33,927 nucleotides of DNA from Oscillatoriaceae cyanobacterium M7585_C2015_266 (lineage in GTDB: Bacteria > Cyanobacteriota > Cyanobacteriia > Cyanobacteriales > Oscillatoriaceae), in the NCBI GenBank assembly GCA_015295835.1, contig DVEG01000012.1:1-33927 (forward strand). The letters are read 5' to 3'. The notes below the pieces were generated by a model. It did no database searches, was not told the DNA's origin, and saw only the letters and a program-made list of their open reading frames with translations. Below, one piece after another: positions 1 to 33,927 of this stretch; position 1 is the stretch's first letter; each line of letters starts with the position of its first letter. Made by a program: the position numbers and the translations under genes.

Positions 1-1
1 A

Positions 2-574
2 ACCGATTCTTCCTACGACAAAGAAAAACTGCAAGAGCGCTTAGCGAAACTAGCGGGAGGCGTTGCCGTGATCAAAGTCGGCGCTGCTACCGAAACCGAA
101 ATGAAGGATCGTAAGCTGCGCCTAGAAGACGCCATCAACGCTACCAAAGCGGCAGTAGAAGAAGGTATTGTTCCCGGCGGCGGTACAACACTGCTTCACC
201 TAGCTCCGCAACTAGAAGAATGGGCGGCTCAACACCTCAGCGGCGAAGAATTAACCGGCGCGATGATAGTCGCTCGTGCTCTGTATGCGCCCTTGAAGCG
301 GATTGCCGATAATGCCGGTCAAAATGGTGCCATTATCGCTGAACGGGTGAAAGAAAAAGAATTCAACGTCGGTTACGATGCCGCAAAAGATGAATATGTC
401 GATATGTTTGAAGCCGGTATCGTTGACCCCGCCAAAGTAACTCGTTCGGCTCTGCAAAACGCCGCTTCCATCGCCAGCATGGTGCTGACAACTGAATGCA
501 TTGTCGTTGACAAGCCCGAACCTAAGAAAGCTCCTGCAACTGCTGGCGCAGGCGGTGGTGATTTCGACTACTAA
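2..574 (+). CDS. groL: 60 kDa chaperonin GroEL, C-terminal part (truncated by window start)
   Basis: This is the last 190 residues of a GroEL-type chaperonin, the ATP-driven barrel that folds cytosolic proteins with GroES. The frame is open from base 2 with no start, so the gene begins upstream of the window. Diagnostic stretches are [20 protein letters not shown], the [12 protein letters not shown] segment (intermediate/equatorial boundary), [14 protein letters not shown] and [14 protein letters not shown], all of the equatorial domain. The tail ends GAGGGDFDY rather than in the GGM repeats of many bacterial GroELs. Cyanobacteria usually carry two GroELs, and I recall the DFDY ending from the copy encoded with groES (GroEL1), but the upstream gene that would prove this is outside the window. 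Strong hairpins follow the stop codon. Confidence 0.95.
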
Positions 575-590
575 AATCTACTTATTAAAT

Positions 591-659
591 AGGGCGTTTC
601 TCTTACCGCCCTTCTAAAAAATAACCGTCTCCTTTTTCTAGGGAGGCGGTTTTTTTTTA
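591..659 (+). terminator. Rho-independent terminator after groEL (two hairpins)
   Basis: Two consecutive hairpins follow the groEL stop. The first pairs AGGGCG (591-596) with CGCCCT (607-612). The second pairs AACCGTCTCC (623-632) with GGAGGCGGTT (642-651) around a 9-nt loop, with one G-U pair, and runs directly into a tract of about nine T (650-658). The second is a classical intrinsic terminator and separates groEL from flv3. Confidence 0.85.
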
Positions 660-845
660 TTTTTATGCAGAGATATTTATTTCTCTCACATTACTCACAT
701 TAAAGAAAATAAATCTCACAAATTGAAATTCTAAACAGTTTTGCTTTTCTTACCATATCGATAGATTTTTTAATTCAGCGAAATCGAGAAGTCATGTAAC
801 AATATGTAAAAGAATGAAAAACGGTTGTTGAAAAGGAGGCCACTA

Positions 846-2573
846 ATGGTTGTGCTTACAAACCAAGCCCAACGTCGGCTGACAATAGAAACCAGCGAAA
901 TTGCACAAGAAACAACAGCAATTCGCTCACTAGACTGGGATCGCGATCGCTTTGATATTGAATTTGGGCTGAAAAACGGCACCACTTACAACTCCTATAT
1001 CATTCGCGGCGAAAAAGTGGCCCTAGTGGACACCTCTCACGAAAAATTTCGCCAGTTGTATTTAGATACCCTCACCAGTCTGATTAACCCCGCTGACATC
1101 GACTACCTAATTATTAGCCATACCGAACCGGATCATAGCGGTTTGGTACGAGATGTCCTACAACTGGCTCCTCAAGCTACCGTCGTAGGCTCAAAAGTGG
1201 CTATCCAATTTTTAGAAAATTTGGTGCATCAGTCATTTAAAAGGCTATTGGTGAAAAACGGCGACAAATTAGATTTAGGAAATGGCCACGTTTTAGAATT
1301 CGTATCCGCCCCTAACTTACACTGGCCTGATACTATTTTTACCTACGATGCAAAAACACAGATACTTTTCACCTGTGATGCATTTGGAATGCACTACTGC
1401 TCAAATGCAACCTTTGATGAAGATTTAGCAGCGATCGAAGAAGATTATCACTTTTATTATCAATGCCTAATGGCTCCTAATGCCCGCTCAGTACTCAGCG
1501 CTATTAAGCGTATGGAAGAATTGGGCGAAATCTCAACGATCGCAACGGGTCATGGCCCCTTATTGCGTTATAATCTAGGAGAACTCACCGGGCGCTACAA
1601 AACCTGGAGCCAAGAACAAACTAAAGCAAGCACTACAGTAGCAGTATTCTATTTCTCCGATTACGGCTATAGCGATCGCTTAGCTCAAGCCATCGCTCAC
1701 GGCATCACCAAAACCGGCGTCGCCGTAGAAATGATCGACCTCAAAATAGCCGAACCTCATGAAGTCCGAGAATTAGTCGGCACTGCCGCAGGTTTAGTTA
1801 TCTGCACTCCCCCAGTCTCCGCTCCCGGCTCTAATAACGCTGAAGCAGCTATCAACACAATTTTTGCCGCTGCCGAAAGCAAACAATGTTTCGGATTGTG
1901 CGAATCCGGAGGCGGCGATGACTTATCAGTATATCCTCTGCGTAACAAATTCAAAGAACTGGGTTTAAAAGAAGCATTCCCCAGTATCCTAATTAAAGAA
2001 ACCCCTAACGAAGCAACTTACAAGCTCTGCGAAGAATCCGGTACAGACTTGGGACAATTACTCAGTCTCAAGAAAACTGTCAAACAAATGAAATCCCTCG
2101 ACAATGAGCTTGACAAAGCTTTAGGGCGCCTCAGCGGCGGTTTATATATTATTACCGCTCAGAAAGGCGAAATGAAAAGCGCTATGTTGGCAAGCTGGGT
2201 TGCCCAAGCAAGCTTTAAACCCTTGGGATTGACGATCGCAGTCGCTAAAGATCGGGCGATCGAAGCTCTTCTTCATGTCGGAGATAAATTCGTTCTCAAT
2301 GTTCTCGCTGAAGATAATTATCAAGCCCTCATGAAGCACTTTTTGAAGCGCTTCGCACCAGGTGCCGATCGCTTTGCTGGCGTCAAAACCCAACCCGCAA
2401 GCAATGGTTGTCCTATTCTAACAGATGCCCTTGCTTATCTCGAATGCGAAGTTAAAAGCCGTATGGAACTTTCTGATCACCATATTGTTTATGCAGTTGT
2501 TGAGCAAGGGCGAGTCAGCAATCCTGATGCTATGCCAGCAGTTCACCACCGCAAGGTTGGTAACCACTACTAA
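846..2573 (+). CDS. flv3: Flavodiiron protein Flv3 (O2-reducing, canonical di-iron site)
   Basis: Cyanobacterial class C flavodiiron protein of 575 residues: metallo-beta-lactamase-like di-iron domain (about 30-255), flavodoxin-like FMN domain (about 260-400) and C-terminal flavin-reductase domain (about 430-575). All di-iron ligands are present: H92, E94, D96 and H97 in SHTEPDHSG, H159 in NLHWPD, D178 in TCDAFG and H236 in GHGPLLR. Flv3 with Flv1 is known to reduce O2 to water with photosynthetic electrons, protecting photosystem I in fluctuating light. The ATG at 846 is chosen because AAAAGGAGG (831-839) sits 6 nt before it; an upstream in-frame TTG at 825 would bury that ribosome-binding site. 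The N-terminal segment AIRSLDWDRDRFDIEFGL and the absence of a small gene between the pair (as in flv4-sll0218-flv2) favour Flv3 over Flv4. Confidence 0.93.
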   Translation: MVVLTNQAQRRLTIETSEIAQETTAIRSLDWDRDRFDIEFGLKNGTTYNSYIIRGEKVALVDTSHEKFRQLYLDTLTSLINPADIDYLIISHTEPDHSGLVRDVLQLAPQATVVGSKVAIQFLENLVHQSFKRLLVKNGDKLDLGNGHVLEFVSAPNLHWPDTIFTYDAKTQILFTCDAFGMHYCSNATFDEDLAAIEEDYHFYYQCLMAPNARSVLSAIKRMEELGEISTIATGHGPLLRYNLGELTGRYKTWSQEQTKASTTVAVFYFSDYGYSDRLAQAIAHGITKTGVAVEMIDLKIAEPHEVRELVGTAAGLVICTPPVSAPGSNNAEAAINTIFAAAESKQCFGLCESGGGDDLSVYPLRNKFKELGLKEAFPSILIKETPNEATYKLCEESGTDLGQLLSLKKTVKQMKSLDNELDKALGRLSGGLYIITAQKGEMKSAMLASWVAQASFKPLGLTIAVAKDRAIEALLHVGDKFVLNVLAEDNYQALMKHFLKRFAPGADRFAGVKTQPASNGCPILTDALAYLECEVKSRMELSDHHIVYAVVEQGRVSNPDAMPAVHHRKVGNHY

Positions 2574-2608
2574 GCGAGCGCTTCAGCCTGTCGCTAAATC
2601 AAGCAGAT

Positions 2609-2643
2609 TGGGGGGACAGTAAAAATTACCTACCCCCCATTTT
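2609..2643 (+). other. G6/C6 hairpin between flv3 and flv1
   Basis: TGGGGGG (2609-2615) can pair with CCCCCCA (2633-2639) around a 17-nt A/T-rich loop, and four T follow. It lies in the 105-nt gap between flv3 and flv1. The T tract is too short for a confident terminator. The hairpin may act as a partial terminator, or stabilise the 3' end of an flv3 mRNA. Confidence 0.55.
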
Positions 2644-2678
2644 CCTGAGAATAATAAAAATTTTCAAATAGGATTGCT

Positions 2679-4412
2679 ATGCCAGAAACTTTAATAACAA
2701 ATAAACCCAGAGACGTTCAGGCAATTAACATTGCCGAAGATACCCTCGCCCTGCGCTCGCGCACTTGGGATCGTCTCAAATTTGAAGTCGAATATTCCCT
2801 AGCTAAAGGAACAACAGCCAACTCTTTTTTGATTCTAGCAGATAAAATTGCTCTCCTCGATCCACCCGGTGAATCCTTTACTGAAATTTATCTAGCAAAA
2901 TTACGAGAACGCATCGATATAAATAAATTAGATTACGTTATTCTGGGACATTTTAATGCTAATCGGGGAGCTACCCTCAAAGCACTTTTAGAATTAGCAC
3001 CACAAGTGACAATTGTTTGCTCTAATCCAGCAGCGATCGCTCTACGTCAATTCTTTGAAAACCAAAAATTAAATATCGCTCTCGTCCGTGGAGAAGATAC
3101 CCTCGATTTAGGTAAAGGGCACGAATTACAATTCATTGCTACACCAACACCCCGATGGCCAGACGAACTCTGCACCTACGATCCAAAAACACAAATTCTC
3201 TATACTGATAAATTCTTCGGAGCCCACATCTGCAACGATCAAGTATTTGATGAAGGTTGGGCAATTTATAGCGAAGATCGACAATTTTATTACGATTGTT
3301 TGCACGCCTCTCAGGCAAAACAAGTACTAGCAGCTCTTGACAAATTATCCGAATTTCAAGTAAAATTTTATGCCCCAGGACACGGGCCATTAGTGCGCTA
3401 CGGGCTAACAGAAATTACTCACCTCTATCGCAAATGGAGCGAAGAACAAAAATCTAAAGACTTGACAGTTGCTCTAATTTATGCATCAGCATATGGGAAT
3501 ACAGCAACACTAGCACAAGCGCTCGCTAAAGGTATCTCCAAAGCCGGAGTCGCCGTAGAATCAATAAATTGCGAATTCGCCACCCCCGCCGAAATCCAAG
3601 CCGCTGTAGAAAAATGCGACGGATTTATTATCGGCTCCCCCACTCTCGGCGGGCACGCTCCTACCCAAGTGCAAACCGCTCTAGGAATTATTCTCTCAAC
3701 AGCCTCGAAAAATAAACTCGCAGGCGTTTTCGGTTCATTCGGATGGAGCGGTGAAGCCATTGATTTAATTGAAAACAAATTGCGAGATGCTGGGTATAAA
3801 TTAGGATTTGAACCGATTCGGGTAAAATTCAAACCCACTGATGTAACTCTCCAAGAATGTGAAGAAATAGGTACAGATTTTGCCCAAGCTTTGAAAAAAT
3901 CTCAGCGACTCCGCACTCCCCGACAAACAGTAAGTGCTGCACAATCTGATCGTACAGCACAAGCAGTCGGGCGTATAGTTGGTTCTTTGTGTGTATTATC
4001 AGCTCGTCGAGGAGATGTCAGTAGTGCAATGTTGGCTTCTTGGGTATCGCAAGCTACTTTTAATCCGCCAGGGTTGACAGTTGCCGTTGCTAAAGAGCGC
4101 GCGATCGAAAGCCTAATGCACACCGGCGATAAATTCGTATTAAATATCTTAGCAGAAGGCAAACAGTTGCGTAAACACTTTATGAAAAACTTTGCCCCCG
4201 GAGAAGATCGATTTGCTGGCTTGGAAACTCAAGAAGCAAGCAACGGTTGCCGCATCCTAAAAGAGGCATTAGCCTATTTGGAATGTACCGTGCAAAACCG
4301 TATGGATTGTGGTGATCACTGGGTAGTTTATGCTACAGTAGAAAACGGTCAAGTGTTGCAACCCAGTGGCGTCACCGCTGTACATTATCGCAAAACTGGC
4401 GCCCACTATTAA
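2679..4412 (+). CDS. flv1: Flavodiiron protein Flv1 (degenerate di-iron site)
   Basis: A 577-residue three-domain flavodiiron protein, same layout as the preceding gene: lactamase-like domain, flavodoxin domain (VALIYASAYGNTATLAQAL, about 265 onward) and flavin-reductase domain (about 430-577). The iron ligands are mostly lost: the HxExDH motif reads H91-F-N93-A-N95-R96, the next His is R159, the Asp is K178, and only H91 and H235 (GHGPLVR) remain. Loss of canonical ligands with retention of the whole fold is characteristic of Flv1 and Flv2. Adjacency to a Flv3-type gene 105 nt upstream on the same strand points to Flv1, the expected hetero-oligomer partner. The ATG at 2679 fits the N-terminal alignment with Flv3 (DTLALRSRTWDRLKFEVEY against TTAIRSLDWDRDRFDIEF). 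Confidence 0.9.
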   Translation: MPETLITNKPRDVQAINIAEDTLALRSRTWDRLKFEVEYSLAKGTTANSFLILADKIALLDPPGESFTEIYLAKLRERIDINKLDYVILGHFNANRGATLKALLELAPQVTIVCSNPAAIALRQFFENQKLNIALVRGEDTLDLGKGHELQFIATPTPRWPDELCTYDPKTQILYTDKFFGAHICNDQVFDEGWAIYSEDRQFYYDCLHASQAKQVLAALDKLSEFQVKFYAPGHGPLVRYGLTEITHLYRKWSEEQKSKDLTVALIYASAYGNTATLAQALAKGISKAGVAVESINCEFATPAEIQAAVEKCDGFIIGSPTLGGHAPTQVQTALGIILSTASKNKLAGVFGSFGWSGEAIDLIENKLRDAGYKLGFEPIRVKFKPTDVTLQECEEIGTDFAQALKKSQRLRTPRQTVSAAQSDRTAQAVGRIVGSLCVLSARRGDVSSAMLASWVSQATFNPPGLTVAVAKERAIESLMHTGDKFVLNILAEGKQLRKHFMKNFAPGEDRFAGLETQEASNGCRILKEALAYLECTVQNRMDCGDHWVVYATVENGQVLQPSGVTAVHYRKTGAHY

Positions 4413-4434
4413 AATGATAATTAATAATCAATAA

Positions 4435-4480
4435 TGGATAATAGGTAATCAGTCTACTGGTAAAACCTATTATCCAATTT
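4435..4480. terminator. Bidirectional terminator-like hairpin between flv1 and the CPBP protease gene
   Basis: TGGATAATAGGT (4435-4446) and ACCTATTATCCA (4465-4476) are a perfect 12-bp inverted repeat with an 18-nt loop, followed on the plus strand by ATTTTCTTC. It fills most of the 75-nt gap between two convergent genes, so termination in both directions is the natural reading. T tracts are short. Confidence 0.65.
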
Positions 4481-4487
4481 TCTTCTA

Positions 4488-6041
4488 TTAGCTCAAATCG
4501 CTTCCCAAAATAAATAAACTTAAAAGAGTACCGCTATTCCAAAGACTGTGCAATAACATAGGGGCAAGGAGATTACGCGAGCGCACATAGATAAAACCCA
4601 AAATTCCCCCCAATGTTGCTAAGGGCAGAACCTCAGAAACACTTAAATGAGCGATCGCAAATAATAAACTACTCAAAGTAATCGCTCCCCACATAGGCAC
4701 ATAACGCGTTAGAGAAGGCAACAAAAACCCTCTAAACATAATTTCTTCAAACACCGGCGCCGCCATTGATGCCGTTATAAAAAATAACGCCAGTGCCACA
4801 CCATCTCTTCCCTCCAAAGCAATCGGCAAAATCGGATTACTACCACCTTGCCCTTCCCAAATCCTTTGATTAATAATAGACACTATAATCACCAGCGGCA
4901 GCGCTGCCAAATAGCCGCCCAATCCCCACCAAAACCACTCCCCCCGCCAGTCAATGCGAAACCACCCTTCCGGCAGCGGTAAAAAAGGTTTCACTGATAT
5001 ATAAAGTATTAGCAATGCCCCCGCCGCAAAAAGAATATAACTAGCTAGAATATATAAAGCTTTTGAGCGCACCTCCAGAGCCGCCGGGTTGAAATTTAAA
5101 ACATAAGAAAAAAACGACAGCAAAAAAGGAATAACAACTTGCCCAACAAAGAAAAAGCCAACAACAAAGACTAGCCAAACAGTTTCCCCATTCCAAGGAG
5201 TTTCCCAAACAACATCTGCATTTTGTGCTAGCAGAGATTTTTTGCGCTTCAGCAGCCATTGTATAATAACAAAAATTATCAATCCCGTACCGATTAAACA
5301 TCCTAATACAGGAATAACTCCGACAATCGCTAATTTCACAGCAGCTTGCTTAGCTATTTTTTGCTCCTCAGCTTGTAGCGCTGCTAGAGCTTGAGAATTT
5401 TTTTGTATTTCATAAAGACGCGATAAAGCTCGATAGCGAAACCATCCGTCAAGATGACGCTGGATAAGTGTTTCGCTATTGGGAAGGATGCGGGGAGACT
5501 CACTCCACAGAGCCACCAACACCTCAGCCGTTTTCGTCAATGGCGTAGAGTCATCCTTTAAATTAGCCCATGTTGTCAGCGCCGAGGCAGTTTGATTTTG
5601 CTGAATCTGTAAAATGCCCAACCGCAAGTCGAATTCGTCAAGCAAAGTTTCTTGTTTGGAAAGTAATGCTTGTAACTGTTTAAGTTGCTGGGGCGTTGCT
5701 TTTTCTTCAAGTTGCCTTAATTGCTCGCGTATTTTCTCCGCCGACTTTTCGGTTATCTTGCGAGTTTGCTGATACTGTTTGAGCGCCCCAAAAAAGATAT
5801 CATCGCCAAATATAGTTTGGCGAGCAATATCTAAATTATACCCAGCCGCATTACCTCGCCACTCAGCGGCGTGTAATACTAAATTGACTTGATATAATTC
5901 TAGGCGACTTTGAATCTGGGGCTGATTTAAACTTTGTATTAAATCCGTGCCAATCATGGAGAGCGCTAAAATAGTCAGCCCGCTCAAAATTAACCTTTTG
6001 AGGGTGGGCAGCCCTTGTAAAATCTTTTGTTTGAGTGTCAT
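4488..6041 (-). CDS. CPBP family intramembrane metalloprotease (CAAX/Abi type)
   Basis: A 517-residue membrane protein. The N-terminus has a hydrophobic segment (about 15-33) followed by a long soluble, helix-rich region with LRQLEEKATPQQLKQLQALL and similar stretches. At least six further membrane segments fill the C-terminal half (about 235 onward). The CPBP/Rce1-like protease signature is present: E432-E433 and R437 in FEEIMFRGFLLP, then the His motif FAIAHLS and the third motif LLHSLWN. Family members cleave within or near the membrane; in cyanobacteria most have no known substrate. The long helical N-terminal domain is an addition to the minimal CPBP core. The gene converges on flv1 and its ATG has GGCGGAG a few bases upstream. 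Confidence 0.88.
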   Translation of the reverse strand: MTLKQKILQGLPTLKRLILSGLTILALSMIGTDLIQSLNQPQIQSRLELYQVNLVLHAAEWRGNAAGYNLDIARQTIFGDDIFFGALKQYQQTRKITEKSAEKIREQLRQLEEKATPQQLKQLQALLSKQETLLDEFDLRLGILQIQQNQTASALTTWANLKDDSTPLTKTAEVLVALWSESPRILPNSETLIQRHLDGWFRYRALSRLYEIQKNSQALAALQAEEQKIAKQAAVKLAIVGVIPVLGCLIGTGLIIFVIIQWLLKRKKSLLAQNADVVWETPWNGETVWLVFVVGFFFVGQVVIPFLLSFFSYVLNFNPAALEVRSKALYILASYILFAAGALLILYISVKPFLPLPEGWFRIDWRGEWFWWGLGGYLAALPLVIIVSIINQRIWEGQGGSNPILPIALEGRDGVALALFFITASMAAPVFEEIMFRGFLLPSLTRYVPMWGAITLSSLLFAIAHLSVSEVLPLATLGGILGFIYVRSRNLLAPMLLHSLWNSGTLLSLFILGSDLS

Positions 6042-6060
6042 CCGCAGTCTCCGCCCGGTT

Positions 6061-6243
6061 TCAATCCCAATTTAATTCAAACTGATTGAATAGCACAAGT
6101 ACCTGGTTTGGAAATACCTTCAGTTTGGCGGCGTGTTCGAGTCGCAAAGAATAAGTGATAAGATTTATTTCAGCGATCGCATTAACTCCTCCTTTAAAAA
6201 AAGTCACTTGAATCTCTATCACGCCCTCGCCCAAAGGGTACAA
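6061..6243 (-). CDS. Possible small protein of 60 residues upstream of the CPBP gene
   Basis: An open frame of 60 codons on the same strand as the CPBP protease gene, ending 19 nt before its start. The predicted product (begins MYPLGEGVIEIQVTFFKGG, ends FNQFELNWD) has a protein-like mix of hydrophobic and charged residues but no family I recognise. The frame occupies most of the gap between the divergent protease and phosphatase genes, so it competes with the promoter region of the latter. No good ribosome-binding site is seen before the ATG. It could be a real leader gene or chance. Confidence 0.3.
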   Translation of the reverse strand: MYPLGEGVIEIQVTFFKGGVNAIAEINLITYSLRLEHAAKLKVFPNQVLVLFNQFELNWD

Positions 6244-6266
6244 TCTTCTTAACTGCTACTTATTTT

Positions 6267-7646
6267 GTGGAGGATAAAACCCTGAGCACCCGCGTTATCT
6301 TAGTCCGTCACGGCAAAAGCAGCTATAATCAAGAGCGCCGCATCCAAGGACGTCTAGATGCATCTATATTAACAGAAGAAGGCCGCGAAACAGCACGGTT
6401 AGTCGCTGAAGCATTACGCGGTATAAGTTTCGATGCCATATATTCTAGTCCCCTACAGCGAGCGAAAGAAACCGCATCGGTAATTCTTTCCCATTTACAA
6501 GCAGACGGGCAACATCCCCCTCTAGAGCCAAAAGCAAGTTTGATGGAAATTGACTTGCCCGCATGGGAAGGGATGCTGCGCCAAGAAGTGATAGAAAAAT
6601 ATCCACAAGATTATCGCTGCTGGCAAGAGCGCCCCCACGAGTTACGAATGTTAGTGCCAAATGCCAACGGTTATACTGAACACTTCCCCGTATTGGCTAT
6701 TTACAAACAGGCGCAACAGTTTTGGGAAGAGATACTTTCCCGTCACAGTGACGGCACAATTTTGGTTGTTGCCCACAATGGTATTAATCGGGCTTTGATT
6801 AGTACCGCTGTTGGTATTTCGCCGGCTTTTTATCATTCTATTCAGCAGTCGAATTGCGGCATTAGTGTATTGAATTTTGCTTCTGCTAGTGATTCTGCAC
6901 AGGGAGCAAGAGGCTCAGTGCAGTTAGAATCAATGAATCTGACTTATCATGTGGGAGAAAAACTTCCCAAGCCGAGGGAAAATCATCACGGCGTGCGTCT
7001 GTTGCTGATTCGTCACGGAGAAACGGAATGGAATCGTCAAAGTCGCTTTCAAGGGCAAATTGATGTTCCTCTCAATGAGAATGGTAGGGAGCAAGCGCGG
7101 CGAGTGGGCGAGTTTCTCAAAGATGTTGAGATTGATTTTGCTGTCAGCAGTTCAATGTTGCGAGCGAAAGAAACGGCTGAGGTTATTTTAAAATATCACC
7201 CGCAGGTGGAGCCAAAGTTAGATGATGGGTTGCGGGAAATTAGTCACGGGCTGTGGGAAGGAAAGTTTGAATCGGAAATCGAGCAGATATTTCCAGGGAT
7301 GTTGCAGCAATGGAAGCAAGCCCCTGAAACTGTACAAATGCCGGCAGGGGAAAATTTGCAACAAGTGTGGGAAAGAGCGAGCGCATCCTGGCAGACAATC
7401 GTAGCATCAGCAGCCCCCGGTACAACTGGTATTGTCGTCGGGCACGATGCCATCAACAAAGCTATCCTCTGCCACCTTTTTGATCTTAGTCCAAAATCTT
7501 TTTGGTGTTTTAAACAAGGCAACGGTGCCGTCACCGTCATCGATTATCCTAAAGGAGCCGATGCCCCACCAGTGTTGCAAGCAATGAATATTACCTCTCA
7601 TATCAGTGGGGGTATACTTGACAAGACAGCGGCAGGGGCTTTGTAG
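6267..7646 (+). CDS. Double-domain histidine phosphatase (phosphoglycerate-mutase-like; candidate phosphoserine phosphatase)
   Basis: Two tandem histidine-phosphatase domains in one 459-residue protein. Domain 1 carries VILVRHGKSSYN (H15) and the second catalytic His in VVAHNGINR; domain 2 carries LLIRHGETEWN (H250) and VVGHDAINK. Each also has the SSPLQRAKETA or SSMLRAKETAE segment typical of the dPGM/acid phosphatase fold. The protein resembles cyanobacterial GpmB-like proteins; the Synechocystis homologue (slr1124, from memory) was assigned as the phosphoserine phosphatase of serine synthesis. True mutase activity is possible but less likely. The coordinates use the in-frame GTG at 6267, but that codon overlaps the best Shine-Dalgarno sequence, TGGAGG (6268-6273), which is spaced 8 nt before a CTG at 6282; translation may begin there. 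Confidence 0.85.
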   Translation: MEDKTLSTRVILVRHGKSSYNQERRIQGRLDASILTEEGRETARLVAEALRGISFDAIYSSPLQRAKETASVILSHLQADGQHPPLEPKASLMEIDLPAWEGMLRQEVIEKYPQDYRCWQERPHELRMLVPNANGYTEHFPVLAIYKQAQQFWEEILSRHSDGTILVVAHNGINRALISTAVGISPAFYHSIQQSNCGISVLNFASASDSAQGARGSVQLESMNLTYHVGEKLPKPRENHHGVRLLLIRHGETEWNRQSRFQGQIDVPLNENGREQARRVGEFLKDVEIDFAVSSSMLRAKETAEVILKYHPQVEPKLDDGLREISHGLWEGKFESEIEQIFPGMLQQWKQAPETVQMPAGENLQQVWERASASWQTIVASAAPGTTGIVVGHDAINKAILCHLFDLSPKSFWCFKQGNGAVTVIDYPKGADAPPVLQAMNITSHISGGILDKTAAGAL

Positions 7647-7658
7647 AACGCTCTAGCT

Positions 7659-8918
7659 ATGATAGAATTGCTAAAACAAGTAAGAGTGATCGATCCGCTT
7701 GCTAAAACTGATCAGATAGCTGACGTGGCGATCGCTAGTGGATTTATCCAAGCGATCGAGCAAGAAATTTGCGATCTTCCCACCGACAGCCAACAGCACG
7801 ATTGCCGAGGACTAATTCTTGGACCTGGATTAATAGATCTTTACAGTCACAGCGGCGAACCAGGGTTTGAAGAAAGAGAAACCATCGCATCTCTTAAACG
7901 TGCCGCCTTTAAAGGCGGATTTACCCGCCTCGCCATCCTGCCCGATACTAATCCCCCAGTCGATAACCCTGGAGGGCTAGCTCTATTGCGAAAAGCCTCC
8001 GAAATCTCCAGGGATTCTGCCCCTAATTTGTATTTTTGGGGAGCTCTGACGATAAACATTCAAGGGCAACAGATGACAGAATTAGCAGAATTGGCTGCAG
8101 CCGGAGTAGTAGGCTTTGCTGATGGGCAACCAGTCAATAATCTGGCACTACTGCGCCGGATATTGGAATATCTCAAACCGCTGCAAAAACCTGTTGCCCT
8201 GTGGCCAAAAGACCGGAATTTGGCTAGTAATGGCGTTATGCGCGAGGGAGCAGATTCAATTCGCCTCGGCTTACCTGGGAATCCCGCCATCTCTGAAACT
8301 TCTGCCCTCGCAGCTCTTCTGGAAGTCGTCGCCGCTACTGAAACTCCTGTACATCTGATGCGCATTTCTACGGCTCGCAGTGTCGAGCTGATTCGAGACG
8401 CTAAAGCGCGCGGCTTGCCAATTACTGCTAGTACTACTTGGATGCATTTGTTACTTGACACGAGTGCAATAAGCAGCTATAACCCGGCATTACGTCTGGA
8501 ACCGCCGTTAGGAAATCCTAGGGATCGTACCGCACTGATTGCTGGAGTAAGAGAGGGGGTAATAGATGCGATCGCGATCGATCACGCCCCCTATACTTAT
8601 GAAGAGAAAACCGTCGCCTTTGGAGAAGCACCTCCCGGAGCGATCGGATTAGAACTCGCCCTCCCCCTCCTGTGGCAAGAACTTGTGGAAACAGGATACT
8701 TAAGTGCCTGGCAGCTTTGGCGCAGTCTCAGCACCCAACCCGCCCATTGCCTACAACAAGAACCGCCAGCCCCAACCGTCGGCGCTCGTGCCGAACTGGT
8801 ACTTTTCGATCCCCTGAAAAAATGGACAGTTGACACCCAAACCCTTGAGAGCCGCTCTCAAAACACTCCTTGGCTGGGGCAAACCCTAACAGGTCGCGTT
8901 TTACAAATTTGGAATTAA
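7659..8918 (+). CDS. Dihydroorotase-like protein, metal site degenerate (PyrC' / PyrX type)
   Basis: A 419-residue amidohydrolase-fold protein clearly related to dihydroorotase: PGLIDLYSHSGEPG, LPDTNPPVDNPGGL, IDHAPYTYEEK and a C-terminal GARAELVLFDP cap. The catalytic site is largely lost. In the DxHxHxR motif the first His is Y62 and the Arg is G66; the carbamylated-Lys position is V151, the next His W182 (ALWPKD) and the next R235. Only H64 and D308 (IDHAP) remain. Such inactive homologues are known in other bacteria as PyrC' and scaffold aspartate transcarbamoylase; that role here is inference. It starts 12 nt after the phosphatase gene, so the two are probably co-transcribed. No frameshift or stop is present, so it is a pseudoenzyme rather than a pseudogene. 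Confidence 0.85.
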   Translation: MIELLKQVRVIDPLAKTDQIADVAIASGFIQAIEQEICDLPTDSQQHDCRGLILGPGLIDLYSHSGEPGFEERETIASLKRAAFKGGFTRLAILPDTNPPVDNPGGLALLRKASEISRDSAPNLYFWGALTINIQGQQMTELAELAAAGVVGFADGQPVNNLALLRRILEYLKPLQKPVALWPKDRNLASNGVMREGADSIRLGLPGNPAISETSALAALLEVVAATETPVHLMRISTARSVELIRDAKARGLPITASTTWMHLLLDTSAISSYNPALRLEPPLGNPRDRTALIAGVREGVIDAIAIDHAPYTYEEKTVAFGEAPPGAIGLELALPLLWQELVETGYLSAWQLWRSLSTQPAHCLQQEPPAPTVGARAELVLFDPLKKWTVDTQTLESRSQNTPWLGQTLTGRVLQIWN

Positions 8919-8953
8919 CTGCTAATAATTAGCTTTTATTTTGCAAAAAAATA

Positions 8954-8979
8954 GACGGACACCAATCCGTCATGTTTAT
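8954..8979. terminator. Bidirectional terminator between dihydroorotase-like gene and lepB
   Basis: GACGGA (8954-8959) pairs with TCCGTC (8966-8971) around a 6-nt loop. An A-rich run (8945-8951) precedes the stem and ATGTTTATT follows it, giving a modest T tail in either direction. It sits in the 84-nt gap between two convergent genes. Confidence 0.6.
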
Positions 8980-9002
8980 TAATTAAGAAATTGCAATTAA
9001 AA

Positions 9003-9608
9003 TTATTGCGGATTTTCTTCCAAATGATAAACCGGCTGGGGATTAATCTCCCCAAGGCGAGTCAAAGGCCAGAAACGGACCACTGCTCGACCGATAATAT
9101 GATCGCGGGGGACAAAACCCCAGTAGTGACTGTCATAGCTGTTATTGCGGTTATCCCCCAAAACTAAATAATGGCCAGGCGGCACTTTCACTGGGCCATA
9201 TTGATAAAGCGGTTCCTCTTCGATATAATTTTCCCGCAATAGGCGATTGTTAATGTAAACCCTTCCCCCTTTCACTTCCACAGTTTCTCCCGGCAGCCCT
9301 ATCACCCGTTTAATAAAGGCATCATGAAAATTCTGCCGCTCTAGGGTGTCGGTTGGAGAAAATACCACAATGTCACCCCGTTTAGGATCTTGGAATCTAT
9401 AGCTTAATTTATCGACGAGCAGGCGATCATTAATCTGTAGGGTGGGCAGCATAGATCCCGATGGGATGTAGCGAGCTTCGGCGACAAAAGTACGAATCCC
9501 AAAGGCTAATAAGGCACTCAACCCAATAGTCTTGAGTGCTTCTATCCAGGGATTTTCAGTATTTTGTTGAGGCTGGTTGTCAGGTATTTCTTGCTGCACG
9601 CGAGTCAT
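9003..9608 (-). CDS. lepB: Signal peptidase I
   Basis: A 201-residue type I signal peptidase, which removes signal peptides from exported proteins on the outer face of the plasma or thylakoid membrane. One N-terminal membrane segment (about 26-44) is followed by the conserved boxes: [12 protein letters not shown] with catalytic S52, [24 protein letters not shown] with the catalytic base K100, and [18 protein letters not shown]. It is short, like other cyanobacterial and plastid enzymes. The ATG at 9608 gives the usual MTRVQQ-type start with a polar N-terminus before the membrane helix; the frame extends to a TTG at 9671, but that adds an unlikely hydrophobic segment. It is transcribed toward the dihydroorotase-like gene and divergently from pyrC. 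Confidence 0.92.
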
Positions 9609-9860
9609 ATCTACTATATTTAGTCTATAATGGAAAAACGTAAACGATAGAATAAAAAATATTTCGCACAAGAGTTAGGTTTGGCTGAAATTTTTGCAAG
9701 CTAAGGTATATTAAAAGCTATACTATTTTTCTAACAATTGTAATAATTATTAGTGTTAAACGGTTCTGATTTTCCCTTTGCCGCCAACGGAAGCAGTCTA
9801 AGCCAGAAGCCAAGCGACTTGATTGATTCCTCCTTAAAGCTCAGTTTATCAAAAGCAAAC

Positions 9861-9889
9861 TACTTTCATTTCATATTTTTGCGAAAGTA
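9861..9889 (+). promoter_or_regulatory. Hairpin just upstream of the pyrC start codon
   Basis: TACTTTC (9861-9867) is complementary to GAAAGTA (9883-9889), with a 15-nt loop, and ends 5 nt before the pyrC ATG at 9895. It covers the place where a ribosome-binding site would be, and no canonical Shine-Dalgarno sequence is seen. A role in translation control is inference from position only. Confidence 0.35.
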
Positions 9890-9894
9890 CAGTC

Positions 9895-11223
9895 ATGTCT
9901 GCAACTCCTTGCTTATGGATTCGTAACGCCCGCATCCTCTTACCTAACGGTGAGTGGATGGTAGGAGACGTACAAACGCGCGCTCGCACCATCATTCAAG
10001 TCGCGCCAGAGATTGCTGCCGAGGAGATTATACCCACTGCTCGCGAGATAGACGCTTCTGGATTAACTTTGTTGCCTGGAGTCATCGATCCCCAGGTACA
10101 TTTTCGAGAGCCAGGGCTAGAACACAAAGAAGACTTATTTACAGCCTCAAAAGCCTGCGCCCGCGGCGGAGTCACCTCATTTTTAGAAATGCCGAATACG
10201 CACCCCCTAACGATTACTCAAGCGGCTTTAGATGACAAACTGCAACGGGCTGCCCAAAAGTGCTTAGTTAATTATGGCTTTTTTATTGGCGCAACTCCAG
10301 AAAATTTACCAGATCTTCACACAGCCAACCCCACACCGGGAATCAAAATTTTTATGGGCTCAATGCATGGGCCATTATTAGTAGATGACCAAGAGGCACT
10401 AGAAGCTATCTTTGCAGCAGGTGAACGCTTAATTGCGGTTCACGCCGAAGATAAAACCCGCATCGAAGAACGACGGAAAATATTTTCAGGGATAACAGAT
10501 CCCGCCATTCACTCCCAAATTCAGGATAATCAAACTGCACTCATAGCCACCAAGCGGGCTTTAGCTCTTTCTAAAAAATATCAGCGACGTCTGCACATCT
10601 TGCATATGTCCACAGGCGAAGAAGCAGAATTGCTGCGTCAAGATAAACCTAGTTGGGTGACGGCAGAAGTCACGCCCCAACATTTGTTGCTAAATGTCAG
10701 TGCTTATGAAAAAATAGGCACATTAGCGCAGATGAATCCCCCACTGCGAGCGCCTCGTGACAACGAAATCCTCTGGCAAGCCCTACTCGATGGTGTCATT
10801 GACTTTATCGCCACGGATCACGCTCCCCACACCTTAGAAGAAAAGGCGAAAGAATATCCTAATAGCCCCTCTGGGATGCCGGGAGTCGAAACCTCTCTGC
10901 CCTTGATGCTCACCCAAGCCATGCAGGGACGCTGTACCGTCGCTCAAGTGGCCAACTGGATGTCAACAGCCGTTGCCAAAGCTTACAAAATTCCCAAAAA
11001 AGGAGCGATCGCCCCCGGTTTTGACGCCGATTTAGTCCTCGTAGATTTAAATACTTACCGCCCAGTCTTGCGGGAAGAACTCCTAACCAAGTGCGGCTGG
11101 AGTCCCTTTGAAGGGTGGAACCTCACCGGTTGGCCAGTTTTCACTATTGTTGGCGGAAAAGTAGTTTATGAAAAAGGCAAAATTAATACAGAAGTTCGAG
11201 GCGAAGCCTTAATTTTCAATTAA
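9895..11223 (+). CDS. pyrC: Dihydroorotase
   Basis: A 442-residue dihydroorotase, the third step of pyrimidine synthesis (carbamoyl aspartate to dihydroorotate). Seen: LLPGVIDPQVHFREPG, EMPNTHPLT, the carbamylated Lys K151 in GIKIFMGS, H183 in AVHAED, H237 in ILHMST, D308 in IATDHAPHT and the NSPSGMPGVETSLPL segment. The first His of HxH is Q67 (D65-P-Q67-V-H69-F-R71). I recall this PQVHFREPG variant from other cyanobacterial and Bacteroidetes dihydroorotases, so it is probably a subfamily feature and not damage. Compared with the paralogue 1 kb upstream, this copy keeps nearly all the active site and should be the working enzyme. Its stop overlaps the stop of convergent tsaE by 4 nt. Confidence 0.88.
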   Translation: MSATPCLWIRNARILLPNGEWMVGDVQTRARTIIQVAPEIAAEEIIPTAREIDASGLTLLPGVIDPQVHFREPGLEHKEDLFTASKACARGGVTSFLEMPNTHPLTITQAALDDKLQRAAQKCLVNYGFFIGATPENLPDLHTANPTPGIKIFMGSMHGPLLVDDQEALEAIFAAGERLIAVHAEDKTRIEERRKIFSGITDPAIHSQIQDNQTALIATKRALALSKKYQRRLHILHMSTGEEAELLRQDKPSWVTAEVTPQHLLLNVSAYEKIGTLAQMNPPLRAPRDNEILWQALLDGVIDFIATDHAPHTLEEKAKEYPNSPSGMPGVETSLPLMLTQAMQGRCTVAQVANWMSTAVAKAYKIPKKGAIAPGFDADLVLVDLNTYRPVLREELLTKCGWSPFEGWNLTGWPVFTIVGGKVVYEKGKINTEVRGEALIFN

Positions 11224-11684
11224 AAAAGATTTTCTATTAATTTTTCCATTTCAAAAGAACCGAACACCGTGAATTCAACAAAACGACTGCCATCAGAAGA
11301 ATAAGTCAAGCTAACTCGCAAATAGCTAGGAGGCAAATAAGGTAGTTTTTCCGCCCATTCAATTGCGACAATTCCCAGGGGAGTTTCTATTCCTTCCCAA
11401 TAAATCTCAGGTTGCAGTGCTGAAACTTCTGACGGCTGCAATCGGTATAAATCGAGGTGGTAAAGGGGAATGCGCCCTTCTAGATATTCGTTAATCAGGG
11501 TAAAAGTCGGGCTGACAATGGCATCGACAATGCCCAAGCCGGTGGCAATCCCCTGAACAAACGTAGTTTTGCCAGCGCCTAACTCCCCTTCTAGGAGAAT
11601 GACGCTGCCTGCCGGAAGCGCTTGCCCCAAAAGAGTGCCCAGAGCGCGAGTAGCCTCAGCATCTGGAAGAGAAAGTTTGATCAC
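11220..11684 (-). CDS. tsaE: tRNA threonylcarbamoyladenosine biosynthesis ATPase TsaE
   Basis: A 154-residue TsaE (YjeE) ATPase, which works with TsaB and TsaD to make the t6A37 modification of ANN-decoding tRNAs. It has the P-loop GELGAGKTT (residues 33-41) followed by VQGIATGLGI, SPTFTLINEY with the switch Thr, YHLDLYRL and the late Trp in AIEWAEKL. Length matches the family. The start is a GTG, and no strong ribosome-binding site precedes it; it lies 15 nt after the yvcK stop, so translation from a yvcK-tsaE message is likely. The tail overlaps the convergent pyrC stop by 4 nt. Confidence 0.93.
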   Translation of the reverse strand: MIKLSLPDAEATRALGTLLGQALPAGSVILLEGELGAGKTTFVQGIATGLGIVDAIVSPTFTLINEYLEGRIPLYHLDLYRLQPSEVSALQPEIYWEGIETPLGIVAIEWAEKLPYLPPSYLRVSLTYSSDGSRFVEFTVFGSFEMEKLIENLF

Positions 11685-11699
11685 TGTGATATTTGATGT

Positions 11700-13064
11700 T
11701 TATAAATTTTGGGCGCGACTGTACCAACGCAGCAAAACTCGAGCCAATTGGTGAGGATTATGACGAACGTAACCGCTTTCTGGATCTTCTTCCATAACAT
11801 TACTCAAGACAATCCGACGCCCAAGTTGGATTACAGCTTCGCGATCGAGAAAAACTGGGTGGGATTTTTCCTGCCCGTAGCGGATTAAAGCTTGTGCTGA
11901 AGGAACTTTGCGCTGTACCAATACTGCACTGAAAAGCTTTTTGCCGCCACAAGCTTGGTCGATCGCCCGGATGTGATCAGCAACTGTATAGTTTAAAGTT
12001 TCTCCAGGCTGCGTCATAATGTTACAGACATAGATTTTGGGCACCTGCCTAGCTGCGATCGCCTCAGCAATTTCCGGCACCAACAGATTAGGAATAATGC
12101 TAGTATAAAGACTACCAGGGCCAATAATAATAAAATCAGCTTCCCGAATCGCCTGTAAAGCTTTTGGTAAAGCCGGAGGATTGGCAGGGGTGCAGCCAAT
12201 TTTAACAATTGTACCCCTAGCTTCCGTAATACTAGATTCTCCCTCAATCCGGCGACCATCTGCTAGCTCAGCCCAGAGGTTGACATCGGCAAGAGTTGAA
12301 GGCAAAACCTGCCCCCGCACCGCTAAAACTCGGGAACTTGCTGCGATCGCCTGTTCCAAGTCTCCCGTGATATCGCTCATCGCCGTCAAAAACAAATTGC
12401 CAAAACTATGTCCTCTTAGCCCATTGCCAGCCCGAAAGCGATATTGAAACAATTCTGTCAGTAATTTTTCTTCATCAGCAAGAGCCGCTAAACAATTTCG
12501 GATATCCCCTGGCGGCAGCACACCATTTTCCCGCCGCAACCGCCCAGAGGAACCTCCATCATCCGCTACCGTCACGATCGCCGTAATATTCGCACTATAT
12601 TTTTTTAATCCTCTTAATAATGTAGATAAACCCGTGCCTCCGCCAATAGCGACAATTTTTGGTCCCCGGTGCAACTTGCGGTGGGTAAGCAGTACGTCAA
12701 TTAGTTCTCCTTCCCCTTCCGGCATCAATACCTCAGTAATCGAACCCACTGTGCGGGTTTGTCCCCAAAAAATCAATAGTAAGCCGCTGAATAAAACAAG
12801 CGGCCCACTAATATAATTTGGAATAATCCTCGTTATGTATTCCAGTACGTTTTCGGTAATTTGAATTAAGTAAAAAATCGGAGTCAGCTTAATCCAAATG
12901 GCAAAACCAAGAATGGTAAGGATGACACCCGCAGCGCTCAACAACAACCAACGTTTAACTAGCAATCCTGGGGCTAGCCATTTAAACCACTGGCTGAGTC
13001 GAACCGGAGTCCGACTTCGGGGTTTAAGTATGTAAAGCGCTTGTTTTAATAGTCCAATTGACAT
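11700..13064 (-). CDS. yvcK: YvcK/CofD-like gluconeogenesis factor with N-terminal membrane segments
   Basis: A 454-residue protein of the YvcK (YbhK/CofD-like) family. The nucleotide-binding core starts near residue 135: [20 protein letters not shown], then [43 protein letters not shown] and [12 protein letters not shown]. In Bacillus YvcK binds UDP-sugars and is needed for cell shape and growth on gluconeogenic carbon. About 130 extra N-terminal residues hold two hydrophobic segments (about 38-58 and 84-103), so this form is probably membrane-anchored, as I recall for other cyanobacterial homologues. It is the first gene of a likely two-gene unit with tsaE and is divergent from the MCE-transport ATPase gene. 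Confidence 0.88.
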
Positions 13065-13291
13065 AGTGTTTATGAGAGAGCAGAAAGATAAAAAATTTGA
13101 CAGACCAGTTTAGACTAGAAAATATTTAGGTAAATAGCAATATAATTACGCTATTAGTGCCGTTAACCGCAATTTTGTCTGGCAATGGGCCATATTAGGC
13201 TATAAACGATATACTGGTGGCCAACTGGTAATCAGTAAACACGAGAATCCGAGGCGCTCTACCTCCAGGGAATAAATAAAAATCGTGTAGT

Positions 13292-14074
13292 ATGTCTGAA
13301 CCGTTCATTGAACTAAAGGGCGTTTGCAAGTCCTTTGGCAAAAACATGGTATTAGATAACACGAATATTAGCGTTTATCGGGGAGAAGCGCTGGCTATAA
13401 TTGGACCTTCGGGAACGGGGAAGTCTACAAGTCTAAGAATTATGGCAGGCTTGCTGGCTCCCGATGCAGGAGAAGTCTACGTAAAGGGGCAGCGCCGCAA
13501 TGGGCTGATAGGAGATGTGGAAGATCCGATCCGAATTAGTATGGTGTTTCAGCAGGCGGCACTGTTTGACTCTCTGACGGTAGAGGAAAATGTAGGTTTC
13601 TTGCTTTATCAGCGCTCAAAATTGCCACACCACCGGATTCGGGCGATCGTTAATCAAACTCTGGAAATGGTGGGATTGCCAGGAATTGGCGAACGCTACC
13701 CCGCCGAACTCTCCGGCGGAATGCGCAAGCGCGTCAGTTTCGCTCGGGCAATCATCGGCAACCCAGATGATCCCCGCGATACCCCAGAAGTTATACTCTA
13801 TGATGAGCCTACTGCGGGACTCGATCCGATCGCCTCGACAGTGATTGAAGATTTAATCCGCAAATTACAACACAATCAACGTTGTTGTAGCACTTATGTA
13901 ATGGTGACGCACCAAGAAAGTACCATCCGCCGCACCGCTGACCGCATTTTATTTCTCTATCAGGGCCAAATACGCTGGGAAGGCACTGTCGCCGATATTG
14001 ATACAACGGATAATCCCCTGATTCGACAATTTTTCAGCGGCAGCATCAATGGCCCTATTCAGGCTCTGGCTTAA
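13292..14074 (+). CDS. ATP-binding subunit of an MCE/Mla-type lipid ABC transporter (TGD3/MlaF-like)
   Basis: A 260-residue ABC ATPase: Walker A GPSGTGKS (38-45), Q-loop MVFQQAALFDSLTVEENVGF, signature LSGGMRKRVSFARAI (about 140), Walker B VILYDEPTAGLDP (about 167) and the switch His in VMVTHQEST. The LSGGMRKR signature and the short C-terminal tail match MlaF and plastid TGD3. The next gene encodes an MCE-domain protein, confirming a lipid-transport ATPase. In plastids this system moves lipids between envelope membranes. The permease (MlaE/TGD1-like) is not in this window; cyanobacteria often encode it elsewhere. Confidence 0.9.
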   Translation: MSEPFIELKGVCKSFGKNMVLDNTNISVYRGEALAIIGPSGTGKSTSLRIMAGLLAPDAGEVYVKGQRRNGLIGDVEDPIRISMVFQQAALFDSLTVEENVGFLLYQRSKLPHHRIRAIVNQTLEMVGLPGIGERYPAELSGGMRKRVSFARAIIGNPDDPRDTPEVILYDEPTAGLDPIASTVIEDLIRKLQHNQRCCSTYVMVTHQESTIRRTADRILFLYQGQIRWEGTVADIDTTDNPLIRQFFSGSINGPIQALA

Positions 14075-14108
14075 AAATGGCCTAAGAATACAAGCGAGGA
14101 AAATAAAT

Positions 14109-15608
14109 ATGCGATCGCGATCGCTCCGAGAAGGCTCTGTTGGTTTGTTGCTCCTGTTAGGGTTTATCTCCTTTGGCGCTTTATTATTGTGGTTGCGCGG
14201 TTTGACTTTCGGCAACCGCAGTTATCAGTTTGTCGTTCAATTTAAAGACGCTGGCGGTATGCAAATCGGCGCACCTGTTCGCTATCGCGGTGTCGCCATC
14301 GGTAGAATTATTGACATCCAGCCCAGTGCTAATGGGGTAGATGTTACTCTGGAAATTTCTCCGGCAGATCTGAAAATCCCTCGTGACGTGGCGATCGAAA
14401 CTACTCAATCCGGTTTAATCGGCGAAACTTCTATTGATATCACCCCCAAAACTCGGCTGGAAAATGAAGCTAATATCGCTCAACCTCTCGACCCAAATTG
14501 CAATCCTAACCTTATCATTTGCAATAGATCCAGACTACAAGGTAAGAGCGGTATTAGCTTTGCTGAACTGATGCGTTCCACTGTCGAATTTACTCAACGC
14601 TTCAGCAATCCTATTTTCTTAGAAAACATAAATTCAGTTGTAAAAAATACAGCATCGGCTACAGAAGGGATCACACAGTTAACAAAAGAACTATCAGCTC
14701 TTAGTCAATCAGTAAGGGAAGAACTGAAAAATTTTTCATCTACAACAAGCACTCTTGCTAATACTGCAAATCGGGTTGGTAATTCATTAGAAAAAGCAAC
14801 AAATCAAGTAAATTTTTCTCTGTTGCAGGTAACAAATAAAGTAGAAGAACTCTCGGAAAAATTTGGGGCCACAGCAGATGAATTCAGCACAACAGCAGTA
14901 AAAATAAGAGACAGTGCGTCTCAGTTTAATCGCGTTGCAGGAAATATTAATGGTTTAATTGCAGCCAACAGAGCGACTTTCATAAACACTCTGGATAATC
15001 TCAACCAAACGAGTCTTCAACTTCGTTCTGTAGTGGGGAGTTTGTCGCCAATTATTAACCAGGTGGAAAAAGGAGAATTGTTGCAAAATTTAGAAATGTT
15101 ATCTGCTAATGCAGCAGCAGCATCAGCCCGCTTTCGCGCACTTTCTGAAGGGGAATTTATCCGCAATCTGGAACTTGCTTCTGCTAATGCGGTTAAAACA
15201 ACTGATAATTTACGCGCTCTTTCCGATCCTTCAACTTTAGTAACACTACAGCAAACTTTAGATTCTGCTCGTGCGGTATTTAAAAATGCTGAGAAAATTA
15301 CCTCTGACATAGACGAATTAACTGGTGATCCGAGTTTTCGGAATAATCTGCGCAGGTTGATTAATGGGCTGAGTGGATTGGTGTCTTCAACACAACAGTT
15401 GCAGCAGCAAGTAGAAGTGGCACAAACTTTGGCACCGTATGTAGATGCGCTCGCAGCTTCTAAAGCAGATGTTAAGCCGGAATTTAAAAAACAATTGCAT
15501 AATATCCCGCCTGCTGTATTCAGCACTCCCCTACCGTCGGCAAAATTGCAATCGCTATCACCCTCACCTGTGCCTTCAGAATCGCCCTCACCTCAATCAC
15601 TCCCCTAA
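14109..15608 (+). CDS. MCE-domain substrate-binding protein (MlaD/TGD2-like, Ycf22 family)
   Basis: A 499-residue membrane-anchored protein. One N-terminal hydrophobic segment (about 13-33) is followed by a single MCE domain (about 40-118: YQFVVQFKDAGGMQIGAPVR, YRGVAIGRI and LIGETSIDI), then about 300 residues of Ala/Ser/Asn-rich helix, probably coiled coil (e.g. NTANRVGNSLEKATNQVN), and a Pro/Ser-rich tail. MCE proteins form the hexameric lipid channel of Mla/TGD importers. The ATG at 14109 is preferred because GAGGA (14096-14100) lies 8 nt before it; a frame start at 14049 would overlap the ATPase gene. The first codons contain two overlapping HIP1 octamers. The stop directly abuts the convergent DUF3288 gene. 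Confidence 0.88.
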   Translation: MRSRSLREGSVGLLLLLGFISFGALLLWLRGLTFGNRSYQFVVQFKDAGGMQIGAPVRYRGVAIGRIIDIQPSANGVDVTLEISPADLKIPRDVAIETTQSGLIGETSIDITPKTRLENEANIAQPLDPNCNPNLIICNRSRLQGKSGISFAELMRSTVEFTQRFSNPIFLENINSVVKNTASATEGITQLTKELSALSQSVREELKNFSSTTSTLANTANRVGNSLEKATNQVNFSLLQVTNKVEELSEKFGATADEFSTTAVKIRDSASQFNRVAGNINGLIAANRATFINTLDNLNQTSLQLRSVVGSLSPIINQVEKGELLQNLEMLSANAAAASARFRALSEGEFIRNLELASANAVKTTDNLRALSDPSTLVTLQQTLDSARAVFKNAEKITSDIDELTGDPSFRNNLRRLINGLSGLVSSTQQLQQQVEVAQTLAPYVDALAASKADVKPEFKKQLHNIPPAVFSTPLPSAKLQSLSPSPVPSESPSPQSLP

Positions 15609-15917
15609 TTAACCGTCATCTTCTTCTTCTACTTTTTCTTCTCTCTTGCCGCGGTTTTTATAAACTTTAGCTTTGGCGTGAATTTTTCGCGTCTTAGCAT
15701 AAAGTTGCTCTTCTGTCAATCTCCAAAGGTGGAGAACTTTTTGTAAGTCGGCTTGAATATCTTTGGCACCGGGAAAGCCACGATAGCGAATAAGCAGCCG
15801 CGCTAATTCTGCAAGGTTATAGTCGGTGGGTTGCCCATTAAGAAGAGTGTTGACGATTTCGCGATCGCTCCTAGCCTGGGGATGCTTCTGTTCTTGAAAT
15901 TCCTCAGTTTCAGCCAT
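15609..15917 (-). CDS. DUF3288 family protein
   Basis: A 102-residue soluble, charged protein of the cyanobacterial DUF3288 family, function unknown. Recognised from HPQARSDREIVNTLLNGQP, then PTDYNLAELARLLIRYRGFP and GAKDIQADLQKVLHLW. The C-terminus is very basic and then acidic (KNRGKREEKVEEEDDG). The ATG at 15917 is chosen because the family begins just before this core; the frame continues to 16007, but that would add a hydrophobic segment not expected here. It shares no intergenic space with the convergent MCE gene and is divergent from rpiA. Confidence 0.8.
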   Translation of the reverse strand: MAETEEFQEQKHPQARSDREIVNTLLNGQPTDYNLAELARLLIRYRGFPGAKDIQADLQKVLHLWRLTEEQLYAKTRKIHAKAKVYKNRGKREEKVEEEDDG

Positions 15918-16031
15918 TTCCAGAAGCCCACGTAGATCTGAAATTATAATAACAGCGATCGCCGTGCCGCTAAATACTAAACTAAACTTTGATATTTCTG
16001 CTAGCACTTATTTCACAGAGGAGTTTTGGCG

Positions 16032-16742
16032 TTGAGTACAGCAACAGAACCCACTACATTAATGAAACAGTTAGTCGGCAAAGCCGCCGCCTTACGCGTA
16101 CAGTCGGGCATGATTGTAGGGCTTGGCACCGGCTCAACTACGGCGTATGCTATTCAGTATATCGGGGAACGCCTTAAAAGTGGTGACTTGAAAGATATTA
16201 AAGGCATCCCTACTTCGTTTCAATCAGTCGTTCTCGCTAAAGAGTTGGGCATTCCCCTTACTACCCTGGATGAAGTTGATCGCATTGATATTGCCATTGA
16301 TGGAGCCGATGAAGTCGATCCTAACAAAAATTTAATTAAAGGCGGCGGTGCTGCTCATACCCGCGAAAAAATCGTCGATTCCCTCGCAGAGCAGTTTATT
16401 GTCGTTGTGGATGCGTCTAAGTTAGTAGATAAGTTAGGTTCGACATTCCTGCTCCCAGTAGAGGTACTGCCTTTTGCACTCACGCCAGTAATGCGGGCGC
16501 TCGAAAAGTTGGGCGGCAAACCACAATTGCGTATGGGCGTCAAAAAAGCAGGACCTGTGATTACGGATCAAGGCAATTTTGTTATTGATGTTAAATTTGA
16601 GGCGATCGACAACCCCGCTGAGTTAGAAAAAACTCTGAATAACATCCCTGGCGTTTTGGAAAATGGCTTATTTGTTGGCTTAACTGACTTGGTGCTAGTA
16701 GGAGAAATTAAAGACGGTCAACCAACAGTCAGAGAAATTTAA
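16032..16742 (+). CDS. rpiA: Ribose-5-phosphate isomerase A
   Basis: A 236-residue ribose-5-phosphate isomerase, interconverting ribulose-5-P and ribose-5-P in the Calvin cycle and pentose phosphate pathway. Motifs: [19 protein letters not shown] (phosphate-binding loop), [20 protein letters not shown] with the catalytic acidic residues, and [11 protein letters not shown]. Length is typical. The start is set at a TTG at 16032 because AGAGGAG (16017-16023) lies 8 nt before it; an alternative TTG at 16026 is only 2 nt from that site, and the first ATG (16062) would remove conserved N-terminal residues. The gene ends before a HIP1-containing hairpin. Confidence 0.94.
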
Positions 16743-16749
16743 ATAAAAT

Positions 16750-16771
16750 AGAGGCGCGCGATCGCGTCTCT
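16750..16771. terminator. Hairpin with HIP1 in its tip, downstream of rpiA
   Basis: AGAGGCGCG (16750-16758) pairs with CGCGTCTCT (16763-16771) through nine pairs including one G-U, leaving a 4-nt loop CGAT. The tip contains the HIP1 octamer GCGATCGC (16758-16765). There is no long T tract, so it is either a weak terminator or a copy of a dispersed palindromic repeat. Confidence 0.5.
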
Positions 16772-16819
16772 ACACCTTCTTATTTAACAAGCATTTTTAA
16801 CAAATTTTAAAATCAAAAT

Positions 16820-18004
16820 ATGATGCTATACAGAAGATTTGGACGGACAGAATTGCCAATGCCGGTTTTTTCCTGTGGCGGCATGAGATATCAGTACAAA
16901 TGGCAGGATGTTCCAGAATCAGAAATTCCGGCTGACAATCAGCAGAATTTAGAAGCTACTATTCGTCGCGCTGTTGAATTGGGTATTAATCATATCGAGA
17001 CTGCACGTGGCTATGGTAGTTCTGAGATGCAATTGGGTAAGATTTTGCCTAAATTTGAACGCGCTCGCCTGATTGTACAAACAAAAATAGTCCCCACGGA
17101 AAATCCACAGGAATTCCTGGTAAATTTTGAAAAATCTCTCTCTCTTCTAAAATTGGATTATATTGATTTGTTGGCTCTACACGGTATTAATAATGCTGAA
17201 TTGCTTCACTATAGCATCCGCCAAGGTGGCTGTCTTGATATAGCAAAAAAGCTACAAGCTCAGGGGAAAGTGAGATTTATCGGTTTTTCTACTCACGCCC
17301 CAACGGATATCATTATCAAAACGATAGAAACAAATCAATTTGACTACGTAAATCTCCATTGGTATTATATTAATCAATTTAATTGGCCAGCGATAGAAGC
17401 GGCGACGCGGCACGATATGGGCGTTTTTATTATCAGCCCTTCGGATAAAGGGGGAATGCTTTATAAACCTTCACGAAAATTAGTAGAATTGTGTAAACCC
17501 CTCAGTCCGATAGTGTTTAATAATTTGTTTTGTTTGCACCATCCCCAAGTTCATACTCTTTCCATAGGAGCAGCACGTCCGACGGATTTTGATGAGCATT
17601 TAAAAACTTTACCTCTGTTGGAGAAAGCAGGGGAATTATTGCCGCCTATTTTGGAAAGGTTAGAAAAAGAAGCGATCGCCCGTTTCGGGGAAGATTGGGT
17701 GCGTAGTTGGCACATCGGTTTGCCTTCCTACGAAGAAACTCCCGGTGAAATTAATATTCCAACAATTTTATGGTTGAGAAATTTAGCACTAGCCTATGAT
17801 ATGATTGAATATTGTAAAATGCGTTATAATTTGTTGGGTAATGGCAGTCATTGGTTTCCCGGTCAAAAAGCGGATAAGGTACGAGAATTCGACTTAAGCC
17901 AGTGTTTAGCAAAAAGTCCTCACGCAAAAAAAATACCTGCACTACTAGAAGATGCTCATCGACTTTTGGGAGGAGAAACAATAAAACGTCTGTCTCAAAG
18001 TTAG
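16820..18004 (+). CDS. Aldo/keto reductase family oxidoreductase (COG1453-like)
   Basis: A 394-residue protein with an aldo/keto reductase barrel in its first about 300 residues: [57 protein letters not shown] and [13 protein letters not shown]. Of the catalytic tetrad, Y65, K89 and H121 are in place but the usual Asp is E60 (HIETARGYG), as in the COG1453 group. The C-terminal 100 residues ([19 protein letters not shown] onward) form an extra helical domain of unknown role. No Cys cluster for a ferredoxin domain is seen. Substrate unknown. sodA follows after 55 nt on the same strand, so shared transcription is possible. Confidence 0.85.
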
Positions 18005-18059
18005 CTTGACTGAAATAATAGTGCGTACAATACTAAATTTCAAGGAGCAAATAAATTCT

Positions 18060-18800
18060 ATGACTATTAATCGTCGAAATTTCTTATTTTTAATAGGAGC
18101 TAGCGTCGGGGCAGTGACTATAGGTGCTTGCGGGGCGTTTGCATCTTCCCTTGAAGCCAAGTCAAACGTCGCTGAAAACACTGCAATAATCGAATTGCCA
18201 CCTTTACCGTATGCTTATAACGCTCTAGAACCATACATTGATGAGCGAACAATGCAGTTTCACCATGATAAACATCATGCAGCTTATGTAAAAAATCTTA
18301 ACGATGCTCTCAATAAACACCCGGAATTGAAAAGCAAAAGTGTCGAGGAATTACTGCGAGATATTAAAAGTGTACCAGAAGACATTCGCACTACGGTTCG
18401 CAACAATGGCGGCGGGCATGTAAATCATAGCATGTTTTGGAAAATTATGAAACCGAATGGTGGCGGGGAGCCAACAGGAGCGATCGCAGACGCTATCAAA
18501 ACTACTTTTGGAAGCTTTGAAAATTTTCAAAAACAATTCAACGAAGCCGGTAATAAACAATTTGGCAGTGGGTGGGTTTGGCTGGTTCGCACCTCTACCG
18601 GAAAGCTGCAAATAATGACAACGCCCAACCAAGATAGCCCATTAATGGAGGGGTACTATCCGATTATGGGCAATGATGTTTGGGAACATGCTTACTATCT
18701 AAAATACCAGAATCGTCGCGGCGATTATTTAGCAGCTTGGTGGAATGTTGTAAACTGGGATGAAATTAATAAGCGATACGCACAGGCGCTTAGTTCTTAA
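18060..18800 (+). CDS. sodA: Manganese superoxide dismutase, exported Tat/lipoprotein form
   Basis: A 246-residue superoxide dismutase. The catalytic part (from about 45) has [16 protein letters not shown], metal ligand H68 in QFHHDKHH, the HVNHSMFW His and the DVWEHAYYL Asp and His. MnSOD markers are the GGGHVNH segment and Gln in NQDSPLM. The N-terminus is an export signal: twin arginines R5-R6 ([11 protein letters not shown]), a hydrophobic core, and lipobox I21-G-A-C24. This predicts Tat export and lipid anchoring at Cys24, on the periplasmic or lumenal side; membrane-bound MnSOD is known in Anabaena. AAGGAG (18042-18047) precedes the ATG by 12 nt. The frame opens at 18006, but that would bury the signal peptide. 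Confidence 0.93.
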
Positions 18801-18816
18801 TAAAGAAAAGAATAAT

Positions 18817-19602
18817 TTAAAGTGGTCGCTGAGTGGGCACACCGGTAGGGCGGGGAAATGCAGCGGGCGTTTTGCCCACTTTCCGCAAGTAGAGGCAATG
18901 ACGCACGCTGTTACTAATTGGAGTAGTAAAACGCTCAATTGAAGCGATCGCACCGCCGAGTTTTTCAACAGCGGGAGACAAAGCTTTTGTTTCCTTATCT
19001 GTCCATTGTCCACGATAGATAATTGCCAAACCGCCTTCTTTCAGAAATGGTAGTGCATATTCTGCACAAACGGAGGCAGGAGCAACAGCTCGCAGCATGG
19101 CAAGATCGTAATTCTCTCGATGCAGCGGGTGTCTGCCCATTTCTTCTGCTCTACCGGTTAAGGCAAGCGCATTTTCGAGCTGCAATTGCATCACTAGACT
19201 ATTGAGAAAGGCGATTTTTTTGCGGGTGGAATCCAAAAGCGTAACGGTACAGTTGGGAAGTGCGATCGCCACAGGCAGCCCCGGAAATCCCGCCCCCGTG
19301 CCGATATCGATCACCCGCAAACATAAAGCATTCCGATTTATTCTTTCTTCCTTTACCTGTAAGCTACTAACTTCTTTTAAAAAAGGAGCAATTCCTCGCA
19401 GTGAATCCCACAAGTGTTTTTCCCAAAACTCTACCGGAGCGGTAATGCGAGTCAGATTCATCTGCAGATTTCCCGATAGAATCAACTCATATAACTTTTG
19501 AAACAACTGCTGCTGAGTCGCATTTGGCTGCCACGATAAAGTTTCTTGCCACAGAGAAGCCATCTCCGGAAGCAGTACTTTTATTATACCTTTTTCTTTC
19601 AT
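18817..19602 (-). CDS. rsmG: 16S rRNA (guanine-527-N7)-methyltransferase RsmG
   Basis: A 261-residue RsmG (GidB) methyltransferase, which makes m7G527 in 16S rRNA using S-adenosylmethionine. Motifs: NLTRITAPVEFWEKHLWDSL, the SAM-binding RVIDIGTGAGFPGLPVAIAL, VTLLDSTRKKIAFLNSLV and YDLAMLRAVAP. The C-terminus adds a short Pro/Arg-rich tail. The ATG at 19602 gives MKEKGIIKVLLPEMASLW; no strong ribosome-binding site is seen there, and the internal ATG at 19563 (MASLWQETL) is a reasonable alternative that matches other cyanobacterial homologues. The gene converges on sodA with a 16-nt gap, and starts 25 nt after the ABC ATPase gene, so the two are probably co-transcribed. Confidence 0.93.
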   Translation of the reverse strand: MKEKGIIKVLLPEMASLWQETLSWQPNATQQQLFQKLYELILSGNLQMNLTRITAPVEFWEKHLWDSLRGIAPFLKEVSSLQVKEERINRNALCLRVIDIGTGAGFPGLPVAIALPNCTVTLLDSTRKKIAFLNSLVMQLQLENALALTGRAEEMGRHPLHRENYDLAMLRAVAPASVCAEYALPFLKEGGLAIIYRGQWTDKETKALSPAVEKLGGAIASIERFTTPISNSVRHCLYLRKVGKTPAAFPRPTGVPTQRPL

Positions 19603-19627
19603 TTTTCTTTTTTCTTGTAAGTGAACC

Positions 19628-20305
19628 CTAACCCAGACTAGCTGCCTGCACTCTCTCGCCGAGAGCTAATTTTTGTGGTTCTATAGGTTGCAAATCCCCA
19701 TGATTGAGAGTCCAACAGCGATCGGCTATACTAATCAAATCACTTGCATCATGAGTCACTATCAAAAGCGTCCAGTGAATTTTCAATTTAGCAAGCAAAT
19801 TCACAAGCTGACGACGCATTGACCAATCCAGCCCGGCGGTGGGTTCGTCCAGCATTAGCAGATGAGGTTGACGAATCAACTGCACTGCCAGGGCCAAACG
19901 CCGTTGTTGTCCACCGCTTAGAGCGTAAGGCGAAGCGTGCAGAGGCAAATTCTCCAAACCGACTTCCTTGAGTGCTTCTTTAACTTGTTCCGAGCTTATC
20001 TCTGGATGTCCCAACCGCAATTCCTGTAAAATCGTGCTACCGCAGAAATGGCGTTCTGGAAATTGAAACACCAATCCTGCCAACTGTTGCAGGTGTTCGG
20101 GAGTAAGTTCTTGTTCGCGCCAGAATACTTTACCAGCGGTTGGAGCCGCTAGCCCAGCCAAAATTTCCAATAGCGTAGTTTTGCCAGACCCACTTGGCCC
20201 AACAATAAGCCCCAGCTGCTGTGGTGCCAGTTCCAGATTAATTGCTTTGAGAATAGCAGTGGGGCTTGCAGGTGGATGATAAACCAAATTTCTCAGATAG
20301 AGCAT
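19628..20305 (-). CDS. ABC transporter ATP-binding protein, ECF/CbiO-like
   Basis: A 225-residue ABC ATPase: Walker A GPSGSGKTT (36-44), Q-loop VFQFPERHFCGSTILQEL, signature LSGGQQRRLALAVQLI, Walker B LLMLDEPTAGLDW and switch His in IVTHDASDL. The FQFPE Q-loop is typical of ECF-type (EcfA/CbiO) ATPases, which energise vitamin or metal uptake. No transmembrane or substrate-binding partner is nearby, so the substrate cannot be assigned. A plastid relative (Arabidopsis NAP14/ABCI11, linked to metal homeostasis) may be an orthologue, from memory. It is upstream of rsmG on the same strand. Confidence 0.82.
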   Translation of the reverse strand: MLYLRNLVYHPPASPTAILKAINLELAPQQLGLIVGPSGSGKTTLLEILAGLAAPTAGKVFWREQELTPEHLQQLAGLVFQFPERHFCGSTILQELRLGHPEISSEQVKEALKEVGLENLPLHASPYALSGGQQRRLALAVQLIRQPHLLMLDEPTAGLDWSMRRQLVNLLAKLKIHWTLLIVTHDASDLISIADRCWTLNHGDLQPIEPQKLALGERVQAASLG

Positions 20306-20431
20306 TCAGTTTCTTTTTTGTTTCAGTTTAAAAATGAATTGCATTCATTGGCTCGCCCCACCCTATCTACATGCTACAACAAAAATAAAGCTATTGAGGG
20401 CATAGCTCTTGTGACATTGGGCGAAGGCCGT

Positions 20432-20481
20432 TACACTTTTAATTTAAATTTTAAATTTTAAACTCTACATTGAAAAGTGTA
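20432..20481. repeat. Inverted repeat around an A/T-rich core
   Basis: TACACTTTT (20432-20440) and AAAAGTGTA (20473-20481) are a perfect 9-bp inverted repeat. The 32 nt between them is nearly pure A/T and itself partly palindromic (repeated AAATTTT/AAATTTTAAA). It lies in the 294-nt gap between the divergent ABC ATPase and TPR genes, where both promoters should be. It could be an operator or a small repeat element. Confidence 0.4.
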
Positions 20482-20599
20482 GCTCGAAAATTCTGTAGAA
20501 ATTACGGATTAAATTAAAAATTCTGCTGGAACCCAGCCACAGTCGTAAACGGCTAATATTAGGGATTGATTTACTCAAAACTATTTTCAGCAACCAACT

Positions 20600-21616
20600 A
20601 TGCTAAAAAATTTTCTCACTCACATAAATCCGAAAAGTGACGCACGCCCGCTGCCTTGGCGGATTCAAACTAGCTTCGCCGCTTTGGCTGCCTTATCTCT
20701 TACGGCAGCGCTGACTCTAGCCGCGAATCTTTCCCTCGCACAAGATCCCTTCCGCAACAATAACCCTCAGATAGTCGGAGAAAAAACAAAAGCCGCCTTT
20801 AAAGCACTTTTCGAGAAAGGCGACTATGCAACCGCCAGTAAATATTTGCATGCAGCCACATCTAAAGAAGCCAACGAACCTCTCTTTTATGCCCTGAAAG
20901 CCTCCCTCGCTTATCTGCAAGAAGACTGGGGTGCTCTCGATGCTTACGCCCGCAAAACTCGCGAGACGGCTAAACTCCTAAGCAGTACCAATCCGCTGCG
21001 AGGCAATCTCTATATAGCTGCTAGTTATTTTTTAGAAGGGGCATCGATAATTTCCCAACAAGGCACCGTCAAGGGCACGCCACAAGTTTTGAATAAATTA
21101 AGAGAAGTGTTTCAATATCTCGATGCCGCCGAAAAAATCGCACCGCAAGATCCAGAATTCAATTTACTAAAAGGATACATGGATTTGATGCTGGCGGTGA
21201 ACCTACCTTTTTCTGAGCCAACAGAGGCAATTAACCGATTGGAAAAATATGCGCAACCCCGTTTCCTTGCCGAGCGCGGTCTTGCTTTAGCCTATCGAAA
21301 TCTGAAAGAATATGATAAAGCTCTGAATTACGTTAATCGTGCTCTTGAGCAAACGCCGGATAATCCAGAAGTCCACTATCTAAAAGCCCAAATTCTCGTA
21401 AATTTGAAAAAGAATGCTGAAGCAAAAGAGCATTTTAACCAGGCTTTAATCAAATCCGAGCAACTCCCCAAAAATAGTATACAGCAAATTTTTTACGAAG
21501 CCTGCAAAAATCGAAAACGCCTCGAAAAAGCACAGTGGAATTGTGACGGTCTGCGAGATAAAATTAGAGAAAATCCAGGTATATGGGGACCGAAGGAGTT
21601 GCCGCAACTAGAATAA
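20600..21616 (+). CDS. Exported tetratricopeptide repeat protein (Sll0183-like conserved cyanobacterial protein; unassigned)
   Basis: A 338-residue protein with an N-terminal signal peptide (basic start, hydrophobic core about 26-45, likely cleavage after A47 in LSLA-QDPF). The mature part is all helical with TPR-like units: AAFKALFEKGDYATASKYLH, EPLFYALKASLAYLQEDWGA, and a clear pair FLAERGLALAYRNLKEYDKALNYVNRAL / PEVHYLKAQILVNLKKNAEAKEHFNQAL (about 210-290). It should act as a protein-interaction scaffold in the periplasm or thylakoid lumen. The locus comparison in the call is uncertain and no function is assigned. The DUF3531 gene follows within 14 nt, which suggests one transcription unit. 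Confidence 0.8.
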   Translation: MLKNFLTHINPKSDARPLPWRIQTSFAALAALSLTAALTLAANLSLAQDPFRNNNPQIVGEKTKAAFKALFEKGDYATASKYLHAATSKEANEPLFYALKASLAYLQEDWGALDAYARKTRETAKLLSSTNPLRGNLYIAASYFLEGASIISQQGTVKGTPQVLNKLREVFQYLDAAEKIAPQDPEFNLLKGYMDLMLAVNLPFSEPTEAINRLEKYAQPRFLAERGLALAYRNLKEYDKALNYVNRALEQTPDNPEVHYLKAQILVNLKKNAEAKEHFNQALIKSEQLPKNSIQQIFYEACKNRKRLEKAQWNCDGLRDKIRENPGIWGPKELPQLE

Positions 21617-21629
21617 ATTGTTGAGAAAA

Positions 21630-22082
21630 ATGAAAGTACAGTTTCGCGAGTTTAACCCGTTCGATCTGTGGATGTGGATAGAGTTCAGCACAGTTCCAAG
21701 CGAACTGGAAAAACAATATGTTGAGGAAGTGTTTAACTCCTGGTTTTTTCTGGGTAAACTAGGGGGGTTTAATGCCGAAAATCTCCAGGTTCAGGAGACA
21801 GGAATCGATATTAGTTATATGGAGTACGATACGGAGGCGGCTGAAAATAGCATGATGTCACTCATGCACAATATGGCAGAATTTGAGTATCAGGGCACTT
21901 GGGGGCGGTGTTGGTTCGATTTGGGAACTAGCGATGCGATCGCCCTCGATATTCTCATCAACGCTCTCCAACAATTCAGCCAAGAATATGTCAAAATTGA
22001 AAGATTAATAATAGGCGGCGAAAATGAAGATTGGCCCATCGATAAAGACCACCGCCACTCCAGTTTTTATAGTGAGAATTAG
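21630..22082 (+). CDS. DUF3531 family protein
   Basis: A 150-residue soluble protein of the DUF3531 family, found in cyanobacteria and plastids, function unknown. Recognised from MKVQFREFNPFDLWMWIEF, NSWFFLGKLGGFNAENLQV and the WGRCWFDLGTSDAIALDIL segment. It is rich in acidic and aromatic residues and has no signal peptide or membrane segment. The ATG at 21630 matches the family N-terminus; two in-frame TTG codons at 21618 and 21621 lie just before. It follows the exported TPR gene by 13 nt and is followed by a large hairpin. Confidence 0.8.
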   Translation: MKVQFREFNPFDLWMWIEFSTVPSELEKQYVEEVFNSWFFLGKLGGFNAENLQVQETGIDISYMEYDTEAAENSMMSLMHNMAEFEYQGTWGRCWFDLGTSDAIALDILINALQQFSQEYVKIERLIIGGENEDWPIDKDHRHSSFYSEN

Positions 22083-22096
22083 GGTCTTCTAAATGA

Positions 22097-22152
22097 GGGG
22101 TCGGTAAAGTAATTTACAGCTTTTATACATTACTTTTACCGTTCCCCATTTT
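22097..22152 (+). terminator. Terminator-like hairpin after the DUF3531 gene
   Basis: GGGG (22097-22100) pairs with CCCC (22144-22147), and CGGTAAAGTAAT (22102-22113) pairs with ATTACTTTTACCG (22129-22141) with one bulged base and a two-base internal mismatch. ATTTTC follows. The long stem directly downstream of the stop suggests transcription ends here. Confidence 0.6.
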
Positions 22153-22160
22153 CAAATTAA

Positions 22161-22255
22161 TATACCCTGGTATACTGAAGATTAGCAGTTTAAATTTGAA
22201 TTAACTCCAGGAAAGCGGAAACAAATAGGGCGCGGCATTTCCTGACTTCAGTATA
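22161..22255. repeat. Nested inverted-repeat element
   Basis: Three nested palindromes lie together upstream of the large TPR gene. TATACC/GGTATA (22161-22166 and 22169-22174) is separated by 2 nt. TATACTGAAG (22171-22180) is the exact complement of CTTCAGTATA (22246-22255). Inside it CAGGAAA (22208-22214) pairs with TTTCCTG (22238-22244), one base from the outer arm. The folded form would be a branched or bulged stem about 85 nt long with a 27-nt side bulge. It may be a regulatory leader, a small RNA or a MITE-like repeat. Confidence 0.5.
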
Positions 22256-22315
22256 TCCCCGCTGTAGAAAAAAATAACTAAAATACCAATTCTATTATAG
22301 CAAAGATAATCGCTG

Positions 22316-24667
22316 GTGCAACTAGCCACAAACCCTCTCCTGGATAGTAAGAGTGTGACAGAGAACCCAGCCCTAAAAATTTCCAGTTTCAACCGAAAAA
22401 TATACCGTCGCCTAAAATTGGCCCTCAGTCTACAACTGCGACGTCAAATTTTTATTGTCGCTTGCGATAACTTGTTATTACGCGATCGCTTAGCTCTTAG
22501 TTTACAAGAGGAACTTAACAATCCGTCTTTTGGTATCTACAACGGCAGTATCCAGCCCTCAGAAAAACTAATCTTTCCGCGATTAGTGAGCTTGCGGCTT
22601 TCCCTGCGTTATCCCAATCCCTTGGCTGAGATTTCTAAATGGCTGACTGAAAACCCCCAACCCAAAAACGTATCCTCCCTACCAGCTTTTCAGATATGGG
22701 GCGTAGAGCAGTTGACGCGACAGCCCCCCGCCGTGCAGTGGTCTTTTATCAATTACTTGCAAGAAATTAATTCCACTTCTCACGAGTGGAACCTTGTACT
22801 CTGGGTGCCGCAGCCTTGGTTGGTTTCCATCAAACAATCGGCACCTGAGTTTTGGAATTTGCGCACCGGAGTATTTGAATTTGAGGGAGAACCCACACCG
22901 TCACCATTGACGAATGCAAGCCATGATAATCTTTATTACGAAAATTTCTATGAAGAAAATCCCACAGCACACAGCCAGTCTCGCAACCGCAAGGGATGCG
23001 ATCGCATCTCTAAAAAATCCTTTGTAACAGACAATTCTATTGACAATAACGTTTCTTCATGGGAAAATATAACTGCAGCACAGTTAACTGCAGACACGGT
23101 AACAGTTTCAGATTTTGATAAAACTTCAGAGGAGAAAGCAACAAGTGAGATTTCCCCTGGCGATGACACTACAAAAATTAGAGACTCGATACTTGTTGCC
23201 ACCAATGCAGAAACGAGCCTGGAAAAAAAACAGCCAGAAGAAAATGTAGAAATCAAAGAAATTAATCAATCCTTAGAAAAATTATTTATTTTTCTTTCTC
23301 AAGAAACTGAAAACCAGGTTCATTTTCAACCGCTCATCGAATTGGCAAACTTAATCAAAGATGCTGCCTCTGAAAACGCTAGTTGGGAAATGTCGCTACT
23401 ACAAAAGCAATCTCTGCAAATTCTTGAGGCACTCGCTTATTCATACCAACAAGCTGCCTCGCCAAATGCGCTCGCTACAGCCTATCACCGCTTAGGCGAT
23501 TTATGGCGTGATTGCATCTCTAGGGGAGATTCCACACTCCAAAGCCTGACGATTGCTATTCACGCTTACGAAAAAATGTTAGAATTGCTACAAGGGGTAG
23601 CGACTGTAGAACCCGATACCTTAAATGCTCTCGGCAATCTTTACTGGATGTTTTCTCGCAACTTAACAAGTCTAGAGCAAAAAATACTTTATTTAGAAAA
23701 AGCTATTCAAGCATATGAGGCAGCATTAATAAATATCCAACCGCAGGAGCAGACACAATTGTGCGCGACGATTCAAAATAATTTAGGAGCTGTATACAGT
23801 GATTTAGCTCGTTATTGCGCTCCTGCCGATAACTTAGAGAAAGCGGTTAAAGCTTATCAAGCTGCCCTCGAATATTGCCGACTAACAGCAGAGAATACAG
23901 ATAGTAGTGCCATACAATATGCCGCCACAGTAAATAATTTAGGCACTGCTTACTGGAATTTAGCGCAGCACCGAAACTCAGTGACAAATTTAAAACAAGC
24001 GATCGCTACTTATAATGAAGCCATACGTTATTATACCCCTACTCAGCACCCGCTAGAATATGCGATGATTCAAAATAACCTAGGCACTGCTTACTGGAAC
24101 CTTGCCCAATATGAGCAGCCAGAAAACTATCTTTTACTTGCCATCAGTGCCTATGAAGTTGCCCTAAAATATCGTACACCGCAAGTAGCTCCTGGTGCTT
24201 GTGCGGCTACTCAGAATAATTTAGGCACCGCCTATTGGCATCTAGCAAATTATTATAAACGTAAGCCGAAAGAATACTTTCAGTATTTGCAGCAAGCTCT
24301 CGCCGCCTACGAAGCTACTCTTTACCTTGCCGAGCAGCTTGCAAATAATTCTCAAACTGCAAAACCTTTGACTTTTGATATTTATTCTACCCACAACAAT
24401 CTTGCCCTCGTACACTATCAACTCGCCACCGATTCCTCATTTCCTATAGAGCAAGACAGCAGATTGCATCATTTAGAAACTGCTCTTCACCATCACCTGC
24501 AAGCTTTAAATGGATGGCATGATCAACCTGAATTTTATGAAAAAGAGTTAAATTTTGTTATTCAAAATATCCGCACTTTTTATAGAGAATTTGGCCTTCA
24601 AGGTCAAATAATAGCCCTCTCCAAAGTTCCGGCAAATTTACTGCCTGAAATTTTGCCTAAACTTTAA
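22316..24667 (+). CDS. Large TPR protein with an N-terminal NTPase-like (degenerate) domain
   Basis: A 783-residue cytosolic protein. Residues about 25-200 form a mixed alpha/beta domain (RRQIFIVACDNLLLRDRLAL, FQIWGVEQLTRQPPAVQWSF, WNLVLWVPQPWLVSI, FWNLRTGVFEFEGEPTPSP) that resembles an AAA/STAND-like module but has no recognisable Walker A motif. A Ser/Thr/Glu-rich linker (about 200-320) follows, then TPR helices (about 330-760). Four consecutive units carry NNLGxxYxxLA; the last three are exactly 141 bases apart (NNLGTAYWNLAQ, NNLGTAYWNLAQ, NNLGTAYWHLAN, beginning 23933, 24074 and 24215). The start is uncertain: GTG 22316 has no clear ribosome-binding site, and GTG 22355 is possible. The stop lies 10 nt from the convergent recJ stop. 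Function unknown; a scaffold or signalling role is inference. Confidence 0.75.
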   Translation: MQLATNPLLDSKSVTENPALKISSFNRKIYRRLKLALSLQLRRQIFIVACDNLLLRDRLALSLQEELNNPSFGIYNGSIQPSEKLIFPRLVSLRLSLRYPNPLAEISKWLTENPQPKNVSSLPAFQIWGVEQLTRQPPAVQWSFINYLQEINSTSHEWNLVLWVPQPWLVSIKQSAPEFWNLRTGVFEFEGEPTPSPLTNASHDNLYYENFYEENPTAHSQSRNRKGCDRISKKSFVTDNSIDNNVSSWENITAAQLTADTVTVSDFDKTSEEKATSEISPGDDTTKIRDSILVATNAETSLEKKQPEENVEIKEINQSLEKLFIFLSQETENQVHFQPLIELANLIKDAASENASWEMSLLQKQSLQILEALAYSYQQAASPNALATAYHRLGDLWRDCISRGDSTLQSLTIAIHAYEKMLELLQGVATVEPDTLNALGNLYWMFSRNLTSLEQKILYLEKAIQAYEAALINIQPQEQTQLCATIQNNLGAVYSDLARYCAPADNLEKAVKAYQAALEYCRLTAENTDSSAIQYAATVNNLGTAYWNLAQHRNSVTNLKQAIATYNEAIRYYTPTQHPLEYAMIQNNLGTAYWNLAQYEQPENYLLLAISAYEVALKYRTPQVAPGACAATQNNLGTAYWHLANYYKRKPKEYFQYLQQALAAYEATLYLAEQLANNSQTAKPLTFDIYSTHNNLALVHYQLATDSSFPIEQDSRLHHLETALHHHLQALNGWHDQPEFYEKELNFVIQNIRTFYREFGLQGQIIALSKVPANLLPEILPKL

Positions 24668-24677
24668 AAATAATATT

Positions 24678-26999
24678 TTAAATATTTTGTAATAACATAG
24701 ATTGAATAGTTGAAATAGGAACTTTGCCAAAATATTCACGTCGAAAATTTTCTTCTTTTACTGCGTCAAAAAATGCCAAAATAGCACTATTTTTTTGAGA
24801 TGGAGAAATATTTTCAAATTCGGGAGAATAGCGCAATAGCACATTATCTTCGAAGTGCGAAACTTGAAAACCAATTTGGGAGAGAATTTGTAGCCCTATG
24901 AGTAAAGTGCGAGCGCTGATACCAACTTTATTACACAATTGCGAGCGTTTGACAAGGCTTTGAGTGCGGTTCAGATATTTAGCAACACCTACCAGTCTTT
25001 TCCAAATTAAATCTGGTGGCAAGATTTCAGGTTTAGAATAAGCGATCGCCAATTTTTGCTGCCGAGAAAGAGCCAGTCGAAATAAATTTTGCAACTCTTC
25101 CCAACTTGTCGGACATTCATTAACGAATAGAAAAGATTCTGAATTTCCGTTAAATTCTTGAGAACGCAAATCCACAATCCAATCCGGCGGAATAACTTCC
25201 TTGAATTTCACCCCCTCAGTAGAGCGCACAGCTATCAACCGCACCTCATAGTCTTTTTTTTTCATATTATAATCAAGTTCAACGAGCGCATCACACCGCC
25301 CCGCCGGAACTTCATATTTATAATGTCCCCTCCACACCCCAGAAAACCCAGCATCCTTCGAGTCATCTTTAATTTTAAACTTCGTTTTAATATATTCAAT
25401 CTTTTTCCCGTTTACATCCTTAATATTTTCATCCTGGAGATTTTCAAACATACAATTTCTAATCAGTAATCGCGGAACTGGATTGCCTATGCCGCAGGGT
25501 TCTAATAATTTCAATTCGCGAAATAGTGACTTTCCCAATTCCGCCACAGTAACCGTCAAATCAGCTTGCACACTTGGCTCCTTCAAAGCCACCATATCTT
25601 CCAGTTGCTGCCGCAATTGCCGATTAATTGATTCAGCAAATATGGTGATATTTTCCACAGGCAAACTCAACCCAGCCGCCATCGGATGACCACCAAATCG
25701 GTAAAGCAAGTGAGCATGTTCTTTCACCAACTGATATAAATCGATTTCAGAGACAGAGCGAGCTGAGCCGCGCGCAAGTCTGGGTTCTCCATTTGAAGTT
25801 TGTTCCGTACTTAATAAAATAGTAGGACGCCCGTATTCCTCAGCAATTTGACTGGCGACTAAACCGAGTACACCTATGTGCCATTGGGGGTCATCGAGAA
25901 CAATCACACAGGTTGTGGATAAGTCTAATTTTTCTAGCTTAGCTTTCACTTGTTTGGTAACTTCCTTCTGTAACGATTGGCGTCTAGCATTTGCCAATTC
26001 AGCCTTTTCGGCTAGTTCCTGACAGTATTGTTCGTCGCGACTGGTGAGCAATTCGACGCAGAAGGTAGCGTCTCCGTAAATGCGACTGACGGCATTGATA
26101 CGAGGACCAATTCCGAAAGAGATATCAGTAGGGCGAGCGCCATTTCTCTTGCATAATTCCAGCAAGCAGGCGACTCCTGGGCGAGTTCTTTCTTCTAGCT
26201 GCTTTTGTAGGCGAGCAATGCCGAGCTGCGCCAAATAGCGACAGTCGCCGCTCAGTTGCACTAAATCCGCAATCAATCCGATCGCAACTAAATCTAGCAA
26301 ATCCTCTACAGGGCGCCTTGGCACATCTGGCAAAGTCATATAGAGCGCTTCCACCAGTTTATAAGCCACTGCCACCCCAGAAAGATTTTGCAAAGGATGA
26401 GCAACTGGCAAATAGCGAGGATTAATAATCGCCACCACCTGTGGGCGCTGGGCAGGCAACTTGTGGTGATCCGTGACAATAATATCGATTCCCAATTCCG
26501 CAGCGTACTCAATTTCTTCTAAATTCGTGCTGCCGGTATCGCACGTCACGATTAGCTTGACGCCTGATTTAGCAAGAAAATCAATTCCCTGACGGTTTAG
26601 CCCATGGCATTCCTTCAACCTATCGGGCACATAGTAACTCAGTTGCTGATGCTGCTGAAAAAATTCACCTAATCCATCCCACAGTACTGCAGTTGCGGTA
26701 ATGCCGTCGGCATCAAAATCTCCCCAAATGGCTACTTTTTCTTTATTTTTGAAGGCGCTCTGTAATCGCTCTACAGCCCAGTGCATCTCCTGCCCAAATT
26801 CAAATGGACTAGCTGGCTGTACCAACTTGGGATTGAGAAATTCAGCTAATTTTTGGCAATCTTTTATTCCTCGCTGCCAGAGTAACTGTGCTGCATAATG
26901 CCCCGATATATCCGGCGCATGTTTTCTGACTTCCTGAAGAAACCACTCAGGCGGTTGAATCACTGGCTGAATAAGCCATCGTAGAGGTTGAGCAGACAT
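24678..26999 (-). CDS. recJ: Single-stranded-DNA-specific exonuclease RecJ
   Basis: A 773-residue RecJ, a 5'-3' exonuclease for single-stranded DNA in recombination and mismatch repair. The DHH-domain motifs are present: D94, D96 and D98 in WGDFDADGITA, CDTGSTN, D177-H178-H179 in VTDHHKLP, INPRY, and GIGPRINAVSRI; then DHHA1 with RFGGHPMAAGLSL (the GGH motif). The protein is about 200 residues longer than E. coli RecJ; the extra C-terminal part has a region PTSWEELQNLFRLALSRQQK and a helix-turn-helix-like tail, as I recall from other cyanobacterial RecJ. It is last in a run of five minus-strand genes, with 122 nt before it. Confidence 0.94.
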   Translation of the reverse strand: MSAQPLRWLIQPVIQPPEWFLQEVRKHAPDISGHYAAQLLWQRGIKDCQKLAEFLNPKLVQPASPFEFGQEMHWAVERLQSAFKNKEKVAIWGDFDADGITATAVLWDGLGEFFQQHQQLSYYVPDRLKECHGLNRQGIDFLAKSGVKLIVTCDTGSTNLEEIEYAAELGIDIIVTDHHKLPAQRPQVVAIINPRYLPVAHPLQNLSGVAVAYKLVEALYMTLPDVPRRPVEDLLDLVAIGLIADLVQLSGDCRYLAQLGIARLQKQLEERTRPGVACLLELCKRNGARPTDISFGIGPRINAVSRIYGDATFCVELLTSRDEQYCQELAEKAELANARRQSLQKEVTKQVKAKLEKLDLSTTCVIVLDDPQWHIGVLGLVASQIAEEYGRPTILLSTEQTSNGEPRLARGSARSVSEIDLYQLVKEHAHLLYRFGGHPMAAGLSLPVENITIFAESINRQLRQQLEDMVALKEPSVQADLTVTVAELGKSLFRELKLLEPCGIGNPVPRLLIRNCMFENLQDENIKDVNGKKIEYIKTKFKIKDDSKDAGFSGVWRGHYKYEVPAGRCDALVELDYNMKKKDYEVRLIAVRSTEGVKFKEVIPPDWIVDLRSQEFNGNSESFLFVNECPTSWEELQNLFRLALSRQQKLAIAYSKPEILPPDLIWKRLVGVAKYLNRTQSLVKRSQLCNKVGISARTLLIGLQILSQIGFQVSHFEDNVLLRYSPEFENISPSQKNSAILAFFDAVKEENFRREYFGKVPISTIQSMLLQNI

Positions 27000-27121
27000 T
27001 TTTTTGTCAAATCCCTGTTACAGTTTTTTTATTTTTACTTAAGTTGTTACTAGAAAACTATGAACGGGTTGAGTAATTAGTAATGGTTGTTGAAATAAAA
27101 TTGAAATAAAATAAGTAAGTA

Positions 27122-27790
27122 TTAAGTATGTGAATTTAAATCTTCAGATTCTGCTATTATGGCATTTAGGGAAACTTCAGCGGCAATGACTTCAGGCTGT
27201 CGCGGTGCCCTTCCTGCTCTTGAGCGCATTTTCCCAGATTTAGTAATTTTTTGCGTTTTTTCCCGCTTACGTTCTTTTGCTAATAGTTTTTTATAACGTT
27301 CGTGTTTACTTAAATTCATCGATAAGAAAATGTGTTCGCGGGTGTTGCCAAAACCTTTGCGAGTAAAAAAATTGACTGCTGGAATATTTGCAGGATCGGT
27401 GTCTGCTAGCATGAAACGCACTCCATCTTCTATCATCCGTTCTACTAATTTATCAACTAATTTGTCTGCAATTCCCCGCCGCTGAAATCGTGGACTAACT
27501 CCTAGCCAGATAATATATCCATAAGTCCAAGATGCTTTACTGATGACTGTTCCCAATACGAAACCGGCTAGCTGTTCGTCGACTTCTGCTACTAGGCAGT
27601 ATTCGGGATCGGTGTTGTACAAGCCGATTACTTCCCATTCATCCCATGTTCGATATAAGTAAGGGTATAAATCACTGGTAAATAGTTCTTCTCCCAAGTG
27701 ATATACAGGTGCAAGGTCATCTATTTCTAATTCACGAATGTTAATGGCAAGGGAATTACTAGAGTCGTTACTTTTATTAGAGTCAACCAT
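27122..27790 (-). CDS. GNAT family N-acetyltransferase
   Basis: A 222-residue GNAT-fold protein. The acetyl-CoA-binding core is IIWLGVSPRFQRRGIADKLV (motif A, with QRRGIA), followed by MIEDGVRFMLADTDPANIPA and FFTRKGF (motif B). N-terminal strands are IRELEIDDLAPVYHLGEELF and CLVAEVDEQLAGFVLG. After residue about 168 a basic tail (KKLLAKERKREKTQKITKSG) and an acidic end extend beyond the usual RimI length. The similarity to RimI suggests a protein or small-molecule acceptor, but the substrate is not evident. Confidence 0.85.
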   Translation of the reverse strand: MVDSNKSNDSSNSLAINIRELEIDDLAPVYHLGEELFTSDLYPYLYRTWDEWEVIGLYNTDPEYCLVAEVDEQLAGFVLGTVISKASWTYGYIIWLGVSPRFQRRGIADKLVDKLVERMIEDGVRFMLADTDPANIPAVNFFTRKGFGNTREHIFLSMNLSKHERYKKLLAKERKREKTQKITKSGKMRSRAGRAPRQPEVIAAEVSLNAIIAESEDLNSHT

Positions 27791-27869
27791 AAATTAAGTG
27801 GTGTATTTGTCTAGGCGCCAGAGTCGAGGTAATCATTTACTGTATTGACTACTAATTTTTCTTCCTCGC

Positions 27870-28658
27870 TTACAGGCAGATTTCTTCTATATTAGCTAGA
27901 TTCGAGTAAGCGGTTAAAGCGATCGCTTCTTCTTTCTGAATACGAGAGCGCTCGCACCGAATAGCAAATTTACAATCTATGCACTTTCTACTATTTGGAT
28001 CTACTTGCGGAAACTGCTCTCCCTTTTCCATATATTTATCCAGCCAATCTTTTAACCTTTCCAGCCACATTGTTAAATATTTTTCTGTTTTCTTATGCTG
28101 TTCTTTATTGTAATCAAAATTCAACCTTTGCGGCCGCTCCCCTTTATTGGTACGAACAAACCAATAAGTCATCGAAATTTGTTCAGGCAAATACTCGCTT
28201 GTTTCTGCCAAAACATACAAATAAAGTCGCGTTTGCCAATTCTGTGCTAATTTCTGCTGCTCTTGAGGATGCGGATAAGTTTTCCAATCTAAAATTTGTG
28301 CTTTTTTAGCATCGGCAATCAAAAGGTCATACACAACTGTCAGTACATATCCTTTAAAATCCATAGTCCGAGAATACTCGGCTTGACGAAAAGTTTCACT
28401 GTCACGATTCGGTGCAAAAATTTCCGGTGCTGCCTTCAAAAAAGCTGTAAAACAATTTTTCATTTGCGAGTTTTCCCGCACAAGCAAATCTATAGGCAAA
28501 CCTAATTCGCGCTGTTGCATCAGCAAGTGAAAGCGACTTCCCCACGGCCGTTCTTGCTGAGCAGGAGTTAAGGGAGAATCTAGTTGCTCTAGATAAATGT
28601 GTTGAAATTTGCGGGGACAAGTTTCGAGAAGATTTAACAATCTTTGGTATATTATCAT
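27870..28658 (-). CDS. PD-(D/E)XK nuclease family protein with probable Fe-S cysteines
   Basis: A 262-residue RecB/Cas4-type nuclease domain protein. Motifs: SRFHLLMQQ with the RecB-type H44, D111 in VYDLLIAD, the D124-W-K126 catalytic core in ILDWKTYPH, and Q142 in NWQTRLYLYVLAE. C14 near the N-terminus and C226, C229 and C235 in CIDCKFAIRCERS have the spacing of the four-Cys Fe-S clusters seen in Cas4 and AddB. It is not accompanied by cas genes or a CRISPR array, so it is not assigned as Cas4. It lies between the PAP/fibrillin gene (42 nt) and the GNAT gene (79 nt) on the same strand. A role in DNA repair is plausible given the nearby recJ. Confidence 0.8.
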   Translation of the reverse strand: MIIYQRLLNLLETCPRKFQHIYLEQLDSPLTPAQQERPWGSRFHLLMQQRELGLPIDLLVRENSQMKNCFTAFLKAAPEIFAPNRDSETFRQAEYSRTMDFKGYVLTVVYDLLIADAKKAQILDWKTYPHPQEQQKLAQNWQTRLYLYVLAETSEYLPEQISMTYWFVRTNKGERPQRLNFDYNKEQHKKTEKYLTMWLERLKDWLDKYMEKGEQFPQVDPNSRKCIDCKFAIRCERSRIQKEEAIALTAYSNLANIEEICL

Positions 28659-28700
28659 AAAGTAGTAATTTATCTCACAAAAGTAAGATTTTCAAGCTCT

Positions 28701-29291
28701 CTAATTTAAACCTTTGGTCAAAACAAACACACTGCCCTCATTGCCGCGAGCAATCCTCAAGTCTTCGTCTAAATAAGTAATATCTAGCCAGCCTTGCTGT
28801 TCGCGGCTGTTGAGAGGGAAATCGAGGGCGGTAAATTTTTTGCCTGTTTCGATTTCAAAGATATAGTCGCAGGGAGATTTATAGCCGATTAGACGCTGTA
28901 ATCCGATAATTGCGCGGTTGAATTTTACTTGTACTCGGCGCTGTGAAATTGGTTCAAAACTAGCGACAACACTGACAATGCTTTCCAGATAGGGTAAACC
29001 ATAAATTTCAGCAATATTATAAACTTTGGCTTCGCGAGCGCGGATGCACTGATAGACTTGTCCCAATTTGGCGAAGGGCAAGCGATCTAATCCCAAGATA
29101 CCGCGACTGGTGGTGTAGAGCAAGCGCCAATTGCCATCTAGTAAATCGAGGGCTTCTACGGGGCGGGGGGTGGGGTTGCGATCTTCTAGCTGAGCTATAC
29201 TGGCAAGGATGACTAATTTATCGCTTTCGCTTGCTAAAAGACCTCGATTTTTGCCAGCGATCGCTTCAAGTAAATTATCTTTGCCTATCAT
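28701..29291 (-). CDS. PAP/fibrillin family protein (plastid lipid-associated type)
   Basis: A 196-residue member of the PAP/fibrillin (plastoglobulin) family, lipocalin-like lipid-associated proteins of cyanobacteria and plastids. Recognised from LDLLDGNWRLLYTTSRGILG, LGQVYQCI, VQVKFNRAIIGLQRLIGY and the LDITYLDEDLRIARGNEGSV ending. Members are tied to thylakoid lipid stability and stress, but exact activity is mostly unknown. There is no signal peptide or membrane segment. Its ATG overlaps the stop of the upstream glycosyltransferase gene by one base (TAATG), which suggests translational coupling. Confidence 0.9.
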   Translation of the reverse strand: MIGKDNLLEAIAGKNRGLLASESDKLVILASIAQLEDRNPTPRPVEALDLLDGNWRLLYTTSRGILGLDRLPFAKLGQVYQCIRAREAKVYNIAEIYGLPYLESIVSVVASFEPISQRRVQVKFNRAIIGLQRLIGYKSPCDYIFEIETGKKFTALDFPLNSREQQGWLDITYLDEDLRIARGNEGSVFVLTKGLN

Positions 29292-30979
29292 TAATTTCTA
29301 CCCCAATGAGTTTCTATTCGCAGGATATCGAATTTTAAAAGGTATACTAGGGTGCGATAGAGATAGGGCTTAGGGCTGTTTGAGGCGAATCGGCTGAAAA
29401 TTTCCCCAACAGATAGCGGGCCTTGTTCTGCGAGCGCTGCTATAATTTGATCAATCTGCGCCAGTGGGAGTCTTTTATCAGGCCCATAACTGGTAAACCG
29501 GATACTTCTGATTTGTTGCAAAGCTTCTGTTGTTGCCATTTCTCCCAAACCCAATACCAAATCATCTCTGAGGCGAGCGCTGGAATAGTGGGAGAATAAC
29601 CGGAAAGGGTCATCGCAAAGCGGATAAGGCGGCGTATCAAAAGCGGCAGGCACAATTTCGGGAGAATGGGCGCGAATTTCTGCCAATTCTTGCCAGAGTT
29701 GCTCATAAGTAGGGATAATTACTTTCCAGTCATAAATTTCCCTTGCCCGCATGCGTCCATTTTCTCCCAGGCGCTGTCTAAGGTTGCGATCGCTAATTAA
29801 AATAGTTAGGGCTTGAGCGCAGGCGTCCACATCTACAGCTGTAGCCAGAGCGACATGACCGATATAAGTACCGTAATTTAAAGTTTCCGTAACATAGAGT
29901 TCTGCGAAATCAAGCCCGGATAGAGGCGGTGGTGTCAGTGTCGGAATTTTAAAGCCGTCGATTTCATGCCGCACCGACTCTTGATAGCCATTCCAATCGG
30001 AAACCACCACTGGCAAGCCCGCCGCCATCGCTTCTATAGGCGTCAGTCCGAAAGTTTCTTGAACATTATCTGCTAGAGAGATAAAAATATCGGCAATATA
30101 CCAGATATCGGAACGAATCTGGCGATCGCGACCGTCAAGAAAAATTATATTTACCGACGGGCAAAAGAATTTAGGACTATTTTTAAAATCACTTTCATCT
30201 CTTACGTCGTCAAACCAGCCCGCTTGGATGAGGTGGACTTTGGCGCCTGTTGTTTGGGCTGCGCGTTCTACCGCCAGATACATAGGCACCGGGTGGGCTT
30301 TGGCTGAAAAAATTAATCGTCCGACAAATAAAATAACGATATCGTTTTCCGAGATCCCAAATTTTTGACGCCAAGTAGCGCGTTTGGCGAGGGCCTCATT
30401 TCCTGTTGCGAAAGCATCGCAATTGATCCCCAGGGGGATAACTGGCAATTGTAGTACCGCCTCTGCTTTACCGCCAGTTCGCTGTGCTAAGTACTCGCCC
30501 CACGTTTGCAGTAACTGTTCGACTGCTGTCTTTACTGCCTTGGAAGTGCAGATTACAGCATCCCAGGGCTGCACTGGTGCGAGCGCTAGTTCTGCAAGTA
30601 CTTTCATCGCCGCCTTTGTGGCGATCGTGTGTGTCACTCCACAAATGCTATACGCCCTCTGGGAAGCAAAACGCCGTTGCCAAACCAGTTCAATAATATC
30701 GGGATCAGGCTTATAGAGAGTTCCCACTTCCGCTAAACTTGTTGGCTCATTCGCAGACAGCCAGCGCACGGGACGAGGCTTTTTGGCCCAAGGATGAATT
30801 AGGTTGCAAAATTCTGAGAAATCTTGACGGGTTTTTGCGTAACAGTATAAGCGCTCTGCTGTTCCGTACTCAACTAAACCTCTAAGAAAGCCTTCTCCCG
30901 CTGCTTGACGACCGAGTAATTTTTTGCCACTTGTATCATAAGCATCTCTAATATAATGAACCGCTGCCGTCTTCCCCAT
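29291..30979 (-). CDS. Glycosyltransferase (GT4/GT1 type) with C-terminal winged-helix-like extension
   Basis: A 562-residue GT-B fold glycosyltransferase. The acceptor-side N-terminus is VHYIRDAYDTSGKKLLGRQA; the donor-binding half begins at IVILFVGRLIFSAKAHPVPM and has the E-x7-E motif in ETFGLTPIEAMAAGLPVVVS (about 305-325). The last 60 residues (IDQIIAALAEQGPLSVGEIF to LVYLLKFDILRI) look like a small winged-helix-type domain that is not part of the usual GT-B fold. The sugar and acceptor are not identifiable. Start at the ATG 30979 (MGKTAAVHY); an upstream in-frame ATG at 31039 would add 20 unconvincing residues. It is first in the minus-strand group and overlaps the fibrillin gene by one base. 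Confidence 0.85.
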   Translation of the reverse strand: MGKTAAVHYIRDAYDTSGKKLLGRQAAGEGFLRGLVEYGTAERLYCYAKTRQDFSEFCNLIHPWAKKPRPVRWLSANEPTSLAEVGTLYKPDPDIIELVWQRRFASQRAYSICGVTHTIATKAAMKVLAELALAPVQPWDAVICTSKAVKTAVEQLLQTWGEYLAQRTGGKAEAVLQLPVIPLGINCDAFATGNEALAKRATWRQKFGISENDIVILFVGRLIFSAKAHPVPMYLAVERAAQTTGAKVHLIQAGWFDDVRDESDFKNSPKFFCPSVNIIFLDGRDRQIRSDIWYIADIFISLADNVQETFGLTPIEAMAAGLPVVVSDWNGYQESVRHEIDGFKIPTLTPPPLSGLDFAELYVTETLNYGTYIGHVALATAVDVDACAQALTILISDRNLRQRLGENGRMRAREIYDWKVIIPTYEQLWQELAEIRAHSPEIVPAAFDTPPYPLCDDPFRLFSHYSSARLRDDLVLGLGEMATTEALQQIRSIRFTSYGPDKRLPLAQIDQIIAALAEQGPLSVGEIFSRFASNSPKPYLYRTLVYLLKFDILRIETHWGRN

Positions 30980-31074
30980 CCTTATCCTACACTCCTGTGT
31001 TGAAATTATTAGAGAGCAAGCTGGCATCCGATAACCCACATCGTTTCTTCCAGCTCTTGTAAAATCAATTGTGA

Positions 31075-31103
31075 TTCACACTTTCAAAAAAGTAAGTTAT
31101 AAT
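31075..31103 (+). promoter_or_regulatory. Sigma70-type promoter of the DUF3134 gene
   Basis: TTCACA (31075-31080) and a perfect TATAAT (31098-31103) are separated by 17 nt, 45 nt before the DUF3134 ATG. The -35 box overlaps the palindrome TGTGA-T-TCACA (31070-31080), a possible regulator site. The start of transcription would be near 31110. Confidence 0.65.
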
Positions 31104-31147
31104 CTTGTATTGCCTGTATCCGTAGAGAAACTAGGTGAGCGTTTCAG

Positions 31148-31396
31148 ATGTATAATCCTTCTTTGCGGGAGGAACCCCGTCACTTACCAGCCCAGATAAT
31201 TCCATTAAAGCAAGAGTCATCTATTTTAGACTGGCTAGAGAGTACGGGTCGCTTGCTCGCGCGCGACGTCCACGAACCCGATAGTTATTTAGATGATGAC
31301 GATGTGGAAATATCCGAATTGATGTCAGGGGATGAAGTGGCATACGATCTTGAGGACGAGGAACTTGAAGACGAAGATCTAGATCTAGAAGAATAG
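31148..31396 (+). CDS. DUF3134 family protein, acidic
   Basis: An 82-residue soluble protein of the cyanobacterial DUF3134 family, unknown function. The conserved core is NPSLREEPRHLPAQIIPLKQ, then SSILDWLESTGRLLARDV. The remainder is extremely acidic (DDDDVEISELMSGDEVAYDL and a run of Glu/Asp/Leu to the stop). It has its own good promoter 45 nt upstream and is divergent from the glycosyltransferase gene. A binding role through the acidic tail is speculation. Confidence 0.85.
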   Translation: MYNPSLREEPRHLPAQIIPLKQESSILDWLESTGRLLARDVHEPDSYLDDDDVEISELMSGDEVAYDLEDEELEDEDLDLEE

Positions 31397-31464
31397 GGAA
31401 AAAGATATAAGTGGAGAGTGGGAATGTTGAGGGTAAAGTAAAGAAAAATTTATTTTATTACTTG

Positions 31465-31500
31465 CCTTTTCTTCTCTCTCTCCCCCTTTCTTCTTCTCCT
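31465..31500 (+). repeat. 36-nt uninterrupted pyrimidine tract
   Basis: Thirty-six consecutive C/T bases lie between the DUF3134 stop and the terminator hairpin. Such tracts may bind Rho or other single-strand binding proteins or form triplex DNA; no direct evidence here. Confidence 0.5.
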
Positions 31501-31539
31501 ACTTCGGATATGGTTATTTGCAAATACCAATATACTGAG

Positions 31540-31579
31540 AGCCTCTGGCGGGATTAACCGGAAAGAAGAGGCTGTTTTT
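31540..31579 (+). terminator. Terminator upstream of mraY
   Basis: AGCCTCT (31540-31546) pairs with AGAGGCT (31567-31573) over a 20-nt loop, followed by GTTTTTA (31574-31580). It probably ends the DUF3134 transcript 35 nt before the mraY start. Confidence 0.65.
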
Positions 31580-31613
31580 AGCATTAGGGTTGTGTGGAGT
31601 GAAATAGGATTCT

Positions 31614-32759
31614 GTGGACGCTAAATTATTATTTTCTTCTAGAAGTTTATTAAATTTCTCAGGCACCACTCTTTTCTGGCTATTGGGTATCGGGCTGAGC
31701 ATTGCGGCAGTGATTTTTGATTACACATCTGGTGGGTTCGAGAGACTGGAACTGTCGTTGACGCTACCTATGCTCATTTGCGCAGTGAGTGTATCTCTAA
31801 TCGGCGCTTGGGTAGTTCCCCTTTTACAGCGGCTGAAAGCAGGACAAGTGATTCGGGAAGATGGCCCTCAAGCCCACTTGAAAAAAGCAGGGACGCCAAC
31901 TATGGGGGGCATCTTTTTTGTGCCAGTGGGGATTCTAGTGGCGCTGATTTGGTCGTTTGCTTCCCCTACAGTGCAGGCAGCGGATAAATTATCTGTGCTA
32001 GCGGTATCAGCTCTGACTTTGGCTTACGGTTTTATCGGCTGGCTGGATGACTGGCAGATCCTGCGTCGTAAATCGAATAAGGGTATTTCTCCTCAGATGA
32101 AACTGGCGCTGCAATTTGGTTTTGGAGCGCTATTTTGCCTTTGGACAGCTTTACAAGTTTATTTCTATCAGTCTATACCGGCGGAAAATATTACAGCGAT
32201 CGCTTTTCCCTTTGGTTTGATTTTGCCTTTGGCATGGCTGTTTTGGCCGCTGGCAGAGTTTGCCCTCGTTGCTGAAAGTAATGCAACAAATATTACTGAT
32301 GGCGTCGATGGATTGATGGCTGGCATGGGAGCGATCGCTCTGCTCGGTTTAGGGGCGATCGTTGCCCCCACCACCCCCGGTTTGGCCCTTTTCTGCGCTT
32401 GCATGAGCGGTAGTTGTCTCGGCTTTGTCTCCCATAACCGTAATCCTGCCCGTGTCTTCATGGGCGATACCGGTTCTCTCGCCCTAGGAGGCGCTTTGGC
32501 TGCCGTGGCCATCCTCACTAACACTCTATGGCCACTTTTTCTGATTAGCGGTATTTTCTTTGTCGAATCTCTATCTGTGATTGCTCAAGTGGCTTATTAC
32601 AAAGCAACAAAAGGCCCCGATGGCATCGGCAAGCGTCTTTTCAAAATGGCACCCTTCCATCACCATTTAGAACTTTCTGGCTGGTCAGAATTGAAAATTG
32701 TTGGTGTATTTTACGTCCTGGAAGCTTTTCTCGTTATCTTAGCGCTGGCATTTCGTTAA
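31614..32759 (+). CDS. mraY: Phospho-N-acetylmuramoyl-pentapeptide-transferase
   Basis: A 381-residue MraY, the polytopic enzyme that transfers phospho-MurNAc-pentapeptide to undecaprenyl phosphate to give lipid I. About ten membrane segments. Signatures: EDGPQAHLKKAGTPTMGGIF, FIGWLDDWQI, NATNITDGVDGLMAGMGAIA, RVFMGDTGSLALGGALAAVA and APFHHHLELSGWSE with the triple His. Full length for the family. The start is a GTG at 31614 with TAGGA 4 nt before it. In many bacteria mraY sits in the mur/fts cluster; here it stands alone, as is common in cyanobacteria. Confidence 0.96.
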   Translation: MDAKLLFSSRSLLNFSGTTLFWLLGIGLSIAAVIFDYTSGGFERLELSLTLPMLICAVSVSLIGAWVVPLLQRLKAGQVIREDGPQAHLKKAGTPTMGGIFFVPVGILVALIWSFASPTVQAADKLSVLAVSALTLAYGFIGWLDDWQILRRKSNKGISPQMKLALQFGFGALFCLWTALQVYFYQSIPAENITAIAFPFGLILPLAWLFWPLAEFALVAESNATNITDGVDGLMAGMGAIALLGLGAIVAPTTPGLALFCACMSGSCLGFVSHNRNPARVFMGDTGSLALGGALAAVAILTNTLWPLFLISGIFFVESLSVIAQVAYYKATKGPDGIGKRLFKMAPFHHHLELSGWSELKIVGVFYVLEAFLVILALAFR

Positions 32760-32783
32760 GTTTTATTATCTTCAATAACTTTC

Positions 32784-32812
32784 TTCTTTTACATCCCACT
32801 AACTGCTATAAT
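32784..32812 (+). promoter_or_regulatory. Candidate extended -10 promoter of the GT2 gene
   Basis: TGCTATAAT (32804-32812) is an extended -10 element with a perfect TATAAT. The -35 region 17 nt upstream (TTCTTT, 32784-32789) is weak. The GT2 start codon is 60 nt downstream. Confidence 0.4.
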
Positions 32813-32872
32813 TCAAAAGTTAGTTTCTACTTGAATTTAGCAGGGGATGTATTTATATTTTAAATAAAAAAT

Positions 32873-33808
32873 GTGAATTCATTACCGAGAATATCAGTAA
32901 TTGTACCGATCTACAATGGCGAGGCAGAATTGCCAGAATTATTAAATTGTCTGCGCTTGCAAACATATCCAGTTGAAAGAGTAGAATATTTGTTGGTAGA
33001 TAATAATAGTAGCGATCGCACTGCATCTATACTCCAAGCAGCAGAAAAAGATGCAAATATCCCTATACGCTACCTAACAGAAAATCGTATTCAATCCTCT
33101 TACGCAGCTCGCAATGTAGGCATCCGGGCTGCCAGAGGTGAAATTCTCGCATTTACAGATGCCGACTGTCGCCCTCAGTCAAACTGGTTAGAATCGCTAG
33201 TAAAACACTTTGCCGAACCTTCCATAGGTATAGTAGCAGGAGAAATTGTCGCGCTTCCTGGCAAAACACTTTTGGAAAAATATGCTCACAGGCAAAATAT
33301 TTTATCTCAAAAACATACATTAGCACATCCATTTTGCCCTTACGGTCAAACGGCTAATCTAGCAATTCGCCGCCAAGTATTTCAAGAAGTAGGATTATTT
33401 CGCCCTTACCTAACCACGGGTGGGGATGCAGATTTGTGCTGGCGAATTCTCAGACAAACTAAGTGGAAGCTAGAATTTGCTCCAGAGGCAATCATACAGC
33501 ACCGTCACCGCTCCAACTGGCGAGAATTACAAAAACAGTGGCGTAGATATGGCGAGTCGAATCGCTACTTGCACGAACTCTACGGTATTGAGTTAATGCG
33601 AGAATTGACAGTAAAAGAAGCTGTTTATCGTTTAAGTCGCTGGCTGTTAAAAGAATTGCCAATTTTTCTGGTAAAAGCGAGCGCTGGCAAAGCCGATATA
33701 GTAGACTTATTTAAAGGACCGATTAGTCTATTTTGTGCGGCGGCGCGAACTATCGGGCAGCGTCAATCCCACCTCCCAGATGAAGCGCGACAAATTGAGC
33801 AGCTTTAG
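32873..33808 (+). CDS. Family 2 glycosyltransferase
   Basis: A 311-residue GT-A fold glycosyltransferase. The N-terminus ISVIVPIYNGEAELPELLNC with YLLVDNNSSDRT binds the nucleotide sugar; the metal-binding DxD is in LAFTDADCRPQ; the acidic segment TTGGDADLCWRIL holds the likely catalytic acid; and HRHRSNWRELQKQWRRYGES follows. No clear transmembrane segments. Sugar and acceptor are unknown; an envelope polysaccharide role would fit. The start is a GTG at 32873, since the overlapping ATG at 32871 is followed at once by a stop codon. A tetranucleotide array begins 32 nt downstream. Confidence 0.88.
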   Translation: MNSLPRISVIVPIYNGEAELPELLNCLRLQTYPVERVEYLLVDNNSSDRTASILQAAEKDANIPIRYLTENRIQSSYAARNVGIRAARGEILAFTDADCRPQSNWLESLVKHFAEPSIGIVAGEIVALPGKTLLEKYAHRQNILSQKHTLAHPFCPYGQTANLAIRRQVFQEVGLFRPYLTTGGDADLCWRILRQTKWKLEFAPEAIIQHRHRSNWRELQKQWRRYGESNRYLHELYGIELMRELTVKEAVYRLSRWLLKELPIFLVKASAGKADIVDLFKGPISLFCAAARTIGQRQSHLPDEARQIEQL

Positions 33809-33840
33809 AAAGACGATTAAAAATAGTTAGGGAGGGGGCT

Positions 33841-33927
<87 letters not shown>

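Follow-up and report, generated by a model that had tools for sequence, protein, structure and literature searches.

The gene at positions 7659..8918 (+ strand) of the window, by which we mean the whole 33,927-nucleotide stretch of cyanobacterial DNA analysed here, encodes a 419-residue pseudo-dihydroorotase (PRK07369), in which the dihydroorotase (DHO) fold is predicted to persist and catalytic residues have been replaced. The interpretation that we favour, and hold to be reasonably likely rather than settled, is that this protein serves a class A2-type aspartate transcarbamoylase (ATCase) as its pseudo-DHO subunit (PyrC'/PyrX), encoded by a gene that is unlinked from pyrB. In such an arrangement, the catalytically dead type I dihydroorotase would bind PyrB and, by analogy with pDHO (PyrC') in Pseudomonas and with the role proposed for PyrX in S. 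meliloti, would keep trimers of PyrB together in a complex that is stable and active. ATCase activity would then depend on the dead protein, and conserved loops round its pocket would form the contact surface with PyrB.

We prefer this subunit role because a DHO fold is predicted, the catalytic set is lost in all cyanobacterial proteins aligned, the gene is under purifying selection, the genome holds a second DHOase, and the protein groups with pseudo-DHOs that are encoded beside pyrB. The auxotrophy caused by disruption of smc01361 in S. meliloti, the identities among PyrB proteins and the conservation of loops modelled with low pLDDT are counted as further support. Among the matches listed by searches of the open-access full-text literature there was no paper on a cyanobacterial pseudo-DHO; the 2004 work of Labedan reportedly concerns ATCase quaternary structures.

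Fold, catalytic residues and loops

The frame begins with ATG, has 0 internal stops when read as an ORF, and encodes a product that matches PRK07369 end to end, as expected from a preliminary description of this DNA as carrying a full-length, undamaged gene. The protein is a full member of the family (NCBIfam NF005614; 678.6 bits against a cut-off of 456, residues 3-418), and the family name, 'dihydroorotase', claims an activity that its residues do not support. Among the remaining equivalog models, PRK07627, which we take to be the model of pseudomonad PyrC', scores highest but falls short of its cut-off (328 against 442 bits), and the general model TIGR00857 scores 356 bits. Within the host genome (3.98 Mb, 98.5% complete, the window being contig C14), the protein matches only the PRK07575 gene at 9895-11223, with 34-35% identity.

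The predicted structure (mean pLDDT 78.5, pTM 0.84) has the two-domain amidohydrolase barrel of an active type I dihydroorotase. Its nearest solved structure is T. thermophilus DHO (2z00; Z 42.6, rmsd 2.6, 386 residues aligned), and the A. aeolicus DHO taken from its ATCase complex is similarly close (3d6n_A and 4bjh_A; Z 42.2, rmsd 2.6-2.7, 390-391 aligned, 32% identity).

Residues are numbered here after A. aeolicus DHO, to which the window protein was aligned. Where an active DHO has H-x-H-x-R (A. aeolicus H61, H63 and R65), codons 62-66 (7842..7856, +) read Y62-S-H64-S-G66. Codon 96 (7944..7946, +) gives D96 for N95, codon 182 (8202..8204, +) gives W182 for H180, and codon 235 (8361..8363, +) gives R235 for H232; within codons 308-312 (8580..8594, +), D308 keeps D305 and Y312 replaces H309. 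We take R65, N95 and H309 to be substrate-handling positions. The best counterpart of the ligand Asp153 is D155 (codon 155, 8121..8123, +), which is probably its equivalent in view of a matching D-G-x-P-V motif, and the larger alignment gaps that column, so that the assignment holds to within one residue. At the alpha-site ligands H61, H63 and D153 and the substrate residue R65, the window protein thus has Y62, H64, D155 (probable) and G66, and lacks the set of an active DHO.

The preliminary description had read Y62 at the first His and G66 at the Arg, with H64 and D308 retained, and the alignment agrees at A. aeolicus positions 61, 65, 63 and 305. Its placement of the carbamylated Lys at V151 was wrong, since the ligand in A. 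aeolicus DHO is Asp153 rather than a Lys, and the window residue there is probably D155. It had also counted W182 and R235 as lost His ligands, and these do align with positions 180 and 232. According to excerpts of PMC3880350, however, the single zinc of A. aeolicus DHO is bound by H61, H63 and D153, and the double Ala mutant of His180 and His232 is active. These two residues are dispensable there, and W182 and R235 alone would therefore not prove inactivity. To judge from the alignment, the telling losses are H61 to Y and R65 to G, together with N95 to D and H309 to Y.

The same positions were counted in 58 cyanobacterial rows (40 non-picocyanobacterial and 18 picocyanobacterial). Three fragments (L044, L045 and L048), which read Y-Q-G, Y-Y-A and Y-H-G at 61-63-65, were left out of these counts and of the trees. 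H61, H63 and R65 occur together in 0 of the 58 rows. Conservation of the degenerate positions across cyanobacteria, proposed earlier as a check, is found in all 40 non-picocyanobacterial rows, where position 61 is Y (38) or F (2) and position 65 is G (36) or S (4); as aligned, this replacement pattern is in excess of chance. In the same rows, position 63 is H in 31 and another residue in 9, position 180 is W in 33 and another residue in 7, position 232 is R in 38 and G in 2, and position 305 is D in 38 and N in 2. The picocyanobacterial rows follow another pattern, with H at 61 and N at 232 in all 18, H at 305 in 16 and N in 2, never H at 63 and never R at 65. A role for these picocyanobacterial proteins as working DHOases was considered and rejected, H63, R65 and D305 being changed in 18/18.

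Several stretches of the model fall below pLDDT 50 (residues 66-70, 135-137, 154-156, 190-206, 273-283 and 310-326), and they are on average more conserved than the rest of the protein (mean entropy 1.02 versus 1.45; 5 of 418 circular shifts are equally low). The signal is carried by 66-70, 273-283 and 310-326; stretch 190-206 is near average (1.27), and 135-137 and 154-156 are not conserved. Codons 310-326 (8586..8636, +) encode a conserved low-confidence loop of the single-chain model and are a candidate for partner contact. Three loops of A. aeolicus DHO are described in part of PMC3880350 as disordered in the free protein and ordered by ATC, the enzyme being inactive until then. The conserved yet loose loops of our model recall these, and the parallel is no more than suggestive, since the model alignment is shallow (15 rows). 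The A. aeolicus protein (class A1; 3d6n, 4bjh) appears to share its fold with the window protein, but it differs in keeping H61, H63, R65 and D153 and in being an active enzyme in its complex.

Distribution of the gene and the source of dihydroorotate

One set of 242 class genomes was searched with profiles for PRK07369, TIGR00670, PRK07575 and class II PyrC. A PRK07369 gene is present in 229 of them, of which 205 have a match over the family cut-off and 24 a match below it with a best E-value of 1e-58 or better. The sole match of one further genome (G227; 4.0e-39) fits PRK07575 and was excluded. E-value alone is unspecific for NF005614, which has matches in 14/14 control genomes and exceeds its cut-off in 1 of these.

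The gene is under purifying selection, with dN/dS of 0.06-0.37 in 40 printed pairs among 23 chosen loci. These values, the presence of the gene in 229/242 genomes and the 70 positions that are invariant among 15 diverse rows (hand count) make it extremely improbable that the gene is decaying and functionless, even though it is in pieces in at least three of the 229 genomes (G184, G240 and G059) and has been lost from ten genomes of one genus. In G184 (L241), the pseudo-DHO is split over several frames, whereas that of G022, from the same genus (L242), is unbroken; either loss or a sequencing error may account for this.

PRK07575 is over its cut-off in 143 of the 242 genomes and class II PyrC in 100, such that 135 genomes have only the former, 92 only the latter, 8 both and 7 neither. 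The PRK07369 gene occurs in 134, 81, 8 and 6 genomes of these groups, respectively, and of the 229 carriers, 223 also have a DHOase of known type that exceeds its cut-off (against 235 of all 242 genomes). Because it is kept whichever DHOase co-occurs, the PRK07369 gene is probably not that of the pathway DHOase. The window genome has a PRK07575 dihydroorotase gene at 9895..11223 (+; profile match, 813 bits), in which Q-x-H replaces H-x-H, and a search for class II PyrC gave no match there. This gene would provide the separate DHOase that accompanies a class A2 pseudo-subunit, and from its profile match it is probably the working DHOase of the genome.

Some other loci depart from this picture. 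In G034, a PRK07575 gene with stops (G034:C31:12116-13360) lies beside an unbroken pseudo-DHO, and no class II PyrC is over cut-off. Two genomes that are 99-100% complete (G131 and G204) have neither DHOase type over cut-off and yield only partial PRK07575 matches with a stop. A scan of viral contigs found no relative.

The protein might still be catalytic, either as a DHOase or as a new hydrolase with a remodelled pocket (Y62, D155, R235 and D308). The pocket is conserved outside picocyanobacteria (Y62 in 38/40, G66 in 36/40, R235 in 38/40 and D308 in 38/40), and part of PMC2770081, citing Brichta 2004, records a PyrC paralogue under Zur regulation that is active despite having lost the usual zinc residues. 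However, ligand positions drift, with H, Q, Y, T or R at 63 and, in picocyanobacteria, changes at 63 and 65 and from D305 to H or N in every row, and most genomes already hold a DHOase of known type. The active paralogue is presumably of the QxH type represented by a P. putida plasmid gene (L273), which also has QxH, and this sequence falls beside PRK07575 at the tree root, outside the PRK07369 family. We consider continued catalysis quite unlikely.

PRK07575 is the gene that follows on the + strand of the window, and the pseudo-DHO could instead be its non-catalytic partner. The two are about 1 kb apart, and PRK07575 is found downstream in 20 of the best 80 of 425 named loci. Yet the pseudo-DHO is retained in the 81 of 92 genomes noted above in which class II PyrC is the sole DHOase type to exceed its cut-off, and in G054 it is unbroken beside a PRK07575 fragment (G054:C30:30290-30757), so we judge a partnership with PRK07575 to be very unlikely.

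Genomic neighbourhood and gene loss

A gene for a two-domain histidine phosphatase, identified by family matches, lies at 6267..7646 (+), and its stop at 7646 precedes the start at 7659 by 12 nt, exactly as the preliminary description had given it. The convergent neighbour on the other side, known from its ORF and from neighbourhood comparison (9003..9671, -), is presumably a LepB-like signal peptidase. Together with what we take to be a CPBP-like gene, these genes form a block (CPBP-like, phosphatase, pseudo-DHO, LepB-like) that is common to the window and to the Prochlorococcus-like genome G160 of genus g20 (L243, L250). We take the window phosphatase to resemble, and perhaps to be the ortholog of, Slr1124 of Synechocystis. 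Slr1124 is a phosphoserine phosphatase according to parts of PMC12077085 and PMC11257934.

A phosphatase match lies upstream on the same strand at 70 of the best 80 of 425 named loci, and under a stricter test (end at most 300 nt away) at 54 of the 74 loci that have more than 1.7 kb of upstream sequence. In a second set, a match falls inside the 1.5 kb flank at 44 of 59 loci, with one of the 44 ending 1277 nt off; the other 15, from several lineages and including two with short flanks, have no phosphatase in this interval. In G165 and G232 the phosphatase is on a different contig. The picocyanobacterial genes are orthologs by place, with an upstream phosphatase match at 17/17 loci of this second set. 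As far as gene order can tell, the pairing of pseudo-DHO and phosphatase is real and old.

In genus g20, 10 of 11 genomes are without the pseudo-DHO, the ten being 1.6-1.7 Mb in size. At all ten empty sites (L248, L251-L259), the phosphatase and LepB-like genes are less than 100 nt apart, which indicates clean loss. Both the phosphatase and a PyrB over cut-off are kept in all ten. Three other genomes that lack the gene (G093, G227 and G229) were not counted as true losses, because they are drafts of 62-91% completeness and their weak or lower-identity phosphatase matches fit assembly gaps.

It had been suggested that the protein has a role linked to the phosphatase, and it could in principle be a partner or regulator of that enzyme. 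The neighbourhood on which the suggestion drew stands, from the block shared with G160 to the upstream matches at named and second-set loci, picocyanobacterial ones included. The inferred joint function does not fare as well, since the phosphatase is retained in the ten genomes that have lost the pseudo-DHO and is missing upstream at 15 of 59 loci or sits on another contig. In addition, relatives outside cyanobacteria adjoin pyrB in 10 of 12 fetched loci. A phosphatase partner is, in our estimate, unlikely.

Relatives, PyrB and the proposed subunit

Trees were built on subsets of 40 rows (first DHO tree), 31 rows (enlarged DHO tree) and 30 rows (PyrB tree), the DHO trees sampling proteobacterial pseudo-DHOs only from the groups named below. 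In the first DHO tree, the cyanobacterial rows and four alphaproteobacterial pseudo-DHOs grouped at 99/94. In the enlarged tree, to which Acinetobacter and Sphingomonas were added and from which picocyanobacteria were left out, pseudo-DHOs separated from active ones at 84/91; support for the pseudo-DHO clade thus drops with more rows, and the Acinetobacter branch is long.

Many relatives are encoded beside pyrB. Among 12 plasmid-collection loci that were hand-picked from the search matches and fetched, pyrB lies within 2.5 kb upstream in ten. Six proteobacterial pseudo-DHO genes are at most about 1 kb downstream of pyrB (by annotation and tblastn), with a 4-nt overlap of the two genes in S. 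meliloti and Sphingomonas. Active relatives in Monoglobus, Hymenobacter, Collinsella and Nonomuraea also adjoin pyrB (4/4). In sister lineages (other classes of the phylum), 24 genomes have a match, and the five relatives that were read (three from family f51 and two from f44) all have H61, H63, R65, D153 and D305. The DHO gene follows a confirmed pyrB in both f44 genomes, amid genes that resemble those of a pyr operon. The two f44 proteins (L239 and L240, from G279 and G247) are N-terminally short, at 348-351 residues, with catalytic residues kept, and their genes come directly after pyrB.

Two known systems resemble the arrangement that we propose. According to part of PMC7053772, the PyrB of P. 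aeruginosa stays an inactive monomer unless pDHO is supplied, and the PyrC'/pDHO of class A2 ATCases from P. putida and P. aeruginosa is described as an inactive DHO homologue that is needed for ATCase activity there; class A complexes measure about 460-500 kDa. The window protein has the corresponding character of a type I DHO homologue without the zinc-ligand and substrate residues. The likeness is one of description, with the cyanobacterial complex presumed, and the cyanobacterial gene differs in lying away from pyrB. In S. meliloti, disruption of smc01361, which is next to pyrB, leads to pyrimidine auxotrophy though another PyrC is essential, and its authors propose that the product, PyrX, is an inactive DHO required for PyrB (excerpts of PMC5929573). 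The gene at locus L264, presumably smc01361 to judge from its pyrB neighbour, belongs to the sister group of the cyanobacterial proteins and shares R65 to G and N95 to D with the window; it differs in overlapping pyrB and in having R at position 61 where the window has Y.

The pyrB gene of the window genome is on contig C18 and the pseudo-DHO gene on C14, and the position beside pyrB that is usual, though not definitional, for class A2 is thus absent. PyrB (TIGR00670) is matched in 241 of the 242 class genomes and is over cut-off in 231; matches below the cut-off may be ornithine transcarbamylase only. The PyrB of the window genome (L034) shares 46-52% identity with the ten PyrBs encoded at the plasmid-collection loci, and 38-42% with those of A. 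aeolicus, B. subtilis, E. coli and the f44 genomes. PyrB similarity does not track partnership, however: the DHO-binding PyrB of A. aeolicus is less identical to L034 (40.6%) than that of B. subtilis (42.0%). The top PDB match of L034 by sequence is B. subtilis ATCase, which part of PMC7053772 describes as a trimer without a partner. The PyrB tree gives the cyanobacterial proteins no firm position among the groups; its branches are long and its bootstrap values unsettled. Cyanobacterial PyrB is, from its sequence, compatible with a partner and does not itself reveal one.

PyrB columns that change where the pseudo-DHO is lost (16 printed) were also considered, and nothing was drawn from them, given one loss event and many conservative changes. 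In four genomes (L277-L280), PyrB matches its family in two pieces within one frame, a pattern that suggests an in-frame insertion close to position 200 of the model.

The preliminary description had proposed a scaffold or regulator for PyrB. This proposal gains indirect support from the tree placement, the separate DHOase in 223 of 229 genomes and the PyrX precedent; it is opposed by the unlinked pyrB and by the ten Prochlorococcus-like genomes that keep PyrB without the gene, and these losses limit the claim of a subunit role. They are, with the distance from pyrB, the main weights against it, and binding to PyrB is itself something that we infer. The failure of PyrB similarity to track partnership, the unplaced PyrB tree, the lower clade support and the shallow loop model also count against the subunit.

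Ligand binding is compatible with the way in which the pocket is conserved outside picocyanobacteria. The near-invariant Y62, G66, R235 and D308, with Y312, might bind a metabolite and tune PyrB, which would make the protein a fossil-enzyme sensor that sets pyrimidine synthesis in most cyanobacteria and is co-expressed with a serine-pathway phosphatase. This is a speculative extension of the subunit role, and we give it a small chance of being correct.

If the proposed subunit role is true, cyanobacterial aspartate transcarbamoylase would belong to the class A2 type and be built from two genes, that of the partner lying apart from pyrB. The PRK07369 'dihydroorotase' of 229 of the 242 class genomes would then be misnamed, and models that count PRK07369 as PyrC would be wrong. 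The ten clean losses in which PyrB is kept would offer a natural experiment on an enzyme that has been freed of its dead partner.
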